From Duncaniella muris (GTDB lineage: Bacteria > Bacteroidota > Bacteroidia > Bacteroidales > Muribaculaceae), in NCBI RefSeq assembly GCF_003024805.1, contig NZ_PUEC01000003.1, positions 1 through 64,000 on the forward strand: a DNA stretch of 64,000 nucleotides. The letters are read 5' to 3'. The notes beneath the pieces were generated by a model. That model was not told the DNA's origin. It worked only from the letters and a program-made list of their open reading frames with translations, and ran no database searches. Shown piece after piece: positions 1-64,000 of this stretch (the stretch's first letter is position 1; each line of letters opens with the position of its first letter). The translations under genes were made by a program, and so were the position numbers.

Positions 1-19
1 TCTGCTGCTGTCCGCTCTT

Positions 20-41
20 GGGGGCGGTTTAGGCCGCCCCC
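20..41. other. Perfect GC-rich hairpin upstream of IS110 remnant
   Basis: Positions 20-27 (GGGGGCGG) pair perfectly with 34-41 (CCGCCCCC) around the six-base loop TTTAGG. No run of T follows on the plus strand, so a simple terminator is unlikely in that direction. It lies just upstream of a truncated IS110 transposase. IS110 elements carry structured guide (bridge) RNAs in non-coding DNA beside the transposase, so this could be part of one, but it could equally be the end of whatever lies left of the window. Confidence 0.4.
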
Positions 42-132
42 GCCGCTTGGGCATCCCCTCGCCAGAAGGAGAGAGGAGAATGACTAATGCCCATCTCAAA
101 GTTTTGCACTTCGATTTGGAATCTTCAACGGA

Positions 133-1227
133 GTGCTGACCCCTGAGCTCCGCCAGATGTGCAACGATATGGTTGACAGAGGAGTCACTGAAGCTGCGAT
201 GGAAAGCACTGCAGTCTACTGGGTTCCGGTATGGAACGAGCTTTACGAGTCAATGGAGCTAAAATTGGTGAATCCGTACTTCATCAGGCAACTTCCCGGA
301 CGCAAGAGCGATGTCAGGGATGCACAGTGGATAGCGGAGTGTCTGCTTAAGAATCTCATTAAAGGGAGCTTTGTACCGGAGCCAATAGTCCAGGACATGC
401 GTAAGCTCAACCGCCGTATCTTTGACCTTCAGGAGGATCTCACTTACTATTCCAATAAACCTGATGCAGCCCTGCAACGTTGTGGTTTCCGCCTGAGCAA
501 CTATGTCGCCAGGATTACAGGAAAGAGTTACCGAAAGGCCGTGGAGGCCATCGCCTCCGGTGTTACGGACCCCGATGAACTTATCAAATGTGTTCACGGA
601 CGCATCATCAACAAACACGGCCGGGAGACCATGCTTGCCGCCATGACAGGTTCATTCTCAACAACGGATATCACCGTCATCAGGCAGTATTGGGAACTGC
701 TGGCAATATATACCAGACAGTCCGAAGAATGCCAGTCTAAACTTACGGCCTTATGCGAGGCTCATTTCCCCACTGAATACAAACGACTTCAGACCATACC
801 CGGTGTCAAGGAACGCGCCGCCACTGCCATAATTGCGGAGACCGGTGTTGACATGAAGATGTTTGCCACAGCCGCCTCTCTGGAGGGATGGTGCGGATTA
901 AAGCCGAGAAATGATGTAAGTAACGGACGCTATAAAAGCCGTAAGATAACACATGGTAACAGATATCTGCGTCAGATACTTATCGAAATATCATGGACTG
1001 CGTCAAGAACGCGAAACTGTTTCTTCTCCAATTTCAGTTACATTCAAGTCACTCAGAAACACAAGAGCAAAATGAAAATACAGGTTGCCATAGCCCGAAA
1101 GATACTTGTCGCGGTATGGCACATGCTTTCAAAGCAGGAGGATTTCATTGACCTTTATCTCAAGAGACTCGAAGAGCAGAGACTGATGGAAGAAAAAATC
1201 AGACAACTTGAATCGAAAATGGCCTGA
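133..1227 (+). pseudogene. IS110-family transposase, 5'-truncated
   Basis: The frame encodes about 364 residues of an IS110-type recombinase. It contains the MESTAVYWVPVW block, LVNPYFIRQLPGRKSDVRDA, and a C-terminal Tnp_20 helix-hairpin-helix region (QTIPGVKERAATAI, then GWCGLKPRNDVSNGRYKS). Full-length relatives begin about 25-30 residues earlier with a G-(I/L)-D-V-H-K segment carrying the first catalytic Asp of the DEDD site. That segment is absent in all three plus frames upstream. The only in-frame start is GTG at 133, and a TAA lies at 85-87 in the same frame. An ATG at 80 opens another frame that stops at 137. The element is therefore probably inactive. Its left end is not recognisable and its right end was not delimited. 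Confidence 0.85.
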
Positions 1228-1347
1228 CGGCCATTCGACATACCTTCCGGTGCAATGTAATTAACTTTGTGGTGCATCGCAGCCCGGTTCGCAAATTTGC
1301 AAACGCATCGGAAGGAGTTGGACACCGGCATAAGCTAACCAAGCTTG

Positions 1348-1493
1348 TAGAGGAAAGTAACAATCTTAATATCATGATTCCGCAGTTACTATTTCTGTCG
1401 GAACGAGGCCTTATATGCCAATGTATCGTTTATGCAATATTTGGAAGCATATTACCTCATATACGGCAAATAGGATTTAGAGGAAAGTTACAA
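1348..1493. repeat. Pair of 16-nt direct repeats
   Basis: TAGAGGAAAGTAACAA at 1348-1363 recurs as TAGAGGAAAGTTACAA at 1478-1493, with one mismatch and 130 bp between the starts. The repeats could be protein-binding sites or relics of an element end. No function can be assigned. Confidence 0.5.
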
Positions 1494-1507
1494 AGAATTT
1501 TTGAGAT

Positions 1508-1543
1508 GGCAATCGGTTATGTCGTAAAACACAACCGATTGCC
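1508..1543 (-). terminator. Hairpin downstream of HTH gene, possible terminator
   Basis: GGCAATCGGTT (1508-1518) is perfectly complementary to AACCGATTGCC (1533-1543) with a 14-nt loop. It lies 14 bp beyond the stop codon of the minus-strand gene ending at 1557. The following minus-strand DNA is A/T-rich but lacks an uninterrupted T run, so termination is plausible rather than certain. Confidence 0.45.
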
Positions 1544-1556
1544 ACGGGGTTGATTG

Positions 1557-1868
1557 CTATTTTCTTGATGGGATCTGGTGCTGACGAAGAAAGGCGTCGA
1601 GGTCGGCGCGGTTGACGTAGATTTTGCGGCCTATCTGCGAGAAGGGGATGAGGCGTTGGTCGCGGTAGTTCTGCCACGTCTTGGGGGAGATGCCGAGGAG
1701 CTTGCGGGCTGCTTCGGATTCTATCCATTCGCAGTTGGCGTCATTGGCGTTGCGCCGGGTGATGAGGTCGATGATTTGCTCCAGCATGTCATGGAGGTTG
1801 CGCCATTCTTCTTCCGGCACTACGAACAGCAGTGTCGAGGGGTTGATATTTTGCAGGGTGCTTTGCAT
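1557..1868 (-). CDS. Small helix-turn-helix (excisionase-like) protein
   Basis: This is a 103-residue protein. Residues about 48-98 form an HTH_17/MerR-like winged helix: a WIESEAARKLLGIS segment, then TWQNYRDQRLIPFSQIGRKIYVNRADLDAFL, the usual pattern of excisionase-like domains. The N-terminal half (EEEWRNLHDMLEQIIDLI) is a predicted amphipathic helix that probably mediates dimerisation. Such proteins in Bacteroidales are usually carried by mobilizable or conjugative elements, next to integrases or mobilisation genes, and act as recombination directionality or transcription factors. It is transcribed away from a 1.1 kb dyad-rich non-coding stretch that may hold its own operators. Confidence 0.75.
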   Translation of the reverse strand: MQSTLQNINPSTLLFVVPEEEWRNLHDMLEQIIDLITRRNANDANCEWIESEAARKLLGISPKTWQNYRDQRLIPFSQIGRKIYVNRADLDAFLRQHQIPSRK

Positions 1869-2009
1869 TAGGGCGTGAGGGTTCTGATTCCATCTACAAA
1901 GAAGATAGAATCCGGTTGATAATTCAGTTGTCTAATCGCTTGACTTCTCACTCAACTGAATACGCAGCTGCCTGACCACTCAATCAACTGGTCACACAGG
2001 CGATTGACT

Positions 2010-2049
2010 GATTGGTTGAAGTGCTGACTAATCAGGTCTTCAACCAATC
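2010..2049. repeat. Perfect 12-bp inverted repeat
   Basis: GATTGGTTGAAG (2010-2021) is the exact reverse complement of CTTCAACCAATC (2038-2049), with a 16-bp spacer. It lies in the leader side of the small helix-turn-helix gene and is a candidate operator or recombination-accessory site. Confidence 0.6.
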
Positions 2050-2268
2050 AACCGGTTAATCGCGCAACTGCGCAGTCAGATGATTGGGTGGGTGATTGAT
2101 TGGGCAGGTGTATAATCAGTTGGGTTAAGTGTCGATTGAATAGCCGTGGGACCATATAGGCGGCAGCAATCGACGGTCGTAGGGGCGGTAACATTTACCA
2201 TCCACGCATAGGCGTGAGCCTATCGCGCTGAAAATCAATAGTGACTTGGCAGAGACTCAGTCGTGCAA

Positions 2269-2284
2269 CTGATTGGCCAATCAG
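2269..2284. repeat. 16-bp perfect palindrome
   Basis: CTGATTGGCCAATCAG is identical to its reverse complement. It repeats the TGATTG word found throughout the surrounding 400 bp, so it may be the strongest member of a family of binding sites. Confidence 0.6.
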
Positions 2285-2606
2285 TCAATCACCGTCATGT
2301 GTCATAGTATTATTAAGAGACATCTCGTATCATCGACCCGATTTTGGAGCCTCCCGTCGGAGGCGTTTCGTGTCGTTGACGTTGCAAAGTAAGGGATAAA
2401 TTTTCATTCCCACCAAACATTTTTGGCCAGATATAGTATAAGGTTGTACACGTATATAGCTATATACAATAGATATAGCTCCAACCGACGGAGAATCGCC
2501 CCAACTTTGCATCGAGCAACGGAAGCTACGTCCTCAGCATCCGCACAGCCTCTTAATAGGGACCACGACAGAGGCAATCCATTCAGTTTTTCTTATTGGA
2601 GAGTGT

Positions 2607-2699
2607 GCCCATTGGAGCACAGCAAGGTGTCCAAACAGTTACCGTTTGGATTTCGGGTAACTCTGCCGTTACCACGAAATAACCTTGCCGTGCCGGGGC
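2607..2699 (-). ncRNA. Candidate structured RNA, three-way junction
   Basis: The stretch can fold into a closed three-way junction. Positions 2616-2628 pair with 2682-2694 over 13 bp. Inside, 2630-2636 pair with 2644-2650 (7 bp, 7-nt loop) and 2651-2661 pair with 2668-2679 (11 bp with a single bulged base at 2674, 6-nt loop). An outer GCCC/GGGC (2607-2610 with 2696-2699) can extend the stem. In the outer stem two positions (2616/2694 and 2621/2689) are A-C mismatches in plus-strand RNA but G-U wobbles in minus-strand RNA, which favours a minus-strand transcript. No known RNA family was recognised, and a DNA role as cruciform or transfer origin is an alternative. Confidence 0.5.
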
Positions 2700-2992
2700 T
2701 TGGAACTGCTCCGAAGTCGCTGTCCCCATGTCTTCTTATAGTTTCACAGCCTCAAAGCATCCATTAAGGCATTCGCCAAATCAGATGAGACCATCCGTAT
2801 AACATTTGTATCGGCAAGAGAACGGCCGATGAGGTTGACGCTGCCTTACCACCCGATACATTGGTCGATGATGGCGCATTGCATCTTATTCGGTATTCAC
2901 GGTTACCGAAATATATCCATCTGATAACAACAGTATTACCAAATCGTCAGTCGCAACCGACGATTTGACCCATTGTGGGTGTCGACCCATAT
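2700..2992. other. Non-coding stretch downstream of ATP-binding regulator
   Basis: No gene is supported. It lies 3' of the minus-strand regulator gene ending at 2993. It contains the hairpin AAATCGTC/GACGATTT (2941-2948 with 2959-2966) and a short GGGT/ACCC hairpin just before the stop codon. Together these could end the regulator's transcript. Confidence 0.45.
2941..2966 (-). terminator. Hairpin 3' of regulator gene, weak terminator candidate
   Basis: AAATCGTC at 2941-2948 pairs perfectly with GACGATTT at 2959-2966 around a 10-nt loop. It is positioned 27 bp past the stop codon of the minus-strand gene. The T-tract is short. Confidence 0.4.
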
Positions 2993-4468
2993 TTATTCAA
3001 TGACCTCCCATGTGCCGGATTTCTCAGATCCGATCCTTCTTATTCGGTTAGATGTCTTAAGTGCATCAATAATTCGGAATAAGGTCCTTCTCGGAATATT
3101 TAGTTGGGCTGAGATTTCTTTAATGCTTATCCGCTTGTTTTTACGCATTAGATTCACAATCGCATCTTCACGAGATATTTTATCGGTGCCATCGGTGCCA
3201 TTATCGGTGCCAAATTCAGATTTATTGGTGCCATTAGTGCCATTTTCTGCTGTATTTACTATGACATGAGGCGTTTTTTCTATGACATTGGTGCCATTTT
3301 CTATGACATCGGCATTCTTAACTACTACCTTGAACGTTGTGTAATCGCCAAGCAAGAATTCAGCGGGATTACTCTTGTTTTCTTCGAGAAGTGTTGAAAC
3401 GGTATTCACACCGCTGCCGAAACGGTTGACATAACCAAGATTGAGCATTATCTCGGCTATGTTGGGATTGCGATAGTCTGTTTCGTTGGGAAAGTTCTCT
3501 AAGTTCACCTTGCCATATAAGTTGCCCGGATTGTCAATCTCTATACGGTCGCTATACTCGTAGAATTTTATCGGGGAATTGTTGCCGTTATAGGCACGGT
3601 GCATCACGGCGTTCATAGCGAGCTCGCGGATAGCTTCCCACGGATAGTTGATGCGTGGCTCTTCGCGCAACACGCTGACAAATTCAGGGCGCTTGCTTTC
3701 AATGGAATATTTAATGAAATACTCCAACTCTTTTAGCATTGAAATTAGATTCCCCTTGAAGCGGTTTTCTTTCAAAACCTTTGTGGCACGGTTTGTCCCG
3801 GCAAACTTAACATACTGAATGTATGCGCCGGGAATGAAATATTGGGGGTCGTGTCCGAGCAGAAGTAACCCGGCGTTGGTCGGGCAATTAAACCGTGTGT
3901 CGAAAAGGCGCAACGATGCCATCTGCTGGATAGGCGTGCGCTTATCCTTAGCTAATGTCGCGGGCGACACGGCTTTTGGCAGATACTCATTCTTGAACAA
4001 CTCCACATCAATGTCATCAATCGAGGCCTCGCGGCACGGACGGCCATCGAAAGAAGAACTATGTACCTGCCCTTTTTCGGTCAATATACGTTCCTCCTCC
4101 GTGTTCGCTTCCGCTTTCCTCGCTCCGATTCTAATCCAGATCACACCTTTATATCTGACCGGAGTGTCTTCGCTTGGCTGAACTTCAATAACCGCAACTT
4201 CTCCATCGGGAAAAGACTCCTTATATACCATCATCGCCGGCGGTGGAAGTATTGTTCCGGAATTGCGAAGCCCTGCGTATGAACGCAACTGCTCATCAGT
4301 GAATGTCTGCCCATCGAGATTTCCGTCATCATCGGCGCCAATAAGAAAATATCCCGGTTTCCTCGTGTTGCGTATATCGTTGGCAAACGAGCAGATTGCC
4401 TCCGACATCTTCTTGGTGTTGTCGGTGGATAACGTGCGCTCCACGCGCTCATTCTCTATGTCGCTCAA
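2993..4468 (-). CDS. AlbA-2/Schlafen-type ATP-binding transcriptional regulator
   Basis: The 491-residue protein has the architecture of putative ATP-dependent regulators. An N-terminal divergent AlbA-2 domain (about 5-130; ENERVERTLS, CSFANDI, YFLIGADDDG) is followed by a GHKL-like HATPase_c_4 domain (about 270-380; N-box RELAMNAVMHRAY, DNPGNL, RFGSGV). The C-terminus is a winged helix (about 440-491; ISIKEISAQLNIPRRTLFRII). Between ATPase and winged helix lies a low-complexity linker made of repeated Asn/Asp-Gly-Thr units. It is transcribed in line with the integrase gene upstream, 84 bp away, which supports membership of the same mobile element. Its target is unknown; relatives are frequent in mobile islands and near defence genes. 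Confidence 0.8.
   Translation of the reverse strand: MSDIENERVERTLSTDNTKKMSEAICSFANDIRNTRKPGYFLIGADDDGNLDGQTFTDEQLRSYAGLRNSGTILPPPAMMVYKESFPDGEVAVIEVQPSEDTPVRYKGVIWIRIGARKAEANTEEERILTEKGQVHSSSFDGRPCREASIDDIDVELFKNEYLPKAVSPATLAKDKRTPIQQMASLRLFDTRFNCPTNAGLLLLGHDPQYFIPGAYIQYVKFAGTNRATKVLKENRFKGNLISMLKELEYFIKYSIESKRPEFVSVLREEPRINYPWEAIRELAMNAVMHRAYNGNNSPIKFYEYSDRIEIDNPGNLYGKVNLENFPNETDYRNPNIAEIMLNLGYVNRFGSGVNTVSTLLEENKSNPAEFLLGDYTTFKVVVKNADVIENGTNVIEKTPHVIVNTAENGTNGTNKSEFGTDNGTDGTDKISREDAIVNLMRKNKRISIKEISAQLNIPRRTLFRIIDALKTSNRIRRIGSEKSGTWEVIE
3190..3305. repeat. GGTGCCAT tandem-like repeats inside the regulator gene
   Basis: The DNA encoding the linker repeats GGTGCCAT/GGTGCCAA several times on the plus strand, giving Asn/Asp-Gly-Thr-Asn/Asp units in the minus-strand protein. 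Such a repeat can change length by slippage and alter the linker between the ATPase and winged-helix domains. Confidence 0.55.
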
Positions 4469-4552
4469 CAGCGCTTATTTCATCTTTTGTCAGAGGCATA
4501 TTTTTGTAATTATATGTGCAAATTTACTCATAATTCGCCAGTTACGCAACCG

Positions 4553-5980
4553 CTATTTGTTGATTGCAGAAATCACAGCCATTATTTGCTCAGGAGCCAT
4601 GCCTTTCAGCAGTTCGATGGCTTTCTCTTCTTTCGACATTGAACTATCAGCTCCCTCCTGTGGCGCCATCTTGGGCTCAGATTTCTTTTTGAAGAGAGTG
4701 CGCAGGGTATTGTTGGTTTTGGATGTATCGAAGCTGCCCATGTATCGCTCGGTTGTAGCGAGATTGCTATGACCGAGAATATTCTTTATTGCAGACGATT
4801 CGGCTCCGGCCTCCTGCGCTATATGTGCAAAGGCATGGCGGCTGATGTGCATAGTAAGATTCGTTGTGATTTCTGCCTTCTCCGCAATCTTTTTCAGATA
4901 TTTATTGATAAGGGCGTTCTTGGCTGAAATCTGTTGGTAAAGCTGGTGGCGCAATTCCGGCTTCATTCTGTCCTTATCAGCTTGGGTGACAAATTTTGCA
5001 AACGGTGCTTCATTGTCAAGCAGCGGGAAGATGTAATCATCGGGCTTGACATCATCATTATGATAATACCGAAGTATATCCAAAGCCTGATCGACAAGCA
5101 AGAGGTCTCGGTCTTTATGGTTCTTGCCCATTTGGTAGTGCAACCTACCATTCTCCGTTACATTACGCCAGCGGAGTTGAATCAAATCAGCCGCACGAAT
5201 ACCTGCACAATAATAGCTGAACAGGAAATAATTCTTACAGTGCCATATCAACGACCCTTCTTCCAATTCGAGTGAGATAATGCGCTCCATCTCTGTATCG
5301 CTCAATTTTTCTTTCGTTGTCTTTACACCCTTATATTTGAATACGAGGAAGGGATCCTTCGATGCTTCCATTATTCCTACCTCAATCGCCCTATGTACAA
5401 GTGTCCGCAGGATATTGAACTGCACCTCGATTGTATTGGGGTGCAGAAGTTTTCCCGGTTCCCGCTCATTCTCCCACTTGTGGAGAAAATTGTCAAAACG
5501 AGTCAGTAAGTCAACAGTCAGGTCATCGACAGTTATATCAGCCATTCGGCGTTTCTTGCGAAATGCGTCAAGTTTATTGATGAGTCCGCAATACTTACGC
5601 CAGTTGCGCCAGCCACCGTTATCATATATCATCTGCGCCCGCTCACGCGCAAACGCTAAGAAAGATGGCGATACATATTCCGCATCCAGATTCTTTATAA
5701 CCTTAGCGGATGAAACATCGCCATCTGACGCCAATTCCTGATAAGCCTCATGAGCTTGCACAAGCATGAGGCGCAACTGCTCATTGAGAACTTTGGCGTC
5801 GGGAACATTCGCACGAATCCAGTTGTTGCCCTTGCATTGAGGATTGAAATCGTCAATGCGTTTCAATTGAATACCGGTCTTCTTCTTTGTTCGTTTACCC
5901 GCAGCCGTCACCATCAGATAGAGGTTGTACGTCTTATTGCGGGTTGGCTTATGGTCGAGTTCAAATCTAAATGTTGCCAT
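4553..5980 (-). CDS. Tyrosine recombinase (phage-type integrase)
   Basis: This is a 475-residue Bacteroidales integrase with an N-terminal arm-binding domain, a SAM-like core-binding domain (about 100-205) and a C-terminal catalytic domain. The catalytic set is visible: Arg262 (CAGIRAADL), Lys286 (MGKNHKDR), His378-x-x-Arg381 (HISRH), His404 (LGHSN) and Tyr413 (ERYMGS). The frame is open to 6052, but the ATG at 5980 is chosen. A perfect TATCTTTGC promoter box sits at 6017-6009, inside the upstream extension, and MATFRFELDHK is the usual family start. It should integrate or excise the surrounding island. No att pair was identified. Confidence 0.9.
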   Translation of the reverse strand: MATFRFELDHKPTRNKTYNLYLMVTAAGKRTKKKTGIQLKRIDDFNPQCKGNNWIRANVPDAKVLNEQLRLMLVQAHEAYQELASDGDVSSAKVIKNLDAEYVSPSFLAFARERAQMIYDNGGWRNWRKYCGLINKLDAFRKKRRMADITVDDLTVDLLTRFDNFLHKWENEREPGKLLHPNTIEVQFNILRTLVHRAIEVGIMEASKDPFLVFKYKGVKTTKEKLSDTEMERIISLELEEGSLIWHCKNYFLFSYYCAGIRAADLIQLRWRNVTENGRLHYQMGKNHKDRDLLLVDQALDILRYYHNDDVKPDDYIFPLLDNEAPFAKFVTQADKDRMKPELRHQLYQQISAKNALINKYLKKIAEKAEITTNLTMHISRHAFAHIAQEAGAESSAIKNILGHSNLATTERYMGSFDTSKTNNTLRTLFKKKSEPKMAPQEGADSSMSKEEKAIELLKGMAPEQIMAVISAINK

Positions 5981-6008
5981 CTTTGGGAGAGTATAAAGGT
6001 TACACTCT

Positions 6009-6052
6009 GCAAAGATACAACGAATAAATTTTACGTGCAATTTTACGTGCAA
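6009..6052 (-). promoter_or_regulatory. Integrase promoter with tandem 12-bp repeat
   Basis: On the minus strand TATCTTTGC (6017-6009) matches the Bacteroides TAnnTTTG box and would start RNA near 6004, about 25 nt before the integrase ATG. Two head-to-tail copies of TTTTACGTGCAA (6029-6040 and 6041-6052 on the plus strand) cover the expected upstream promoter box. They are candidates for repressor, excisionase or integrase arm sites. Confidence 0.6.
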
Positions 6053-6364
6053 AAATCTTACTTTTCCTTACATTGAAAGAAACTCAATTGAAAAATACCC
6101 AATTGTAATACGCTAATATTCAGCATAATTAAAATATATTTGAAAATATCAGAAAGCAATATCGGTAGTTCTGTTCTGGACACCTGTATCAACAGCAAGT
6201 GATTGATTTTCAGTACTTACGGGTTTTTAGCGCCAATTTTTGTCAGCAAATTGTCAGCAAAGGTCTGAAAAATCGGGAATTTTACACTCTTGAATCGGAC
6301 TGAATTGCTATGGTCTGTTCGATTTTGAATTATTTAACAATCTTTAATAAAGTGAGGTTGACAA
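6053..6364. other. Intergenic region between integrase and IS66
   Basis: No gene is seen in these 312 bp. The stretch is AT-rich and contains two copies of TTGTCAGCAAA about 12 bp apart near 6238-6262. This is where an attachment site for the neighbouring integrase might be expected, but no duplicated att sequence was found in the window. Confidence 0.4.
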
Positions 6365-6380
6365 GTAACTATTCAGCGAA
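6365..6380. repeat. IS66 terminal inverted repeat, left
   Basis: GTAACTATTCAGCGAA is exactly complementary to the sequence at 8131-8146 and marks one end of the IS66 element. Confidence 0.9.
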
Positions 6381-6411
6381 AACAAAGGATGCGAAGATAT
6401 AGCCCGTCAGT

Positions 6412-7869
6412 TTAGACGAGCGCCAATATAGCATCGAGAGGAGATTGTCCGTTTTTCCAGGCCGTGTCAGCAATGGAATGTAGTGCGTGGAAGGCATCGG
6501 CACCGGTACCGGAGCGGAAGCATCCGGATATTTTCTGCTTGACCTTGAGTTTTCGGATTCCACGTTCTGAAGCGTTGTTGTCAGATGGTATGGCCGGATT
6601 TTCAAGGAAGTTGAAGATGTAGTCCCTGCATTTTATTATCCCCCTCTTCAACTCATTAAACTCTTTGCGCAGACTGTCAAGATTCCGTTTGAGCAAGCCA
6701 TCAAGCCTTGTGAGCCAGTCATCTTTCGGTATTATATCGACCGGTTTTTCGTTTCTCTGATGAATGGCCTCGCGTAATAAGGTCTGTACTTCCTTTGTCC
6801 ATGTCTGCTCCTTGTCAATATCGTTAAGGTATTCCAGGTTTCTCAGCAGATGAGCCAGACATATCTGATTATTTAGGAAGTCGATGGCAAAGTACGCGCT
6901 GTGGCGGTCAGTTACGGCTGTCATTTTCTTCAATGAGTCACCAAAACGCTCTTCAAGCACTTTTGCACTACGGCCCGCACCGCGGAACACGAGGGTCAGA
7001 TACGCAGTCTGTGCAATCCACGACCAGTTGAGCCTGCCTTTGACATAGCATCCGGACTCGTCAAAGCCGACTACGGATGATTCTCTGAGCAGACGCTCTA
7101 TAAGTTCGATTGCCGGGCGGGATTTGTCAAGCGTCTCACGGACGATATTGACAAGCGTCCCCTGACTGATGCGTACATTGAACATCGTGGCGAACAGGGA
7201 TTGCAACCGCTCGTAAGGCACGCATTGCACCACACTCAGATAAGTCGCAATGGCTCGTATGTTTTTGCCGAAAGTAATGGCATTACCTCCCCTGCGACGC
7301 GGTGCATAATCACGATTGCAACATCCGCAGATACAGACTTTTTTATAGAATCTGCATTCACGATAAATTGGCCGTATCTGAGGCAGATCTATCTCTTGGC
7401 TGACATAATCAAGTTCTCCTTCAACATCCGACAGATCGCGCCCGCACTCACTGCAATAGCTGGATGACACTTCCTGGATTTCGTCAGGCGTCTCCACCAT
7501 TTTGCGTGTAGTTCCCTCATGCCCGTATTGACCGCCTACGGGTCTTTCCGATCTCTTCCGCAATGATTTTGTCCGGCGTTCCACCTCAGCCTTTATCGGT
7601 TCTTTCGATGGTGGAGTACTGCTGTTGCCGGAGTCCATCGGCGGCTTTTCATACTTCTCCAGACGCTTGCGTAACTCACGGTTTTCCTTAAGAAGTCTAT
7701 CAACATTACGATTTAGCGAACATATCTCGGCATGCTGGGAATCGATAGTGCCCTGCATGGACTTGAGTTGTTCTGACATTCCGGATAGAATGGATGATAT
7801 GTCGCTAATCTGTTGTTTCACAGATACAAAGATAAGTAACTCTTCAAAATTAAACGATATAATGTACAT
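6412..7869 (-). CDS. IS66 transposase (TnpC type)
   Basis: This is a 485-residue transposase. It has an N-terminal coiled coil (about 20-75, with KENRELRKRLEKYE), a GNSSTPPSK linker, a zinc-binding Cys cluster (CSECG at 139-143 and CICGCC at 179-184) and a DDE catalytic core. The likely catalytic residues are Asp270 (GFDESG), Asp321 (VTDRHSAY) and Glu435 (NNASERGIRKLK). The C-terminal IS66_C-like end is complete (FHALHSIADTAWKNGQSPLDAI). The frame looks intact, so the copy may be functional. Met31 (MSEQLKSM) is an alternative start at 7779. Confidence 0.92.
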   Translation of the reverse strand: MYIISFNFEELLIFVSVKQQISDISSILSGMSEQLKSMQGTIDSQHAEICSLNRNVDRLLKENRELRKRLEKYEKPPMDSGNSSTPPSKEPIKAEVERRTKSLRKRSERPVGGQYGHEGTTRKMVETPDEIQEVSSSYCSECGRDLSDVEGELDYVSQEIDLPQIRPIYRECRFYKKVCICGCCNRDYAPRRRGGNAITFGKNIRAIATYLSVVQCVPYERLQSLFATMFNVRISQGTLVNIVRETLDKSRPAIELIERLLRESSVVGFDESGCYVKGRLNWSWIAQTAYLTLVFRGAGRSAKVLEERFGDSLKKMTAVTDRHSAYFAIDFLNNQICLAHLLRNLEYLNDIDKEQTWTKEVQTLLREAIHQRNEKPVDIIPKDDWLTRLDGLLKRNLDSLRKEFNELKRGIIKCRDYIFNFLENPAIPSDNNASERGIRKLKVKQKISGCFRSGTGADAFHALHSIADTAWKNGQSPLDAILALV

Positions 7870-8031
7870 TAGTATCTCCTATGGATGATCTTTTATACTC
7901 TCTGCGGTTTTATTCCGGTCAGAATCAAGTTCTTCATCGGTCGTTTATGTCTATAAACTCCCTCTTCAGTCCTCGATTCTGCCTCTGAATAAATCCCGCA
8001 TATCGTATAAATTAATTTTTCAGAGTTACTT

Positions 8032-8068
8032 AGCTAATTTATTTGACATTTGCAAATAAATTAGCTAT
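8032..8068. repeat. Near-perfect inverted repeat in IS66 right end
   Basis: AGCTAATT-ATTTG is followed within a few bases by CAAATAAATTAGCT, giving an AT-rich hairpin inside the IS66 right-hand non-coding part, upstream of the transposase gene. Such hairpins near IS ends can block read-through transcription into the transposase. Confidence 0.5.
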
Positions 8069-8130
8069 TAAATTACTGAAAGATAAGATCTTAATTCAAT
8101 ATCCTCAAGATTTGGTGCCTATATCTTCCA

Positions 8131-8146
8131 TTCGCTGAATAGTTAC
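8131..8146. repeat. IS66 terminal inverted repeat, right
   Basis: TTCGCTGAATAGTTAC is the exact reverse complement of 6365-6380 and marks the other end of the IS66 element. Confidence 0.9.
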
Positions 8147-8167
8147 GGTGAGAGGTTAAATGGCATC

Positions 8168-9493
8168 TTATCTGCCGAGGCGGGAGATTCTGGCGCGGGT
8201 GTTTTTGATTTTGTGGCTGTTGAGGGTGTCGATGAGCCTTGCGGCTTCTTTGAGTGGAACTGCCACGAGCGCCGAGTGGTCGCGCAGGGCTATGCGGCCT
8301 ATCGCTCCGGCGTCAAGGTTGCCTTTGGCTACGATGAAGCCTACGATGTCGCCTCGCGAGATTTTCTCTTTTTTGCCTACGTTAAAATATAGAGTGGCGG
8401 TATCGGAGACAATCGGGTCGGAGCTTTTGCCTTGCGGCACCAGTTCGCGGTCCCATTCGAGATATTCTGGCTGGTTTTCGCCTTCGGAGGTGATGACATA
8501 GACTTCGCCGGAGGCTTGCTGGCGTGCTGTGCGGCCGTTGCGGTGGGTCCATGCTTCGGGCGAGGGGGGGAGATGGTAGTGGACTACGGCCGAAAGTTCG
8601 GGGATGTCAAGACCGCGGGCGCCGAGGTCGGTTGAGACGAGTATGGGGGTCGATCCGTTGTTGAGCATCTCGATGGCGTTTTCGCGGTCGTTCTGTTTGA
8701 GGCCGCCATGATAGATTCCCGCCGGCAGTCCGGCTTTGCGCAGAGCCGAGTAGATGCGCTCTACGCTTTCGCGATGGTTTGCAAAGACGATCACGCGTCC
8801 GTTGTCGAGCGAGCGCAGGAGGTCGATGAGGGTATCGAGTTTGTCGCGTGTCGGTGACGGGACATTGACAATCTGCATTCTGCGGCGCGGAGAGCAGTCG
8901 GAGCTGAAGTCAATCAGTTCGGAGGTCTGTGTCACCGGGAGGAAGGGGGGGAGTTCGTCAAGGCGTGTGGCTGAGGTGAGGATTATGAGGCTGAGAGATG
9001 TGAGTTTTTTGCACACGCGCTTCATTTCGTCGGCAAATCCGAGTTCGAGGGCTTTGTCATATTCATCGAGCACGAGTGTGCGTACTCCTGAAAGGTCGAC
9101 AAGACCGCGGGTGATGTGGTCGAGCAGACGGCCGGGAGTGGCGATGATGATGTCAGGGGTTACAGACAGTGAGTTTTTTTCTTCCTGCATGGAGTGTCCG
9201 CCGTAGAAAGCGACTGTCTTGAGTCTGGTGGCTATAGGGCGGATTACATCGAAGATCTGGAGTACAAGTTCGCGCGATGGAGCCATGACCACGGCACGTA
9301 TCCGTCCGTCGGCCGGGCCAAGGCTTTTGAGGAGGGCTATGGCGAATGCCACGGTCTTGCCGGAACCTGTCGGGGCCAGGAGTGTAATGGTGTTGCCTCC
9401 GGTTTTTACAGATGCCATGCGTTTCTGCATAGCGTTGAGTTCGGTGATGGCGAGGCGGGAGGCGATGTTTGATATGATGTCTTTTTCTTTCAT
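8168..9493 (-). CDS. DEAD-box RNA helicase, DbpA-like
   Basis: This 441-residue ATP-dependent RNA helicase probably acts in 50S ribosome assembly or RNA remodelling. Visible motifs are the Q motif (ITELNAMQ), Walker A APTGSGKT (40-47), TPGR, motif II as DEYD (143-146) instead of DEAD, SAT (174-176), DLGARGLDIPE and HRNGRTAR. The last 75 residues (NVGKKEKISRGDIVGFI and onward) resemble the DbpA RNA-binding domain. The frame extends to 9628, but ATG 9493 (MKEKDIIS) starts the helicase core. It follows the glucosaminidase gene by 31 bp on the same strand, so they probably share a transcript. Confidence 0.88.
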   Translation of the reverse strand: MKEKDIISNIASRLAITELNAMQKRMASVKTGGNTITLLAPTGSGKTVAFAIALLKSLGPADGRIRAVVMAPSRELVLQIFDVIRPIATRLKTVAFYGGHSMQEEKNSLSVTPDIIIATPGRLLDHITRGLVDLSGVRTLVLDEYDKALELGFADEMKRVCKKLTSLSLIILTSATRLDELPPFLPVTQTSELIDFSSDCSPRRRMQIVNVPSPTRDKLDTLIDLLRSLDNGRVIVFANHRESVERIYSALRKAGLPAGIYHGGLKQNDRENAIEMLNNGSTPILVSTDLGARGLDIPELSAVVHYHLPPSPEAWTHRNGRTARQQASGEVYVITSEGENQPEYLEWDRELVPQGKSSDPIVSDTATLYFNVGKKEKISRGDIVGFIVAKGNLDAGAIGRIALRDHSALVAVPLKEAARLIDTLNSHKIKNTRARISRLGR

Positions 9494-9524
9494 TGGTCTG
9501 TTTTCGGGGGTGTGTGGAATGGGG

Positions 9525-10214
9525 TCAGTTGAAGATATCGTCATCGGCCACGGAGATTTCCGGAGTGTCAACGTCATGGACATAGTCAAGATCGGAGTAG
9601 TCAATTTCATCGCCGTCAAGGAGATCATCGGGGATATTGACTTCTATGAATTGCACTTTGCCGCCGGAGCGGGCTTTGGAGGCAAGTCCGGAATAGATTT
9701 TCATTATGTTTTTGCCGTAACGCGGATTCATTGCCCAGCGGCCGGCGAGTTTTTCCCATGTCGGGGCGCAACCGCGGCTCACATAGTCGAAGCGGGGATC
9801 TATCTTGCGTTCTCCTTTCGGCAATTTGCCTGAGCAGGCATAAGCGTAGAGGTGCTGTATCATGGCTGTGACTCCTTCTTCCACGGATTTGAACGAGCAT
9901 CCGCGGTCGCCACGCTTTTTCACGCCAAGTCCGCAATAGTTATGAGCTTCGGGGCGGACGGCAGTGCCGTTGTCGAAACGGAACCATCCGGTCTCGATTA
10001 TGGCCTGACACAGGGCGATGTCTCCGCGTATGCCGTAACGGCGCCCGATGCTGTAGAAGGCCTCGGCAACTTCGCGTTTGAAATCTGGGTTGTGGCGCTT
10101 GACATAGGCGTACATATTGTCGACATCGACTTCTGGGTTTCCGAAAATCGGCGTTTTCCCAAACGAGAGAAGCGGAAGCAGGCTGAGTATTGCCCCGAAG
10201 ATGTATCTGAACAT
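9525..10214 (-). CDS. Secreted glucosaminidase (GH73-type)
   Basis: This 229-residue protein has a signal peptide (MFRYIFGAILSLLPLLSFG) followed by a mannosyl-glycoprotein endo-beta-N-acetylglucosaminidase-like domain (about 45-185). The probable catalytic Glu74 lies in CQAIIETGWF, and NYCGLGVKKRG and YGKNIMKIYSGL are typical of the fold. It should cleave peptidoglycan glycan strands in the periplasm during cell-wall turnover. The acidic C-terminal tail (about 200-229) is rich in Asp. It is the first gene of a probable two-gene unit with the downstream helicase. Confidence 0.82.
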   Translation of the reverse strand: MFRYIFGAILSLLPLLSFGKTPIFGNPEVDVDNMYAYVKRHNPDFKREVAEAFYSIGRRYGIRGDIALCQAIIETGWFRFDNGTAVRPEAHNYCGLGVKKRGDRGCSFKSVEEGVTAMIQHLYAYACSGKLPKGERKIDPRFDYVSRGCAPTWEKLAGRWAMNPRYGKNIMKIYSGLASKARSGGKVQFIEVNIPDDLLDGDEIDYSDLDYVHDVDTPEISVADDDIFN

Positions 10215-10309
10215 ATAGTTGTGATGCTGATGAAGAAGAATGAATAGTTGAGCTCTTCTTAATAACGCGCAAGTTAGCGAAAATCCTTCAGAAAATGAAA
10301 AAAATCCTA

Positions 10310-10317
10310 TATCTTTG
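10310..10317 (+). promoter_or_regulatory. lpxB -7 promoter box
   Basis: TATCTTTG matches TAnnTTTG exactly. Its last base is only 5 nt before the lpxB ATG at 10323, which predicts a leaderless or almost leaderless mRNA. Confidence 0.6.
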
Positions 10318-10322
10318 TGCTT

Positions 10323-11504
10323 ATGAAGTATTTCTTTTCAGCCGGAGAGGCATCCGGAGACGTCCATGCGGCGCAGGTAATCAAAGAGTTGCTGAAGCTT
10401 GATGCTTCGGCGGAAATCACTTTTCTCGGTGGCGACCGCATGGCCGAAGCGGCTGGGCATGAGCCTCTGATACATTTCAGCCGCATGGCATTCATGGGAT
10501 TTATTGATGTGGCAACCCACTTGCCGCAGGTTCTCGGCAATCTGCGTAGGGCTAAAGAGGCCATCCGGACCATGCGGCCTGATGCCGTGGTGCTTGTCGA
10601 CTATCCGGGCTTCAATCTGAAGCTGGCCAGATTTGCCAAAGAGCTTGGCATAAAGGTGTTTTACTATATCGCGCCAAAGCTCTGGGCCTGGAAGGAATAT
10701 CGCATCAAGCAGTTGCGCCGTTATGTAGACGGCATTTTATCGATACTTCCGTTTGAGCCTGCATGGTTCGGGGAACGGGGAGTCAAGGTGGACTATGTGG
10801 GTAATCCATCGGTCGAAGAGGTGGAGGAAGTGCTGAAATCACTGCCTTCGCGGGCGGAATTTCTGCAGCGTCACGGGCTGTCGGAGCGTCCGATCCTCGC
10901 TCTTGTGCCTGGCAGCCGTGTCGGAGAGATCAAGGCTAATCTGCCGGTGATGGATGCTGTGGCCAGGCGTCATCCTGAGATGCAGACTGTGGTTGCCGCC
11001 GCACCGTCAATAGACAAGTCGCTGTATGAAGCCTACACCTCTTTTCCTCTTGTAGATGCCGCCACTCTTGAGCTGATGGCCGGTGCCCATGCCGCTATGG
11101 TGACTTCAGGCACAGCCTCGCTGGAATGTGCCCTGGCGGGATGTCCGCAGGTGGTCTGCTATCGTGCCGTGGGGTGGAAATGGGCCCATGACATATTCCT
11201 TCACATTCTGAAGATTCCCTATGTGGCTCTGCCTAACCTTATAGGCGGGAAGATAGACCGTCAGACGCGACGCGAGGTCAACCGCGAGGCCGTGCGCACG
11301 GGGGGCAGGGGGTGTGTGGTGCCGGAGATGCTGGTCCACAACTGTACGGCTGACAATGTGGACCGTGAACTTTCGCAGATACTTGAAGCTGGGCAGGCCC
11401 GCGAGGCCCAGCTGGAAGGTTATGCAAAGATCAGATCCATACTTCATACCGACAGCAGCGCCGCCTCAAACGTAGCCTCGATACTTTTCCGGAAACTCTC
11501 CTGA
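10323..11504 (+). CDS. lpxB: Lipid-A-disaccharide synthase
   Basis: LpxB is a peripheral inner-membrane GT19 glycosyltransferase. It joins UDP-2,3-diacylglucosamine to lipid X to form the lipid A disaccharide. The 393-residue protein starts with the hallmark KYFFSAGEASGDVHAA and contains FLGGDRM, DYPGFNLKLA, YYIAPKLWAWKEYR, LPFEPAWF, YVGNPSVEE, ALVPGSRVGEI and TSGTASLECALAG in the family order. A GTG at 10317 is in frame, but it overlaps the promoter box and the ATG at 10323 fits the family start. It stands alone here, between the divergently transcribed glucosaminidase and the zinc peptidase. Confidence 0.95.
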   Translation: MKYFFSAGEASGDVHAAQVIKELLKLDASAEITFLGGDRMAEAAGHEPLIHFSRMAFMGFIDVATHLPQVLGNLRRAKEAIRTMRPDAVVLVDYPGFNLKLARFAKELGIKVFYYIAPKLWAWKEYRIKQLRRYVDGILSILPFEPAWFGERGVKVDYVGNPSVEEVEEVLKSLPSRAEFLQRHGLSERPILALVPGSRVGEIKANLPVMDAVARRHPEMQTVVAAAPSIDKSLYEAYTSFPLVDAATLELMAGAHAAMVTSGTASLECALAGCPQVVCYRAVGWKWAHDIFLHILKIPYVALPNLIGGKIDRQTRREVNREAVRTGGRGCVVPEMLVHNCTADNVDRELSQILEAGQAREAQLEGYAKIRSILHTDSSAASNVASILFRKLS

Positions 11505-11590
11505 CGCTGCAAAGTTAACCACAAGAGAATAGAGTTTTAGTGCGATAATGCGTGGAGGTGCAAAAAAGGTTTGCATTTCCTGATAAGCGC

Positions 11591-12463
11591 TTACAGACTG
11601 GAATAGGGGATGGAGAATGTGTCGCCCTGGCTGAGGTCGCCTGTCGAGAGGCCTTTTTTGAGCCAGCGGCTGCGCTGGGCTGATGTGCCGTGGGTGAATG
11701 AGTCGGGCACGGAGTAGCCGCGGGCGCGTTTCTGCAGATAGTCATCGCCTATTTTCATTGATGCATCAAGAGCTTCTTCAAGATCACCGTCTTCAATGGA
11801 GCTGAACATCTCGTTGTCATGATAGGCCCAAACACCGGCGAGGAAATCGGCCTGGAGTTCGATGCGCACACTGATGTTGTTGGCTTCGGTTTCACTTACG
11901 CGGTTCATCTGCGAATGGGCTTCGTCAAGTATGCCGAGCAGATGCTGTACATGATGCCCGACTTCATGGGCTATCACATAGGCGTATGCGAAATCTCCAT
12001 CGGCTCCGAGAGTCTTGCGCATGTCACGGAAAAATGACAGGTCAATGTAGAGTTTCTCATCGGCCGAGCAGTAGAACGGACCTACAGATGCGGATGCATC
12101 TCCGCAGGCGCTTCTGACGGCATCGGTGTAGAGCACCAGGGTCGGCGCTTCGTATTCCTTCCCCATCCGGGCGAAAATCTTTGTCCACACGTCTTCCGTT
12201 CCGGCCAGAATCTGGCGGGAGAAGCGTGCCAGTTCCTCCTCTTCTTCTGTAGGGGTGTAGTTCTGCGAGACCTGGCTGCTGCCGGAGGTGAATGAACCGG
12301 CGTTAGAGATCAGGACATCAAGAGGGTTTCCACCGGAGATCCATGCAATGATAGCCGCTATTATTACCGCGCCGATTCCGGCGCCGATTTTCTTGCCGCC
12401 CCCACCGCCTCCACTGCGGCGGTCGCTGACGTTTGAACTTTCACGTCGTCCGTTGAGATTCAT
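11591..12463 (-). CDS. YpfJ-type neutral zinc metallopeptidase
   Basis: The 290-residue protein belongs to the putative neutral zinc metallopeptidase (YpfJ) family. A short cytoplasmic N-terminus with a Gly run is followed by one membrane segment (about 27-43) and an extracytoplasmic domain. The zinc site HEVGHH (166-171) is clear, with further family blocks MNRVSETEANNISVRIELQADFLAG (third ligand Glu) and THGTSAQR near the end. The substrate is unknown. It lies 90 bp downstream of the aquaporin gene on the same strand. Confidence 0.88.
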   Translation of the reverse strand: MNLNGRRESSNVSDRRSGGGGGGKKIGAGIGAVIIAAIIAWISGGNPLDVLISNAGSFTSGSSQVSQNYTPTEEEEELARFSRQILAGTEDVWTKIFARMGKEYEAPTLVLYTDAVRSACGDASASVGPFYCSADEKLYIDLSFFRDMRKTLGADGDFAYAYVIAHEVGHHVQHLLGILDEAHSQMNRVSETEANNISVRIELQADFLAGVWAYHDNEMFSSIEDGDLEEALDASMKIGDDYLQKRARGYSVPDSFTHGTSAQRSRWLKKGLSTGDLSQGDTFSIPYSSL

Positions 12464-12553
12464 GAAGAGTATTTGAATGTGTCAGATAATACGCAGGGAC
12501 ATGCTGACAATCCTCATGCCCCTGCGGTTTATTTTTTTAGCTACGAATGCCGA

Positions 12554-13267
12554 TCAGTTGTCTGAGCGGAGTCCTTTCCAGACAAAGGCGCTGAGCATAG
12601 CTCCTATGAATGGAGCCACGATGAAGAGCCAGAGCTGGCTGAGAGGCACACAGTTACCTTCGATGGCTGCGAAAATGGCCGGGCCGATCGAACGAGCCGG
12701 GTTGACTGAAGTGCCGGTGATGGGGATGCATGCTATGTGGACCAGGACAAGAGTCAGACCGATGGCGAGACCTGCAAGGTTGCCGGCGCCTTTCTTTTCG
12801 TCAGTGGAACCGAGCACCACGAGCACGAATATGAATGTGAAGATAAGTTCTGCAATGAAGGCCGGCACGATGTTGCCGGGGAGGAAGCTGTTTGAGCCGG
12901 TGGTCGTAGTGCTGTTGAACACGGCTTCGATTCCGGCTTCATTTCCGGTGTGGACGAGGATGTAGAGGACTGCAGAGGCGATGATGGCTCCGATGCACTG
13001 GAAGAGCATGTAGCCACCGGCTTCCTTGCCGCTCATGCGTCCGCTTGACCAGACACCGAGGGTGATGGCCGGGTTGATGTGGCAGCCTGAAATGTTGCCG
13101 ATGGTGTAGGCCATAGCCACTACAGAAAGGCCGAACGCCATAGCCACGCCAAGGGTTGTCACGCCATAGCCGGTTGTGCCGAGGCCAATGCCTGCGAAGA
13201 TTGCACTGCCGCAACCCATGAGTACCAGAACAAATGTTCCGATCATCTCTGCGAGATACTTTTTCAT
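12554..13267 (-). CDS. aqpZ: Aquaporin Z-type water channel
   Basis: This 237-residue MIP-family channel has six predicted membrane helices and two pore half-helices, with NPA motifs at 65-67 (GCHINPAITLG) and near 189 (GTSVNPARSIG). The Arg after the second NPA is the selectivity-filter Arg. Together with narrow-filter residues typical of AqpZ it suggests a water-selective channel rather than a glycerol facilitator. A TAAATTTG box on the minus strand at 13370-13363 could be its promoter, giving a leader of about 90 nt. Confidence 0.9.
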   Translation of the reverse strand: MKKYLAEMIGTFVLVLMGCGSAIFAGIGLGTTGYGVTTLGVAMAFGLSVVAMAYTIGNISGCHINPAITLGVWSSGRMSGKEAGGYMLFQCIGAIIASAVLYILVHTGNEAGIEAVFNSTTTTGSNSFLPGNIVPAFIAELIFTFIFVLVVLGSTDEKKGAGNLAGLAIGLTLVLVHIACIPITGTSVNPARSIGPAIFAAIEGNCVPLSQLWLFIVAPFIGAMLSAFVWKGLRSDN

Positions 13268-13568
13268 AAAATAAACAGTTGGTTAGTGAGTAGTATATGA
13301 GAAATTTGTTTATGCAGGTAAGGAGTCCTGATTGCAAATTAATGAAAAATATTTGTAAGTTACAAATTTATCGGAAGTTATAGAGGGGTTTAACATTTGT
13401 TGTCAGACTTTCTCACATTTTTCTGTGCGATGCAGAAAGAGATCCTGCGGCTTGGATTTGTAGATGAATTTCATTATTTTTGCAAGACGGACGTCCGCTG
13501 TGGTGTTCCTGCTGGAATATGGAGGCTGACAGATCCTTGCATAAATCATTAAAAAAACAAAACCAATC
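13268..13568. promoter_or_regulatory. Divergent promoter region aqpZ / C69 peptidase
   Basis: This 301-bp region separates divergent genes. On the minus strand TAAATTTG (13370-13363) suits aqpZ. On the plus strand TATTTTTG (13475-13482) followed by C suits the peptidase, predicting a leader of about 80 nt. No other gene is seen. Confidence 0.5.
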
Positions 13569-15197
13569 ATGAAAATGTTCGATAAAATCGTTCTCGGAGC
13601 CCTGGCTCTGATGTCAGTTGAGCCGGCTCTGGCATGCACGAGCCTTATCGCAGGTAAGAACGCCACTCCTGACGGCTCGGTGCTTGTCACCTATGCCGCC
13701 GACAGCCATACGCTTTACGGTGAACTCTACAACCGCCCCGGAGGCAAACATGCGCCAGGCACGATGAGGAAGATCGTTGAATGGGACACAGGCCGCTATC
13801 TCGGCGAGATACCCGAAGTAGCCGAAACCTATACTACTATAGGAAATATGAACGAACACGGTCTGACAATCTCGGAAAGCACCTGGGGTGGCCGTCACGA
13901 GCTGGAAGACACAACCGGTATAATGGACTATGGTTCGCTGATCTATGTGACCCTTGAACGAGCCAAAACGCCACGCGAGGCCATAAAGATCATGACAGAT
14001 CTGGTGAACACATACGGCTATCATTCAAGTGGTGAATCGTTCTCTATTGCCGATTCTGAAGAAGCCTGGGTCATGGAACTGATCGGCAAGGGCGGCAAGG
14101 AGAAGGGCGCCGTATGGGTGGCCCGCCGTATCCCCGACGACTGTATTTCGGGCCATGCCAACCATCCGCGTATCCATAAATTTCCTCTGAAAGACAAGGA
14201 AAACACCCTCTACTCGCCTGATGTCATCAAATTCGCCCGCAAAATGGGCTACTACAACGGTAAGGACGAGGACTTCAGCTTCTCGCTTGCCTATGGCGAA
14301 CTCGACGGCACCGCAACCCGCGGCTGCGACGGCCGTGTGTGGAGCTATTTCAACCGCTTCGCCGATGGGATGGACAGCTATCTCCCCTGGATCATGAAGG
14401 CCGAGGGCGAACCTATGCCGCTTTGGGTGAAACCTGACCGCAAGGTGAGTCTCAATGACATGAAGTGGATGATGCGCGACCATTTCGAGGGTACTCCGAT
14501 GGATATGACCAAAGATGTTGGCGCCGGTCCCTATGCCGTGCCTTACCGCTGGCGTCCGATGACGTTCAAGGTCGACGGAAAGGAATATCTCAACGAACGC
14601 GCCATCGCAACACAGCAGACCGGTTTTTCGTTCGTGTCGCAGATGAACTCTGCCCATCCTGAACTGATGCGCGGCATACTCTGGTTCGGTGTTGACGATG
14701 CCAATACCTGTGTGTATGTGCCCATGTACAGCAGCATCACTTCAATACCTCATGAATTCGCCCAGGGCAACGGCGATCTCCTCACCCTGTCATGGGACGC
14801 TGCATTCTGGGTGACAAGCTATGTGGCGAACCAGGCCTATCACCAGTACAGCAAGATGATCGATGATATCCGCCGTGTGCAGAAAGCCGAGGAAGATACT
14901 CTTGAAAACGAAGTGAGAATATTCCTCACCGAAGTGCCTGCTCTCGATCCTGACGCCGCCCGCAGTCTGCTCAACGATCACTCAGCCCTTGCTTCGCGCC
15001 GCTATGTGAAGCGCTATAAAGATCTCGGCGATTACCTTCTTGTCAAGTATATGGACGGAAATATCAAGAAGGAGAAAGACGGAAAATTCGAACGTACTCC
15101 CGAAGGAATGCCTGTGTCGCCGGTATTCGGCGGATATGATGACCGCTATTACCGTTCGATTGTCAACGAAATCGGTGACCATCTGCTCGTCAAGTGA
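13569..15197 (+). CDS. C69-family dipeptidase
   Basis: This 542-residue Ntn-hydrolase of the peptidase C69/U34 (PepD-like) family hydrolyses dipeptides or similar amides. A signal-like peptide (MKMFDKIVLGALALMSVEPALA) ends directly before Cys23 of CTSLIAGK, the conserved nucleophile that becomes N-terminal after processing. Other family blocks are GNMNEHGLTISESTWGGR, YGYHSSGESFSIAD, EAWVMELIGKG and GDLLTLSWDAAFWVTSYVAN. It is probably periplasmic or membrane-associated and begins a plus-strand run whose next gene overlaps its stop codon. Confidence 0.9.
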   Translation: MKMFDKIVLGALALMSVEPALACTSLIAGKNATPDGSVLVTYAADSHTLYGELYNRPGGKHAPGTMRKIVEWDTGRYLGEIPEVAETYTTIGNMNEHGLTISESTWGGRHELEDTTGIMDYGSLIYVTLERAKTPREAIKIMTDLVNTYGYHSSGESFSIADSEEAWVMELIGKGGKEKGAVWVARRIPDDCISGHANHPRIHKFPLKDKENTLYSPDVIKFARKMGYYNGKDEDFSFSLAYGELDGTATRGCDGRVWSYFNRFADGMDSYLPWIMKAEGEPMPLWVKPDRKVSLNDMKWMMRDHFEGTPMDMTKDVGAGPYAVPYRWRPMTFKVDGKEYLNERAIATQQTGFSFVSQMNSAHPELMRGILWFGVDDANTCVYVPMYSSITSIPHEFAQGNGDLLTLSWDAAFWVTSYVANQAYHQYSKMIDDIRRVQKAEEDTLENEVRIFLTEVPALDPDAARSLLNDHSALASRRYVKRYKDLGDYLLVKYMDGNIKKEKDGKFERTPEGMPVSPVFGGYDDRYYRSIVNEIGDHLLVK

Positions 15198-17587
15198 TGA
15201 TATTGATGGACGAAAATTATCTTGATGAACTCAATGAACAGCAGCGGGCCGCTGTAGAGTATTGCGACGGGCCTCAGCTTGTGATAGCCGGAGCCGGCTC
15301 AGGCAAAACCCGTGTGCTCACCTATAAGATTGTTCATCTTCTCCGCCTCGGCTATGAGCCGTGGCGGATTCTTGCTCTGACCTTTACGAACAAGGCTGCC
15401 AAAGAGATGCGCGAGCGCGTGGAGCAGCTTGTGGGCGGCGCTGTGGCTTCGAAACTGTGGATGGGCACCTTTCATTCGATCTTTGCGCGTATTCTCCGCG
15501 CCAATGCCGAACTGATAGGATTCAAAAGCAATTTCACGATCTATGACAGCTCCGATTCTTTATCATTGATAAAGATGATATTGGCTGACATGGGGCTTGA
15601 TAAATTAGCTTTTTTATCAGGCCCTCGTAAAGGACAAAAAAAATATAAGCCATCGGCAATATTGTCAGCTATATCAAGTGCTAAAAATGCTTTAATATCT
15701 CCGGAAGAGTATGTACGAAGTAAAGATTTATTAGAGATAGATGCACGAGACAATAGGCCGGAACTCTATGCGGTTTACAGAGCCTATCGCGACCGTTGCG
15801 TGGTGGCCGGAGCTATGGATTTTGACGATCTGCTCTATTATACCAATGTACTGTTGCGCGACAATCCGGATGTGCTCCGCCACTATCGGGAGTTTTTCAG
15901 CTATGTGCTTGTCGACGAGTATCAGGACACCAACTTTGCGCAACACGTGATAGTGACCCAGCTTACACGCGAAAGCGGCAGGCTCTGTGTGGTCGGCGAC
16001 GATGCCCAGAGCATCTACTCGTTCCGGGGTGCCAATATCCGCAATATCCTTGATCTGAGAAAGACGTATTCTGCACTGTCTATCTTTAAACTCGAACGCA
16101 ACTACCGCTCGACACGTAACATCATCAATGCCGCCGGTTCGCTTATCGACAAGAACAGCGAGCAGATACCCAAAACCGTTTATTCAGAGAACGAGACCGG
16201 GGCGCTGATAGAGGTGGTCAAGTGCTATAGCGATTTCGAGGAGGCCTATCAGGTGGCTTCGCGGCTGTCGCAGCTGAAAATGACGAGCGGCGACAGTGCC
16301 GATGAATTCGCCATACTATATCGTACCAATGCCCAGAGCCGTGTGCTGGAAGAGGCTTTGAGAAAACGCAATGTGCCTTACAGGATTTACGGTGGTCTGT
16401 CGTTCTACCAGCGCAAGGAGGTAAAGGACGCCATTGCCTATTTCCGTCTGGCTTTGAATCCTGATGATGACGAGGCGCTGAGACGTGTGATCAATTTCCC
16501 GGCGCGAGGCATCGGGGAGACAACTCTCGCCAAGCTGACACGTGCAGCGATTGACGGCAACGTAAGCCTCTGGACTGTGATTCAGGAGCCTGACAGGTAT
16601 CCGGCCGGTCTCAATGCCGGGACTTTGCGTAAACTCGACAGATTTGCCGGTCTGATAACTGAATTCGTGCAGGCTGACCGCAAGGGGGCCGATGCGCTTG
16701 AACTGGCCACCAGGATCATAGAACGTACTGAGATGCTGAAGATGTATCTCCACGACAGCACACCTGAAAATCTTTCGAAACAGGAAAACCTTCAGGAGTT
16801 GATTTCAGGTGTGAAGGGCTTTGTGGAGACCCGTGTGGAGGAGGGGAGTGACAGCATGTCGCTCGCCGATTTTATGGCGGAGGTCTCGCTTGCCACTGAC
16901 CAGGATTCGGATTCCGGCGACGCAAGCGAGGAGCGCGTGACTCTGATGACTGTCCATGCTGCAAAGGGGCTGGAATTCAATAATGTGTTTGTGGTCGGAG
17001 TTGAGGAAGAGCTTTTTCCGTCGGCTATGGCTCAGGATTCACCGGCCCAGATCGAAGAGGAGCGCCGTCTGATGTATGTGGCTATGACGAGAGCGAAAAA
17101 ATTCTGCATGCTGACATATGCCGGATCGCGTTTCCGCAACGGTCAGACGGTCTGCTGCCGCCCGTCGCGCTTCCTCAGAGATATAGATCAGCGCTATCTG
17201 CGTCTTGCCACCAATGACAATCTTGGAGACGATGCTCCGAAGGTGCGCCCGACGGTAAATTATACGGCATCAATGGCCGGCTCAGCCCGCAGTCTGAACT
17301 CGCTGCGCAAGGTTCAGCCTTCGTCAGGCGCGCCGCAGTCATTCAGACGGCCCGGACAGATGCAGCCGTCTGCCGGAAAGCCTGCGAGCGATGTCAGATA
17401 TGCCCTTCATTCGGTGAGCGAAGTGGCGGAGGGAACGGTCATAGAACATGCCAAGTTCGGCCGTGGTGCGATTGTCAATATCGACACCGCAGGGCCCGAT
17501 CCGAGAATCACAGTGAAGTTCGAGAATACCGACACTCGCACCCTGATGCTGAAGTTTGCGAAATTTTCAATAGTCGGAACCGAGTAA
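15197..17587 (+). CDS. UvrD/PcrA-type SF1A DNA helicase
   Basis: This is an ATP-dependent 3'-5' DNA helicase of the UvrD/PcrA class (796 residues), expected to act in nucleotide excision and mismatch repair and in removing RecA or stalled replication complexes. Motifs are Walker A AGAGSGKT (31-38), TFTNKAAKEM, VDEYQDTN, GDDAQSIYSFRGA, RNYRST, TVHAAKGLEF and VAMTRAK. The C-terminus carries a Tudor-like domain (EHAKFGRGAIVNI). Its ATG overlaps the upstream stop as TGATG; ATG 15206 is an alternative. Residues about 120-189 are encoded by an unusually AT-rich patch (15556-15762). Confidence 0.93.
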   Translation: MILMDENYLDELNEQQRAAVEYCDGPQLVIAGAGSGKTRVLTYKIVHLLRLGYEPWRILALTFTNKAAKEMRERVEQLVGGAVASKLWMGTFHSIFARILRANAELIGFKSNFTIYDSSDSLSLIKMILADMGLDKLAFLSGPRKGQKKYKPSAILSAISSAKNALISPEEYVRSKDLLEIDARDNRPELYAVYRAYRDRCVVAGAMDFDDLLYYTNVLLRDNPDVLRHYREFFSYVLVDEYQDTNFAQHVIVTQLTRESGRLCVVGDDAQSIYSFRGANIRNILDLRKTYSALSIFKLERNYRSTRNIINAAGSLIDKNSEQIPKTVYSENETGALIEVVKCYSDFEEAYQVASRLSQLKMTSGDSADEFAILYRTNAQSRVLEEALRKRNVPYRIYGGLSFYQRKEVKDAIAYFRLALNPDDDEALRRVINFPARGIGETTLAKLTRAAIDGNVSLWTVIQEPDRYPAGLNAGTLRKLDRFAGLITEFVQADRKGADALELATRIIERTEMLKMYLHDSTPENLSKQENLQELISGVKGFVETRVEEGSDSMSLADFMAEVSLATDQDSDSGDASEERVTLMTVHAAKGLEFNNVFVVGVEEELFPSAMAQDSPAQIEEERRLMYVAMTRAKKFCMLTYAGSRFRNGQTVCCRPSRFLRDIDQRYLRLATNDNLGDDAPKVRPTVNYTASMAGSARSLNSLRKVQPSSGAPQSFRRPGQMQPSAGKPASDVRYALHSVSEVAEGTVIEHAKFGRGAIVNIDTAGPDPRITVKFENTDTRTLMLKFAKFSIVGTE

Positions 17588-17611
17588 CCACCATACCAAA
17601 AACAATATGAG

Positions 17612-18742
17612 ATGAAAGCAGACGAGATCGCTACACCTTATTATATAGTATATGAAGATAAATTGCGCCGCAACCTGTCGCTGATCAACAGAGTGGAGCG
17701 TGAGGCCGGTGTGAATATCATCATGGCTTTCAAGGCCAATGCCTTGTGGCGTACATTCCCTATAATCAGGGAGTATAACAGAGATTTTACCGCCAGTTCG
17801 CTCAACGAGCTCCGGCTTGGCAATGAAGAGCTCGGAGGTGAGGCGCATGTCTACTGTCCGGTCTATACCGAGGCCACGATAAGTGAGTTTCTTTCACGTG
17901 CCACTCATCTGACCTTCAACTCTCTCGGTCAGTGGGAAAAGTATGGCGCCAGGACTCTGGCGGCCGGAGTGTCGCCCGGACTGAGAGTCAATCCGCAGTG
18001 CTCGGTCATCGAGACTGAGATCTACAATCCGGCTCTTCCCGGTTCGCGTTTCGGAGTGACCGCCGATCAGCTTGCCGGAGTATTGCCTGCCGGGATCGAG
18101 GGTCTGCATTTCCATGCTTTGTGCGAGAGTTCGAGCTATGATCTTGAAAAGGTGCTTGCCGCTTTCGAGGATCAGTTCGGAATGTATTTCAGTCAGCTGA
18201 AGTGGGTCAACTTCGGCGGTGGTCATCTGATGACGCGCGAGGGCTATGACGTGGACCATCTGATCGGGCTTCTGAAAGATTTCCGTGGGCGTTATCCGTG
18301 GCTGCAGGTAGTTATGGAGCCTGGAAGTGCTTTCACCTGGCGCACCGGCGATCTGATCACCGAAGTGCTTGATGTGGTTGAGAACCAAGGAGTGAAAACG
18401 GCTGTCATCGACGCAAGTTTCGCCTGCCACATGCCTGACTGCCTTGAGATGCCTTATAAGCCGGCCATCACCGAAAGTGTTTCGGATGCGGAGGGGCTGC
18501 CGCGCTATAGGCTTGGCGGAAATTCCTGCCTGAGCGGTGACTATGTGGGCGACTGGTGTTTCCGGGAGCCACTGAAAGCCGGTGATCGCCTCACGCTTGA
18601 GGATATGAACCACTATACTACAGTGAAGACCACTATGTTCAATGGCATACAGCATCCTGCTATGGTGCTTTGCGACTCTGATGGCAATTGCACTTATCTG
18701 CGCCGTTTCGATTATAATGATTATAAAAACCGCATGAGCTGA
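17612..18742 (+). CDS. nspC: Carboxynorspermidine decarboxylase
   Basis: NspC is a PLP-dependent alanine-racemase-fold decarboxylase that makes (nor)spermidine from carboxy(nor)spermidine in the alternative polyamine pathway common in Bacteroidetes. The 376-residue protein carries the PLP lysine Lys41 (IMAFKANA). It also has LRVNPQ, LHFHALCES, WVNFGGGHLMT, VMEPGSAF, VIDASFACHMPDCLEMPYKP and GNSCLSGDYVGDW, the substrate- and PLP-binding blocks of this family. The partner carboxyspermidine dehydrogenase is not in this window. It starts 24 bp after the helicase gene and overlaps the next start codon (TGATGG). Confidence 0.95.
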   Translation: MKADEIATPYYIVYEDKLRRNLSLINRVEREAGVNIIMAFKANALWRTFPIIREYNRDFTASSLNELRLGNEELGGEAHVYCPVYTEATISEFLSRATHLTFNSLGQWEKYGARTLAAGVSPGLRVNPQCSVIETEIYNPALPGSRFGVTADQLAGVLPAGIEGLHFHALCESSSYDLEKVLAAFEDQFGMYFSQLKWVNFGGGHLMTREGYDVDHLIGLLKDFRGRYPWLQVVMEPGSAFTWRTGDLITEVLDVVENQGVKTAVIDASFACHMPDCLEMPYKPAITESVSDAEGLPRYRLGGNSCLSGDYVGDWCFREPLKAGDRLTLEDMNHYTTVKTTMFNGIQHPAMVLCDSDGNCTYLRRFDYNDYKNRMS

Positions 18743-19746
18743 TGGATGAAAAGGTGCGTTTTTCGGTAATAGTACCGGTCTATAACCGTATTGATGAGGT
18801 CCGTGATCTGCTGGAAAGTCTCAGCCGTCAGACCTTGAAGAATTTCGAGGTCGTGATAGTGGAGGACGGGTCGACAGACAGATGCCAGGCCGAAGCTGAA
18901 AGCGTGGAAAATCTGCGTGTCAGATATTTCTATAAGGAGAATGAAGGCCGTTCGATTGCCCGCAACTATGGAATGGAGCGGGCCGCAGGCGATTATTTCA
19001 TTTTCTTTGACAGCGACTGTGTGATCCCGGAGGATTACTTCGCTGTTCTTAGCCGCGAGCTGGATGCAAAGCCCGTAGACTGTTTCGGCGGTCCGGACTC
19101 AGCTCACTCGTCGTTCACCTCTACTCAGAAGGCCATCAATTTCGCCATGACCTCGTTTCTGACCACCGGCGGAATCCGTGGCGGGAAGATGAGCCTTGAA
19201 AAGTTTGTGCCGCGCACATTCAACATGGGTTTTTCGCGCAGAGTCTATGAAAGGGTGGGGGGCTTCCGTGAAATGTTTTCAGAGGATATAGACATGTCGA
19301 CTCGAATCCGTAATGCTGGCTTTTCGATAGCCTTGATCCGTCCAGCTTATGTCTACCACAAGAGGCGTGTTGATTTCAGAAAATTCCTTCGTCAGGTCTA
19401 TGTGTTCGGCATGTCGCGCATCACCCTCAAGCTGCTCTATCCGGGGTCGCTGAAAGTGGTTCATGCTCTTCCTGCCCTGGCTGTGATCATAGGGCTGGTG
19501 CTTGTGGTGCTGTCAGCGGCAGTCTCTCCGTGGTTCCTGCTGCCGCTGGGGTTGTATCTTATTGCCATATTCGTCAGTGCGCTTGTGTCAACCCGCTCGC
19601 CGGTGATTGCGGTCAAGGCTTTGCCTGCGAGCGTCATCCAGATCTGTGGCTACGGCTGCGGTTTTCTGAAAGCATACTTCCTCAAGATAGTGCTTGGGCG
19701 CGGACGTGACGTCGAAGAAGAGATTTTAATGAGAAAAGGGAAGTAG
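18742..19746 (+). CDS. Family 2 glycosyltransferase, membrane-anchored
   Basis: This is a 334-residue GT2 enzyme. The GT-A domain starts at residue 8 (SVIVPVYNRIDEV) with EDGSTDR and the metal-binding FFDSDCV. GFREMFSEDIDMSTRIRNAGF gives the acceptor-side ED motif. C-terminal hydrophobic segments (about 230-310) suggest anchoring to the inner membrane. The acceptor sugar or lipid is unknown. Its start overlaps the nspC stop and it precedes radC by 5 bp, so it is translated within the same unit even though its function is unrelated. Confidence 0.88.
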   Translation: MDEKVRFSVIVPVYNRIDEVRDLLESLSRQTLKNFEVVIVEDGSTDRCQAEAESVENLRVRYFYKENEGRSIARNYGMERAAGDYFIFFDSDCVIPEDYFAVLSRELDAKPVDCFGGPDSAHSSFTSTQKAINFAMTSFLTTGGIRGGKMSLEKFVPRTFNMGFSRRVYERVGGFREMFSEDIDMSTRIRNAGFSIALIRPAYVYHKRRVDFRKFLRQVYVFGMSRITLKLLYPGSLKVVHALPALAVIIGLVLVVLSAAVSPWFLLPLGLYLIAIFVSALVSTRSPVIAVKALPASVIQICGYGCGFLKAYFLKIVLGRGRDVEEEILMRKGK

Positions 19747-19751
19747 AAGCT

Positions 19752-20462
19752 ATGAATGACCAGACACCTTTTGTTCCGACCCGCATTCATGATCTGAATG
19801 ACGACGACAAGCCGCGTGAGAAAGCGCTTGCAAACGGCATACGCTCGCTGAGCGATGCCGAACTTGTGGCATTGATTTTTGGTGGTGGACTGCCGGGCAT
19901 GTCGGTGGTCGACATGGCGCGTGGCATTCTGCATGACTGTGACCAGCGGGTCGACAACCTTGCCCGCATGAGTATGCAGGAGATGATGTCGAAATACAAA
20001 GGAGTCGGTCCGGCCAAAGCCGTATGCCTTGCCGCGGCTTTTGAACTCGGCCGCCGTAACCGCGAGCAGATGGCCGGTGCCGCAGAGCCGCTGATCAGGT
20101 CGAGCGAGGATGTCAAGGATATAATGCAGCCGCTTATGGCTCATCTCGACTATGAGGAATTCTGGGTGATGATGCTCTCAAGGAGTAACCGCGTGAAGTT
20201 CAAGCGTTGCATATCGCAGGGAGGCACGGCCGCCACGGTGGTGGATGTGAAGCTGCTTCTAAAACGGGCGCTCGACTGTCTTGCCGAAGGGATAATACTG
20301 GTTCATAATCATCCTTCCGGGAATCCGCTTCCGAGCGGTGAGGATGACCGTCTGACTCAGAGAATCAAGGTCGGAGCCGATTATCTCGGAATCAAAGTGC
20401 TTGATCATGTGATAATAGCGCGAAACGAATTTTATTCCTACAATGACCAGGGACGTCTCTGA
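19752..20462 (+). CDS. radC: RadC-family JAB-domain protein
   Basis: This 236-residue protein has an N-terminal helix-hairpin-helix-like region (LSDAELVALIFGGG, YKGVGPAKAVCLAAAFELGRR) and a C-terminal MPN/JAMM domain with LVHNHPSGNPLPSGEDDRLT, the metal-binding HxHPxG-x-PxxSxxD pattern. RadC proteins were linked to DNA repair, but their biochemical role is unsettled. The neighbouring dinB, whose start overlaps its last 20 bp, supports a DNA-damage context. Confidence 0.92.
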   Translation: MNDQTPFVPTRIHDLNDDDKPREKALANGIRSLSDAELVALIFGGGLPGMSVVDMARGILHDCDQRVDNLARMSMQEMMSKYKGVGPAKAVCLAAAFELGRRNREQMAGAAEPLIRSSEDVKDIMQPLMAHLDYEEFWVMMLSRSNRVKFKRCISQGGTAATVVDVKLLLKRALDCLAEGIILVHNHPSGNPLPSGEDDRLTQRIKVGADYLGIKVLDHVIIARNEFYSYNDQGRL

Positions 20463-21564
20463 ACTGGGTGAAATACGTAAGATCATCCATATTGATATGG
20501 ATGCGTTCTATGCGTCAGTCGAGCAGCGTGACAATCCTGAACTGAGAGGAGTGCCTATAGCCGTCGGCCATGCCGAGGGGCGCGGTGTGGTAGCGGCTGC
20601 GAGCTATGAGGCGAGGCGATTCGGCGTAAGATCGGCCATGCCGTCGATGAGGGCCGCGAAAATCTGTCCTGGGCTCGTTTTTGTGAAGCCGAGATTCGAT
20701 GTATATAAAAAGGTGTCGGCAGCTATGCATGAGATTTTTCATGAATATACCGATATCGTCGAGCCGATATCTCTTGACGAGGCTTTTCTTGACGTGACTG
20801 TCAATAAGGCAGGTGAACCGATGGCTGTCAATATCGCCAGAGAGATCAAGAGCAAGATCCGTGAGCGACTTGGGCTGACAGCTTCCGCCGGAGTCTCTTA
20901 CAATAAGTTTCTGGCTAAGATAGCTTCTGACTATCGGAAGCCCGACGGCCTGTGTACCATCCATCCCTCGCAGGCTCTTGATTTTATACGCAGGATTCCG
21001 GTGGAAGATTTCTGGGGTGTGGGGCCCGTCACGGCCGCAAGGATGCATGCTCTTGGTATCTGGAACGGCGAACAGCTTGCAGCCTGTTCAGCCGAACTGC
21101 TGAGTCATGAATTCGGGAAGTCCGGGAGGATTTTCTATCAGTTTGCCCGCGGGATCGACAATAGACCCGTGGAGCCGCTGTGGACGCGGAAATCGGTCGG
21201 CTGCGAGATCACTCTTCAGGAAGATCTTGTGACCGTCGGAGAGATCAAGCAGGTGATCTCTGATCTGGCAGAAGAACTTGTCTGGAGGATAGGGCGCAGT
21301 GTGTTCCGCGGCTGTACGCTGACGCTTAAATTGAAATTCAGCGATTTCAGCCAGTGTTCACGCAGTCACACTGCTCCACACGCTTATCAGAACAAAGATC
21401 TCATCGCGCAGGCGGCTGTGCGCCTGCTGGCTCTGGCTCCGGTGGTCGGACGGCAGGTTAGGCTTGTGGGCCTTTCTGTCTCGATGCCGGAACATGGAAG
21501 TTCCTCACGGACGGTCTATGATCCGCGACAGCTGGAATTTGATTTTGAAAACGGATATGACTGA
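20443..21564 (+). CDS. dinB: DNA polymerase IV (Y family)
   Basis: This 373-residue translesion polymerase has the catalytic acidic residues in IHIDMDAFYASVE (Asp18, Asp20) and SLDEAFLDV, the steric/finger block YEARRFGVRSAMPS, and a little-finger domain in the C-terminal third. The tail RQLEFDF resembles a sliding-clamp binding peptide. Translation probably couples to radC because the start lies inside its 3' end. No LexA-like operator was recognised at this internal position. Confidence 0.94.
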   Translation: MTRDVSELGEIRKIIHIDMDAFYASVEQRDNPELRGVPIAVGHAEGRGVVAAASYEARRFGVRSAMPSMRAAKICPGLVFVKPRFDVYKKVSAAMHEIFHEYTDIVEPISLDEAFLDVTVNKAGEPMAVNIAREIKSKIRERLGLTASAGVSYNKFLAKIASDYRKPDGLCTIHPSQALDFIRRIPVEDFWGVGPVTAARMHALGIWNGEQLAACSAELLSHEFGKSGRIFYQFARGIDNRPVEPLWTRKSVGCEITLQEDLVTVGEIKQVISDLAEELVWRIGRSVFRGCTLTLKLKFSDFSQCSRSHTAPHAYQNKDLIAQAAVRLLALAPVVGRQVRLVGLSVSMPEHGSSSRTVYDPRQLEFDFENGYD

Positions 21565-21580
21565 CGTTTTTGCGGCGCGG

Positions 21581-22618
21581 CTACAGTGTGACCTCGCCGC
21601 AGAGATCAGTGTTAAGGCGTGTAGCCACGGCTGAAGGTGTCAGTCCGAGGCCGAACAGATACATCAGTTTGGTTATTGCTGCTTCTGAGGTCATGTCATG
21701 GCCGGAAATCACACCTGCGTTGGCCAGCTTGTCACCTGCCACGTAGCGCCTGTGGTGCACACCTCCGTTCACGCACTGAGTGACATTGACAATCACTACT
21801 CCCCGTTGCACTGCCTGAGCTATTTCCTCGATAAACCATCCGGCTGTCGGAGCGTTGCCTGCTCCGTATGTGCGCAGTACAATGCCCTTTACTCCAGGAG
21901 CGTTCAGAAGATAGCGGAGGGTCTGCTGTGTCATGCCGGGGTAGAGCTCGATAAACATCACGTTGGAGTCCATGCGGGTGTTGAGCTGCAAAGGTGTCTT
22001 TGCTTTTGGACGCCACAGAGCCTCTTCTGAAAAGTGTATTCCAAGGCCTATTTTTGCCAGCTGCGGATAGTTGTTGCTCTTGAAGGCATTGAAGTTGTCG
22101 GCACTCATTTTGGTAGAGCGGTTTCCGCGCCAGAGATAGTTCTCGAACAGGATAGCTACTTCCTGGACCATCGGAGATCCGTCAAAAGTAGTGGCGGCTG
22201 CAATCTGCAGGGCGGTTATGAGGTTTTCTTCTCCGTCGGTGCGCACTTCTCCGATGGGGAGCTGCGAGCCGGTGATAATGACCGGCTTGTGGAGATTGCC
22301 GAGCATGAATGAAAGAGCCGAGGCCGTGTAGGCCATTGTGTCGGTGCCGTGGAGAACTACGAAACCGTCATATTCGTCATAATGCGAGGCTATGGCATTT
22401 GATATCTCCGCCCATCCTGACGGATTCATATCGCTTGAGTCTATCGGGGTGAACTGGATGTTGTCGATATGATAGTCGAGCATCTTGATTTTGGGCACAT
22501 TGTCTATGAGGTGCGAGAAGTCAAAAGGCTGCAGGGCATGGGTTTCTGGATTTTCGATCATTCCGATCGTTCCGCCTGTGTATATGATCAGGAGTCGTGG
22601 TTTTCTTCTGGCTGTCAT
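21581..22618 (-). CDS. ansA: Type I (cytosolic) L-asparaginase
   Basis: The 345-residue enzyme hydrolyses L-asparagine to aspartate and ammonia. The nucleophile Thr lies in IIYTGGTIGMI (Thr14), the second catalytic block is VLHGTDTMAYTASAL, and AGVISGHDMTSEAAITKL is the family's C-terminal signature. No signal peptide is present, which fits the cytosolic type I class. It lies downstream of metG on the same strand, but a terminator-like hairpin separates them. It converges with dinB (17 bp between stop codons). Confidence 0.92.
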   Translation of the reverse strand: MTARRKPRLLIIYTGGTIGMIENPETHALQPFDFSHLIDNVPKIKMLDYHIDNIQFTPIDSSDMNPSGWAEISNAIASHYDEYDGFVVLHGTDTMAYTASALSFMLGNLHKPVIITGSQLPIGEVRTDGEENLITALQIAAATTFDGSPMVQEVAILFENYLWRGNRSTKMSADNFNAFKSNNYPQLAKIGLGIHFSEEALWRPKAKTPLQLNTRMDSNVMFIELYPGMTQQTLRYLLNAPGVKGIVLRTYGAGNAPTAGWFIEEIAQAVQRGVVIVNVTQCVNGGVHHRRYVAGDKLANAGVISGHDMTSEAAITKLMYLFGLGLTPSAVATRLNTDLCGEVTL

Positions 22619-22679
22619 TTAACTGTTGTTTTTTAAACGACCTGTTGATAAAGAATGCTTTTTTGGGGGGAGAATTGAA

Positions 22680-22718
22680 AAATCCGGGAGGGGAGGGAAG
22701 CCCAACCCTCTCGGATTT
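22680..22718 (-). terminator. metG terminator
   Basis: AAATCCG and GAGGG (22680-22686 and 22688-22692) pair with CCCTC and CGGATTT (22706-22710 and 22712-22718), with one G-T opposition. On the minus strand the stem ends in a run of five T. It sits 36 bp past the metG stop codon. Confidence 0.7.
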
Positions 22719-22753
22719 CAGATTGCTGTGTGGGGACGGTCGGCGCATGAGCC

Positions 22754-24799
22754 TTAGCCGATCTTGGCGCCGGGAGCTACTGCAGCCGAGGGGCTGAGAA
22801 GCACTATGGAACCGTCGGAGTTCTCGGCAGAAAGAATCATGCCTTCAGACACAATGCCTTTGAGTTTGCGGGGAGGGAGGTTGGCTATGAAGCAGACCTG
22901 TTTGCCTACCAGTTCTTCGGGCTTGTAGTATTTGGCTATGCCTGAAACAATGGTGCGTTTTTCCAATCCGTCGTCAATGAGGAAGCGCAGGAGTTTGTCG
23001 GCCTTGGGGACTTTCACGCATTCAAGTACGGTGCCCACTCGGAGATCACAGGCAGCGAAGGTGTCGAATTCCACATCCTTGGCCTGAGGCTCTGCTTTCC
23101 AGGCGGTTGCCTCGTTGGCTTTCTTTGTATCGGCGAGGCGTTTGAGTTGGGCTTCGATCTGGCTGTCTTCGATTTTGTCGAAAAGCAGTTCGGGAGTGGC
23201 GAGTGTGGTGCCGGCGGAAATGATGTCAAGCTTTCCGAGCATGTCCCATGTGAGTTTTCCGCTGAGGCCGAGCATCTTGGCGAGCTTTTCAGACATGAAA
23301 GGAGTGAAGGGCTCGAATGCCACAGCGATGTTGGCGCAGAGCTGGAGAGCTATGTTGAGAATTGTCTTCACGCGCTCCATGTCGGTCTTGGCGAGTTTCC
23401 AGGGTTCGGTTTCTTGCAGATAGCGGTTGCCGAGGCGGGCTATTTCCATGGCCTGCTTGAGGGCTTCGCGGAAATGGAATGTCTCAAGAGCGGCGGTCAG
23501 GGCCTCTGTGGCGCTGCCGAGCTCTGTAGCAAGGAGTGTGTCGGTTTCTGTCAGCATTCCTGCGGCCGGAACTTCACCGTTGAAATATTTGTGGGTCAGA
23601 ACCATTGCGCGGTTCACGAAGTTGCCGAGGATGGCCACGAGTTCGTTGTTGTTGCGGGCCTGGAAGTCTGCCCATGTGAAGTCGTTGTCCTTTGTCTCAG
23701 GTGCGTTGGCGGTGAGAACATAGCGAAGCACATCCTGCTTGCCGGGGAAGTCATTGAGATATTCGTGAAGCCACACGGCCCAGTTGCGTGACGTGGAGAT
23801 CTTGTCGCCTTCGAGGTTAAGGAATTCGTTGGCCGGGACGTTGTCGGGCAGCTGGAAGTTATCGCCGTAGGCCATCAGCATCGAGGGGAAGACGATGCAG
23901 TGGAAGACGATGTTGTCTTTGCCGATGAAGTTGATGATGCGGCTTTCCGGATCTTTCCAGTATTTTTCCCATGAGTCAGGGAGGAGTTCCTTGGTATTGG
24001 AGATATAGCCGATCGGAGCGTCGAACCATACGTAGAGCACTTTACCTTCAGCTCCTTCAACCGGAACGGGCACACCCCAGTTGAGGTCGCGGCTCACGGC
24101 ACGGGGCTGGAGTCCGGCATCAAGCCATGATTTGCACTGTCCGTAGACGTTTGTTTTCCATTCTTTGTGGCCTTCAAGTATCCATTCGCGCAGTTTGGGT
24201 TCCCACTTGTCAAGGGGGAGATACCAGTGGGTGGTCTCGCGCATTTTCACCGGTTCGCCTGTGAGGGCCGAACGGGGATTGATGAGATCAGTGACGTTGA
24301 GCGATGAGCCGCAGGCTTCGCACTGGTCACCGTAGGCGTTTTCATTGTGACAGCGCGGGCAGGTGCCGACCACATAGCGGTCGGCGAGAAATTCTCCGGT
24401 TTTTTCATCATATGGCTGCTGTGCGGTCTGCACGGAGAATTCGCCTTTATCATAAAGGTGGCGGAAAAATTCGGAAGCAGTCTTGTGATGGAGCTCGGAA
24501 GTGGTTCTTGAATAGATATTGAAGCTTACTCCGAGTTCTTCAAGCGAATCTTTTATGATGTTGTGGTAGCGGTCTACGACCTGTTGCGGGGTGATGCCTT
24601 CTTTTCTGGCACGGAGTGTGATGGGCACACCGTGTTCATCGCTGCCGCCGACCATGACTACGTCCTGGCCGCGCATACGCAGATAGCGGGCATAAATATC
24701 GGCCGGAACATATACGCCGGCAAGATGTCCGATATGCACAGGCCCGTTGGCATAGGGCAGGGCTGTGGTGATGAGGGTTCGCTTGAATTTTCTTTCCAT
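22754..24799 (-). CDS. metG: Methionyl-tRNA synthetase
   Basis: MetG charges initiator and elongator tRNA-Met. The 681-residue class I enzyme has the exact HIGH motif (22-25), a zinc-binding pair of knuckles ([18 protein letters not shown]) and KISTS in place of KMSKS ([12 protein letters not shown]). A helical anticodon domain follows, then a C-terminal Trbp111/EMAP-like tRNA-binding domain (about 580-681; [21 protein letters not shown]), which also dimerises the enzyme. A TAATTTTG box lies on the minus strand at 24873-24866, about 65 bp before the ATG. Confidence 0.96.
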
Positions 24800-24865
24800 T
24801 GATTTATGGTGGCTTGGCTTTTTAACGTATTGGGCCGTGGAAACGGCCGTGTTTTTATTTAAGGT

Positions 24866-24873
24866 GCAAAATT
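24866..24873 (-). promoter_or_regulatory. metG -7 promoter box
   Basis: Minus-strand TAATTTTG followed by C is a perfect TAnnTTTG box positioned 66 bp upstream of the metG start codon. Confidence 0.55.
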
Positions 24874-24964
24874 AATGGTTATGTAGGAAAAACACAATAA
24901 AGAAGCGAAAAAATAAAATAAGGGTTGTGGTTGCATTTAGGGTGCGATTGTGGGTGTCGGCTTG

Positions 24965-25003
24965 CCGCATGGCATCCGGCCGTGAGGATGCTGCGGATTT
25001 TTT
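24965..25003 (+). terminator. Orphan intrinsic terminator upstream of rpsL promoter
   Basis: CCGCA (24965-24969) pairs with TGCGG (24992-24996) and GCATCC (24972-24977) with GGATGC (24986-24991). There is a 2-nt bulge and an 8-nt loop, followed by A and six T (24998-25003). This is a classical plus-strand terminator. There is no plus-strand gene upstream of it, since metG reads away, so it may end a small RNA or insulate the ribosomal promoter. Confidence 0.6.
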
Positions 25004-25062
25004 GCACGGTTCAGATGAAAAATTAGCGCAAATCCGGTGATGCGAAAATTATTTTGGAAATG

Positions 25063-25094
25063 TTTGGTAGTTAGGAAAATAAGTTGTAATTTTG
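25063..25094 (+). promoter_or_regulatory. Main promoter of the ribosomal cluster
   Basis: TTTG at 25063-25066 and TAATTTTG at 25087-25094 are separated by 20 bp, the Bacteroides -33/-7 consensus arrangement. RNA would begin near 25100 and carry a leader of about 128 nt before rpsL, long enough for a ribosomal-protein autoregulatory site. Confidence 0.8.
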
Positions 25095-25228
25095 CATCGC
25101 TTTTAAGAACGGCTTGTCGTCACGGCTGCGTTAACTACTTGGTAATTAGCGGGGTTGATGGTGGGAAGCGCGTAATAAACAGTCAAATATACTACTATTC
25201 ATTATTAAATAAATCAAAAGAAAGCAAG

Positions 25229-25612
25229 ATGCCTACTATTCAGCAATTAGTAAGAAAAGGTCGCGTGGCTCTTGAAGATAAGAGCAAGTCACCCGCACTT
25301 GATTCATGCCCCCAGCGTCGTGGCGTGTGTGTGCGTGTGTACACCACCACTCCCAAAAAGCCTAACTCGGCTATGCGTAAGGTGGCTCGTGTGCGCCTGA
25401 CCAACGGTAAGGAAGTCAACAGCTACATCCCCGGTGAAGGCCACAATCTTCAGGAACACTCAATCGTGCTTGTACGCGGTGGTCGTGTGAAAGACCTTCC
25501 CGGTGTGCGTTATCACATCGTTCGCGGCACGCTCGATACCAGCGGCGTTAAGGACCGTACTCAGCGTCGCAGCAAGTATGGTGCCAAGCGTCCCAAGGCT
25601 GCGAAGAAGTAA
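25229..25612 (+). CDS. rpsL: Ribosomal protein S12
   Basis: S12 lines the decoding centre of the 30S subunit. The 127-residue protein begins [12 protein letters not shown] and contains the conserved [17 protein letters not shown] and [17 protein letters not shown] segments. The lysines at the sites where streptomycin-resistance changes occur are the wild-type ones ([14 protein letters not shown]). The open frame reaches back to 25037, but that would include the promoter, so ATG 25229 is used. It is the first gene of the str part of the cluster. Confidence 0.97.
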
Positions 25613-25792
25613 TTAAGCGCAAGCCCTTTTCTGAAGACAAAAATTAAATTAAAAACAGAGTCGTTAAACCCTCGTTTTTGATTTGACTGGAAGGCTAAAT
25701 CACAGGTTGAGTAAATGGCGCCCGGAGGGGCGGCCGTTGAAGATTAAAGATGCAGCAACCAAGCAACCAAAAACAAAACATTTCCTCAAAAA

Positions 25793-26269
25793 ATGAGAAA
25801 AGCAAAACCTAAGAAGCGGGTGATTCTTCCCGATCCCGTGTTTAATGATGTGAGAGTGTCGAAATTCGTCAACCACCTGATGTATGACGGAAAGAAGAAT
25901 ACTTCTTATACTATTTTCTACTCCGCTCTCGATCTCGTGAAGAACAAACTTCCCAATGAAGAGAAAACCGCTCTTGAGATTTGGAAAAAAGCTCTTGAAA
26001 ATGTGACTCCTCAGGTAGAGGTTAAGTCACGTCGTGTCGGTGGTGCGACATTCCAGGTTCCTACTGAAATCCGTCCCGACCGCAAGGAATCTATCTCGAT
26101 GAAAAACCTGATCCTCTACGCCCGCAAGCGCGGTGGCAAGACAATGGCTGAGAAGCTCGCTGCCGAAATCGTAGACGCATTCAACGACCAGGGCGGTGCT
26201 TACAAGCGCAAGGAAGATATGCACAAGATGGCCGAGGCTAACCGCGCATTCGCTCACTTCCGTTTCTAA
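25793..26269 (+). CDS. rpsG: Ribosomal protein S7
   Basis: S7 nucleates assembly of the 30S head and contacts the E-site tRNA. The 158-residue protein has the typical [17 protein letters not shown] start, [16 protein letters not shown] loop and a C-terminal [14 protein letters not shown]. The 180-bp gap after rpsL holds a GC-rich segment around 25718-25733 and may contain the S7 autoregulatory site known from other bacteria, although none could be modelled with confidence. Confidence 0.97.
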
Positions 26270-26310
26270 GCCTATATTAATTTCATTCATTTAGATTCAC
26301 ACAAATCAAA

Positions 26311-28437
26311 ATGGCTAAATCAGACGCACATTTAAAATATACGCGTAATATCGGTATCATGGCTCACATCGATGCCGGTAAGACCACTACTTCCGAGCGT
26401 ATTCTTTTCTACACCGGTCTTACTCACAAGATCGGCGAAGTTCACGATGGCGCTGCCACTATGGACTGGATGGAACAGGAACAGGAACGTGGTATCACAA
26501 TTACTTCTGCCGCTACCACCACTTTCTGGAAGTATGCCGGCGATCAGTTCAAGATCAACCTTATTGACACTCCGGGACACGTTGACTTCACTGTGGAAGT
26601 TGAACGCTCGCTCCGTGTGCTTGACGGTGCGGTAGCTACTTTCTGCGCCGTAGGTGGTGTTGAACCCCAGTCTGAAACCGTATGGCGCCAGGCTGACAAA
26701 TACAATGTGCCCCGTATCGGTTATGTGAACAAGATGGACCGTTCGGGCGCGAACTTCTTTGAAGTTGTCCGCCAGCTTAAGGATGTTCTCGGAGCAAATC
26801 CCTGTCCCATTCAGATACCTATCGGAGCTGAAGAAACTTTCAAGGGTGTGGTTGACCTCATCCAGATGAAGGCTATCTTCTGGCACGATGAATCAATGGG
26901 TGCTGACTATACTTTAGAGGAAATCCCCGCCGGTCTCGCTGAAGAGGCTGAAGAATGGCGTGACAAGATGCTCGAAAAGATCGCCGAATTCGATGACGCT
27001 CTTATGGAGAAGTACTTCGACGATCCTTCTACCATCACTGAGGAAGAAATCCGTCGCGCTCTCCGCAACGCAACCCTCAAGATGGAAGTCGTTCCCATGA
27101 TCTGCGGTTCTTCATTCAAGAACAAAGGTGTACAGTGTCTCCTTGACTCTGTCTGCGCATATCTCCCCAGCCCCGTTGACTCAGGTGCCGTTGAAGGAAC
27201 AAATCCTGAAGATCCCGACAAGGTTGAGACCCGCGAGCCTTCATCAGACGCACCCATGTGTGCTCTCGCATTCAAGATTGCCACTGACCCCTATGTAGGC
27301 CGTCTGACCTTCTTCCGTGTCTACTCAGGTGATGTTGTAGCCGGTAGCTACGTCCTCAACAGCCGTTCAGGTAAAAAGGAACGTGTCAGCCGTCTGTTCC
27401 AGATGCACTCCAACAAGCAGAATGCAAAAGAATCTATCGACTGCGGCGATATCGGCGCTGGCGTAGGTTTCAAAGATATCCGCACCGGTGACACCCTTTG
27501 CGACGAAAATCATCCTATCGTACTTGAAGCAATGGAATTCCCCGATCCCGTTATCGGTATCGCAGTTGAACCCAAAACTCAGAAAGACCTTGACAAACTC
27601 GGTGTCGGCCTGCAGAAGCTTGCAGAAGAAGACCCCACCTTCCGCGTTGAGACAAACGAAGAAACCGGACAGACAGTCATCTCAGGTATGGGTGAGCTTC
27701 ACCTCGATATCATCATCGACCGTCTCCGTCGCGAATTCAAGGTTGAATGTAACCAGGGCCGTCCGCAGGTTACTTACAAGGAAGCTATCACCAAGCCTGT
27801 AGAGCTTCGCGAGGTGTTCAAGAAGCAGACCGGTGGCCGCGGTAAGTTCGCCGATATCATCGTTCGTGTAGAACCAGTTGACGAAGGCTTCGAAGGAAAC
27901 CTCCAGTTTGTCGATGAAGTCAAGGGCGGTAACATTCCCAAGGAATTCATCCCCTCTATCCAGAAAGGTTTCACCGCAGCTATGAAGAACGGTGTGCTCG
28001 CCGGCTTCCCCGTAGATCAGCTCAAGGTTACAGTCATCGACGGTTCTTTCCACCCGGTTGACTCTGACCAGCTTTCATTCGAGCTTTGTGCCATCCAGGC
28101 ATTCAAGAAAGCATCTGAAAAAGCCGGTCCCGTGCTTCTCGAACCGATCTTCAAAGTAGAGGTAGTAACTCCTGAAGAAAGCATGGGTGATGTTATTGGT
28201 GACCTAAACAAGCGTCGCGGTCAGGTTGAAGGTATGGAGACCAGCCGTTCTGGCGCACGCATCGTGAAGGCCAAGGCTCCTCTTGCCGAAATGTTCGGTT
28301 ATGTGACAGCCCTCCGTACAATCACTTCAGGCCGTGCAACATCGACCATGACATTCAGCCACTATGCAGAGGTAAGCAACTCGATCGCAAAGAACGTGCT
28401 CACCGAATGCCAGGGCCGTGTTGACCTCATCAAGTAA
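26311..28437 (+). CDS. fusA: Elongation factor G
   Basis: EF-G is the GTPase that drives tRNA-mRNA translocation and, with RRF, ribosome recycling. The 708-residue protein has G1 AHIDAGKTT (18-26), switch-region [12 protein letters not shown]3 DTPGHVDF and G4 NKMDR. Domains II-V follow, with [14 protein letters not shown] in domain III and [18 protein letters not shown] in domain V. No tuf gene follows; the next gene is rpsJ, so the str and S10 clusters are directly joined. Confidence 0.97.
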
Positions 28438-28463
28438 GACAAACACTTTCATTCAACAAAGAT

Positions 28464-28769
28464 ATGGACCAAACAATCAGAATCAAACTTAAATCCTACG
28501 ACTACAACTTGGTTGACAAGTCGGCTGAGAAGATTGTGAAGACCGTAAAAGCAACAGGTGCTGTGATCAGCGGACCTATTCCCCTGCCCACCCACCGTCG
28601 CGTTTTCACCGTCAACCGTTCGACCTTCGTCAACAAGAAATCGCGCGAGCAGTTCCAGCTCTCGTCCTACAAGCGTCTGATCGACATCCACAACTCTACC
28701 GGCAAGACCGTAGACGCGCTGATGAAACTCGAACTCCCCTCAGGCGTAGAAGTAGAAATCAAAGTCTGA
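28464..28769 (+). CDS. rpsJ: Ribosomal protein S10
   Basis: S10 is a 30S head protein and, in other bacteria, the NusE antitermination factor. The 101-residue sequence includes [33 protein letters not shown] and [20 protein letters not shown]. It follows fusA by 26 bp and opens the S10 gene set. Confidence 0.97.
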
Positions 28770-28851
28770 TCATTAAACACTCAGGCATCAAAGGATTCAA
28801 GTAATCACAAACAACTCCCACAATCAGTTCACATTTTTAAATCAAAGAGAA

Positions 28852-29469
28852 ATGCCAGGATTATTAGGAAAGAAAATCGGAATGACATCCGTTTTCAGTG
28901 CCGACGGCAAGAATGTGCCGTGCACTGTTATCGAAGTAGGCCCCTGCGTAGTTACTCAGATTAAAACGGCTGAAAAAGACGGTTACGAGGCCGTGCAGCT
29001 TGGTTTCACTGAAAAGAAAGACAAGCACACCACTGCCCCTATGGCCGGTCACTTCAAAAAAGCCGGAGTAGCTCCCCAGCGCCACTTGGCCGAGTTCAAA
29101 GGATTTGACGGCGAGTACAAACTCGGTGATACCATCACAGTCGATCTCTTCAACGAGAATGACTTCGTTGACATTCAGGGTACCTCGAAGGGTAAAGGCT
29201 TCCAGGGTGTGGTAAAACGTCACGGTTTCGGTGGCGTAGGCCAGAGCACTCATGGTCAGCACAACCGCCTTCGCGCTCCCGGTTCGGTCGGCGCCTGCTC
29301 TTACCCCGCTAAAGTATTCAAAGGAATGCGTATGGCAGGCCAGATGGGCAACGAGAAAGTGACAATTCAAAACCTCCAGGTGCTCAAAGTGATCGCAGAC
29401 CACAATCTGCTCCTCATCAAGGGCTCAATCCCCGGAAGTAAAGGTTCAATCGTTTTAATTGAGAAATAA
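28852..29469 (+). CDS. rplC: Ribosomal protein L3
   Basis: L3 initiates 50S assembly and reaches the peptidyl-transferase centre. The 205-residue protein starts [15 protein letters not shown] and has the conserved extension [21 protein letters not shown] and [23 protein letters not shown]. Its stop codon overlaps the rplD start (TAATG), indicating coupled translation. Confidence 0.97.
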
Positions 29470-30089
29470 TGGAAGTCGCAATTTACAATATCAAAGGTGA
29501 AGACACCGGTCGCAAAGCACAGCTCAGCGACGAAGTTTTTGCAGTAGATGCAAACGAGCACGCCGTTTATCTCGATGTGAAGCAGTATCTCGCCAACCAG
29601 CGTCAGGGTACTCACAAGTCCAAAGAACGTAGTGAAGTTTCAGGTTCTACCCGCAAGCTCCACAAGCAGAAAGGCGGCGGCGGCAGCCGTATCGGTGACA
29701 TCAACTCTCCGGTACTTGTCGGTGGCGGACGCGTTTTCGGTCCCCGTCCCCGTGACTACCGCTTCAAGTTGAATAAGAAAGTGAAAGCGCTCGCCCGCAA
29801 AAGTGCGTTGACCTATAAAGTGCAGGATTCACAGCTCATCGTCGTTGAAGACTTCAACTTCGAAGCTCCGAAAACTAAAGATTTTGTAAATTTTACTAAA
29901 AATCTTAAAGTTGAAGGCAAAAAGGTGCTCCTCGTTTTACCGGGTCAGAATAAAAACGTAACTTTGTCTGTCCGAAATGTGCCCGATGCCAAAACCATCG
30001 ACGCTTCGGCGCTTAACACTTACGCGCTCATGAACTCTAACGCTGTCATCCTCACGGAGAGCAGTCTTGATTTCATTAACAAACTTTAA
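29469..30089 (+). CDS. rplD: Ribosomal protein L4
   Basis: L4 lines the exit tunnel and in some bacteria represses the S10 operon. The 206-residue protein shows [43 protein letters not shown] (tunnel loop region) and a C-terminal globular domain. The Bacteroidetes form replaces the usual K-Q-K-GTG-RAR by the GGGGSR segment seen here. Confidence 0.96.
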
Positions 30090-30114
30090 CCTCATATACG
30101 AGAAAACATAGACA

Positions 30115-30405
30115 ATGGAAATTTCAATCAAACCCATCGTAACAGAGAAGGCAAACAATCTCATCGAGAAGCTGAACCGTTACACCTTCGCCGTTTCTCC
30201 TGAGGCTAACAAGTATCAGATCAAGTCGCTCGTCGAGAATCTCTACGGCGTGAAAGTAGTCCGCGTAAACACCATCAATGTCCGCAGCAAGAACAAGTCT
30301 CGCTGGACCAAGAGCGGTCTGCTCCGTGGCAAGACCACCGCTTGGAAAAAAGCACTTGTAACCCTTGCCGAAGGACAGAATATTGACTTCTATAGCAATA
30401 TCTAA
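30115..30405 (+). CDS. rplW: Ribosomal protein L23
   Basis: L23 sits at the exit-tunnel mouth and docks trigger factor and SRP. The 96-residue protein contains [19 protein letters not shown] and [20 protein letters not shown], the family core. It is 5 bp upstream of rplB. Confidence 0.95.
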
Positions 30406-30410
30406 ATAAA

Positions 30411-31238
30411 ATGGCAGTAAGAAAATTCAAGCCCACAACACCGGGGCAGAGACACAAAGTTATCGGTGTATTCAAAGGTACCATCACTGCTACTACACCG
30501 GAAAAATCTCTTACAGTCGGTAAAAAAGCCTCCGGCGGCCGTAACGCCGAAGGCCATCTCACCACCCGCTACCTTGGTGGTGGCCACAAGCGCAAATACC
30601 GCATCATTGACTTTAAGAGAACCAAAGACGGTGTTCCCGCTGTAGTAAAGAGCATCGAGTACGATCCTAACCGTTCGGCCCGCATCGCCCTCCTTTACTA
30701 CAAAGACGGTGCTAAAGCCTATATCATTGCACCCAACGGCTTAAAAGTTGGTGATGTGCTTCTTTCAGGCGCTGATGCCCAGCCTGAGGTAGGTAACTGC
30801 CTCCCGCTGGCCAACATCCCTGTAGGTACGCTCATTCACAACATTGAGTTGCGTCCTGGCCAGGGCGCTTTCATGGCCCGCTCGGCAGGCACATTCGCCC
30901 AGCTGATCTCGCGTGAAGGCACCTACGCCATCGTTAAATTACCTTCGGGTGAAACCCGCAAGATCCTCGCCGCATGCCGCGCCACTGTTGGCGTTGTCGG
31001 CAACTCCGAGCACTCACTCGAACGCTCCGGCAAAGCCGGCCGTTCACGCTGGCTCGGCCGTCGTCCCCGCAACCGCGGCGTAGTAATGAACCCTGTCGAT
31101 CACCCGATGGGTGGTGGTGAAGGCCGCGCTTCAGGTGGTCATCCCCGTTCTCGCAAGGGCCTCTACGCTAAGGGTCTCAAGACTCGTGCCCCGAAGAAAC
31201 ATTCTTCGAAGTACATTATTGAAAGAAGAAAAAAGTAA
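30411..31238 (+). CDS. rplB: Ribosomal protein L2
   Basis: L2 is essential for subunit association and peptidyl-transferase function. The 275-residue sequence carries [29 protein letters not shown] and the C-terminal [18 protein letters not shown], which includes the functionally important His. Length and order match the family. Confidence 0.97.
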
Positions 31239-31265
31239 TCTGATTTAACATTAGCAACACTTATC

Positions 31266-31535
31266 ATGAGTCGTTCATTAAAAAAAGGCCCCTTTATCAG
31301 CGTGAAGCTCGAAAAGAAGGTCGCTGCAATGGAAGAGAGCGGTAAGAAATCGGTTATCAAGACTTGGAGCCGTGCATCAATGATCGCCCCCGAATTTGTA
31401 GGACACACTTTCGCAGTTCACAACGGTAACAAATTTATCCCTGTCTACGTTACTGAAAACATGGTAGGCCACAAGCTTGGCGAGTTCGCTCCCACACGTA
31501 CCTTCCGTGGTCACTCCGGTAACCGCAAGAAATAA
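31266..31535 (+). CDS. rpsS: Ribosomal protein S19
   Basis: S19 is a 30S head protein that contacts 16S rRNA and the A-site finger. The 89-residue protein has [33 protein letters not shown] and [17 protein letters not shown], all diagnostic. Confidence 0.97.
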
Positions 31536-31589
31536 ATTGGGCCCTGATATAACTAATTCATTTGTAAAAAAGAAAAGAATTACAATAAA

Positions 31590-32000
31590 ATGGGTGTAAG
31601 AAAAAGAAATTCAGCCGACCTCAGGAAAGCCGAACAGAAAACGGTAGCTTTCGCAAAGCTCACCAACATCCCCACCTCGCCCCGCAAAATGCGCCTTGTC
31701 GCTGACATGGTGCGCGGCGTAGAGGTTAACCGTGCGCTCGGCATCCTTAAGTTCTCTAATAAGGAAGCGGCTGCCCGCCTCGAAAAGCTCCTCCGTTCGG
31801 CTATCGCAAACTGGGAAGCTAAAAACGAACGTAAAGCCGACGCCGGCGAGCTTTACATCAGCACTATCTTTGTAAACTGTGCTCCTATGCTCAAGCGTCT
31901 GCGCACCGCTCCCCAAGGCCGCGGCTATCGTATCCGCAAACGCGCAAACCACGTCACATTGATTGTTGACACAATTGATAACAAAAACGCTAAAGCTTAA
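31590..32000 (+). CDS. rplV: Ribosomal protein L22
   Basis: L22 lines the exit tunnel with a long beta hairpin. The 136-residue protein includes [49 protein letters not shown]. That hairpin region is the one involved in macrolide resistance in other bacteria. It is 3 bp from rpsC. Confidence 0.96.
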
Positions 32001-32003
32001 CAA

Positions 32004-32738
32004 ATGGGACAGAAAGTAAATCCAATCAGCAATCGCTTGGGAGTTATCCGTGGATGGGACTCTAACTGGTATGGCGGTAAGAAATACGGCGATACTCTGC
32101 TTGAGGACTCAAAACTCCGCAAGTATCTCAATGTCCGCCTTGCAAAGTCAAGCGTTTCGCGCATCGTCATCGAGCGCACCATGAAGCTCATCACCATCAC
32201 TGTCTGCACTTCACGCCCCGGTCTGATCATCGGCAAGGGCGGCTCTGAAGTCGACAAGCTGAAAGAAGAGCTCAAGAAGATCACCGACAAGGATGTTCAG
32301 ATCAACATCTATGAAGTAAAACGCCCCGAACTCGACGCTCAGATCGTAGCATCGACCATCGCCCGCCAGATCGAAGGCAAGATCGCCTATCGCCGTGCAG
32401 TCAAGATGGCAGTAGCCTCTACAATGCGCGCCGGTGCCGAAGGCATCAAGGTTCAGATCTCAGGCCGTCTCAACGGCGCAGAAATGGCCCGTTCTGAAAT
32501 GTTCAAGGAAGGCCGTACTCCGCTCCACACACTCCGTGCCGACATCGACTACGCACTGGTCGAAGCCCACACAAAGGTAGGTGTGATCGGTGTGAAGGTT
32601 TGGATCTGCCGTGGCGAAGTTTACGGCAAGCGTGACCTGGCTCCCCAGTACACTTCAAACCAGAAGGAATCTCGCGGTGCAGCTTCAAATGGCGCTCCCC
32701 GTCGCGGCGGTTTCCGCAAACCCAAAAACAACCGTTAA
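32004..32738 (+). CDS. rpsC: Ribosomal protein S3
   Basis: S3 helps form the mRNA entry channel. The 244-residue protein begins [20 protein letters not shown]. It contains the KH domain with [14 protein letters not shown], then the C-terminal [17 protein letters not shown] basic Gly/Arg/Lys tail ends the protein. Confidence 0.97.
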
Positions 32739-32762
32739 ACCCACAATTGATTCAACAAAACA

Positions 32763-33194
32763 ATGTTACAACCCAAGAAAACCAAATTTCGCCGCGCGCA
32801 AAAAGGCCGCATGAAAGGCATTGCGCAGCGTGGCAACCAGTTGGCCTTCGGTTCGTTCGGCATAAAGACCCTGGAGTCTAAGTGGATCACCGGTCGCCAG
32901 ATTGAAGCCGCCCGTATTGCAGTAACCCGTTACATGCAGCGTCAGGGACAGATCTGGATCCGCATCTTCCCGGATAAACCCATCACCAAGAAACCCGCCG
33001 AGGTCCGAATGGGTAAAGGTAAAGGTGCTCCCGAAGGATTCGTAGCCCCCGTAACCCCCGGCCGCATAATCATAGAGGTTGAAGGCGTATCTTACGACAT
33101 CGCCAAGGAAGCCCTCCGCCTCGCAGCTCAGAAACTCCCCGTGACCACAAAATTCGTTGTGCGCCGCGACTATGACCCAACCCAAAATGTGTAA
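32763..33194 (+). CDS. rplP: Ribosomal protein L16
   Basis: L16 organises the A-site side of the 50S subunit. The 143-residue protein has [62 protein letters not shown] and ends with [17 protein letters not shown], the complete family pattern. Confidence 0.97.
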
Positions 33195-33200
33195 CCCGTC

Positions 33201-33398
33201 ATGAAGAAAGAATCATTCACTGAAGTGAGCACTCAGGATCTCCGCGACCGCCTGGCTGTGATGGAGAAGGACTATGCCCAGCTCAAGATCAACCACGCCA
33301 TCTCGCCCCTTGACAGCCCCGCTAAGATTACACATGCTCGCAAGGCTATCGCCCGCGTCAAGACCGAGTTGCGTCAGCGCGAACTTAACAACAAATAA
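33201..33398 (+). CDS. rpmC: Ribosomal protein L29
   Basis: L29 is a two-helix protein near the tunnel exit. The 65 residues contain [52 protein letters not shown] in the typical two-helix layout. It sits 6 bp after rplP. Confidence 0.94.
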
Positions 33399-33415
33399 AC
33401 TCCCCCTTAAATAAA

Positions 33416-33673
33416 ATGGAAAAGAGAAATTTAAGAAAAGAACGTATCGGGGTTGTTTCGAGCAACAAGGGTGACAAGACCATCACTGTAATGGTGAAAT
33501 GGAAAGAGAAGCACCCCATTTATGGCAAATTTGTCAACAAAACAAAGAAATATCACGCCCACGACGAGAAGAATGAATGTTCCATCGGCGACACCGTACG
33601 CCTCATGGAGACTCGTCCCCTCAGCAAGACCAAACGCTGGCGCCTCGTGGAAATCATCGAAAAAGTGAAGTAA
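33416..33673 (+). CDS. rpsQ: Ribosomal protein S17
   Basis: S17 is an early-binding OB-fold protein of the 30S body. The 85-residue sequence has [21 protein letters not shown] and [26 protein letters not shown], the family signature region. It precedes rplN by 3 bp. Confidence 0.96.
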
Positions 33674-33676
33674 ACT

Positions 33677-34045
33677 ATGATACAGACTGAAAGCCGTTTA
33701 ACCGTAGCCGACAACAGTGGCGCAAAAGAAGCGCTCTGCATCCATGTACTGGGTGGCACCGGCCGTCGTTATGCCTCTGTAGGTGACATCATTGTCGTTT
33801 CCGTCAAGAGCGTCATCCCTTCATCAGACGTTAAGAAAGGCACAGTGTCGAAGGCAGTGGTTGTCCGCACCAAGAAGGAAATCCGCCGTCCCGACGGTTC
33901 ATATATCCGTTTTGATGACAACGCCTGTGTGCTCCTCAACAACGCCGGCGAACTCCGCGGAACCCGTATCTTCGGCCCCGTAGCCCGCGAACTCCGCGCT
34001 GCCAACCAGATGAAAATCGTCTCACTCGCACCCGAAGTCCTCTAA
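33677..34045 (+). CDS. rplN: Ribosomal protein L14
   Basis: L14 lies at the subunit interface and binds the silencing factor RsfS. The 122 residues start [19 protein letters not shown] and include [32 protein letters not shown]. It opens the spc gene set, though no separate promoter is evident in the 3-bp gap. Confidence 0.97.
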
Positions 34046-34076
34046 TCATTCTTAACCGTCAAAAACATTAAACGTA

Positions 34077-34397
34077 ATGAGCAAATCACATATCAAAAAA
34101 GGCGACATCGTCTATGTTCTTGCCGGCGAAGACCGTGGCAAGGAGGGTCGTGTGCTCAAGGTGCTCGTGCAGAAGCAGAAAGCCCTCGTTGAAGGCATCA
34201 ACATGGTGACCAAGGCCACCAAGCCCAACGCACAGCATCCCCAGGGAGGTCTCATCAAGATGGAAGCTCCCGTCCACATCTCCAATCTTTCTCTCATCGA
34301 CCCCAAATCTGGCAAGCCGACCCGCATCAGCTGCCGTCGCAACGAGAAAGGTGAATTAGTACGAATCTCTAAAAAATCAGGAGAGGAAATTAAGTAA
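34077..34397 (+). CDS. rplX: Ribosomal protein L24
   Basis: L24 is an assembly-initiator KOW-domain protein. The 106-residue sequence shows [23 protein letters not shown] (KOW) and [24 protein letters not shown]. Its stop overlaps the rplE start (TAATG). Confidence 0.96.
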
Positions 34398-34948
34398 TGA
34401 GCACCCAGACAGTTAAAAAAGACTACCAGGAACGCATCGTTCCCGCCCTGACCGAGAAATTCAGTTACACCACTCCGATGCAGGTGCCCAAGCTGAAGAA
34501 AATTGTAATCAATCAGGGCCTTGGCGCAGCTACTCAGGACAAGAAAGTTATCGAGACAGCAATCAACGAGCTCACAGCCATCACCGGCCAGAAAGCAGTT
34601 GCCACTCTCTCCCGCAAGGACATCTCTAACTTCAAACTCCGTAAGAAGATGCCCATCGGCGTGATGGTTACTCTCCGTCGTGAGAAAATGTATGAATTCC
34701 TCGAACGCCTCATCCGCGTGGCCCTCCCCCGTATCCGCGACTTCAAGGGTATCGAGAGCAAGCTCGACGGCCGTGGCAACTACACCCTCGGTATCACTGA
34801 GCAGATCATCTTCCCCGAAATCAACATCGACTCGATCAGCAAGCTCATGGGTATGAACATTACCTTCGTTACTTCAGCCAACACTGACGAAGAAGGTTAT
34901 GCTCTTCTCAAGGAATTCGGTCTCCCTTTCAAAAACGCTAAAAACTAA
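34397..34948 (+). CDS. rplE: Ribosomal protein L5
   Basis: L5 binds 5S rRNA in the central protuberance. The 183-residue protein has [72 protein letters not shown] and a C-terminal [15 protein letters not shown]. Confidence 0.97.
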
Positions 34949-34957
34949 GCATTCGCT

Positions 34958-35227
34958 ATGGCAAAAGAATCAATGAAGGCTCGCGAAGTAAAACGCGCAA
35001 AGCTCGTCGCAAAATATGCCAAGAAGAAAGCCGAACTCAAGGCCGCAGGTGACTACGAAGCTCTCCAGCTTCTTCCCAAGAACGCCTCTACAGTCCGTCT
35101 TCACAACCGTTGCTCGATCACCGGTCGTCCCAAAGGCTACATGCGTCAGTTTGGCATTTCGCGTATCCAGTTCCGCGAGATGGCTTCAGCCGGCCTCATC
35201 CCCGGTGTGAAGAAAGCTTCCTGGTAA
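34958..35227 (+). CDS. rpsN: Ribosomal protein S14 (zinc-free type)
   Basis: S14 completes the 30S head. The 89-residue long form lacks the CxxC zinc pairs; only one Cys is present ([12 protein letters not shown]). This corresponds to the C-minus type that does not need zinc. [30 protein letters not shown] is the usual C-terminus. A 241-bp gap follows before rpsH. Confidence 0.96.
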
Positions 35228-35468
35228 AAAATCCCCCTTACCAGTCCAGATCCCATCAAGAGAGTCGACGGCCAGAGAGTCGTTACCTCTAAGCGGTCAG
35301 GCCCATCGTCAAAGCCGAAAAAGTTACTCCAGACCCTCTCCGGCATCCGACAGGCACCCGCGGTCGTCCTCTTCTTTCCCTCTCTCTCACCTCAACCAAA
35401 CTCCGACCAATCACAGTGAGTATTAAATATTGTTGGGAAAATCCCAATCAATTTAAACATTTTTCAAA
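35228..35468 (+). other. Long spacer between rpsN and rpsH
   Basis: This is an unusual 241-bp gap inside an otherwise tightly packed cluster. No gene is seen. It is pyrimidine-rich (35355-35405) and ends with a hairpin in which TTGGG (35435-35439) pairs with CCCAA (35445-35449), about 20 bp before the rpsH start. AGAGAGTCG occurs twice near 35260-35282. It may hold a ribosomal-protein regulatory site. Confidence 0.5.
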
Positions 35469-35867
35469 ATGACTGATCCTATAGCAGATTATCTGACAAG
35501 ATTGAGAAATGCAATCAAGGCCAACCATCGCGTGGTCGAGATTCCTGCCTCAAACTTGAAGAAAGAGATCACAAAGATTCTCTTCGAACAAGGCTACATC
35601 CTCAACTACAAGTTCGAGGAAGGCGAAAATCCCGCGGGCACAATCAAGATTGCCCTCAAGTACGATCCCGTTGACAAGGTCAACGCAATCAAGAGCCTTG
35701 AGCGCGTTTCGCGTCCCGGTCTCCGCCGTTATACCGGCTACAAAGATATGCCTCGTGTGTTGAACGGACTCGGCATCGCCATCCTCTCAACCTCGAAGGG
35801 TGTGATGACTAACAAGAAGGCCCGCGACCTCAAGATCGGTGGCGAGGTCCTTTGCTACGTTTACTAA
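35469..35867 (+). CDS. rpsH: Ribosomal protein S8
   Basis: S8 is a primary 16S rRNA-binding protein and in E. coli the repressor of the spc operon. The 132-residue sequence begins MTDPIADYLTRLRNA and ends in GLGIAILSTSKGVMTNKKARDLKIGGEVLCYVY, the complete family pattern. The long leader directly in front is a logical place for autoregulation. Confidence 0.96.
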   Translation: MTDPIADYLTRLRNAIKANHRVVEIPASNLKKEITKILFEQGYILNYKFEEGENPAGTIKIALKYDPVDKVNAIKSLERVSRPGLRRYTGYKDMPRVLNGLGIAILSTSKGVMTNKKARDLKIGGEVLCYVY

Positions 35868-35888
35868 TCAATAAGGAGGATACAAATT

Positions 35889-36446
35889 ATGTCACGTATA
35901 GGTAAAGCTCCCATTGAAATCCCCGCCGGTGTCCAGGTAACAGTCGGCCAGGATAACACAGTAACCGTAAAAGGTCCCAAAGGCACCCTTTCACAGAAAG
36001 TAAATTCCGACCTCCAGGTAGCAGTCGAAGACGGACACGTTGTTGTCACCCGTCCTTCTGACGATCGCGAACACCGCGCACAGCACGGTCTCTACCGCGC
36101 ACTCATCCACAACATGGTTGTCGGCGTTTCCACAGGCTATCGCAAGGAAATGGAATTAGTAGGTGTGGGTTACCGCGCCGCCGCAACCGGCCAGGTGCTT
36201 GAGCTCTCGCTCGGCTACTCACACGCCATATATATCAAGCTTCCCCCCGAAGTGAAAGTAGAGGCCAAGAGCGAGCGTAACAAAAACCCGCTCATCATCC
36301 TCGAAAGCGATGACAAGCAGCTTCTCGGTCAGGTTTGCGCCAAAATCCGCTCTCTCCGCAAGCCCGAACCCTACAAGGGCAAAGGTATCAAGTTTGTGGG
36401 CGAAATTATCCGTCGCAAGTCGGGTAAGTCGGCAAGTGCTAAATAA
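35889..36446 (+). CDS. rplF: Ribosomal protein L6
   Basis: L6 lies near the sarcin-ricin loop where translation factors bind. The 185-residue protein has MSRIGKAPIEIPAGVQV, LELSLGYSHAI and the C-terminal KIRSLRKPEPYKGKGIKFVGE signature. AAGGAG lies 10 bp upstream of the ATG, one of the few purine-rich leader sequences in this cluster. Confidence 0.97.
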   Translation: MSRIGKAPIEIPAGVQVTVGQDNTVTVKGPKGTLSQKVNSDLQVAVEDGHVVVTRPSDDREHRAQHGLYRALIHNMVVGVSTGYRKEMELVGVGYRAAATGQVLELSLGYSHAIYIKLPPEVKVEAKSERNKNPLIILESDDKQLLGQVCAKIRSLRKPEPYKGKGIKFVGEIIRRKSGKSASAK

Positions 36447-36462
36447 TTAAATTGATTCAAAA

Positions 36463-36804
36463 ATGGTTTCTAAGATACAACGCAGAACTAAAATCAAGGC
36501 CCGCATCCGCGGGAAGATTTCCGGCACCGCCGCTCGTCCCCGCATGTCGGTTTTCCGCAGCAACAAGCAGATCTATGTCCAGCTCATCGACGACCTCGCA
36601 GGCACAACTCTTTGCGCCTCATCTTCAAAGGGCATCGAAGAGGGCACCAAGTGTGAAATCGCAGCCAAGGTTGGCGAGGCTATCGCTCAGAAAGCTCTTG
36701 CAGCCGGTATCACCGAAGTGGTTTTCGACCGCAACGGCTACCTTTTCCATGGCAGAGTTAAATCATTGGCTGACGCCGCACGCAAAGGCGGCCTTAAATT
36801 CTAA
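36463..36804 (+). CDS. rplR: Ribosomal protein L18
   Basis: L18 binds 5S rRNA with L5. The 113-residue protein contains [38 protein letters not shown] and [29 protein letters not shown] longer overlapping frame (36452-36820) is a shadow. Confidence 0.96.
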
Positions 36805-36809
36805 AGAAT

Positions 36810-37328
36810 ATGGCTACTAAGAACAATAAAGTTAAATCCACCAACGATCTCGAACTCAAGGATCGTCTCGTCGCCATCAACCGCGTCACCAAGGTTACCA
36901 AAGGTGGCCGCACATTCACTTTCGCAGCCATCGTTGTTGTCGGAAATGAAAACGGCATCGTAGGCTGGGGCCTCGGAAAAGCCAATGAAGTTCAGGCCGC
37001 AATCGCAAAAGGCGTTGAAGCTGCCAAAAAGAACCTCATCAAGGTTCCTGTTCATCGCGGAACAATCCCCCACGAACAGATCGCCAAATTCGGCGGTTCA
37101 CGCGTAATCCTCAAACCCGCAAGCCACGGTACCGGTGTAAAAGCCGGTGGTGCGATGCGTGCCGTTCTTGAGAGCGTAGGCGTGACTGACGTCCTTGCAA
37201 AATCAAAGGGTTCTTCCAACCCTCACAACCTCGTAAAGGCAACCATCGCCGCCCTCGGCGAAATGCGCTCACCCGCTCAGGTTGCACAGAACCGCGGTAT
37301 CTCTATCGACAAAGTGTTTAACGGCTAA
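36810..37328 (+). CDS. rpsE: Ribosomal protein S5
   Basis: S5 helps form the mRNA entry site and affects fidelity. The 172 residues include [23 protein letters not shown], the dsRBD-like [28 protein letters not shown] and [26 protein letters not shown]. Confidence 0.97.
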
Positions 37329-37343
37329 TCATCCATATATCAG

Positions 37344-37523
37344 ATGGCAAAAATTAAAATCACCCAGATTAAGAGCCGCATCAACGCTCCCGCAGTGCAG
37401 AAGCGCACTCTCGACGCCCTCGGCTTGAAAAAAATGCATCACTCAGTAGTCCTTGAGGACACCCCCTCAGTGATGGGTATGGTTAAAGCAGTACGCCACT
37501 TGGTAGAAGTGACCAACGCCTAA
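37344..37523 (+). CDS. rpmD: Ribosomal protein L30
   Basis: This short 59-codon gene begins ATGGCAAAAATTAAAATC. Its product has IKITQIKSRINAPAVQKRTL, LGLKKMHHSVVLEDTPSVMGM and KAVRHLVEV, the whole L30 fold. Position between rpsE and rplO is the conserved one. Confidence 0.95.
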   Translation: MAKIKITQIKSRINAPAVQKRTLDALGLKKMHHSVVLEDTPSVMGMVKAVRHLVEVTNA

Positions 37524-37547
37524 TTTCTAAAAATCATTAACACAACT

Positions 37548-37994
37548 ATGGATTTAAGCAATTTAAAACCAGCTGTAGGCTCCGTCCAGAAGAAAACCCG
37601 TATCGGCCGTGGCGCCGGTTCCGGCAAGGGTGGAACATCTACCCGTGGTCACAAGGGTGCCAAATCACGTTCAGGCTACAGCCGCAAAATAGGTTTTGAA
37701 GGTGGTCAGATGCCTCTTCAGCGCCGTCTCCCCAAATTCGGTTTCAAACCCCTCAACCGCACCGAATACAAAGCTGTCAATCTTGTTGATCTCGAACGTC
37801 TCGCCGAGACTGCCGGAATCGAAAAGATCGGCGTAGCCGAACTCGTTGCAGCAGGCCTCATCAACGGCAAGCAGCCAGTCAAGATCCTCGCGACAGGCAA
37901 GCTTACCAGGAAACTCGCTGTTGAGGCCAACGCATTCTCCGCAGCCGCAGAGAAAGCAATCGTTGAAGCCGGAGGCTCAGTAACCAAAATTTAA
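37548..37994 (+). CDS. rplO: Ribosomal protein L15
   Basis: L15 is a late-assembly 50S protein. The 148-residue sequence shows the Gly/Lys/Arg-rich N-terminal extension GRGAGSGKGGTSTRGHKGAKSR and FEGGQMPLQRRLPKFGF, followed by the globular domain ending FSAAAEKAIVEAGGSV. Confidence 0.97.
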   Translation: MDLSNLKPAVGSVQKKTRIGRGAGSGKGGTSTRGHKGAKSRSGYSRKIGFEGGQMPLQRRLPKFGFKPLNRTEYKAVNLVDLERLAETAGIEKIGVAELVAAGLINGKQPVKILATGKLTRKLAVEANAFSAAAEKAIVEAGGSVTKI

Positions 37995-38011
37995 TCCCCC
38001 TTCTCCTCGAA

Positions 38012-39361
38012 ATGAGATTTATTGAAACAATTCGTAACATCTGGACCATTGAGGAACTGAGAAAGCGTATTCTTGTCACCCTCCTGCTGGTGCTCGTCTA
38101 TCGTCTCGGCTGCTACGTAGTCCTTCCCGGCATTTCGCCGGAGGATCTCGACGCCCTGTCGAAGTTCACCAACAAGAGCGGCCTCATGCAACTCCTTGAC
38201 ATGTTCTCAGGAGGCGCCTTCTCTCAGGCCTCGATCTTCGCTCTCGGCATCATGCCCTACATCACTGCATCAATCGTGATACAGCTGCTCGGCATGGTAC
38301 TCCCTTCCTTCCAGAAGCTCCAGAGCGAAGGCGAGAGCGGCCGCCAGAAGCTCAGCCAGTACACCCGTTATCTGACTGTGCTTATCCTGCTGCTCCAGGG
38401 TCCTGCATATCTTGTAAATCTCCAGGTTCAGGTGAGCGCCGCCACAGGCGGTGCCACCATGGGCTTCTGGACATTGGCATTCCTTACAGTAATCCTTGCA
38501 GCCGGCTCCATGTTCATCATGTGGCTCGGTGAGCGCATTACAGACCGCGGCATCGGCAATGGTATCTCCTTCATCATCCTTGTAGGTATCATTGCACGTC
38601 TTCCGGGAGCGCTCTTCTACGAATTCACAAGCCGTCTTCCGGGAGCCACCGGCAGTCAGGGCGGTCTCATCATGTTCGTAGTTGAAATTCTCCTGCTCTT
38701 CGCAGTCACCGTAGGTGCAGTCCTTCTCGTGCAGGGAACACGCAAGGTGCCCGTACAGTACGCCAAGCGTATTGTCGGCAATCGCCAATACGGAGGTGCC
38801 CGCCAGTACATCCCCCTGAAAGTAAACGCCGCCGGCGTGATGCCCATCATCTTCGCCCAGGCAATCATGTTCATCCCCATCACTCTCGCCGGATTCGGCA
38901 GCTCAGAGAGCTCATCGGGATTCTACGCCGCTTTCTCGGACATCAACGGATTCTGGTACAATCTTGTCTACTTCATCCTCATCGTGGCATTCACCTACTT
39001 CTACACCGCCATCACAGTGCGTCCCACCCAGATGGCAGAGGACATGAAGCGCAACAACGGCTTCATCCCCGGTGTGAAGCCTGGAAAGAAAACCGCAGAA
39101 TATCTCGACTCGATCATGTCGCGCATCACTCTTCCCGGTTCACTCTTCCTCGGCATCGTGGCCATCCTCCCTGCATTCGCACGCTTCTTCGGCATCAGCC
39201 AGAACTTCGCGCAATTCTTCGGAGGCACATCACTGCTCATCCTTGTCGGTGTCGTTCTTGATACCCTCCAGCAGATCGAAAGCCACCTGATGATGCACCA
39301 CTATGACGGACTCATGAAGGACGGCAAGATCAAAGGCCGCACCACCGGTTCAGCCTATTAA
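38012..39361 (+). CDS. secY: Preprotein translocase channel SecY
   Basis: SecY is the ten-helix channel of the Sec translocon in the inner membrane. The 449-residue protein includes IRNIWTIEELRKRILVTLLL, FALGIMPYITASIVIQLL (plug region precedes it) and ARQYIPLKVNAAGVMPIIFAQ. NNGFIPGVKPGKKTAEYLDSI is the cytosolic loop that contacts the ribosome. The gene ends ten codons after the last helix. Confidence 0.97.
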   Translation: MRFIETIRNIWTIEELRKRILVTLLLVLVYRLGCYVVLPGISPEDLDALSKFTNKSGLMQLLDMFSGGAFSQASIFALGIMPYITASIVIQLLGMVLPSFQKLQSEGESGRQKLSQYTRYLTVLILLLQGPAYLVNLQVQVSAATGGATMGFWTLAFLTVILAAGSMFIMWLGERITDRGIGNGISFIILVGIIARLPGALFYEFTSRLPGATGSQGGLIMFVVEILLLFAVTVGAVLLVQGTRKVPVQYAKRIVGNRQYGGARQYIPLKVNAAGVMPIIFAQAIMFIPITLAGFGSSESSSGFYAAFSDINGFWYNLVYFILIVAFTYFYTAITVRPTQMAEDMKRNNGFIPGVKPGKKTAEYLDSIMSRITLPGSLFLGIVAILPAFARFFGISQNFAQFFGGTSLLILVGVVLDTLQQIESHLMMHHYDGLMKDGKIKGRTTGSAY

Positions 39362-39398
39362 TACCCGTCTCGATTACCGCTGATTCATTCTTCAATAA

Positions 39399-40181
39399 AT
39401 GATCTATCTTAAGACACCCGAAGAAATCGAAAAAATGCGACAGGCATCCACGCTTGTGAGCCGCACACTTGGCGAAGTCGCCAAGTGGGTGGCTCCGGGC
39501 GTGACTACCCGTCACCTTGACAACATTGCCCGCGAATTCATGCGCGACAATGGAGGCAAGCCCGCATGTCTCGGTTACGGAGGGTTTCCCGGCACACTCT
39601 GCATCGAAGTCAACGAGACAGTAGTCCACGGATTCCCCTCCGGCTACGAACTCCGCGACGGAGATATAATCGGCATCGACACCGTGGTCGAACTCGACGG
39701 ATACCACGGAGACATGTGCTACACTTTCCCCGTAGGAGAGATCGCCCCCGAAGTGCTCGCACTCTGCAAAGTCACCAAGGAATCTCTCTACAAAGGAATC
39801 TCGGCAGCCCAGGAAGGAAAACGCATCGGCGACATCGCCAACACAGTCCAGACCTACTGCGAGCGTCACGGCTACAGTGTAGTGCGCGAAATGTGCGGAC
39901 ACGGCATCGGGCGCAAAATGCATGAAGACCCTGAAGTCCCCAACTACGGACGCCGTGGTTGCGGACCCGTACTGAAAAAGGGTATGTGCATCTGCATCGA
40001 ACCCATGATCAACCTTGGCAGCCGCAACATCGTCATCGAAAAAGACGGCTGGCAGTGCCGCACAAAAGACCGCAAACCATCCGCCCACTATGAACACACC
40101 ATAGTCATAGACCCGGAAGGCCCGCAGATCCTCACCACATTCGACTACATCGAAGAAGCTCTCGGAGACAGATTCATTTAA
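39399..40181 (+). CDS. map: Methionine aminopeptidase type I
   Basis: Map removes the initiator Met from nascent proteins. The 260-residue pita-bread enzyme carries the five metal ligands in GIDTVVELDGYHGDMCYTF (two Asp), CGHGIG (His), IEPM (Glu) and YEHTIVI (Glu). Co-location with secY and infA is the usual arrangement. Confidence 0.97.
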   Translation: MIYLKTPEEIEKMRQASTLVSRTLGEVAKWVAPGVTTRHLDNIAREFMRDNGGKPACLGYGGFPGTLCIEVNETVVHGFPSGYELRDGDIIGIDTVVELDGYHGDMCYTFPVGEIAPEVLALCKVTKESLYKGISAAQEGKRIGDIANTVQTYCERHGYSVVREMCGHGIGRKMHEDPEVPNYGRRGCGPVLKKGMCICIEPMINLGSRNIVIEKDGWQCRTKDRKPSAHYEHTIVIDPEGPQILTTFDYIEEALGDRFI

Positions 40182-40219
40182 CAAACAACCCAACCGATAT
40201 TTCATCATCGAAATAAAAT

Positions 40220-40438
40220 ATGGCAAAACAAGCAGCAATCGAACTTGACGGAACCATCGTTGAAGCCTTGTCAAACGCAATGTTCCGCGTCGAACTTGAA
40301 AACGGGCACGAAATCACAGCCCACATTTCAGGCAAGATGCGCATGCACTACATCAAGATCCTCCCCGGCGATAAAGTGAAAGTGGAAATGTCGCCCTACG
40401 ACCTCTCTAAAGGCCGCATCGCATTCCGCTACAAATAA
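40220..40438 (+). CDS. infA: Translation initiation factor IF-1
   Basis: IF-1 occupies the A site during initiation. The 72-residue OB-fold protein contains [60 protein letters not shown], matching the family end to end. Confidence 0.97.
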
Positions 40439-40479
40439 AACATCCAGAAATAATCATCTTCAATACAACAGATAAACCA

Positions 40480-40596
40480 ATGAAAGTAAGAGCTTCAGTC
40501 AAAAAGCGCACTCCAGACAGCAAAATCGTGCGCCGCAAAGGACGTCTTTACGTCATCAACAAGAAAAACCCCAAATACAAGCAGCGCCAAGGTTAA
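40480..40596 (+). CDS. rpmJ: Ribosomal protein L36 (zinc-free type)
   Basis: This 38-codon gene starts [17 protein letters not shown] and ends [12 protein letters not shown]. Typical zinc-binding L36 has three Cys and one His, and none of the Cys is present here, so it is the C-minus form. It lies 41 bp after infA, its conserved position. Confidence 0.94.
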
Positions 40597-40721
40597 TCGG
40601 TCCGGATCACAAAGATAGACTGAAAGTCATTATAGAAACCCATTAGTTAATATTTCTCAATGATTTCTAATAAGTGTTTCGAAATGACTGAAAGCCTATT
40701 TTAAGATCGCTGAAAAAGTAT

Positions 40722-40729
40722 TACCTTTG
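40722..40729 (+). promoter_or_regulatory. Internal promoter before rpsM
   Basis: TACCTTTG followed by C matches the -7 box. It is located in the 165-bp gap between rpmJ and rpsM, 33 bp before the rpsM start. No exact TTTG is found at -33. It would drive the alpha set (rpsM-rpsK-rpsD-rpoA-rplQ) separately. Confidence 0.6.
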
Positions 40730-40761
40730 CAAAAATTTTAGTCAAGTAATCAAGTAATTAT

Positions 40762-41142
40762 ATGGCAGTAAGAATTGTGGGAGTTGACCTCCCCCAGAAC
40801 AAAAGAGGTGAAATCGCCCTGACCTATATTTTTGGTATCGGCCGTAGCGCAGCCAAGTCAATCCTTGACAAGGCAGGCGTTGACGTGAATATCAAGGTCA
40901 AGGACTGGACCGACGATCAGGCAGCCAAAGTTCGTGAAGTAATCGGCGCCGACTACAAGGTTGAAGGTGACCTCCGCAGCGAAATTCAGCTCAACATCAA
41001 ACGTCTTATGGACATCGGATGCTATCGTGGCATCCGTCATCGTAACGGTCTCCCCGTGCGTGGTCAGAGCACCAAAAACAACGCCCGTACACGCAAGGGT
41101 CGCAAGAAAACTGTTGCAAACAAGAAAAAAGCTACTAAATAA
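40762..41142 (+). CDS. rpsM: Ribosomal protein S13
   Basis: S13 contacts the P-site tRNA and bridges to the 50S subunit. The 126-residue protein has [24 protein letters not shown] and [27 protein letters not shown], with a Lys-rich end. It starts the alpha gene set behind its own promoter. Confidence 0.97.
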
Positions 41143-41151
41143 TAAACGAAA

Positions 41152-41541
41152 ATGGCAAAAAAGACAGTCGCAGCAAAGAAAAGAAACGTCAAGGTTGACG
41201 CCGCCGGTCAGCTTCACGTTCACTCGTCTTTCAACAACATCATTGTGTGCTTAGCCAACTCTGAAGGTCAGGTAATTTCCTGGTCATCCGCTGGCAAGAT
41301 GGGTTTCCGTGGCTCAAAGAAGAACACTCCCTACGCAGCCCAGATGGCCGCTCAGGATTGCGCCAAAGTAGCCTATGACCTCGGTCTCCGCAAAGTGAAG
41401 GCCTATGTCAAAGGTCCCGGCAACGGCCGTGAATCAGCAATCCGCACCGTGCATGGCGCAGGTATCGAAGTTACTGAAATCGTTGACGTAACTCCGCTGC
41501 CCCACAACGGATGCCGTCCTCCCAAGCGTCGTCGCGTATAA
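41152..41541 (+). CDS. rpsK: Ribosomal protein S11
   Basis: S11 forms part of the mRNA exit platform. The 129-residue sequence has [44 protein letters not shown] and [19 protein letters not shown], the signature C-terminus. A 359-bp spacer follows. Confidence 0.97.
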
Positions 41542-41900
41542 TATCCGCCCAGACCTCGCTCGACCGGAGTCCGGTGGCCGGCTCAGCTCTCACTTTCAGA
41601 ATCAAAACATCAAATGAGCCGCCGCAAACCGGAAACCCGGCAACAAGGTAAATTTTGATTATTCAATTTTTTCCAACTCCTTTTCAGATCCAAAGACGAT
41701 CTGCGGGCTTCTGCCTCCACGAACCGGACGGAGAAGACCGGATGGCTGAGTGAAAGCCATGATGACTCTTCAGTGAAATAGACCACATCTTTTATTCACC
41801 TCTCTGTGGTCGCGGCTGTCACCCCGGAATTCATCAGTTTTCATCATCAGCCGCAGAATCGGAGCCACTGAAAAGGAAACAACATCAAACAAAAACAGAA
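41542..41900 (+). other. Long spacer upstream of rpsD
   Basis: This 359-bp gap lies inside the alpha set with no gene visible. Possible local stems include CCGGAGTCCGG (about 41569-41579) and CCACA/TGTGG pairing near 41783-41812. S4 represses its operon through a structured leader in several bacteria, so an S4-binding leader is a reasonable but unproven reading. Confidence 0.5.
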
Positions 41901-42506
41901 ATGGCAAGATACACAGGTCCCCGCACCAAAATCGCCCGTAAGTTTGGCGAACCCATCTTCGGTGAAGATAAAGTCCTCGCCAAGAAAAATTATCCTCCGG
42001 GCCAGCACGGACTCAACAAAAGAAGAAAAACTTCTGAGTACGGCGTCCAGCTCCGCGAGAAGCAGAAAGCCAAATACACCTACGGCGTTCTCGAAAAGCA
42101 GTTCCACAACCTCTTCGACAAAGCATCACGCGCTAAAGGTATCACCGGTGAGATCCTCCTTCAGCTTCTTGAAGGCCGTCTCGACAACGTAGTTTATCGT
42201 CTCGGTATCGCACCCACCCGCGCAGCAGCCCGTCAGCTTGTGCTCCACCGCCACATCGTGGTCAACGGCAAAGTTGTCAACATCGCATCTTACGCAGTTA
42301 AGCCCGGCGATGTTATCGGTGTCCGTGAAAAGTCAAAGTCTCTCGAAGTAATTTCCGACGCACTCGCCGGATTCAATCACAGCAAATATCCTTGGCTCGA
42401 ATGGGATGAGAACATCAAGGCCGGTAAATTCCTCCATGTTCCCGCCCGTGAAGACATCCCTGAGAACATCAAAGAACAGCTTATCGTCGAGTTGTATTCT
42501 AAATAA
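41901..42506 (+). CDS. rpsD: Ribosomal protein S4
   Basis: S4 is a primary assembly and fidelity protein of the 30S subunit. The 201-residue protein starts [21 protein letters not shown]. It has the S4 RNA-binding domain [34 protein letters not shown]. The N-terminal zinc-binding Cys residues of some S4 proteins are absent. Confidence 0.97.
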
Positions 42507-42523
42507 TAATTAAATCAAGATCC

Positions 42524-43516
42524 ATGGCTATTTTAGCATTCCAGAAACCCGACAAAGTCCTCATGTTGGAAGCCGATAATCATTTCGGTAAATTTGAGTT
42601 TAAGCCATTGGAACCGGGATATGGTATAACCATTGGCAACGCCCTGCGTCGCATCCTTCTCTCCTCCCTCGAAGGTTTCGCCATCTCGTCGATCCGCGTT
42701 GACGGAGTGAAACACGAGTTTGACACTATCCCCGGCGTCAAGGAAGATGTCACAAACATCATTCTTAACCTCAAGAAAGTAAACCTTAAGCAAAAGGTTG
42801 AAGATACCGACTTCGAAAAAGCCTCCATCACTGTGTCAGGTCAGGAAGAGTTCACAGCCGGTGACATTGGCAAAGTCCTCTCAGGATTTGAAGTCCTGAA
42901 CCCCGATCTTGTCATCTGTCATTTGGATCCGAGCGCCAGCTTCACTATCGACCTCACAATCAACAAAGGTCGCGGTTGGGTTCCCGCCGAGGAAAACCGC
43001 AATGCAAACGACGCTATTGATGTCCTCGCGATCGACTCGATCTACACCCCGATTCAGAATGTGAAATACACAGTGGAGAACTTCCGCGTTGATCAAAAGA
43101 CCGACTACGACAAGCTCACACTTGAAATCACCACCGACGGATCAATTCTTCCGAAAGACGCTCTCAAAGAAGCAGCTAAAATTCTCATCTATCACTTCAT
43201 GCTCTTCTCCGATGAAAAGATCACTCTTGAAACGGACGAAACTGACGGTGAAGAAGAATTTGATGAAGAAGTACTCCACATGCGCCAGCTCCTCAAGAGC
43301 AAGCTTGTGGATATGGACCTCTCAGTCCGCGCCCTCAACTGCCTCAAGAGCGCCGAGGTTGAAACCCTTGGTGAACTCGTGGTCTTCAACAAGACCGACC
43401 TCCTGAAATTCCGTAACTTCGGCAAGAAGTCACTCACCGAACTCGATGAACTTCTTGCAAACCTCAACCTCTCCTTCGGAATGGATATTTCCAAATATAA
43501 ACTTGATAAAGAGTAA
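42524..43516 (+). CDS. rpoA: RNA polymerase alpha subunit
   Basis: RpoA is the assembly scaffold of RNA polymerase and contacts regulators. The 330-residue protein has the N-terminal dimerisation domain ([30 protein letters not shown]) and the C-terminal DNA- and activator-binding domain (about 250-330; [37 protein letters not shown]). An acidic linker [13 protein letters not shown] joins them. Confidence 0.98.
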
Positions 43517-43524
43517 TTATAACG

Positions 43525-44022
43525 ATGAGACACAATAAAAAATTCAATCACCTCAGTCGCAAGAAGGCTCATCGCGACGCTCTGCTCGCCAACATGACGA
43601 TCTCGCTGATCATGCACAAACGCATCTTCACAACCCTCGCCAAGGCCAAAGCTCTCCGCGTCTATGCTGAGCCCCTGATCAACCGCGCTAAGGAAGACAG
43701 CACTCCCAACCGCCGTCTGGTTTTCGCTCATCTCCAGAATAAGGAGGCTGTGACTGAACTCTTCCGCGAAATCGCTCAGAAGATCGCTAACCGCCCCGGT
43801 GGTTACACCCGCATCCTCAAAACAGGCAACCGTCTCGGTGACAACGCCAAGACTTGCTTCATCGAACTCGTAGACTACAACGAAAACATGCTTAAGGACA
43901 ACGGCGGCAAGAAGCAGACCCGCACCCGTCGTTCTCGCCGTGGCGCTAAGAACGCAGCACCCGCAGCTGAAGCACCCGCCCAGGCAGAAACTCCTGCAGC
44001 AGAAGCTCCCGCAGCTGAATGA
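43525..44022 (+). CDS. rplQ: Ribosomal protein L17 with Ala/Pro/Glu tail
   Basis: L17 lies near the tunnel exit. The 165-residue protein has the usual domain ([79 protein letters not shown]) to about residue 130. It continues with a basic stretch and an Ala/Pro/Glu repeat tail that E. coli L17 lacks. Such tails are common in Bacteroidetes. It ends the cluster. Confidence 0.96.
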
Positions 44023-44054
44023 TCTGAAGCTAGCTGACAACGAGATTCATTTAT

Positions 44055-44104
44055 AAAAATTTCACCGGATTCCTCTCAGAGGAGCATCCGGTGAAATTTT
44101 TTTA
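44055..44104 (+). terminator. Terminator of the ribosomal cluster
   Basis: A 15-bp perfect stem pairs 44056-44070 with 44086-44100. A nested TCCTCT/AGAGGA can form in the loop, and the stem runs into seven T. It lies 33 bp after rplQ and is the strongest terminator in the window. Confidence 0.92.
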
Positions 44105-44257
44105 TTATATTTATGCCCGATCCCTGCGATATTCCGGACGGAAAATTTTCCGGCCCGCAATATTTGACTCTCAGCAGCCCTTAAAAGAGTCTATTTGAAC
44201 TTATGACTGTGAACCTTAGCTATTTATGGGATCTTAAAAAATTACAGCACCTGCATA

Positions 44258-44581
44258 ATGAAAATGTTTACCTCCGGCGAGAGGCGAGGCCTCATCCTGC
44301 TTACCTTGATTCTACTGCTGCTTGGGGCGGCGGTTGCGATCTGTGACCGCCGTCAAGATCGCAACAGTGATATGTCACATATTGAGATCATAGCAGCAGA
44401 TGAAGCAGGGCAGCAGAAAGATCAACAGACCGTTCATCCGGATACGCTTCCAGGCAAAGACAATAAAGAAGATCCGGGCAAAAGGGTAGGGCGCAGGAAG
44501 AAATCAGACCATAAGAAATCCGGCAAGTCTCTCCGGCAGCCACCGCCGCCACGGCGCCCCTTGGATCAGCCGGTGAATTGA
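44258..44581 (+). CDS. Small membrane-anchored basic protein, unknown
   Basis: The 107-residue protein is not recognised as a named family. It starts MKMFTSGERRGLILLTLILLLLG, giving a membrane segment at about 11-28. The hydrophilic tail is acidic, then strongly basic and Pro-rich (GRRKKSDHKKSGKS, PPPPRRPLDQP). A (S/K)GERRG-plus-membrane-helix start resembles N-termini of Bacteroidetes ComEA-like helix-hairpin-helix proteins, but no such domain follows, so this may be a shortened relative. A bidirectional terminator lies 40 bp downstream. Confidence 0.55.
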   Translation: MKMFTSGERRGLILLTLILLLLGAAVAICDRRQDRNSDMSHIEIIAADEAGQQKDQQTVHPDTLPGKDNKEDPGKRVGRRKKSDHKKSGKSLRQPPPPRRPLDQPVN

Positions 44582-44620
44582 CAGCTCAGGAATAAGCATC
44601 CGGACAGGCGCATAAAATAG

Positions 44621-44668
44621 AATCGCATCCGCAATGAGGTCGGAGACCCTCGGCGCGGATGCGATTTT
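44621..44668. terminator. Bidirectional terminator between convergent genes
   Basis: AATCGCATCCGC (44621-44632) pairs perfectly with GCGGATGCGATT (44655-44666). It is flanked by A-rich DNA on the left and TT on the right, so it can end transcripts of the small membrane protein gene and of the MFS gene. Confidence 0.75.
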
Positions 44669-44728
44669 ACTGTAATGTATGTGCGTGTCGCGGACACGTG
44701 GAGCGAAGTCTGCTCCGCTCAATCCTGA

Positions 44729-46108
44729 TTACAGATTGCGGGGATCGATTTCTTCATCGACGGGAATGTCTGTATTGACATTCTTCGAGCCTACAAGGCC
44801 GTAGAAAAGCAGATAGGCAAGCATTGCTACCACCAGCCAGTAGGAAGCCATATAGCCGATGCTGTTGGCAATGGCGTTCTGAACGAGAGGCATGATGCCG
44901 CCGCCTACCACCATCATCATGAATATGCCGGAAGCCTGGGCGGTATATTTACCGAGGCCCTCCACCGCAAGGTTGAAAATGCCGCCCCACATGATGGAAG
45001 TGCAAAGGCCGCAGAGAATAAGCAGGAAGGCGCTGACAGGCACTTCGGCTCCACCTTCATAGAGGAATTCAGGCACGGGGAGTGTGCTTTCCTTGGGGAT
45101 AAAGATGGCAAGGATGATAAGCACTATCGCTGTGCATGAAACGGCTATGAGCTGTGTGCGTGACGAAACGGCTCCGCTGATGAAACCTGAAAGTGTACGG
45201 CCCACGAGCATGAACAGCCAGTAGATAGCCACGATCGCACCTGCGATGGTTGATGCCTGGCCTACCACGCCGGCGCCGTTGGCAGTCTGATCGGCAAGAT
45301 AGAAATTGAGGGTGCCGGGGATGCCGACTTCAATACCTACATAGAAGAAAATGCCGATTACGCCAAGCACTGTGTGGCGGAAGTTCCAGGGAGAGTGTGA
45401 ATACTTGACTTTCTTTCCGGAAGTAGTGTTCGGCTCAGGTATAGCGACGAATGACAGGATCACGAAAGCCACCGCAAAGATGCCGATACCGATGAAAAGA
45501 AGCGGATTGACATCTCCGATCTGGGTCTTGTCGGTGAGAACGCCGATGAGCATACCGACGAAGAACGGGGTCATTGTGCCGGAGAAGGAGTTGAGCGCAC
45601 CGCCGAACTGCAGCAGCTGGTTGCCCTTGTTGCCGCCGCCGCCGAGAAGGTTGAGCATCGGGCAGACAACCGTGTTGAGCATACAGACGCAGAAACCGCA
45701 TATGAATGCGCCGAGCAGATAGATGAAGAAGTTGAGAGTGATGGGGAAAGAGTGTGCCACACCGTCAGCATTTGTTGAATTAAAGGTGGTCACAACAGTG
45801 TCTGTCCCTACGCTGCTTGACAGGAACTGGACGAAAAGACCGACGATGCCGACAGCCAGGGCCCAGAGAGCCGTTTTCTTGTAGCCGATTTTGACGAGCA
45901 GGTTTCCGGCCGGAATGCCCATGAACAGATAAGCTGCGAAGTTCATCATGTTGCCCATCATGCCGAGCACTGAATTTCCTTCAAACTGATAGCCCCAGAT
46001 TGTACCGATCGGAGCTGCGAGGTTGGTAACGAACGAGATCATGGCGTAGATGAAAAACATCACTACTATAGCCACTATTCGCCCGTTGTTCTTTGCGGTA
46101 GTTTCCAT
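44729..46108 (-). CDS. Sugar MFS transporter (FucP/GluP-like)
   Basis: This is a 459-residue major-facilitator permease with about 12 predicted membrane helices, of the fucose/glucose-galactose symporter type. It includes FAAYLFMGIPAGNLLVKIGYKKTAL, the conserved loop after helix 2, LLIGVLTD-like spacing and MWGGIFNLAVEGLGKYTAQASGIFMMMVVGGGIMPL in the C-half. It should import a hexose or deoxyhexose with protons. The frame is open to 46228, but a TATCTTTG promoter box lies at 46233-46226 and METTAKNNGR is the usual start, so 46108 is chosen. Substrate is not determined. Confidence 0.87.
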   Translation of the reverse strand: METTAKNNGRIVAIVVMFFIYAMISFVTNLAAPIGTIWGYQFEGNSVLGMMGNMMNFAAYLFMGIPAGNLLVKIGYKKTALWALAVGIVGLFVQFLSSSVGTDTVVTTFNSTNADGVAHSFPITLNFFIYLLGAFICGFCVCMLNTVVCPMLNLLGGGGNKGNQLLQFGGALNSFSGTMTPFFVGMLIGVLTDKTQIGDVNPLLFIGIGIFAVAFVILSFVAIPEPNTTSGKKVKYSHSPWNFRHTVLGVIGIFFYVGIEVGIPGTLNFYLADQTANGAGVVGQASTIAGAIVAIYWLFMLVGRTLSGFISGAVSSRTQLIAVSCTAIVLIILAIFIPKESTLPVPEFLYEGGAEVPVSAFLLILCGLCTSIMWGGIFNLAVEGLGKYTAQASGIFMMMVVGGGIMPLVQNAIANSIGYMASYWLVVAMLAYLLFYGLVGSKNVNTDIPVDEEIDPRNL

Positions 46109-46225
46109 TTGTTGATTTTTGGTAGAAGAAAAATTATGTAATAAAAGAATTTGTTTCTTTGCGAGCCTTAGAAATTTGTGTTTGCGGAAAATATGGTTTG
46201 TATGACTGATAGTTTCATAACACAG

Positions 46226-46233
46226 CAAAGATA
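46226..46233 (-). promoter_or_regulatory. MFS transporter -7 promoter box
   Basis: Minus-strand TATCTTTG followed by C is a perfect TAnnTTTG match and predicts a leader of about 110 nt before the ATG at 46108. Confidence 0.6.
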
Positions 46234-46890
46234 ACTATTCTTTTTAAATAAATTTATCATATTGCGGATAATTATAGGTTTTGATTGCCTTTTCGCGTAA
46301 ATTTTTTGTCTAAGCCTATGACTCAGGGTGGCTTATTGTATATTTGACAGAGAGGATCAGGACGTTCGGACAAGCTCCGGCATACAATATCATGACCGGC
46401 TGAAATGATTGCAGGAAGGATGGCGGACAGGTGTTTTATTGGCGTTTTCACAAAAAAATGTAGAGTTTTTGTTGTCATTTCGACAATATTGCCTAAATTT
46501 GTAACGCAATTCTTCATAAAACAGACAGTTCAGTGCATGATTCCGCCCGATTGGGCATTGTAGAATCAACTGACAGATTATATTCTCATGCCAAAGCGGC
46601 ATAGCAAACCATCTCTGCGACATAGAAACATATGCAAATTACTATAATGCTCATTATTGCAAATCTACCGTTTTACCAGATCTGAAACATCTGGCCGTTT
46701 CTGCTGTGATGCGGCCTTTGACATCATATTGATCCGCGGCAGGCTTTGAAGCAATAAGTGTCATCAGGCTTATTGTAGACAGCTGTCTGTCGGGCCGTCT
46801 CCGGATTGACCGCATAGATAGTAATCCTCTTTGTGAAAAGTGGGTACATCTATTTTATTTGTTACTATTGTGTGTCGAATTCCTTGCCGT
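46234..46890. other. Hairpin-rich intergenic region upstream of tkt
   Basis: No gene is supported in this region. It has a plus-strand TAAATTTG box at 46494-46501 and a series of small dyads: GCCC/GGGC near 46544, ATGCC/GGCAT near 46589, CCAGAT/ATCTGG (about 46677-46695), CAATAAG/CTTATTG (46752-46758 with 46769-46775) and the palindrome AGACAGCTGTCT near 46776. A non-coding RNA or complex leader is possible. Confidence 0.4.
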
Positions 46891-46918
46891 TTTTGGCGGG
46901 GAATTCGTTTTTAATTTG

Positions 46919-46926
46919 TAAATTTG
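46919..46926 (+). promoter_or_regulatory. Transketolase -7 promoter box
   Basis: TAAATTTG followed by C matches the -7 consensus. TTTG at 46892-46895 is present upstream, but with a 23-bp spacer, slightly long. The predicted leader is about 78 nt. Confidence 0.55.
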
Positions 46927-47009
46927 CATCACCTCACAAGTCATTCAGGCGAAGCAGTGATCGCCCCCGAATGCAATCTGAAACTATTTTTATACTTATA
47001 AATAACCCC

Positions 47010-49043
47010 ATGAATCTATCAGCAATTAACCATGCAGCCGACAATATCCGTGTGCTCGCTGCATCAATGGTTGAAAAAGCCAAGTCCGGTCATCCCGGAG
47101 GCGCCATGGGTGGCGCTGATTTCGTCAACGTTCTTTACTCGCAGTTCCTTGTGACCGATCCCGACGACGGGAAGTGGCTTGGCCGCGACCGTTTCTTCCT
47201 CGACCCCGGTCATATGTCGCCTATGCTGTACAGTGTCCTGGCTCTGTTCGGCCACTACACACTGGCCGAACTTGAGCAGTTCCGTCAGTGGGGCTCTCCG
47301 ACACCCGGTCATCCCGAACTTCACCCCGAACGCGGTGTTGAAAACACATCAGGTCCTCTCGGCCAGGGCCACACAATGGCTGTCGGCTGCGCCATCGCAG
47401 AGCGCTTCATGGCCGCCCGCTTCGGCGAATGGATGAGCCACAAGACCTATGCCTTTATCTCCGACGGCGGTATTCAGGAAGAGATCTCGCAGGGCGCAGG
47501 TCGTCTTGCCGGTTATCTCGGCCTTCACAACCTCATAATGTTCTATGACAGCAACCGCGTGCAGCTCTCCACGATGGTCGATGCCGTAGACCGCGAGGAC
47601 GTAGCTGCAAAATATCGCGCATGGCACTGGAACGTAATCGAGATCAACGGCAACGATCCTCAGGAAATAGCCCAGGCCATCATTGCCGCTCAGGGAGAAA
47701 AGGAACGCCCCACGCTGATCATCGGAAACACCGTGATGGGTCGTGGCGTTGTCAAGGCCGATGGCTCAAACTTCGAAGGCCAGTGCTCTACCCACGGTCA
47801 GCCTCTGAGCGCATCAGGTGCCGACTATGCAGCCACTATGAAGAACCTTGGAGCCGATCCTGAAAATCCCTGGGTTATTTTTGACGATGTCAAAGCCCTC
47901 TATGACGAACGCCGCCGTGAACTCCGCGAAATTGTCAAGGCAAAACGCGCCGAGCAGGCAGCATGGGAGGCCGCCAATCCCGAACTCGCCAAGGAACTCC
48001 ACACATTCCTTGACAACAAACTCCCCGAAATCGACTGGAAAGCCATTCCCCACAAACCCGGCATCGCATCGCGCCAGGCATCGGCCGACGTGCTCGGAGT
48101 GCTTGCCGAGAAGGTCAACAACATGATTGTCTCCTCTGCCGACCTTGCTAACTCAGACAAGACCGACGCCTTCCTCAAGAAGACCCGTCCGTTCACCAAC
48201 GGAGACTTCTCAGGCGCCTTCCTCCACGCCGGCGTTTCAGAACTCACAATGGCAGCCGTAATGAACGGCATCGCCCTTCATGGCGGAGTCATCGGAGCCT
48301 GTGGCACATTCTTCGTGTTCAGCGACTATATGAAACCCGCTGTCCGCATGGCCGCACTGATGGAACTTCCCGTGAAATATATCTGGACCCATGACGCATT
48401 CCGCGTAGGTGAAGACGGCCCGACCCACGAACCCGTAGAGCAGGAAGCCCAGATCCGGCTGATGGAAGAGCTCCGCAACTTCAACGGCGAGCCCTCGATG
48501 CTCGTGCTCCGTCCGGGAGATGCCGCCGAAACCTCAGTGGCATGGGCAATGGCTATGGAGAACTTCAAGACCCCGTCGGCCCTCATCCTTTCGCGTCAGA
48601 ACATCCCCGACCTGCCCGCCGCATCAGGCGACCGTTTCGCCGAAGCCAACGCCGGCTGCCGCCGTGGCGGATATGTGGTTGTCGAAGCTGAGAACCCCGA
48701 CGTGATCCTCGTAGCCAACGGCTCTGAAGTGTCGCTTCTCTGCGAAGTCGCAGCCCGTCTTGCCGAAGAAGGCAAAAAAGCACGCGTAGTCTCAGTGCCC
48801 TCGATCGGACTCTTCTTCCTCCAGGATGCCGACTACCGCAAGGCAGTCATCACCCCCGGAGTTCCCGCGTTCGGTCTGACTGCCGGTCTGCCCTCTACAC
48901 TCCGAGAGGTAGTCGGAGCTGACGGCATGGTATTCGGTCTCGACCACTTCGGCGCATCCGCACCTTATAAAGTCCTTGACGAAAAATTCGGCTTCACAGT
49001 CGATCATGTCAAAGGACTCGTTGAAAACTTCATCAAAGCCTGA
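47010..49043 (+). CDS. tkt: Transketolase
   Basis: Tkt transfers two-carbon ketol units in the non-oxidative pentose phosphate pathway, using thiamine diphosphate. The 677-residue protein has the N-terminal SGHPGG (26-31), HMSPMLYSVLALFG, TPGHPELHPERGVENTSGPLGQG and ISDGGIQEEISQGA, the TPP/Mg region with Ser-Asp-Gly-Gly where many relatives have Gly-Asp-Gly. WTHDAFRVGEDGPTHEPVEQ lies in the pyrimidine domain. The open frame starts at 46833, but MNLSAINHAADNIRVLA at 47010 is the family start and lies downstream of the promoter box. Confidence 0.95.
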   Translation: MNLSAINHAADNIRVLAASMVEKAKSGHPGGAMGGADFVNVLYSQFLVTDPDDGKWLGRDRFFLDPGHMSPMLYSVLALFGHYTLAELEQFRQWGSPTPGHPELHPERGVENTSGPLGQGHTMAVGCAIAERFMAARFGEWMSHKTYAFISDGGIQEEISQGAGRLAGYLGLHNLIMFYDSNRVQLSTMVDAVDREDVAAKYRAWHWNVIEINGNDPQEIAQAIIAAQGEKERPTLIIGNTVMGRGVVKADGSNFEGQCSTHGQPLSASGADYAATMKNLGADPENPWVIFDDVKALYDERRRELREIVKAKRAEQAAWEAANPELAKELHTFLDNKLPEIDWKAIPHKPGIASRQASADVLGVLAEKVNNMIVSSADLANSDKTDAFLKKTRPFTNGDFSGAFLHAGVSELTMAAVMNGIALHGGVIGACGTFFVFSDYMKPAVRMAALMELPVKYIWTHDAFRVGEDGPTHEPVEQEAQIRLMEELRNFNGEPSMLVLRPGDAAETSVAWAMAMENFKTPSALILSRQNIPDLPAASGDRFAEANAGCRRGGYVVVEAENPDVILVANGSEVSLLCEVAARLAEEGKKARVVSVPSIGLFFLQDADYRKAVITPGVPAFGLTAGLPSTLREVVGADGMVFGLDHFGASAPYKVLDEKFGFTVDHVKGLVENFIKA

Positions 49044-49107
49044 TCTCAGGAGTGACAGACTTGTTCTGAAACTCTATGACCAGGACCTTTGACGGGCTCT
49101 GCAATGT

Positions 49108-49156
49108 ATCGCTTCTGCTTCCGCATCTTTATCAATCGGCAGCAGAAGCGATTTTT
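49108..49156 (+). terminator. tkt terminator
   Basis: ATCGCTTCTGCT (49108-49119) pairs perfectly with AGCAGAAGCGAT (49141-49152) and is followed by TTTT. It lies 65 bp past the transketolase stop. Confidence 0.85.
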
Positions 49157-49310
49157 GTTGAGCGGCTGTGCCGGCGGGAATTTTGCATTTTTGGTCACTA
49201 ATCTTCTCTTATCGGCCTATAAGACCCCGCAAATTTGGTCAGAAAGTAAGAAAATTAGTGATTGTTAAAGAAAAATTAGCTAAAATTTAGATAGTCTGAA
49301 AAAAAAGTTA

Positions 49311-49318
49311 TACCTTTG
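49311..49318 (+). promoter_or_regulatory. Promoter box of OmpA-family gene
   Basis: TACCTTTG matches TAnnTTTG. It predicts a 5' leader of about 125 nt before the ATG at 49452, as is common for abundant outer-membrane protein mRNAs. Nothing else is seen in the 49157-49451 stretch. Confidence 0.6.
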
Positions 49319-49451
49319 ACGGTAATTTCCACAGATAGGTGTGGCTCCGAATGTCATGCCAGCGTCTTAGGAATGACTATACACCTTAATTATTATAGAC
49401 ACAGTCTTAAACCAAACATTTTTCAACTATTTTACAATAATTTAAATTATT

Positions 49452-50663
49452 ATGAAAAAAAGTGCTATCCTTGGCTTGGTAGCTGCTCTTTTTGTTGGTC
49501 ATAGCGCAATGGCTCAGAGCAACCAAGAAATCAGCTATGTTGAGGACCCCTCTCAGGGCTATCTCTTCAATAGCTTCTCAAACAACTGGTTTGTATCGGT
49601 TGAAGGTGGTATGAACTACTACTTCCGCAACCACAACTCAGAACGTAGCTTCCTCGACCGTTTCTCTCCCAATGCCGGCATCTGGGTTGGTAAATGGTTC
49701 TCTCCCATCGTTGGTCTTCGTGCCGGTGGCAACTTCACTCAGGTCAAAGGCCTCAGCAAAGACGGTGGTGTAGGTTACTACGGAACTTTTGAAGATTTCG
49801 ATAAGTACAAACGTAACGAGTTCGGCATCAACCTCGACGCTATGCTGAACCTCACCAACTGGTGGTGCGGCTATCGTCCCGGTCGCGTTTACAACGCTAT
49901 CGTTTACGGTGGTGCAGGCCTCAACTGGCAGTATGTGCCCGACTTCGACTCAAACGGCAACCGTGACGGCTGGAAGAACGGTAGCAACAAGAACCTCACT
50001 GCCCATGTTGGTCTTATCAACAACTTCGCTCTCAACAAGCACCTCAGCCTCTACCTCGACGTTCGTGCAGCTCTCATGACTGACGACCTCCGTTATGCAG
50101 GCAGCCTTTCAGCTTATCAGCAGAAGCAGTACATGGACCTCCAGGCTTATCTCGGTCTTACCTACAACTTCAACAAGACCACCTGGTCAGCTCCCGTTGT
50201 GCCCGTTTGCCCCGAACCCACCAACTGCGATGCTGTTGAAGCTCGTCTCCAGGCTGCTAACGCCCGCATCTCTGACCTCGAACGTCAGCTCCGCGACTGC
50301 CTCAACCGTCCGGTTGAAAAGGTTGAAGCCAAAGAAGGCCCCCTCTGCACCATCTACTACACCATCGGCAAGTCAAACATCTCTCGTGTTGACAACAAGG
50401 TGCTCGGCGCTGTGGCTGAAATCATGAAGCAGAACCCCGAACAGAAGTACACCGTTACCGGCTGGGCCGATAACTACACCGGTTCTGATCAGGTTAACGA
50501 ACGTCTCCGTAACGCTCGTGCCAAGGGTGTTGAACGCGTTCTTCTCCGCAACGGCGTTAACGCTTCTCAGCTCAACGTAACCGTTAACAACGGCAACCTC
50601 AACGACATGGGTGAGAAGTTCGTTTCTCTCGACCGCGCCGTAACTATTGAGGCTGACAAATAA
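49452..50663 (+). CDS. OmpA-family outer-membrane protein
   Basis: The 403-residue precursor has a signal peptide (MKKSAILGLVAALFVGHSAMA) and a beta-barrel domain of about 240 residues with alternating aromatic strands (NWFVSVEGGMNYYF, GIWVGKWFSPIVGLRAGGNF, HLSLYLDVRAALM, LGLTYNF). A Cys-containing coiled linker (CDAVEARLQAANARISDLERQLRDC) follows, then a C-terminal OmpA-like peptidoglycan-binding domain (about 295-403). The latter has YTVTGWADNYTGSDQVNERLRNARAKGV with the conserved Asp and Arg for diaminopimelate. It should tether the outer membrane to the wall. Codon choice is highly biased, suggesting strong expression. Confidence 0.93.
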   Translation: MKKSAILGLVAALFVGHSAMAQSNQEISYVEDPSQGYLFNSFSNNWFVSVEGGMNYYFRNHNSERSFLDRFSPNAGIWVGKWFSPIVGLRAGGNFTQVKGLSKDGGVGYYGTFEDFDKYKRNEFGINLDAMLNLTNWWCGYRPGRVYNAIVYGGAGLNWQYVPDFDSNGNRDGWKNGSNKNLTAHVGLINNFALNKHLSLYLDVRAALMTDDLRYAGSLSAYQQKQYMDLQAYLGLTYNFNKTTWSAPVVPVCPEPTNCDAVEARLQAANARISDLERQLRDCLNRPVEKVEAKEGPLCTIYYTIGKSNISRVDNKVLGAVAEIMKQNPEQKYTVTGWADNYTGSDQVNERLRNARAKGVERVLLRNGVNASQLNVTVNNGNLNDMGEKFVSLDRAVTIEADK

Positions 50664-50723
50664 TCAGAGTCAACCTGATAACGATAGAAAATAGAAAGAT
50701 CTAACGAAGTTTTCTATATGACG

Positions 50724-50757
50724 ATCCCCCGTGCTCAGATCCGAGCACGGGGGATTT
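50724..50757 (+). terminator. Terminator of OmpA-family gene
   Basis: ATCCCCCGTGCTC (50724-50736) pairs perfectly with GAGCACGGGGGAT (50743-50755), with loop AGATCC, followed by TTT-rich DNA. A second dyad CCGTGAC/GTCACGG immediately downstream may serve the convergent aldo/keto reductase gene. Confidence 0.88.
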
Positions 50758-50804
50758 GCTTGTTTTGTGGAGTCCGTGACACCGCAGCGCAAAGCGCGCA
50801 GGCG

Positions 50805-51806
50805 TCACGGGTTTGTGGAGTCGATTATCTGCAGCTCATCATCGCTGAAAGCCGGCGATTCCAGAGCGCTGAGATTGCGTTGGAGCTGGGAGGTGGAGCT
50901 TGCGCCTACGATCACACTCGTTACTTTCCGGTCACGTAGAATCCAGGCGAGAGCCATCTCGGCGAGGCTCTGACCGCGCTCTGCTGCCAGACCGTTAAGC
51001 TTTCTTACCGATTCGAGCAGGCCGGGAGTCAGAGAGTTGGATTTCAGATGGCCGCCGAGAGCAATGCGCGAATCTTCCGGAATGCCGTTGAGATAGCGAT
51101 CGGTCAGAAGCCCCTGGGCCAAAGGTGAGAACGCTATATAGCCAACACCGTTGTCAGCCGCCTCACTGATTATGCCTCCGGCCTCGTCGGCGCGGTCAAG
51201 CATATTGTAGCGGCCCTGGTAGATCAGGCAGCGCACATCGCGTTCGGCAAGATAGCTGTAGGCCTTGCGGGCAGCCTCGGCGGGCCAGCGGGAGATCCCG
51301 ACATAGAGAGCCTTACCCTGACGAACAATGTCGACAAGCGCCTGCAGGGTTTCTTCAAGCGGTGTCTCCGGATCGAAGCGGTGGCTGTAGTACAGATCTA
51401 CATAGTCAAGTTTCATGCGGCGGAGGCTCTGGTCAAGACTCGCCATAAGATATTTCCGCGAACCCCAGTTGCCGTACGGACCGGGCCACATGTCATAGCC
51501 GGCCTTGGTCGAGATGAAAAGTTCGTCGCGGTAGGGAGCGAATGATTTTTCCATGACAATGCCGAAGGTTTCCTCAGCCGAACCGTATGACGGACCATAG
51601 TTGTTGGCCAGATCGAAGTGGGTGATGCCGTGGTCGAAGGCATAGTGCAGCATAGCCATAGAATCGGACAGTGGATTGACATCGCCGAAATTGTGCCAGA
51701 GGCCGAGTGAAATCTCTGGAAGCAGTATGCCGCTGCGTCCGCAACGGCGGTATTTCATGCCGCTGTCATATCTTGCAGGGGCAGGGGTGTAGATGGGGTT
51801 TATCAT
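50805..51806 (-). CDS. Aldo/keto reductase (YghZ-like)
   Basis: This 333-residue NADPH-dependent reductase of the AKR14/YghZ group (glyceraldehyde-3-phosphate or methylglyoxal reductases) shows the catalytic tetrad as Asp65 and Tyr70 (THFDLANNYG), Lys101 (ISTKAGY) and His142 (YYSHRFDP). The conserved GPSYGSAEETFG and MWPGPYGNWGSRKYL blocks are characteristic. A minus-strand TAAATTTG box at 51856-51849 lies about 43 bp upstream of the start. The physiological substrate is not evident from context. Confidence 0.9.
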   Translation of the reverse strand: MINPIYTPAPARYDSGMKYRRCGRSGILLPEISLGLWHNFGDVNPLSDSMAMLHYAFDHGITHFDLANNYGPSYGSAEETFGIVMEKSFAPYRDELFISTKAGYDMWPGPYGNWGSRKYLMASLDQSLRRMKLDYVDLYYSHRFDPETPLEETLQALVDIVRQGKALYVGISRWPAEAARKAYSYLAERDVRCLIYQGRYNMLDRADEAGGIISEAADNGVGYIAFSPLAQGLLTDRYLNGIPEDSRIALGGHLKSNSLTPGLLESVRKLNGLAAERGQSLAEMALAWILRDRKVTSVIVGASSTSQLQRNLSALESPAFSDDELQIIDSTNP

Positions 51807-51947
51807 ATAGAGTTGTGATTATTTGTTGTTGACAGGCTGGGGGAATTGCAAATTTACAAAATCCGGCATCCATCCGCCGCCATTGAGCGAGACAAATATG
51901 CCCTTTAGAAATCGGATAAAGTGGCGGTTAACAATATTTAACCGAGT

Positions 51948-52018
51948 AAAACGAATATATTAGTTTTGGGAATTAAAAAAATAGTTATATCTTTGCCGTG
52001 TCAACTAATGTATTAGTT
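51948..52018 (+). promoter_or_regulatory. blaI-type promoter flanked by two operator dyads
   Basis: TTTG (51965-51968) and TATCTTTG (51988-51995) with a 19-bp spacer form a consensus promoter. Two dyads flank it: AAAACGAATATATTAGTTTT at 51948-51967 (one mismatched pair) over the -33 box, and AACTAATGTATTAGTT at 52003-52018 (perfect arms) at the start point. Both contain TATTAGTTT. This is the layout expected for BlaI/MecI autorepression. Confidence 0.7.
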
Positions 52019-52066
52019 TGACGCTATGAATTGTTATTAAACAGCCTCTAACTCAGACAGACATTT

Positions 52067-52459
52067 ATGAAAGCAGGAAGGAAACCACAGATTCTGACCG
52101 AAAAAGAACTGGTCATCATGAGAATGCTCTGGGAGCACGGTCCGATGTTCGTCCGCGAGATGCTTGAGATCTATCCCGAACCCAAGCCCCACTTCAACAC
52201 CGTCTCAACCATAGTGCGCATTCTTGAAGACAAAGGCCATGTGGGCCATGAAGTCGTAGCTGCCTCCCACCGCTACTATGCCGTGGCGCGGCAGGAAGAC
52301 TTCCGCAAGAAATCGCTTGCCCGCCTTGTCAGCGACTATTTCAACAATTCCTATAAGAATGCGGTGTCGGCCCTTGTGGAGGAAGAAAAAATCTCGCTTG
52401 ACGAGCTGCGGGAGATCATAGATCTTGTTGAAAGAAAAAACAGCGACAGCGACAAGTAA
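52067..52459 (+). CDS. BlaI/MecI/CopY-family repressor
   Basis: The 130-residue protein is a winged-helix repressor. The DNA-binding domain (about 8-80) has LTEKELVIMRMLWEHGPMFVREMLEIYP, HFNTVSTIVRILEDKGHVGHE and HRYYAVARQEDFRK; the C-terminal helices dimerise. In this family proteolysis of the repressor after signalling by an M56 sensor peptidase lifts repression. The next gene, 56 bp downstream, is exactly such a peptidase, so both are probably co-transcribed and autoregulated. Confidence 0.92.
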   Translation: MKAGRKPQILTEKELVIMRMLWEHGPMFVREMLEIYPEPKPHFNTVSTIVRILEDKGHVGHEVVAASHRYYAVARQEDFRKKSLARLVSDYFNNSYKNAVSALVEEEKISLDELREIIDLVERKNSDSDK

Positions 52460-52515
52460 AACCGCCATCCTGCTCTTCCGTTCAATAAAAAAACTCTCTT
52501 TATATTATAAGGTAT

Positions 52516-54213
52516 ATGGGCATACTATTTTCCTACTCGCTCTACAGTTCCATTCTCCTCTCCCTGCTCTATCTTTCATATAAATGGGTGCTTGCAGGAG
52601 AGAATCAGCATGCCTACAACCGCACAGCGCTGTGGCTGATATGCCTTGTCGCGCTTCTCGGTCTGCCGCTGTCGCGCTTGGCCGCATCCATTGGCGCTGA
52701 TGCTCCGGCAGCAGTGATGCCCGAAATCGAGATGGGGCAGATACAGATCGGCCTTGAGGCCGACGAGAGCGCCGGCTTTCAGCCTCTGTGGCTCACCGCC
52801 GTGCTCTGGATCTACCTTTCAGGAGTGGTGCTGACCGCCATGCAGACACTCTTGATTGCCTCACGGCTGTGGCGCATCATCTCGGCTGGAGAAACCGTCC
52901 GTGAGGGGCGTTACAAAATAATTCTTACCGATGACCGCAGTATAGCACCCTTCAGCTGGTGGCGCTATGTGGTCATGAGCCGTAGCGACTGGAACGAGAG
53001 CGGGCGCATGATCCTTACCCACGAGCTCAAGCACCTCAGTCTGCATCATTGGATTGACCTGGCTGTAGCGCAGATCATAAGCATTTTCCAGTGGTACAAT
53101 CCCTCGGCGTGGCTCATGCGCGAGGAGTTCAAGACCGTCCATGAATACCAGGCCGACAAGGCCGTGCTCGAATCAGGCATCCCTGCCCGTGACTATCAGA
53201 TGTTATTAATAAAAAAGGCTGTCGGCGCGAGATTCCCGTCACTTGCCAACAGCCTGAATCATAGTAAACTTAAAAAATGTATCACCATGATGTACAATCA
53301 GAATTCATCGGCCTCCCGCCGTCTGCGCGGTCTGGCCCTGGTGCCTGCGCTCGCCGCAGCCATCGCAGTGACAAACATTGATGCCGTAGCGGCAGTGCTT
53401 GAGGAAACCTCTGCGGCGCGCTTCCTTGTCGAAGAGACTTCGGAACCGGTAGCGGCTGAAATCCGGACTGCGGTCAGCGGTCTTCCCTCTACCGAAAGCT
53501 CCGCGGTTTCCACCCGCGAAGTTAGCGAAAAAACTCAGGACTCGCAAATGTCGCCGGCCACAGTCTCAGTTCATACCGACAATGCCGTGGCAGCTGCTGC
53601 AGCCGAGACACTGACGGCCGCGGTCTCCGAAGGTGATAAGCCAAGCGGGAAGGCTGCTGAAAAAGCAGACGCTCCGGAGTCGGTCTATTCCGTCGTTCAG
53701 AAGAAGCCTGAATTCCCCGGTGGCGACGCCGCTGTGCTGCAGTACATCTCTGACAATATCCATTATCCTAAGGAAGCCAGAGATAAAAAAATCCAGGGGC
53801 GCGTGGTGGTCCGTTTTGTCATCAACAAAGACGGCTCGGTTGGCGAGACCAGTGTGCTCCGCAGTGCAGATCCGCTTTTGGACAAAGAGGCCATGAGAGT
53901 GGTCAGCACTTTACCGGCATTTAAACCCGGAGAGGTAGACGGCAAGCCGGTTTCGGTCTACTATGTTCTCCCCATTGGTTTCAGCCTCAAAGACGATGCC
54001 GGGAAAGAAAACAGTGACAAGCCTGTTGTCAAAGTAAAGTCAGTTGATGGCAAGCAGGTAGCAGATGTTGACGGACGGAAGGAAGAAGTCAAAGTATATG
54101 TCGACGGCAAACTTTATGAAGGCAATCTGGCAGATATCGACCCCTCGAAAATCGAATCAATGACAGTCGACAAATCAAAGGAAGGAGTCATCCGGATTGA
54201 AATGAAAAAATAG
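52516..54213 (+). CDS. M56 (BlaR1-like) sensor peptidase with TonB domain
   Basis: This 565-residue membrane protein has two to four N-terminal membrane helices and a cytosolic-facing zinc peptidase domain with HELKH (169-173) and a downstream VHEYQADKAVLE ligand block. A further hydrophobic segment (GLALVPALAAAIAVTNIDAVAAVL) follows, then an Ala/Ser/Pro-rich periplasmic linker. A TonB C-terminal domain comes next (about 395-495; PEFPGGDAAVLQYISDNIHYPKEARDK, GRVVVRFVINKDGSVG). The last 65 residues (IDPSKIESMTVDKSKEGVIRIEMK) resemble a TonB-receptor plug segment. No beta-lactamase or PBP sensor domain is present, so the signal is unknown. Confidence 0.85.
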   Translation: MGILFSYSLYSSILLSLLYLSYKWVLAGENQHAYNRTALWLICLVALLGLPLSRLAASIGADAPAAVMPEIEMGQIQIGLEADESAGFQPLWLTAVLWIYLSGVVLTAMQTLLIASRLWRIISAGETVREGRYKIILTDDRSIAPFSWWRYVVMSRSDWNESGRMILTHELKHLSLHHWIDLAVAQIISIFQWYNPSAWLMREEFKTVHEYQADKAVLESGIPARDYQMLLIKKAVGARFPSLANSLNHSKLKKCITMMYNQNSSASRRLRGLALVPALAAAIAVTNIDAVAAVLEETSAARFLVEETSEPVAAEIRTAVSGLPSTESSAVSTREVSEKTQDSQMSPATVSVHTDNAVAAAAAETLTAAVSEGDKPSGKAAEKADAPESVYSVVQKKPEFPGGDAAVLQYISDNIHYPKEARDKKIQGRVVVRFVINKDGSVGETSVLRSADPLLDKEAMRVVSTLPAFKPGEVDGKPVSVYYVLPIGFSLKDDAGKENSDKPVVKVKSVDGKQVADVDGRKEEVKVYVDGKLYEGNLADIDPSKIESMTVDKSKEGVIRIEMKK

Positions 54214-54268
54214 CCCTGTAAGAGATTTATTCCTCAGTGAGTTAAGTAATAGAAGTATAAAATGACAG

Positions 54269-54320
54269 CGTCAGCTGCCGGATCTGCGGAGACGGCGGCT
54301 GACGTTTTTGTTTTTTTTAA
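54269..54320 (+). terminator. Terminator after M56-TonB gene
   Basis: CGTCAGC (54269-54275) and GCCG pair with CGGC and GCTGACG (54298-54304), with one T-G opposition between the two segments. TTTTTG and eight T follow. It separates the sensor pair from the radical-SAM gene. Confidence 0.85.
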
Positions 54321-54354
54321 CATGGGTGTGTTCCCGTTTTGCCCGGTCGATGGC

Positions 54355-54362
54355 TAACTTTG
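54355..54362 (+). promoter_or_regulatory. Promoter box of radical-SAM gene
   Basis: TAACTTTG followed by C matches TAnnTTTG. Only 7 nt separate it from the ATG at 54370, so the transcript is probably leaderless or nearly so. Confidence 0.55.
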
Positions 54363-54369
54363 CACCGTT

Positions 54370-55629
54370 ATGACGGAAGCTACTCTTGAGAAACTCAAAA
54401 TTCTGGCTGCGGCGGCCAAATATGATGTGTCATGCTCGTCAAGCGGCACGGTGAGGCGCAACGATGGCAAGGGCGTGGGCAACACTGTGGGCGGAGTGGG
54501 CATCTGCCACAGTTTTGCCGCCGACGGCCGATGCATCGCGCTGCTGAAAGTGATGTTGACAAACTACTGCATGTATGACTGCGCCTACTGCATCAACCGG
54601 CGCAGCAATGACATTCCGCGGGCCACTCTCTCGGTCTCGGAGGTGGTCGATATAACGATGGAATTCTACCGCCGCAACTATATAGAAGGGCTTTTTCTGA
54701 GCTCAGGTGTGGTACGCAACCCCGACTACACAATGGAGCGCATAGCCCGTATAGCCAAGGATCTGCGCCGGATACACCGCTTCAATGGCTACATCCATCT
54801 CAAGAGCATCCCCGGAGCCTCGCGTGAGCTTGTCAATGAAGCCGGACGCTATGCCGACCGCATGAGCGTCAACATCGAGATCCCACGCGAACAGTCGCTT
54901 AAATATCTCGCTCCGGAGAAAGACCATAAAAGCGTCTATGAACCGATGGGCTTCATCCGTCAGGGAGTGTTGCAGTGTCAGGAAGACAAAAAGAAGATGC
55001 GCCACGTGCCCCGCTTCGTGCCCGGAGGGCAGAGCACACAGATGATTGTCGGTGCCTCTCCTGACACCGACCGTGACATACTGCTCACCTCCTCGGCTCT
55101 CTACAGCATGCCTACCATGCGCCGTGTCTATTATTCGGGCTACGTCTCGGTCAATCAGTATGACTCGCGTCTGCCGGCGCTTAAACAGCCACCGCTCGTG
55201 CGCGAAAACCGCCTCTATCAGGCCGACTGGCTGATGAGGTTCTATCAGTTCAAGGCCGAAGAGATTGCCGACGAGAGCAATCCCAACCTCGATCTGGAGG
55301 TTGATCCGAAACTCGGATGGGCTTTGCGTCATCCCGAAGCCTTCCCGGTCGACATCAACCGCGCTCCTTACGAGATGATTCTGCGTGTGCCGGGCATAGG
55401 TGTGAAATCAGCCGCTCTGATTTTCAGTGCACGCCGTTACCGTCATCTCAATTCCTCCCATCTGTCGAAAATCGGAGTGGCCATGAAGAGGGCAAAATAT
55501 TTCATCACCTGCGGCGAACTGGTGGCGCCATCAATCGCCGATACCTCTCCGGAATATGTGCGCCGTCTGCTAACCGCCCGCAAGAGCCGTGGCGAAAATC
55601 CACTCCAGCTTTCATTTGATTTCTCATGA
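54370..55629 (+). CDS. Putative DNA modification/repair radical SAM protein
   Basis: The 419-residue protein belongs to the TIGR03916-type radical-SAM family. The [4Fe-4S] cysteines are Cys67, Cys71 and Cys74 (CMYDCAYCINRRSN). The SAM-binding region follows (EGLFLSSGVVRNPDYTMERI, YIHLKSIPGAS, SVNIEIPREQSLKYLAPEKD), and a C-terminal helix-hairpin-helix segment (INRAPYEMILRVPGIGVKSAALI) suggests DNA binding. The gene is coupled by a 4-bp overlap to a TIGR03915-type gene, the known partner family. The chemistry is not established; a DNA repair or modification role is inferred from the pairing and the HhH motif. Confidence 0.88.
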   Translation: MTEATLEKLKILAAAAKYDVSCSSSGTVRRNDGKGVGNTVGGVGICHSFAADGRCIALLKVMLTNYCMYDCAYCINRRSNDIPRATLSVSEVVDITMEFYRRNYIEGLFLSSGVVRNPDYTMERIARIAKDLRRIHRFNGYIHLKSIPGASRELVNEAGRYADRMSVNIEIPREQSLKYLAPEKDHKSVYEPMGFIRQGVLQCQEDKKKMRHVPRFVPGGQSTQMIVGASPDTDRDILLTSSALYSMPTMRRVYYSGYVSVNQYDSRLPALKQPPLVRENRLYQADWLMRFYQFKAEEIADESNPNLDLEVDPKLGWALRHPEAFPVDINRAPYEMILRVPGIGVKSAALIFSARRYRHLNSSHLSKIGVAMKRAKYFITCGELVAPSIADTSPEYVRRLLTARKSRGENPLQLSFDFS

Positions 55630-56396
55630 TCATCTATCGTTTTGACGGCAGTTTCGACGGCCTGCTCTCGGCCGTCTTCGACTCTTTTGCGCGCAGGGAG
55701 AAGCCCGACGCGCTGCTCACCCCTGACGGCTCCCTGCCTCTCTTCTATGATCTGGTCCATCAGGTGGAGACCGACAGCGACAAGAGTGGCCGCGTGTGGC
55801 GAAAACTCACCAAAGTTATCACCGCCTCAGCCCGCGCGGCTCTGACATCGGCATTTCTGACAGACAACCCTGAATTTCCAATCCTCGCACTCCGTTTCAT
55901 CAGCCGGGCAGTCACATCGCCCGGAGTGTCTGTCGAGACCGATTTTTCCGACCCTGCCGTCCTGACCGTGCTCAAGGAATGCCGGAGGGTCAGGGGAGAG
56001 GCCCACAGACTGCTTCAGTTCGTGAGATTCCAGAAAGCGGCTGACGGCACTTATTTTGCCATGATAGAGCCTGCTTTTGATGTATTGCCCTTTGCCGTGA
56101 ATCATTTTGCCGACCGTTTTTCCGACCAGCCTTTCATCATCTATGACCGCCTGCGTGACTACGGCTACCACTACGACGGCGCGGAACTGAAGCGGGTGGT
56201 CATAAGTTCCGACGGCTACCACATGCAGACCGGACTCCTCTCCGAAGAGATCATGCACCCGCAGGAACGACTCTTCCAGGACCTCTGGCGAGCCTATGTG
56301 AAGTCTACAGCAATAATGGAGCGCCTCAATCCGCGCAAGCAAAGGCAGGACATGCCCGTAAGATATTGGAAATATCTCACGGAAATGCAGAAATAA
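55626..56396 (+). CDS. TIGR03915-type putative DNA metabolism protein
   Basis: The 256-residue partner of the radical-SAM protein has MIIYRFDGSFDGLLSAVFDSF at its start. The C-terminal part matches DUF4130 features (RFQKAADGTYFAMIEPAFDVLPFAVNHFADRF, PFIIYDRLRDYGYHYDG). The family occurs almost only beside the radical-SAM partner. Its ATG overlaps the upstream stop (ATGA), so the two are translated together. No catalytic motif is obvious. Confidence 0.86.
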   Translation: MIIYRFDGSFDGLLSAVFDSFARREKPDALLTPDGSLPLFYDLVHQVETDSDKSGRVWRKLTKVITASARAALTSAFLTDNPEFPILALRFISRAVTSPGVSVETDFSDPAVLTVLKECRRVRGEAHRLLQFVRFQKAADGTYFAMIEPAFDVLPFAVNHFADRFSDQPFIIYDRLRDYGYHYDGAELKRVVISSDGYHMQTGLLSEEIMHPQERLFQDLWRAYVKSTAIMERLNPRKQRQDMPVRYWKYLTEMQK

Positions 56397-56433
56397 TCCG
56401 TAACTTTACGGAGACAAATATGGTTTATTGAAA

Positions 56434-57279
56434 ATGAAAAAAGGACTTGTGCTTGAAGGCGGAGCGATGCGCGGGCTCTTTACAGCCGGCGTGATCGACG
56501 TGATGATGGAAGAAGGCATAGACTTCGACGGACTGATCGGAGTCTCGGCCGGATCGAGTTTCGGATGCAACTACAAGTCGCGGCAGCCGGGCCGCGTGTT
56601 GCGCTACAATCTGCGCTTCGGCCGTGATCCGCGCTACATGGGGCTGCGCTCGCTCCTCACCACCGGCGATCTCGTTGGAGCCGAGTTCGCCTATCACACC
56701 CTCCCGCTCGAACTCGACATTTTCGACATCGAAGCCTTTGAGAGCAATCCGATGGAATTTTACCTCGTGGCCACCGACGTGACCACCGGCTCTCCGGCCT
56801 ACTATCGGATGGACCGCGTCGACTACGACTCCCTTGAATGGCTGCGCGCCTCGGCCTCTATGCCAGTCGTCACCCGCCCGGTCAGAGTCTCCGACGGGCG
56901 CCGTATGCTCGACGGCGGCATCAGCGACTCAATACCGCTGGAATACTTTCAGTCTCTGGGCTATGAACGCAATGTGGTAGTGCTCACCCAGCCGCGCGAC
57001 TACCGTAAGACAGCCTCTCCGGCATGGCTCTGGCGGCTTCTGCTGCCACGCTGCCCGGCTATAGCCCGTGCAATGGCACGACGTCATGAAATGTACAACT
57101 CCCAGCTCGACTACATAGCCTCACAGTCCGCAGCCGGCCACGCCTTTGTCATCGCCCCCGAATCACCCCTTCCCATAGGGCGTGTAGAAATGAACCCCGG
57201 CAAGATGCAGCTCGTCTATGACACCGGCCGCCGCACCGCCCTCGCCATCCTCCCCCGTCTCAAAAAATTCCTCCTCTGA
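56434..57279 (+). CDS. Patatin-like phospholipase
   Basis: The 281-residue acyl hydrolase has the oxyanion-hole LVLEGGAMRGLFTAGV (5-20), the nucleophile elbow GVSAG (36-40, Ser38) and the dyad Asp in RMLDGGISDSIPLEY. This matches the YjjU-like bacterial patatin group. No signal peptide is seen, so it is probably cytosolic. An in-frame TTG at 56428 precedes the ATG, but MKKGLVLEGG is the family start. A small dyad, CCGTAA-CT-TTACGG (56398-56411), lies in its promoter region. Confidence 0.88.
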   Translation: MKKGLVLEGGAMRGLFTAGVIDVMMEEGIDFDGLIGVSAGSSFGCNYKSRQPGRVLRYNLRFGRDPRYMGLRSLLTTGDLVGAEFAYHTLPLELDIFDIEAFESNPMEFYLVATDVTTGSPAYYRMDRVDYDSLEWLRASASMPVVTRPVRVSDGRRMLDGGISDSIPLEYFQSLGYERNVVVLTQPRDYRKTASPAWLWRLLLPRCPAIARAMARRHEMYNSQLDYIASQSAAGHAFVIAPESPLPIGRVEMNPGKMQLVYDTGRRTALAILPRLKKFLL

Positions 57280-57370
57280 GAGCAGAATTGTGAATTGCAC
57301 GGAATATAATTGAATGACAGCCTAAATGAAAAATATCCGTAAAAAAATTACGGCAATCGGATTTATTCAC

Positions 57371-57378
57371 TATATTTG
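57371..57378 (+). promoter_or_regulatory. Promoter box of ATPase/TOPRIM operon
   Basis: TATATTTG is a perfect TAnnTTTG box 23 bp before the ATG at 57402. Directly upstream, CCGTAA (57337-57342) and TTACGG (57348-57353) form a dyad around five A, a possible operator. Confidence 0.6.
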
Positions 57379-57401
57379 TGCAACTAAACAATTGATTCAA
57401 T

Positions 57402-58517
57402 ATGCTCACCAGATTTGAAGTATCCAATTTTAAATGTTTTGATGAGGTGCTGAAATTTGACCTTTCGGCTCCAAGCAGTTACACATTTAATGCCGAATGT
57501 ATAAGAAACGGCAATGTAAATTGCGCGATGGTCTATGGATACAACGGCTCAGGGAAATCAAATCTTGGATGGGCAATATTTGATATAATCGAGCATCTTA
57601 CAGACCGGAAGCGTTTCGAAAAACCGTATAAGCATTACACCAATGCAGCCAACAGCTCCGCCGAGGCTTCGTTTCTCTATGAATTTTTGATCGGAGGGAA
57701 GAAAATCCGCTATGAGTATTGCAAGATGGATTACAAGACTCTGACCTCTGAGACACTTTGGATTGACGGGCGCCGGATGGTCTGCTTTGACCGCCGGGAT
57801 GGCAACGAGACATTCTGCTCTGACCTCAAAGGCACGGAATCGCTCAATAATGTGATCCGTGACCCGCAGTTGTCAGTTCTGAAATATATCAGAAACAACT
57901 CTTCGCTTGATGAGAACGCAGACAACAGAGCCTTCCTTGATCTCTTTTCATTTGTGGAGCGGATGCTCTTTTTCCGTTCGCTGGAAGACCGCACTTATAT
58001 CGGGCTTCAGCATCATGACGGATCGCTCACCGACTATATCATAAACACTGACAAAGTCAAAGACTTTGAGGCCTTTCTGAATGAAGCCAATATAGACTGC
58101 CGGCTTGTTGTGGTCGATGTCATGGACAGCCAGGAACTTGCATTTGATTTTGGCGATAAGAAGATTCTGTTTCGTGACATCATGTCAACAGGCACAAGCG
58201 CACTGATGCTTTTCTATTGCTGGTATCAGCACATAATTTCATCAGAAGTGTCATTTGTGTTTATAGATGAGTTCGATGCGTTTTATCATCACGAACTTTC
58301 ACGGCTGGTGGTGCGGAAACTCATTGATTCAGGAGTGCAGTTTGTGCTGACAACCCACAACACTTCGATAATGAGCAACGACCTGATGCGTCCTGACTGC
58401 TATTTCCTGATTTATAAAAGCCGCCTTCTGCCTCTGTCAAAATGCACGGAACGCGAACTGCGCGAGGCTCATAATATTGAAAAAATCTATAAATCAGGTG
58501 CATTCCATGTCAGATGA
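57402..58517 (+). CDS. ABC-type AAA ATPase of a two-gene defence-like cassette
   Basis: This 371-residue ATPase is of the AAA_15/AAA_21 (RloA/AbiLi/OLD-like) class. It has FEVSNFKCF at the start, Walker A GYNGSGKS (46-53), a signature-like MSTGTSALML (261-270), Walker B VFIDE (286-290) with the D-loop FDAFYHHELS, and the switch His319 in LTTHNTSIM. There is no transmembrane segment. The gene overlaps by 11 bp a downstream TOPRIM-like gene, the two-part arrangement seen in AbiL, RloAB and PARIS-like phage-defence systems. The lower GC than flanking genes suggests horizontal transfer. The defence role is inferred, not shown. Confidence 0.8.
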   Translation: MLTRFEVSNFKCFDEVLKFDLSAPSSYTFNAECIRNGNVNCAMVYGYNGSGKSNLGWAIFDIIEHLTDRKRFEKPYKHYTNAANSSAEASFLYEFLIGGKKIRYEYCKMDYKTLTSETLWIDGRRMVCFDRRDGNETFCSDLKGTESLNNVIRDPQLSVLKYIRNNSSLDENADNRAFLDLFSFVERMLFFRSLEDRTYIGLQHHDGSLTDYIINTDKVKDFEAFLNEANIDCRLVVVDVMDSQELAFDFGDKKILFRDIMSTGTSALMLFYCWYQHIISSEVSFVFIDEFDAFYHHELSRLVVRKLIDSGVQFVLTTHNTSIMSNDLMRPDCYFLIYKSRLLPLSKCTERELREAHNIEKIYKSGAFHVR

Positions 58518-59298
58518 TAAAGCGCGCCATCTCTTCATTTTCGAAGGAGGAAGAGCTGAAAACAAAATCTTCAAAAAACTTGAGCAGAATTTTCTTGGCC
58601 GGAAATTCGGAATAAAGTGTGTCTATGATGCAGAGGTCTATCAGCTGTACCAGCAGTTGAAAGCTGATGATTTCGCGCTTGACATAGTAAATCTGCTCAA
58701 AGAACGGAACTCGATACTTGCCGAAGAGCTTAAAGATTATAACCGCGACAGCTTTGCCTCTGTCTATCTCTTTTTCGATTATGACGGTCATTCGACTCTC
58801 GCTGATGACAGAAAGTTGATCGAGATGCTTGATTTTTTTGACAACGATACAGACAACGGATTGCTCTTTATAAGCTATCCGATGGTCGAGGCCTTGCGCC
58901 ATTATCGTGATATGGAGAGTTTCAAAGATCTGACTGTCAAATGCAAGCGCGACAAATGTCCGTATGCCGATGACTGTGACAGCAAGGACAGTTGCCTGGA
59001 AGAACCTCATTATAAGAATTTTGTCCCGACAGACAGCAGACCGTCGTTGTCAAATATCAACGGTTATACATTTGAGGTCTGGAAAGAATTGGTTACAGCC
59101 CATCTCTGTAAGATGAACTATCTTGTCAATGACAGTTTTTCAATGCCGGAGACCGTCGTCGGGCAGCGGCAAGTATTTGACAGCCAGTTGGAGAAACATA
59201 TTCTGCACAGATGTCCTGAAGTTGCAGTTCTGAGTGCCTTTCCTCTGTTTGTGCTTGACTATTTCGGAGTGGAAAGGCTTATTTCCATGCTTAGATAA
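58507..59298 (+). CDS. TOPRIM-like partner protein with Cys4 cluster
   Basis: The 263-residue protein carries a RloB/DUF4435-like TOPRIM pattern: an early Glu in HLFIFEGGRAE (Glu13) and a DxD in YLFFDYDGHS (Asp91, Asp93), with the ISYPMVEALRHY block typical of these effectors. A four-cysteine insertion (Cys146, 151, 157, 163; spacing 4-5-5) in CKRDKCPYADDCDSKDSC may bind zinc or an iron-sulfur cluster and is not usual for the family. The frame opens at 58477, but ATG 58507 overlaps the ATPase gene end, giving coupling. It probably acts as a nuclease-like effector controlled by the ATPase. Its 3' end overlaps the convergent phosphatase gene by 8 bp. Confidence 0.72.
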   Translation: MSDDKARHLFIFEGGRAENKIFKKLEQNFLGRKFGIKCVYDAEVYQLYQQLKADDFALDIVNLLKERNSILAEELKDYNRDSFASVYLFFDYDGHSTLADDRKLIEMLDFFDNDTDNGLLFISYPMVEALRHYRDMESFKDLTVKCKRDKCPYADDCDSKDSCLEEPHYKNFVPTDSRPSLSNINGYTFEVWKELVTAHLCKMNYLVNDSFSMPETVVGQRQVFDSQLEKHILHRCPEVAVLSAFPLFVLDYFGVERLISMLR

Positions 59299-60040
59299 AC
59301 ACCCGGTCGTTGAACAGGCGCCCTTTGAGTGCCGCGAAGTGGCGCGAGGCGTCTTTGGAGCGCAGATAAGCGTCGATCGTGTCTGCATGGCGGTGGTTGT
59401 GGAGGTCTGTACCGAGAAAATCCACATAGCCTTTTTCAATCAGTTTTTCAGCCGCTTTTTTCTCTTTCCGGGTATAGCTTCCGGCAAGCGAAAGCACATT
59501 GATCTGAAACAGATTGCCGGCACGGTGAAGTTCATCGTAACGATTGGGATGCTCCTCGAAGTAATAGAAGAAACGCTCCGGATGAGCGAGTATCGGGCGG
59601 TAGCCTTTCAGTTTCAGGTCAAACAGAAACTGATCAAGCTGCCAGGGCTCTTGAATAAACGAATTCTCCACAAGAATGTAATTGTTGGGATAGGGCGTGA
59701 TATTTCCGGCTGCCAGTTGAGTGCGGAAATAGTCGTCGATGCGGTTTTCCGACGAACGGCTCAGATCAATGCTGATTTCGCGCTTGGCGAGTTCGTTTTT
59801 AAGAGCATCAAGCGCCCGGTCGAGCGTTTCAGGCGTATTTTCAAAAGAGCTTTCAGTGATGTGAGGAGTGGCTATGATGCGGCTGATGCCCCATGATTTC
59901 ATCCGTTCCACAAGCTCAGCCGAAGTCTGCACATCGGGAGAGCCGTCATCGACATCCGGAAGAATATGGCAGTGAATGTCTGTTGCGAACGGCAGACATA
60001 ACGGATCGCTTGATTTTGAAAGAAAACTGAAAAGGCCCAT
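59291..60040 (-). CDS. CpsB/CapC-type PHP tyrosine phosphatase
   Basis: This 249-residue manganese-dependent phosphatase of the PHP superfamily has the metal-site motifs TDIHCHILPDVDDG (His23, His25), IATPH, ILVENSF, ILAHPERF and FLGTDLHNHRH. Relatives dephosphorylate the tyrosine autokinase that controls polysaccharide export. No kinase, Wza-like exporter or capsule gene is nearby, so the target is unknown. A minus-strand TAACTTTG box at 60081-60074 gives a leader of about 25 nt. Confidence 0.9.
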   Translation of the reverse strand: MGLFSFLSKSSDPLCLPFATDIHCHILPDVDDGSPDVQTSAELVERMKSWGISRIIATPHITESSFENTPETLDRALDALKNELAKREISIDLSRSSENRIDDYFRTQLAAGNITPYPNNYILVENSFIQEPWQLDQFLFDLKLKGYRPILAHPERFFYYFEEHPNRYDELHRAGNLFQINVLSLAGSYTRKEKKAAEKLIEKGYVDFLGTDLHNHRHADTIDAYLRSKDASRHFAALKGRLFNDRVFI

Positions 60041-60073
60041 AGGTCATTCTTTAAACAACTCTTAAATAATTTG

Positions 60074-60081
60074 CAAAGTTA
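60074..60081 (-). promoter_or_regulatory. Promoter box of CpsB-type phosphatase gene
   Basis: Minus-strand TAACTTTG followed by C is a perfect -7 match, 34 bp from the start codon. Confidence 0.55.
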
Positions 60082-60123
60082 AGCATAAGCGGTTAGAATA
60101 GCCCGCTTCGGGTAGTTAAATTC

Positions 60124-60420
60124 TTATAAGGACTCAGAGCTGAGATAGTCGGTCACCATGTAGTCAACGCCGAGATTGCTGAGGCGTGAACACTCCCGGC
60201 GAGTATTCACGGTCCACACATTCACCTTTACGCCGGCTTCGTGATAGCGCCTTACGCAGTCGGCATCCACAAGATCGGCTCTGATCTGCACGTCAAGTCC
60301 GTGGGCTGTCGACCACTCGAACATCTCCTGCCACTTCGCATCGGCCTGATACTGCAGGCGGATGTCGGGATGGGCCGCGTTGTCTGGAGTTTTTAAGTCG
60401 GATTTCAGTATATAGTTATT
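60124..60420 (-). pseudogene. Glycerophosphodiester phosphodiesterase, C-terminal remnant
   Basis: The open frame from just after a TGA at 60423-60421 to the stop at 60124 encodes about 98 residues, with no good start before the Met at 60324. It matches only the end of a GDPD (UgpQ-like) TIM barrel: LVDADCVRRYHEAGVKVNVWTVN, then LGVDYMVTDYL. The catalytic HRG and metal-binding N-terminal two thirds are missing. The fragment begins 10 bp past the hemW stop codon, so a deletion probably removed the rest. Confidence 0.72.
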
Positions 60421-60429
60421 TCAATGGGA

Positions 60430-61539
60430 TCATACTCTTATGAAGGGGAGGAGGATGGAATTGGAGGTGAGCCAGCATGATTCGGGGATCACGTAAGCGC
60501 CGGAAGGGGAGATTTCGAGGTCGCCTGCAGAGATCAGCGGAATGGCCGTTGCCGTGAAAAAGTCGCGGACCGACCGCCCGAAAAGCCGCTCAACTTCATC
60601 GGGGTGCAGCCCGTGGCGGGTGCGCAGGCGGGTGATCAGCAGGTCATTGAAACGGCTGTCGGTGCTTTCTTCCTCCGTGATGCCGAAACCGCGGCCTCCG
60701 GAGGCTATATAGTCTTTAAGCGACGACGGGTTGAATGATCTTCTGAATCCGTCAAACGAATGTGCCCCAGGGCCGAGGCCTATGTAGGGCGAATTGTCCC
60801 AATAGGCCGAATTGTGTACGGCCTCGCAGCCCGGAAGCGCGAAGTTTGAAATCTCATAGTGAACATATCCGGCCATGCGGGTCATGTCACACAGAGCCTC
60901 ATACATCGCCTCGGCCATATCATCGTCCGCCTCGGTGACCGTCCCTTTCCGGCGCATCGCATCCAGGCGGGTTCCAGCTTCATATGACAGCAGATAGGCC
61001 GAGATATGTTCCGGTCTGAAACTGATCAGCCGTTCAAGAGACCTGCGCCATGATCCGGCCGTCTGTCCGGGAAGTCCGTAGATGAGGTCGCAGCTGAGAT
61101 TGTCTATGCCGCCACGGCGCAGACAGTCGATAGCCTCCGCCGCACGGGCCGCACTGTGGCGGCGTCCTACGGTGACAAGTTCGTCATCGCAAAACGACTG
61201 GACCCCCATGCTCACGCGCCTGAACGGAGTCTCGCCGCTGATGAATCTTACCCAGTCATCGGTCACATCCTCGGGGTTTGCCTCTATTGTAGCCTCGCGC
61301 AGATTCTCGGTCTGAAGAGCCTCAAGCAACCGTCGGAGCAGTTCAGCCGGAAGTGACGACGGGGTGCCGCCGCCGAAGTAGAGCGTATCGACCGGCTCGC
61401 TGAGCCCGGCTGACCGTTCTCCCCACTCGCCGATGGCCGCATCGACAAAGGCCTCCATCCACTCGCGGCGCGGAGTTGAATAGAAATCGCAGTAAGCGCA
61501 TTTGGCATGGCAGAAAGGTATGTGGACATATAGTTTCAT
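60430..61539 (-). CDS. hemW: HemW-type radical SAM heme chaperone
   Basis: The 369-residue protein of the coproporphyrinogen-dehydrogenase-like family binds heme and delivers it to respiratory proteins; it is often misannotated as HemN. It begins MKLYVHIPFC and has the Fe-S motif Cys10, Cys14, Cys17 (CHAKCAYCDFY). It continues with LYFGGGTPS, TIEANPEDV, RVSMGVQSF and NLSCDLIYGLPGQT, and has the HemN C-terminal domain (YIGLGPGAHSF). It lies 41 bp downstream of the nuclease gene on the same strand. Confidence 0.93.
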   Translation of the reverse strand: MKLYVHIPFCHAKCAYCDFYSTPRREWMEAFVDAAIGEWGERSAGLSEPVDTLYFGGGTPSSLPAELLRRLLEALQTENLREATIEANPEDVTDDWVRFISGETPFRRVSMGVQSFCDDELVTVGRRHSAARAAEAIDCLRRGGIDNLSCDLIYGLPGQTAGSWRRSLERLISFRPEHISAYLLSYEAGTRLDAMRRKGTVTEADDDMAEAMYEALCDMTRMAGYVHYEISNFALPGCEAVHNSAYWDNSPYIGLGPGAHSFDGFRRSFNPSSLKDYIASGGRGFGITEEESTDSRFNDLLITRLRTRHGLHPDEVERLFGRSVRDFFTATAIPLISAGDLEISPSGAYVIPESCWLTSNSILLPFIRV

Positions 61540-61580
61540 AGACGGTATGAGTGTGGGGGGATAGCTGTAAGACGGTCAGA

Positions 61581-64000
61581 TCATTGCGGATTCCTGCGAC
61601 AGATAGCCTTGAAACTGCAGAAAGTGCAGCTGTCTTCCTTGAGAGCCTGCGTAAACGGTATGTCGGGGTTGAAAATCTCAGCGATAGTCGAGCGGAAGCG
61701 CTCCATGAACTCCTCGTTGACCGGGCGGTAGTCGTCAAGCGCCTCGCCGGAATACTTCAGAGGGGGCAGCCCCGAAGTGGAGAGAGTGCGGAAGGGATAG
61801 ATCTGAGGCCTGATGGCTCCGTCATATCCTGTCTGCTGCGCATAGGCGTTGCAGTAGAACAGCAGCTGGAGTATGGCCTTGCGGCGGTCTTTCATCTCCG
61901 GATCGAAAAGCTCGTCCATATCTTTGAATTCCGTCAGATCGCCGCCGGTCTTGTAGTCGACAATTCTGAGCAGCCCTAGACCCTCGCCATAGCGGCCTGA
62001 GGGATAGACGCGGTCTATGCGGTCGATGATCTGATAGATGTTGACGCTCAGAGAGTCGGTGATGCGCATGGTGCCTCTGACCTTGTGCTCGCCGTCAATG
62101 AAGTCAAAGGGTGCGATCCCTTTTTCCGCGCGGAACATCAGTATCAGAAAATGTTTCATCACGCGGGCCAGCACCTTGCATTCGCCCACAAGCGGAGTGC
62201 GGTCGCCGGCCGGATAGCGGTTATATTTTTCGTTGATCAGTTCCGTGATCACCGTATCGAGCTTTATTTCGTCCTTTATGAACGAATCGAGAATCTCAGA
62301 GGTGATCTTCACCTCGTGGCGTGAACCGCGCAGCTCCTTATAGAGTCTTTCGGCTGCGGCGTGCATGATGTCACCGTAGGTTCCGGAATCCATATAGTCC
62401 ATCACCTCCTCGTCAAGGTCAAGTCCGCAGACTCTTTTCAGGTAGAACGAAAGCGGGCAGTTGATATAGCCGTTGATCGATGATGCTGAAAGCGTTCTTC
62501 CGCCTTCAACAGTAAATTCTTTCAGTTTGGCCATTATTTCAGGCGTTTTCTCCACGGTCAGCCCGGCCTCCTCGGAGATTACGCTTGAGAATGACGCCAG
62601 GTCATGGTCCACCTCGCATTCCGGGAAAAGATAGAGCAGCTGGGCTATGTAGCGTGATATCTCACTGTTTTTGCCGCTGAGAGTTCTGGCATCGTAGAAG
62701 AGCCTCACATTGGTGGCGCGGGAGATCAGGCGGTAGAACGAATAGGCGAAGATCGATTCCTGCAGTTCGGTGGTGGCCATGCCGTAGCTGCGCCGCAGCG
62801 AATCGGGAATGAACGAGCGCGAATACTGTTTCCGGGGGAAGACTCTCTCGTTCATTGACAGTATGATGAGGTTGTCGAAGTCAAGCGCGCGCGTCTCCAG
62901 CACACCCATCACCTGCAGGCCTTTCAGCGGCTCGCCGGTGAAGCGGATGCTGGCCGACGAGATGGTTGACTGAAGCAGTTGTATGAAGGTGGTGTCCTTC
63001 ATGCTGATCTTCCAGTTGCGGCAGGCTCGGCGTATGTTCTCAAGCTCTATCAGATAGGTGTCGAGAAAATAATTTTCGATCATCCTCTCCTTATCGCCGG
63101 CGGTGAACTCGCGCAGAGTGCTTGCGAGCCTGAAGAAATAGTCGTGTACCTCATCTATGCCATTGGTGTCGGTCACCGGAGTGAAAATGAAAGCCAGTGC
63201 CGGAGCGGTCTCGGCTATCAGAGCGGCGCTGACCATGTAGAGACGGCGCTCCACCATCAGGCGCAGCAGCGCATTGCATCCTTCAGGAGCATAGCTCTGG
63301 AGCATGGGGTGGGTGAGCACTGCCCGCATGTCTTCATAGAAAAAGCTCCACTCGCCGCGGGAGCGGGAACTCCTGAGATGAAGATTTACGATGGCCGACA
63401 TGAGCGATGAAACCGCTGTGTTTTTAAGCGGGAAACCCATTGTGACATTCAGGGCGCTGATGGCGGGGGGTACGGCGTGGACCATCGGGATGAACAGGCT
63501 CTCGTCAGGAAGCACAACGGCTGTGTCTATCGCATCGGCCGTATCCGTAACAGCTCCTGAGGCTATCCACCGGTCAAGCTGCTGTCCGGCAAGTTTGGTC
63601 TGACCGAATGCGCTCGGCACTCCGGTGATATGTATTTTCGGGAAGTCCGGATTTTCAGGATAGAGTTCGCCCAGATCATAGAGAGAAGGGAAGCAGCCCA
63701 CGTTCTGCTGCATGAAAAGCGATGCGCGGTTTCCTTTTGCGCTGAAAGCCGGCGAGGCCATGTCCCAGTAGAAATCGGCACATCCGCGCGCCTGCAGTTT
63801 TTCGAAAATCTTGATCTCTGAAAGCGTCAGCACATTGAATCCCACAAAGATGTAGCGGCTGAAGGGCAGCTTGCGGTCTCTGCCTTTGCTCAGAAGATTG
63901 ACGGCGTTGCGGGCAAACATGCCGCGGGTGGCCATGCCGTTGTCAAGCAGGCGTTTGTGGAAGCGCTCGAAAAGCTCGTCAAGCACCTCCCACAGTTGCA
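61581..64000 (-). CDS. AddB-like PD-(D/E)XK nuclease, 5' end outside window
   Basis: About 806 C-terminal residues of a large protein are present; the frame runs off the right edge, so the start is missing. It is a RecB-family nuclease of the AddB type. A degenerate helicase-like region (YIFVGFNVLTLSEIKIFEKL, NLIILSMNERVFP) is followed by a C-terminal nuclease domain with INCPLSFYLKRVCGL, a IVDYKTGGD catalytic block and the closing Cys cluster CTFCSFKAIC. With the upstream Cys this gives the four-Cys iron-sulfur staple of AddB. It should take part in double-strand-break end processing with an AddA-like partner, which is not in the window. Confidence 0.85.
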   Translation of the reverse strand, partial: QLWEVLDELFERFHKRLLDNGMATRGMFARNAVNLLSKGRDRKLPFSRYIFVGFNVLTLSEIKIFEKLQARGCADFYWDMASPAFSAKGNRASLFMQQNVGCFPSLYDLGELYPENPDFPKIHITGVPSAFGQTKLAGQQLDRWIASGAVTDTADAIDTAVVLPDESLFIPMVHAVPPAISALNVTMGFPLKNTAVSSLMSAIVNLHLRSSRSRGEWSFFYEDMRAVLTHPMLQSYAPEGCNALLRLMVERRLYMVSAALIAETAPALAFIFTPVTDTNGIDEVHDYFFRLASTLREFTAGDKERMIENYFLDTYLIELENIRRACRNWKISMKDTTFIQLLQSTISSASIRFTGEPLKGLQVMGVLETRALDFDNLIILSMNERVFPRKQYSRSFIPDSLRRSYGMATTELQESIFAYSFYRLISRATNVRLFYDARTLSGKNSEISRYIAQLLYLFPECEVDHDLASFSSVISEEAGLTVEKTPEIMAKLKEFTVEGGRTLSASSINGYINCPLSFYLKRVCGLDLDEEVMDYMDSGTYGDIMHAAAERLYKELRGSRHEVKITSEILDSFIKDEIKLDTVITELINEKYNRYPAGDRTPLVGECKVLARVMKHFLILMFRAEKGIAPFDFIDGEHKVRGTMRITDSLSVNIYQIIDRIDRVYPSGRYGEGLGLLRIVDYKTGGDLTEFKDMDELFDPEMKDRRKAILQLLFYCNAYAQQTGYDGAIRPQIYPFRTLSTSGLPPLKYSGEALDDYRPVNEEFMERFRSTIAEIFNPDIPFTQALKEDSCTFCSFKAICRRNPQ

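What the first reader, a model, noticed from the sequence alone, without database searches (positions are those of the whole stretch)
2607..2699. Possible novel structured RNA: three-way junction on the minus strand
Three nested stems close a compact junction: 13 bp (2616-2628/2682-2694), 7 bp (2630-2636/2644-2650) and 11 bp with one bulge (2651-2661/2668-2679). Two pairs of the outer stem are G-U only when read as minus-strand RNA and A-C mismatches otherwise, which points to an RNA selected on that strand. It sits in a gene-free part of a mobile island between a regulator and an excisionase-like gene.
Basis: partly seen in the sequence, partly recalled or inferred. Interest (0 to 1): 0.6.

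Follow-up and report, generated by a model that had tools for sequence, protein, structure and literature searches.

The report
Borrowed conjugation origin on mobile island
The folded element is, by position and covariation, not a new RNA gene but the DNA start site for conjugation (oriT) of a large family of gut-bacterial conjugative elements; here it sits on an integrase-bearing island whose relatives lack a nicking enzyme, so the island probably hitch-hikes between cells on another element's machinery.

Summary
In detail: a three-way junction folds at 2616-2694 (z -6.8, minus strand) and its pairs covary strongly (20 of 32 change on both sides; 0/500 shuffles match). The interpretation, a novel minus-strand RNA, is not supported. 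In complete conjugative elements the homologue lies just upstream of mobA-mobB(relaxase)-mobC, divergent from traA, where oriT of CTnDOT/CTn341-type elements lies; 79 of 80 named CTnDOT-type relaxase loci carry the site there (the exception is cut by a contig end). The whole site is hairpin 1 (CGACTTYGGAG), a GCAAGG...CCTTGC junction and hairpin 3, all covarying, with interchangeable inner arms. Across the family both strands fold about equally well. In the window and most family copies it lies on islands without a detected relaxase (24 of 40 loci). One relative is a bounded 24.6 kb island at tRNA-Leu with restriction and other defence-type genes. In one genome the island's junction is 81/81 identical to that of a co-resident conjugative element, while flanks are 40-76% identical. 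Best reading: oriT mimicry by a relaxase-less mobilizable island in Bacteroidota. Transfer, nick site and any transcript are untested.

The parts
2702..2727 (-). oriT hairpin 1, with invariant CGACTTYGGAG (2709-2719) between covarying stem halves; on the mobA side in ICEs; candidate relaxosome recognition site
   Evidence: 34 distinct stems: 6.6 of 8 positions paired on average against 4.5 with shuffled partners; motif present upstream of mobB in 79 of 80 ICE loci; coordinates
2622..2688 (-). oriT three-way-junction core: closing stem GCAAGGT/ACCTTGC, arm 2651-2679 and arm 2630-2650
   Evidence: fold; covariation; coordinates
   Evidence: a perfect stem of 5 bp or more in 44 of 48 distinct sites, 13% expected in shuffles
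1484..2887 (.). block shared with related relaxase-less islands (HTH_17 gene plus non-coding oriT region); 2167-2729 is also shared with ICEs at about 74%
   Evidence: blastn
1557..1868 (-). HTH_17 protein, excisionase-like; on the side of oriT where traA lies in ICEs
   Evidence: PF12728, E 5e-13; position in islands
2993..4468 (-). Schlafen AlbA_2 / RecG-type HATPase regulator; island backbone gene
   Evidence: PF04326, PF13749; conserved in related islands
4553..6052 (-). tyrosine integrase of the island
   Evidence: PF00589, PF13102, PF17293
6168..6184 (.). putative attachment-site copy (GTTCTGTTCTGGACACC) like the tRNA-Leu 3' end at the ends of the G057 island
   Evidence: 13-bp end repeat in G057 at tRNA-Leu(CAG); window position

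Best explanation
The element is the origin of transfer (oriT) of CTnDOT/CTn341-type conjugative elements, carried by an integrative island whose intact relatives have no relaxase. When a CTnDOT-type ICE is active in the same cell, its MobA (MobC_2 family) and MobB (PF03432 relaxase) would recognise hairpin 1, the three-way junction and hairpin 3, nick the site, and pass the excised island through the ICE's MobC coupling protein and T4SS. The island's own integrase and HTH_17 factor would do excision and reintegration at tRNA-Leu. Shown by sequence: the structure, its covariation, its position in ICEs, absence of a relaxase in a bounded relative, near-identity to an ICE site. Inferred: nicking, recognition of folded (single-stranded or extruded) DNA, transfer in trans, any control by the ICE.
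For: Covariation in 20 of 32 pairs, 0/500 shuffles. Position beside mobABC in 12 ICE-type loci and in 79 of 80 independently fetched relaxase loci. Pattern control: 19 hits, none for the reversed pattern in 392 genomes. A bounded 24.6 kb relative at tRNA-Leu without relaxase; 24 of 40 loci without MobA or MobB. Junction 81/81 identical between island L017 and the co-resident ICE L022, flanks 40-76%. An ICE copy of the site with mob and tra genes lies in the window's own genome (G000:C10).
Against: No functional test. Nick site not located. Relaxase absence in the window itself is limited by the contig end at base 1, and the window island looks reduced (the TOTE gene next to the site is missing). 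The mob genes of the own-genome ICE carry group II introns, and its junction is only 62% identical to the window's, so that particular ICE may not be the helper.
Confidence: 0.78

Rival explanations
1. A structured RNA (sRNA or leader) is transcribed on the minus strand, in the traA direction, and acts in conjugation control or in the relaxosome, as the self-encoded sgm-sRNA does for SGI1 transfer (PMC9299015).
For: Strong structural covariation; G-U pairs favour the minus strand in the window group; SGI1 shows that an RNA encoded beside an oriT can be needed for transfer.
Against: Over 29 homologues the strands fold about equally (18 of 29 favour minus); no Rfam match; no sigma-70-like promoter on the minus strand at 2300-3000, though Bacteroidota promoters differ; hairpin 1 and hairpin 3 around it behave like oriT repeats.
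Confidence: 0.1
2. A cis-acting DNA site of the recombination or regulatory system of the islands (integrase or excisionase binding region) rather than oriT.
For: Close to integrase and HTH_17 genes in the islands.
Against: In ICEs and across Bacteroidota it tracks mobA/mobB, not one integrase type; the attachment site maps to a tRNA-Leu end, about 3.5 kb away in the window.
Confidence: 0.04
3. A dead oriT: a relic of an ICE that decayed into the island, no longer used.
For: The window island is reduced and cut by the contig end; some other copies are interrupted (L082, L084, L086).
Against: All three structures are intact in the window; the junction is kept at 80/81 against ICE L022 while neighbouring segments are at 52-69%; several separate relaxase-less island types carry it, and G092 and G057 share 16.1 kb at 99.8%, which suggests recent exchange.
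Confidence: 0.08

Closest known systems
oriT of the conjugative transposons CTnDOT / CTn341 (mobABC operon)
   Same: Same place relative to mobA-mobB-mobC and traA; inverted repeats near mobA. The window copy's relatives in ICEs are this site.
   Different: In the window no mob genes accompany it in the sequence at hand; the Muribaculaceae type has a three-way junction where most Bacteroides ICEs have an extended hairpin.
MGIVflInd1-type mobilizable genomic islands (oriT mimicry of SXT ICEs)
   Same: Integrase-bearing island, no relaxase, oriT related to that of an ICE, tRNA-sized attachment logic; cargo island of similar size (18-33 kb in PMC5704250, 24.6 kb here).
   Different: Different phylum, different relaxase class (MobH there, PF03432 type here), structured three-part oriT; mobilization shown there, only inferred here.
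Salmonella Genomic Island 1 and its sgm-sRNA
   Same: Island that depends on a conjugative helper; structured site or RNA next to oriT (PMC9299015).
   Different: SGI1 has its own mob module unrelated to the helper's oriT; here the site matches the ICE type, and no RNA is shown.
NBU1 / NBU2 / Tn4555 mobilizable elements of Bacteroides
   Same: Mobilized by CTnDOT-type ICEs; NBU1 also integrates at a tRNA-Leu end (PMC5704250).
   Different: They encode their own relaxase; the bounded relative of this island does not.

Membership tests
CTnDOT/CTn341-type oriT | Located between mobA and divergent traA of a mobABC-type ICE | tested here: met
   Met for homologues in 12 ICE-type loci and 79 of 80 relaxase loci; the window copy itself is not next to mob genes
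CTnDOT/CTn341-type oriT | Inverted repeats near mobA | tested here: met
   Three covarying structures in the window copy and in ICEs
CTnDOT/CTn341-type oriT | A nick site cut by the MobB relaxase | not testable with these tools
   Published nick-site sequence not available in the library; needs biochemistry
CTnDOT/CTn341-type oriT | Needed in cis for transfer | not testable with these tools
   Needs mating assays
Relaxase-less mobilizable island (oriT mimicry, MGI type) | Own integrase and excision factor, discrete ends | tested here: met
   Integrase, HTH_17 gene, 13-bp end repeat at tRNA-Leu in G057; in the window only the integrase-side end is present
Relaxase-less mobilizable island (oriT mimicry, MGI type) | No relaxase | tested here: inconclusive
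   Met in the bounded G057 island and in the 50 kb read around the G092 island; in the window limited by the contig end. Only relatives of the relaxases used as queries would have been seen
Relaxase-less mobilizable island (oriT mimicry, MGI type) | oriT related to that of a helper ICE | tested here: met
   81/81 (L017) and 80/81 (window) identical to ICE L022 in the junction
Relaxase-less mobilizable island (oriT mimicry, MGI type) | Mobilized in trans by the helper | not testable with these tools
   Needs mating assays
Known structured RNA family (Rfam 15) | Covariance-model match above the gathering score | tested here: not met
   No match at the element in the window or in ICE loci; nothing relevant with the lenient search either

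The most novel reading that the evidence does not exclude
The structure is also transcribed, and the folded RNA made from oriT takes part in relaxosome assembly or couples island excision to the helper: RNA-assisted conjugation in Bacteroidota, exploited by satellite islands.
Probability: 0.08. Interest if true: 0.8.

Novelty: new variant of a known kind. Interest (0 to 1): 0.55.

Why it matters
CTnDOT-type ICEs are major gene movers in gut Bacteroidota. A searchable structural signature of their oriT (hairpin with CGACTTYGGAG, GCAAGG..CCTTGC junction, hairpin 3) lets one find islands that may travel on them without any mob gene, which gene-based searches for mobilizable elements miss. Several such islands carry restriction and other defence-type genes, so ICEs may be spreading these. 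The interchangeable inner arms offer a clean test of whether a relaxosome reads the shape of oriT rather than its sequence.

Tried and rejected
Novel sRNA: no Rfam match and no general strand bias. Coding conservation: homologues differ in length in steps that are not multiples of three (75-89 nt), so no frame is kept; the overlapping 114-aa frame at 2423-2767 has no Pfam match. IS110 bridge RNA: the shared block ends at 1484, short of the IS110 gene, and the related loci examined have no IS110 gene there. RteR: shown apart from oriT in PMC5729914. Plasmid or phage origin: no blastn match in either collection. A search for the missing half of interrupted oriTs in four genomes found nothing. 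Model R1, built from three-way-junction types, scores extended-hairpin oriTs poorly, so its counts understate the distribution.

Full report
CHECK. The structure is real. Window 2607-2699 minus folds at -48.7 kcal/mol (z -6.8) with the three stems described. The plus strand also folds into a three-way junction, and so does DNA of either strand. It is not in Rfam.

HOMOLOGUES. A DNA search found it in 11 of 297 genomes of the family and a covariance model in 29 of 397, including a second copy in the window's own genome. On nine sequences 11 of 32 pairs change on both sides, 0/500 shuffles as good. On 34 distinct sequences it is 20 of 32 pairs and 129 cells, again 0/500, and sliding the partners by 1-3 columns destroys it. 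That last alignment was fitted to the model, which leans in its favour; the first was a plain MAFFT alignment with the structure laid on by hand.

CONTEXT. In 12 ICE-type loci (L021-L024, L059-L064, L066, L080) the element lies just upstream of mobA, mobB (relaxase) and mobC (coupling protein) and divergent from a ParA-type traA (protein families; L064 is too short to show traA). Where the mobA frame start is clear it is about 40-100 bp from the element. This is the oriT position of CTnDOT/CTn341-type elements: from memory, the oriT of CTn341 was mapped within 100 bp of mobA (Peed, Parker and Smith 2010), and PMC5729914 describes an inverted repeat and nick site there. An independent scan with a relaxase alignment gave 80 loci in named Bacteroidota. 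All but L122, where the contig ends, have a CGACTTCGGAG hairpin followed by the GCAAG element, nearly always about 480 nt upstream of mobB; L097 and L126 are interrupted further on. A pattern for the architecture hits 16 of 392 Bacteroidales genomes and its reversed control none; 13 of its 19 hits have MobA and MobB alongside, 2 a MobA-like match only, 4 (the window among them) neither within the roughly 1.5 kb read.

ANATOMY. Hairpin 1 (2702-2727) holds CGACTTYGGAG inside a covarying stem. The junction core (2622-2688) is closed by GCAAGGT/ACCTTGC. Hairpin 3 (2604-2621) has a gap-free stem of 5 bp or more in 44 of 48 distinct sites. The inner arms are interchangeable: L087 and L088, whose relaxases are 98% identical, have a three-way junction and an extended hairpin respectively. 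Folding rather than inner sequence is what is kept.

RNA OR DNA. No sigma-70-like promoter was found on the minus strand. The link to relaxase genes favours DNA. If the minus strand is the transferred strand, G-T wobbles would be tolerated there too; this is inference.

THE ISLAND. Of 40 loci in the context table (39 in the family plus L061 from another family), 14 have the MobB relaxase, 2 only MobA, and 24 neither within the stretch read, about 10 kb each side or to a contig end. Four of the 24 are interrupted copies. In G057 the island is bounded by a 13-bp repeat at tRNA-Leu (24.6 kb). It holds an integrase, a Schlafen-like gene, a TOTE-type primase-helicase, an HTH_17 gene, a type IIG restriction-modification gene and an Snf2/PLD helicase; the T4SS and relaxase genes detected in that region lie outside its end. 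G092 has a relative that shares 16.1 kb with it at 99.8% and has no detected mob or tra gene in 50 kb. In G074 the island junction is 81/81 identical to that of the co-resident ICE L022, while neighbouring segments are 40-76% identical; the window copy is 80/81. The window's island has a putative att copy at 6168-6184 and is cut by the contig end at base 1.

NOVELTY. Relaxase-less islands that copy an ICE's oriT are known in Gammaproteobacteria; the 2017 review lists relaxase-less IMEs in Firmicutes and Proteobacteria only (PMC5704250). Literature searches found none in Bacteroidota, but only an open-licence library was searched. The oriT of CTn341 is known; a covarying three-part structure was not found described.

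LIMITS. No functional data; nick site unknown; relaxase absence in the window limited by the contig end and by the queries used; distant relaxases could be missed; the position of the CTn341 oriT rests partly on memory.

Noticed in passing
L082:9928-10007, L084:9953-10036, L086:3549-3630, L097 about 3430-3500; possibly L081 and L126: oriT copies broken inside the closing stem, right after ACACC or ACCTT; beyond the break L082, L084, L086 and L097 share about 300 nt that look structured (CGTAGGAA..TTCCTACG) and match no Rfam family. Perhaps an integrative element or end that targets oriT, or a repeated chromosomal site.
   Followed up: partly
L059 (G000:C10), L080; also ORFs in L024 and L066: Group II introns inserted in mob genes of the ICEs (Rfam matches in L059 and L080); similar large insertions split mobB or mobC in L066 and L024.
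   Followed up: partly
L007/L020 (G055:C25:5061-5180) and L095: Insertions inside the inner arm of oriT (33 bp in L020, about 77 bp in L095) that leave the closing stem intact.
   Followed up: no
L064 and L066, beside the oriT: An 11-bp tandem duplication (CTATGTTCTTG) at hairpin 3, absent from the close relative L063.
   Followed up: no
L078 and L079: Islands with integrase-type backbone and oriT plus a MobA-like gene but no relaxase found: possibly recruit the ICE relaxase with their own accessory protein.
   Followed up: no
window 1900-2330: Many short CAATCA/AATCAGTT-like repeats in both orientations beside the HTH_17 gene, possibly binding sites.
   Followed up: no
window 41781-41818: S4-Bacteroidia ribosomal protein leader, an ordinary known RNA.
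   Followed up: no
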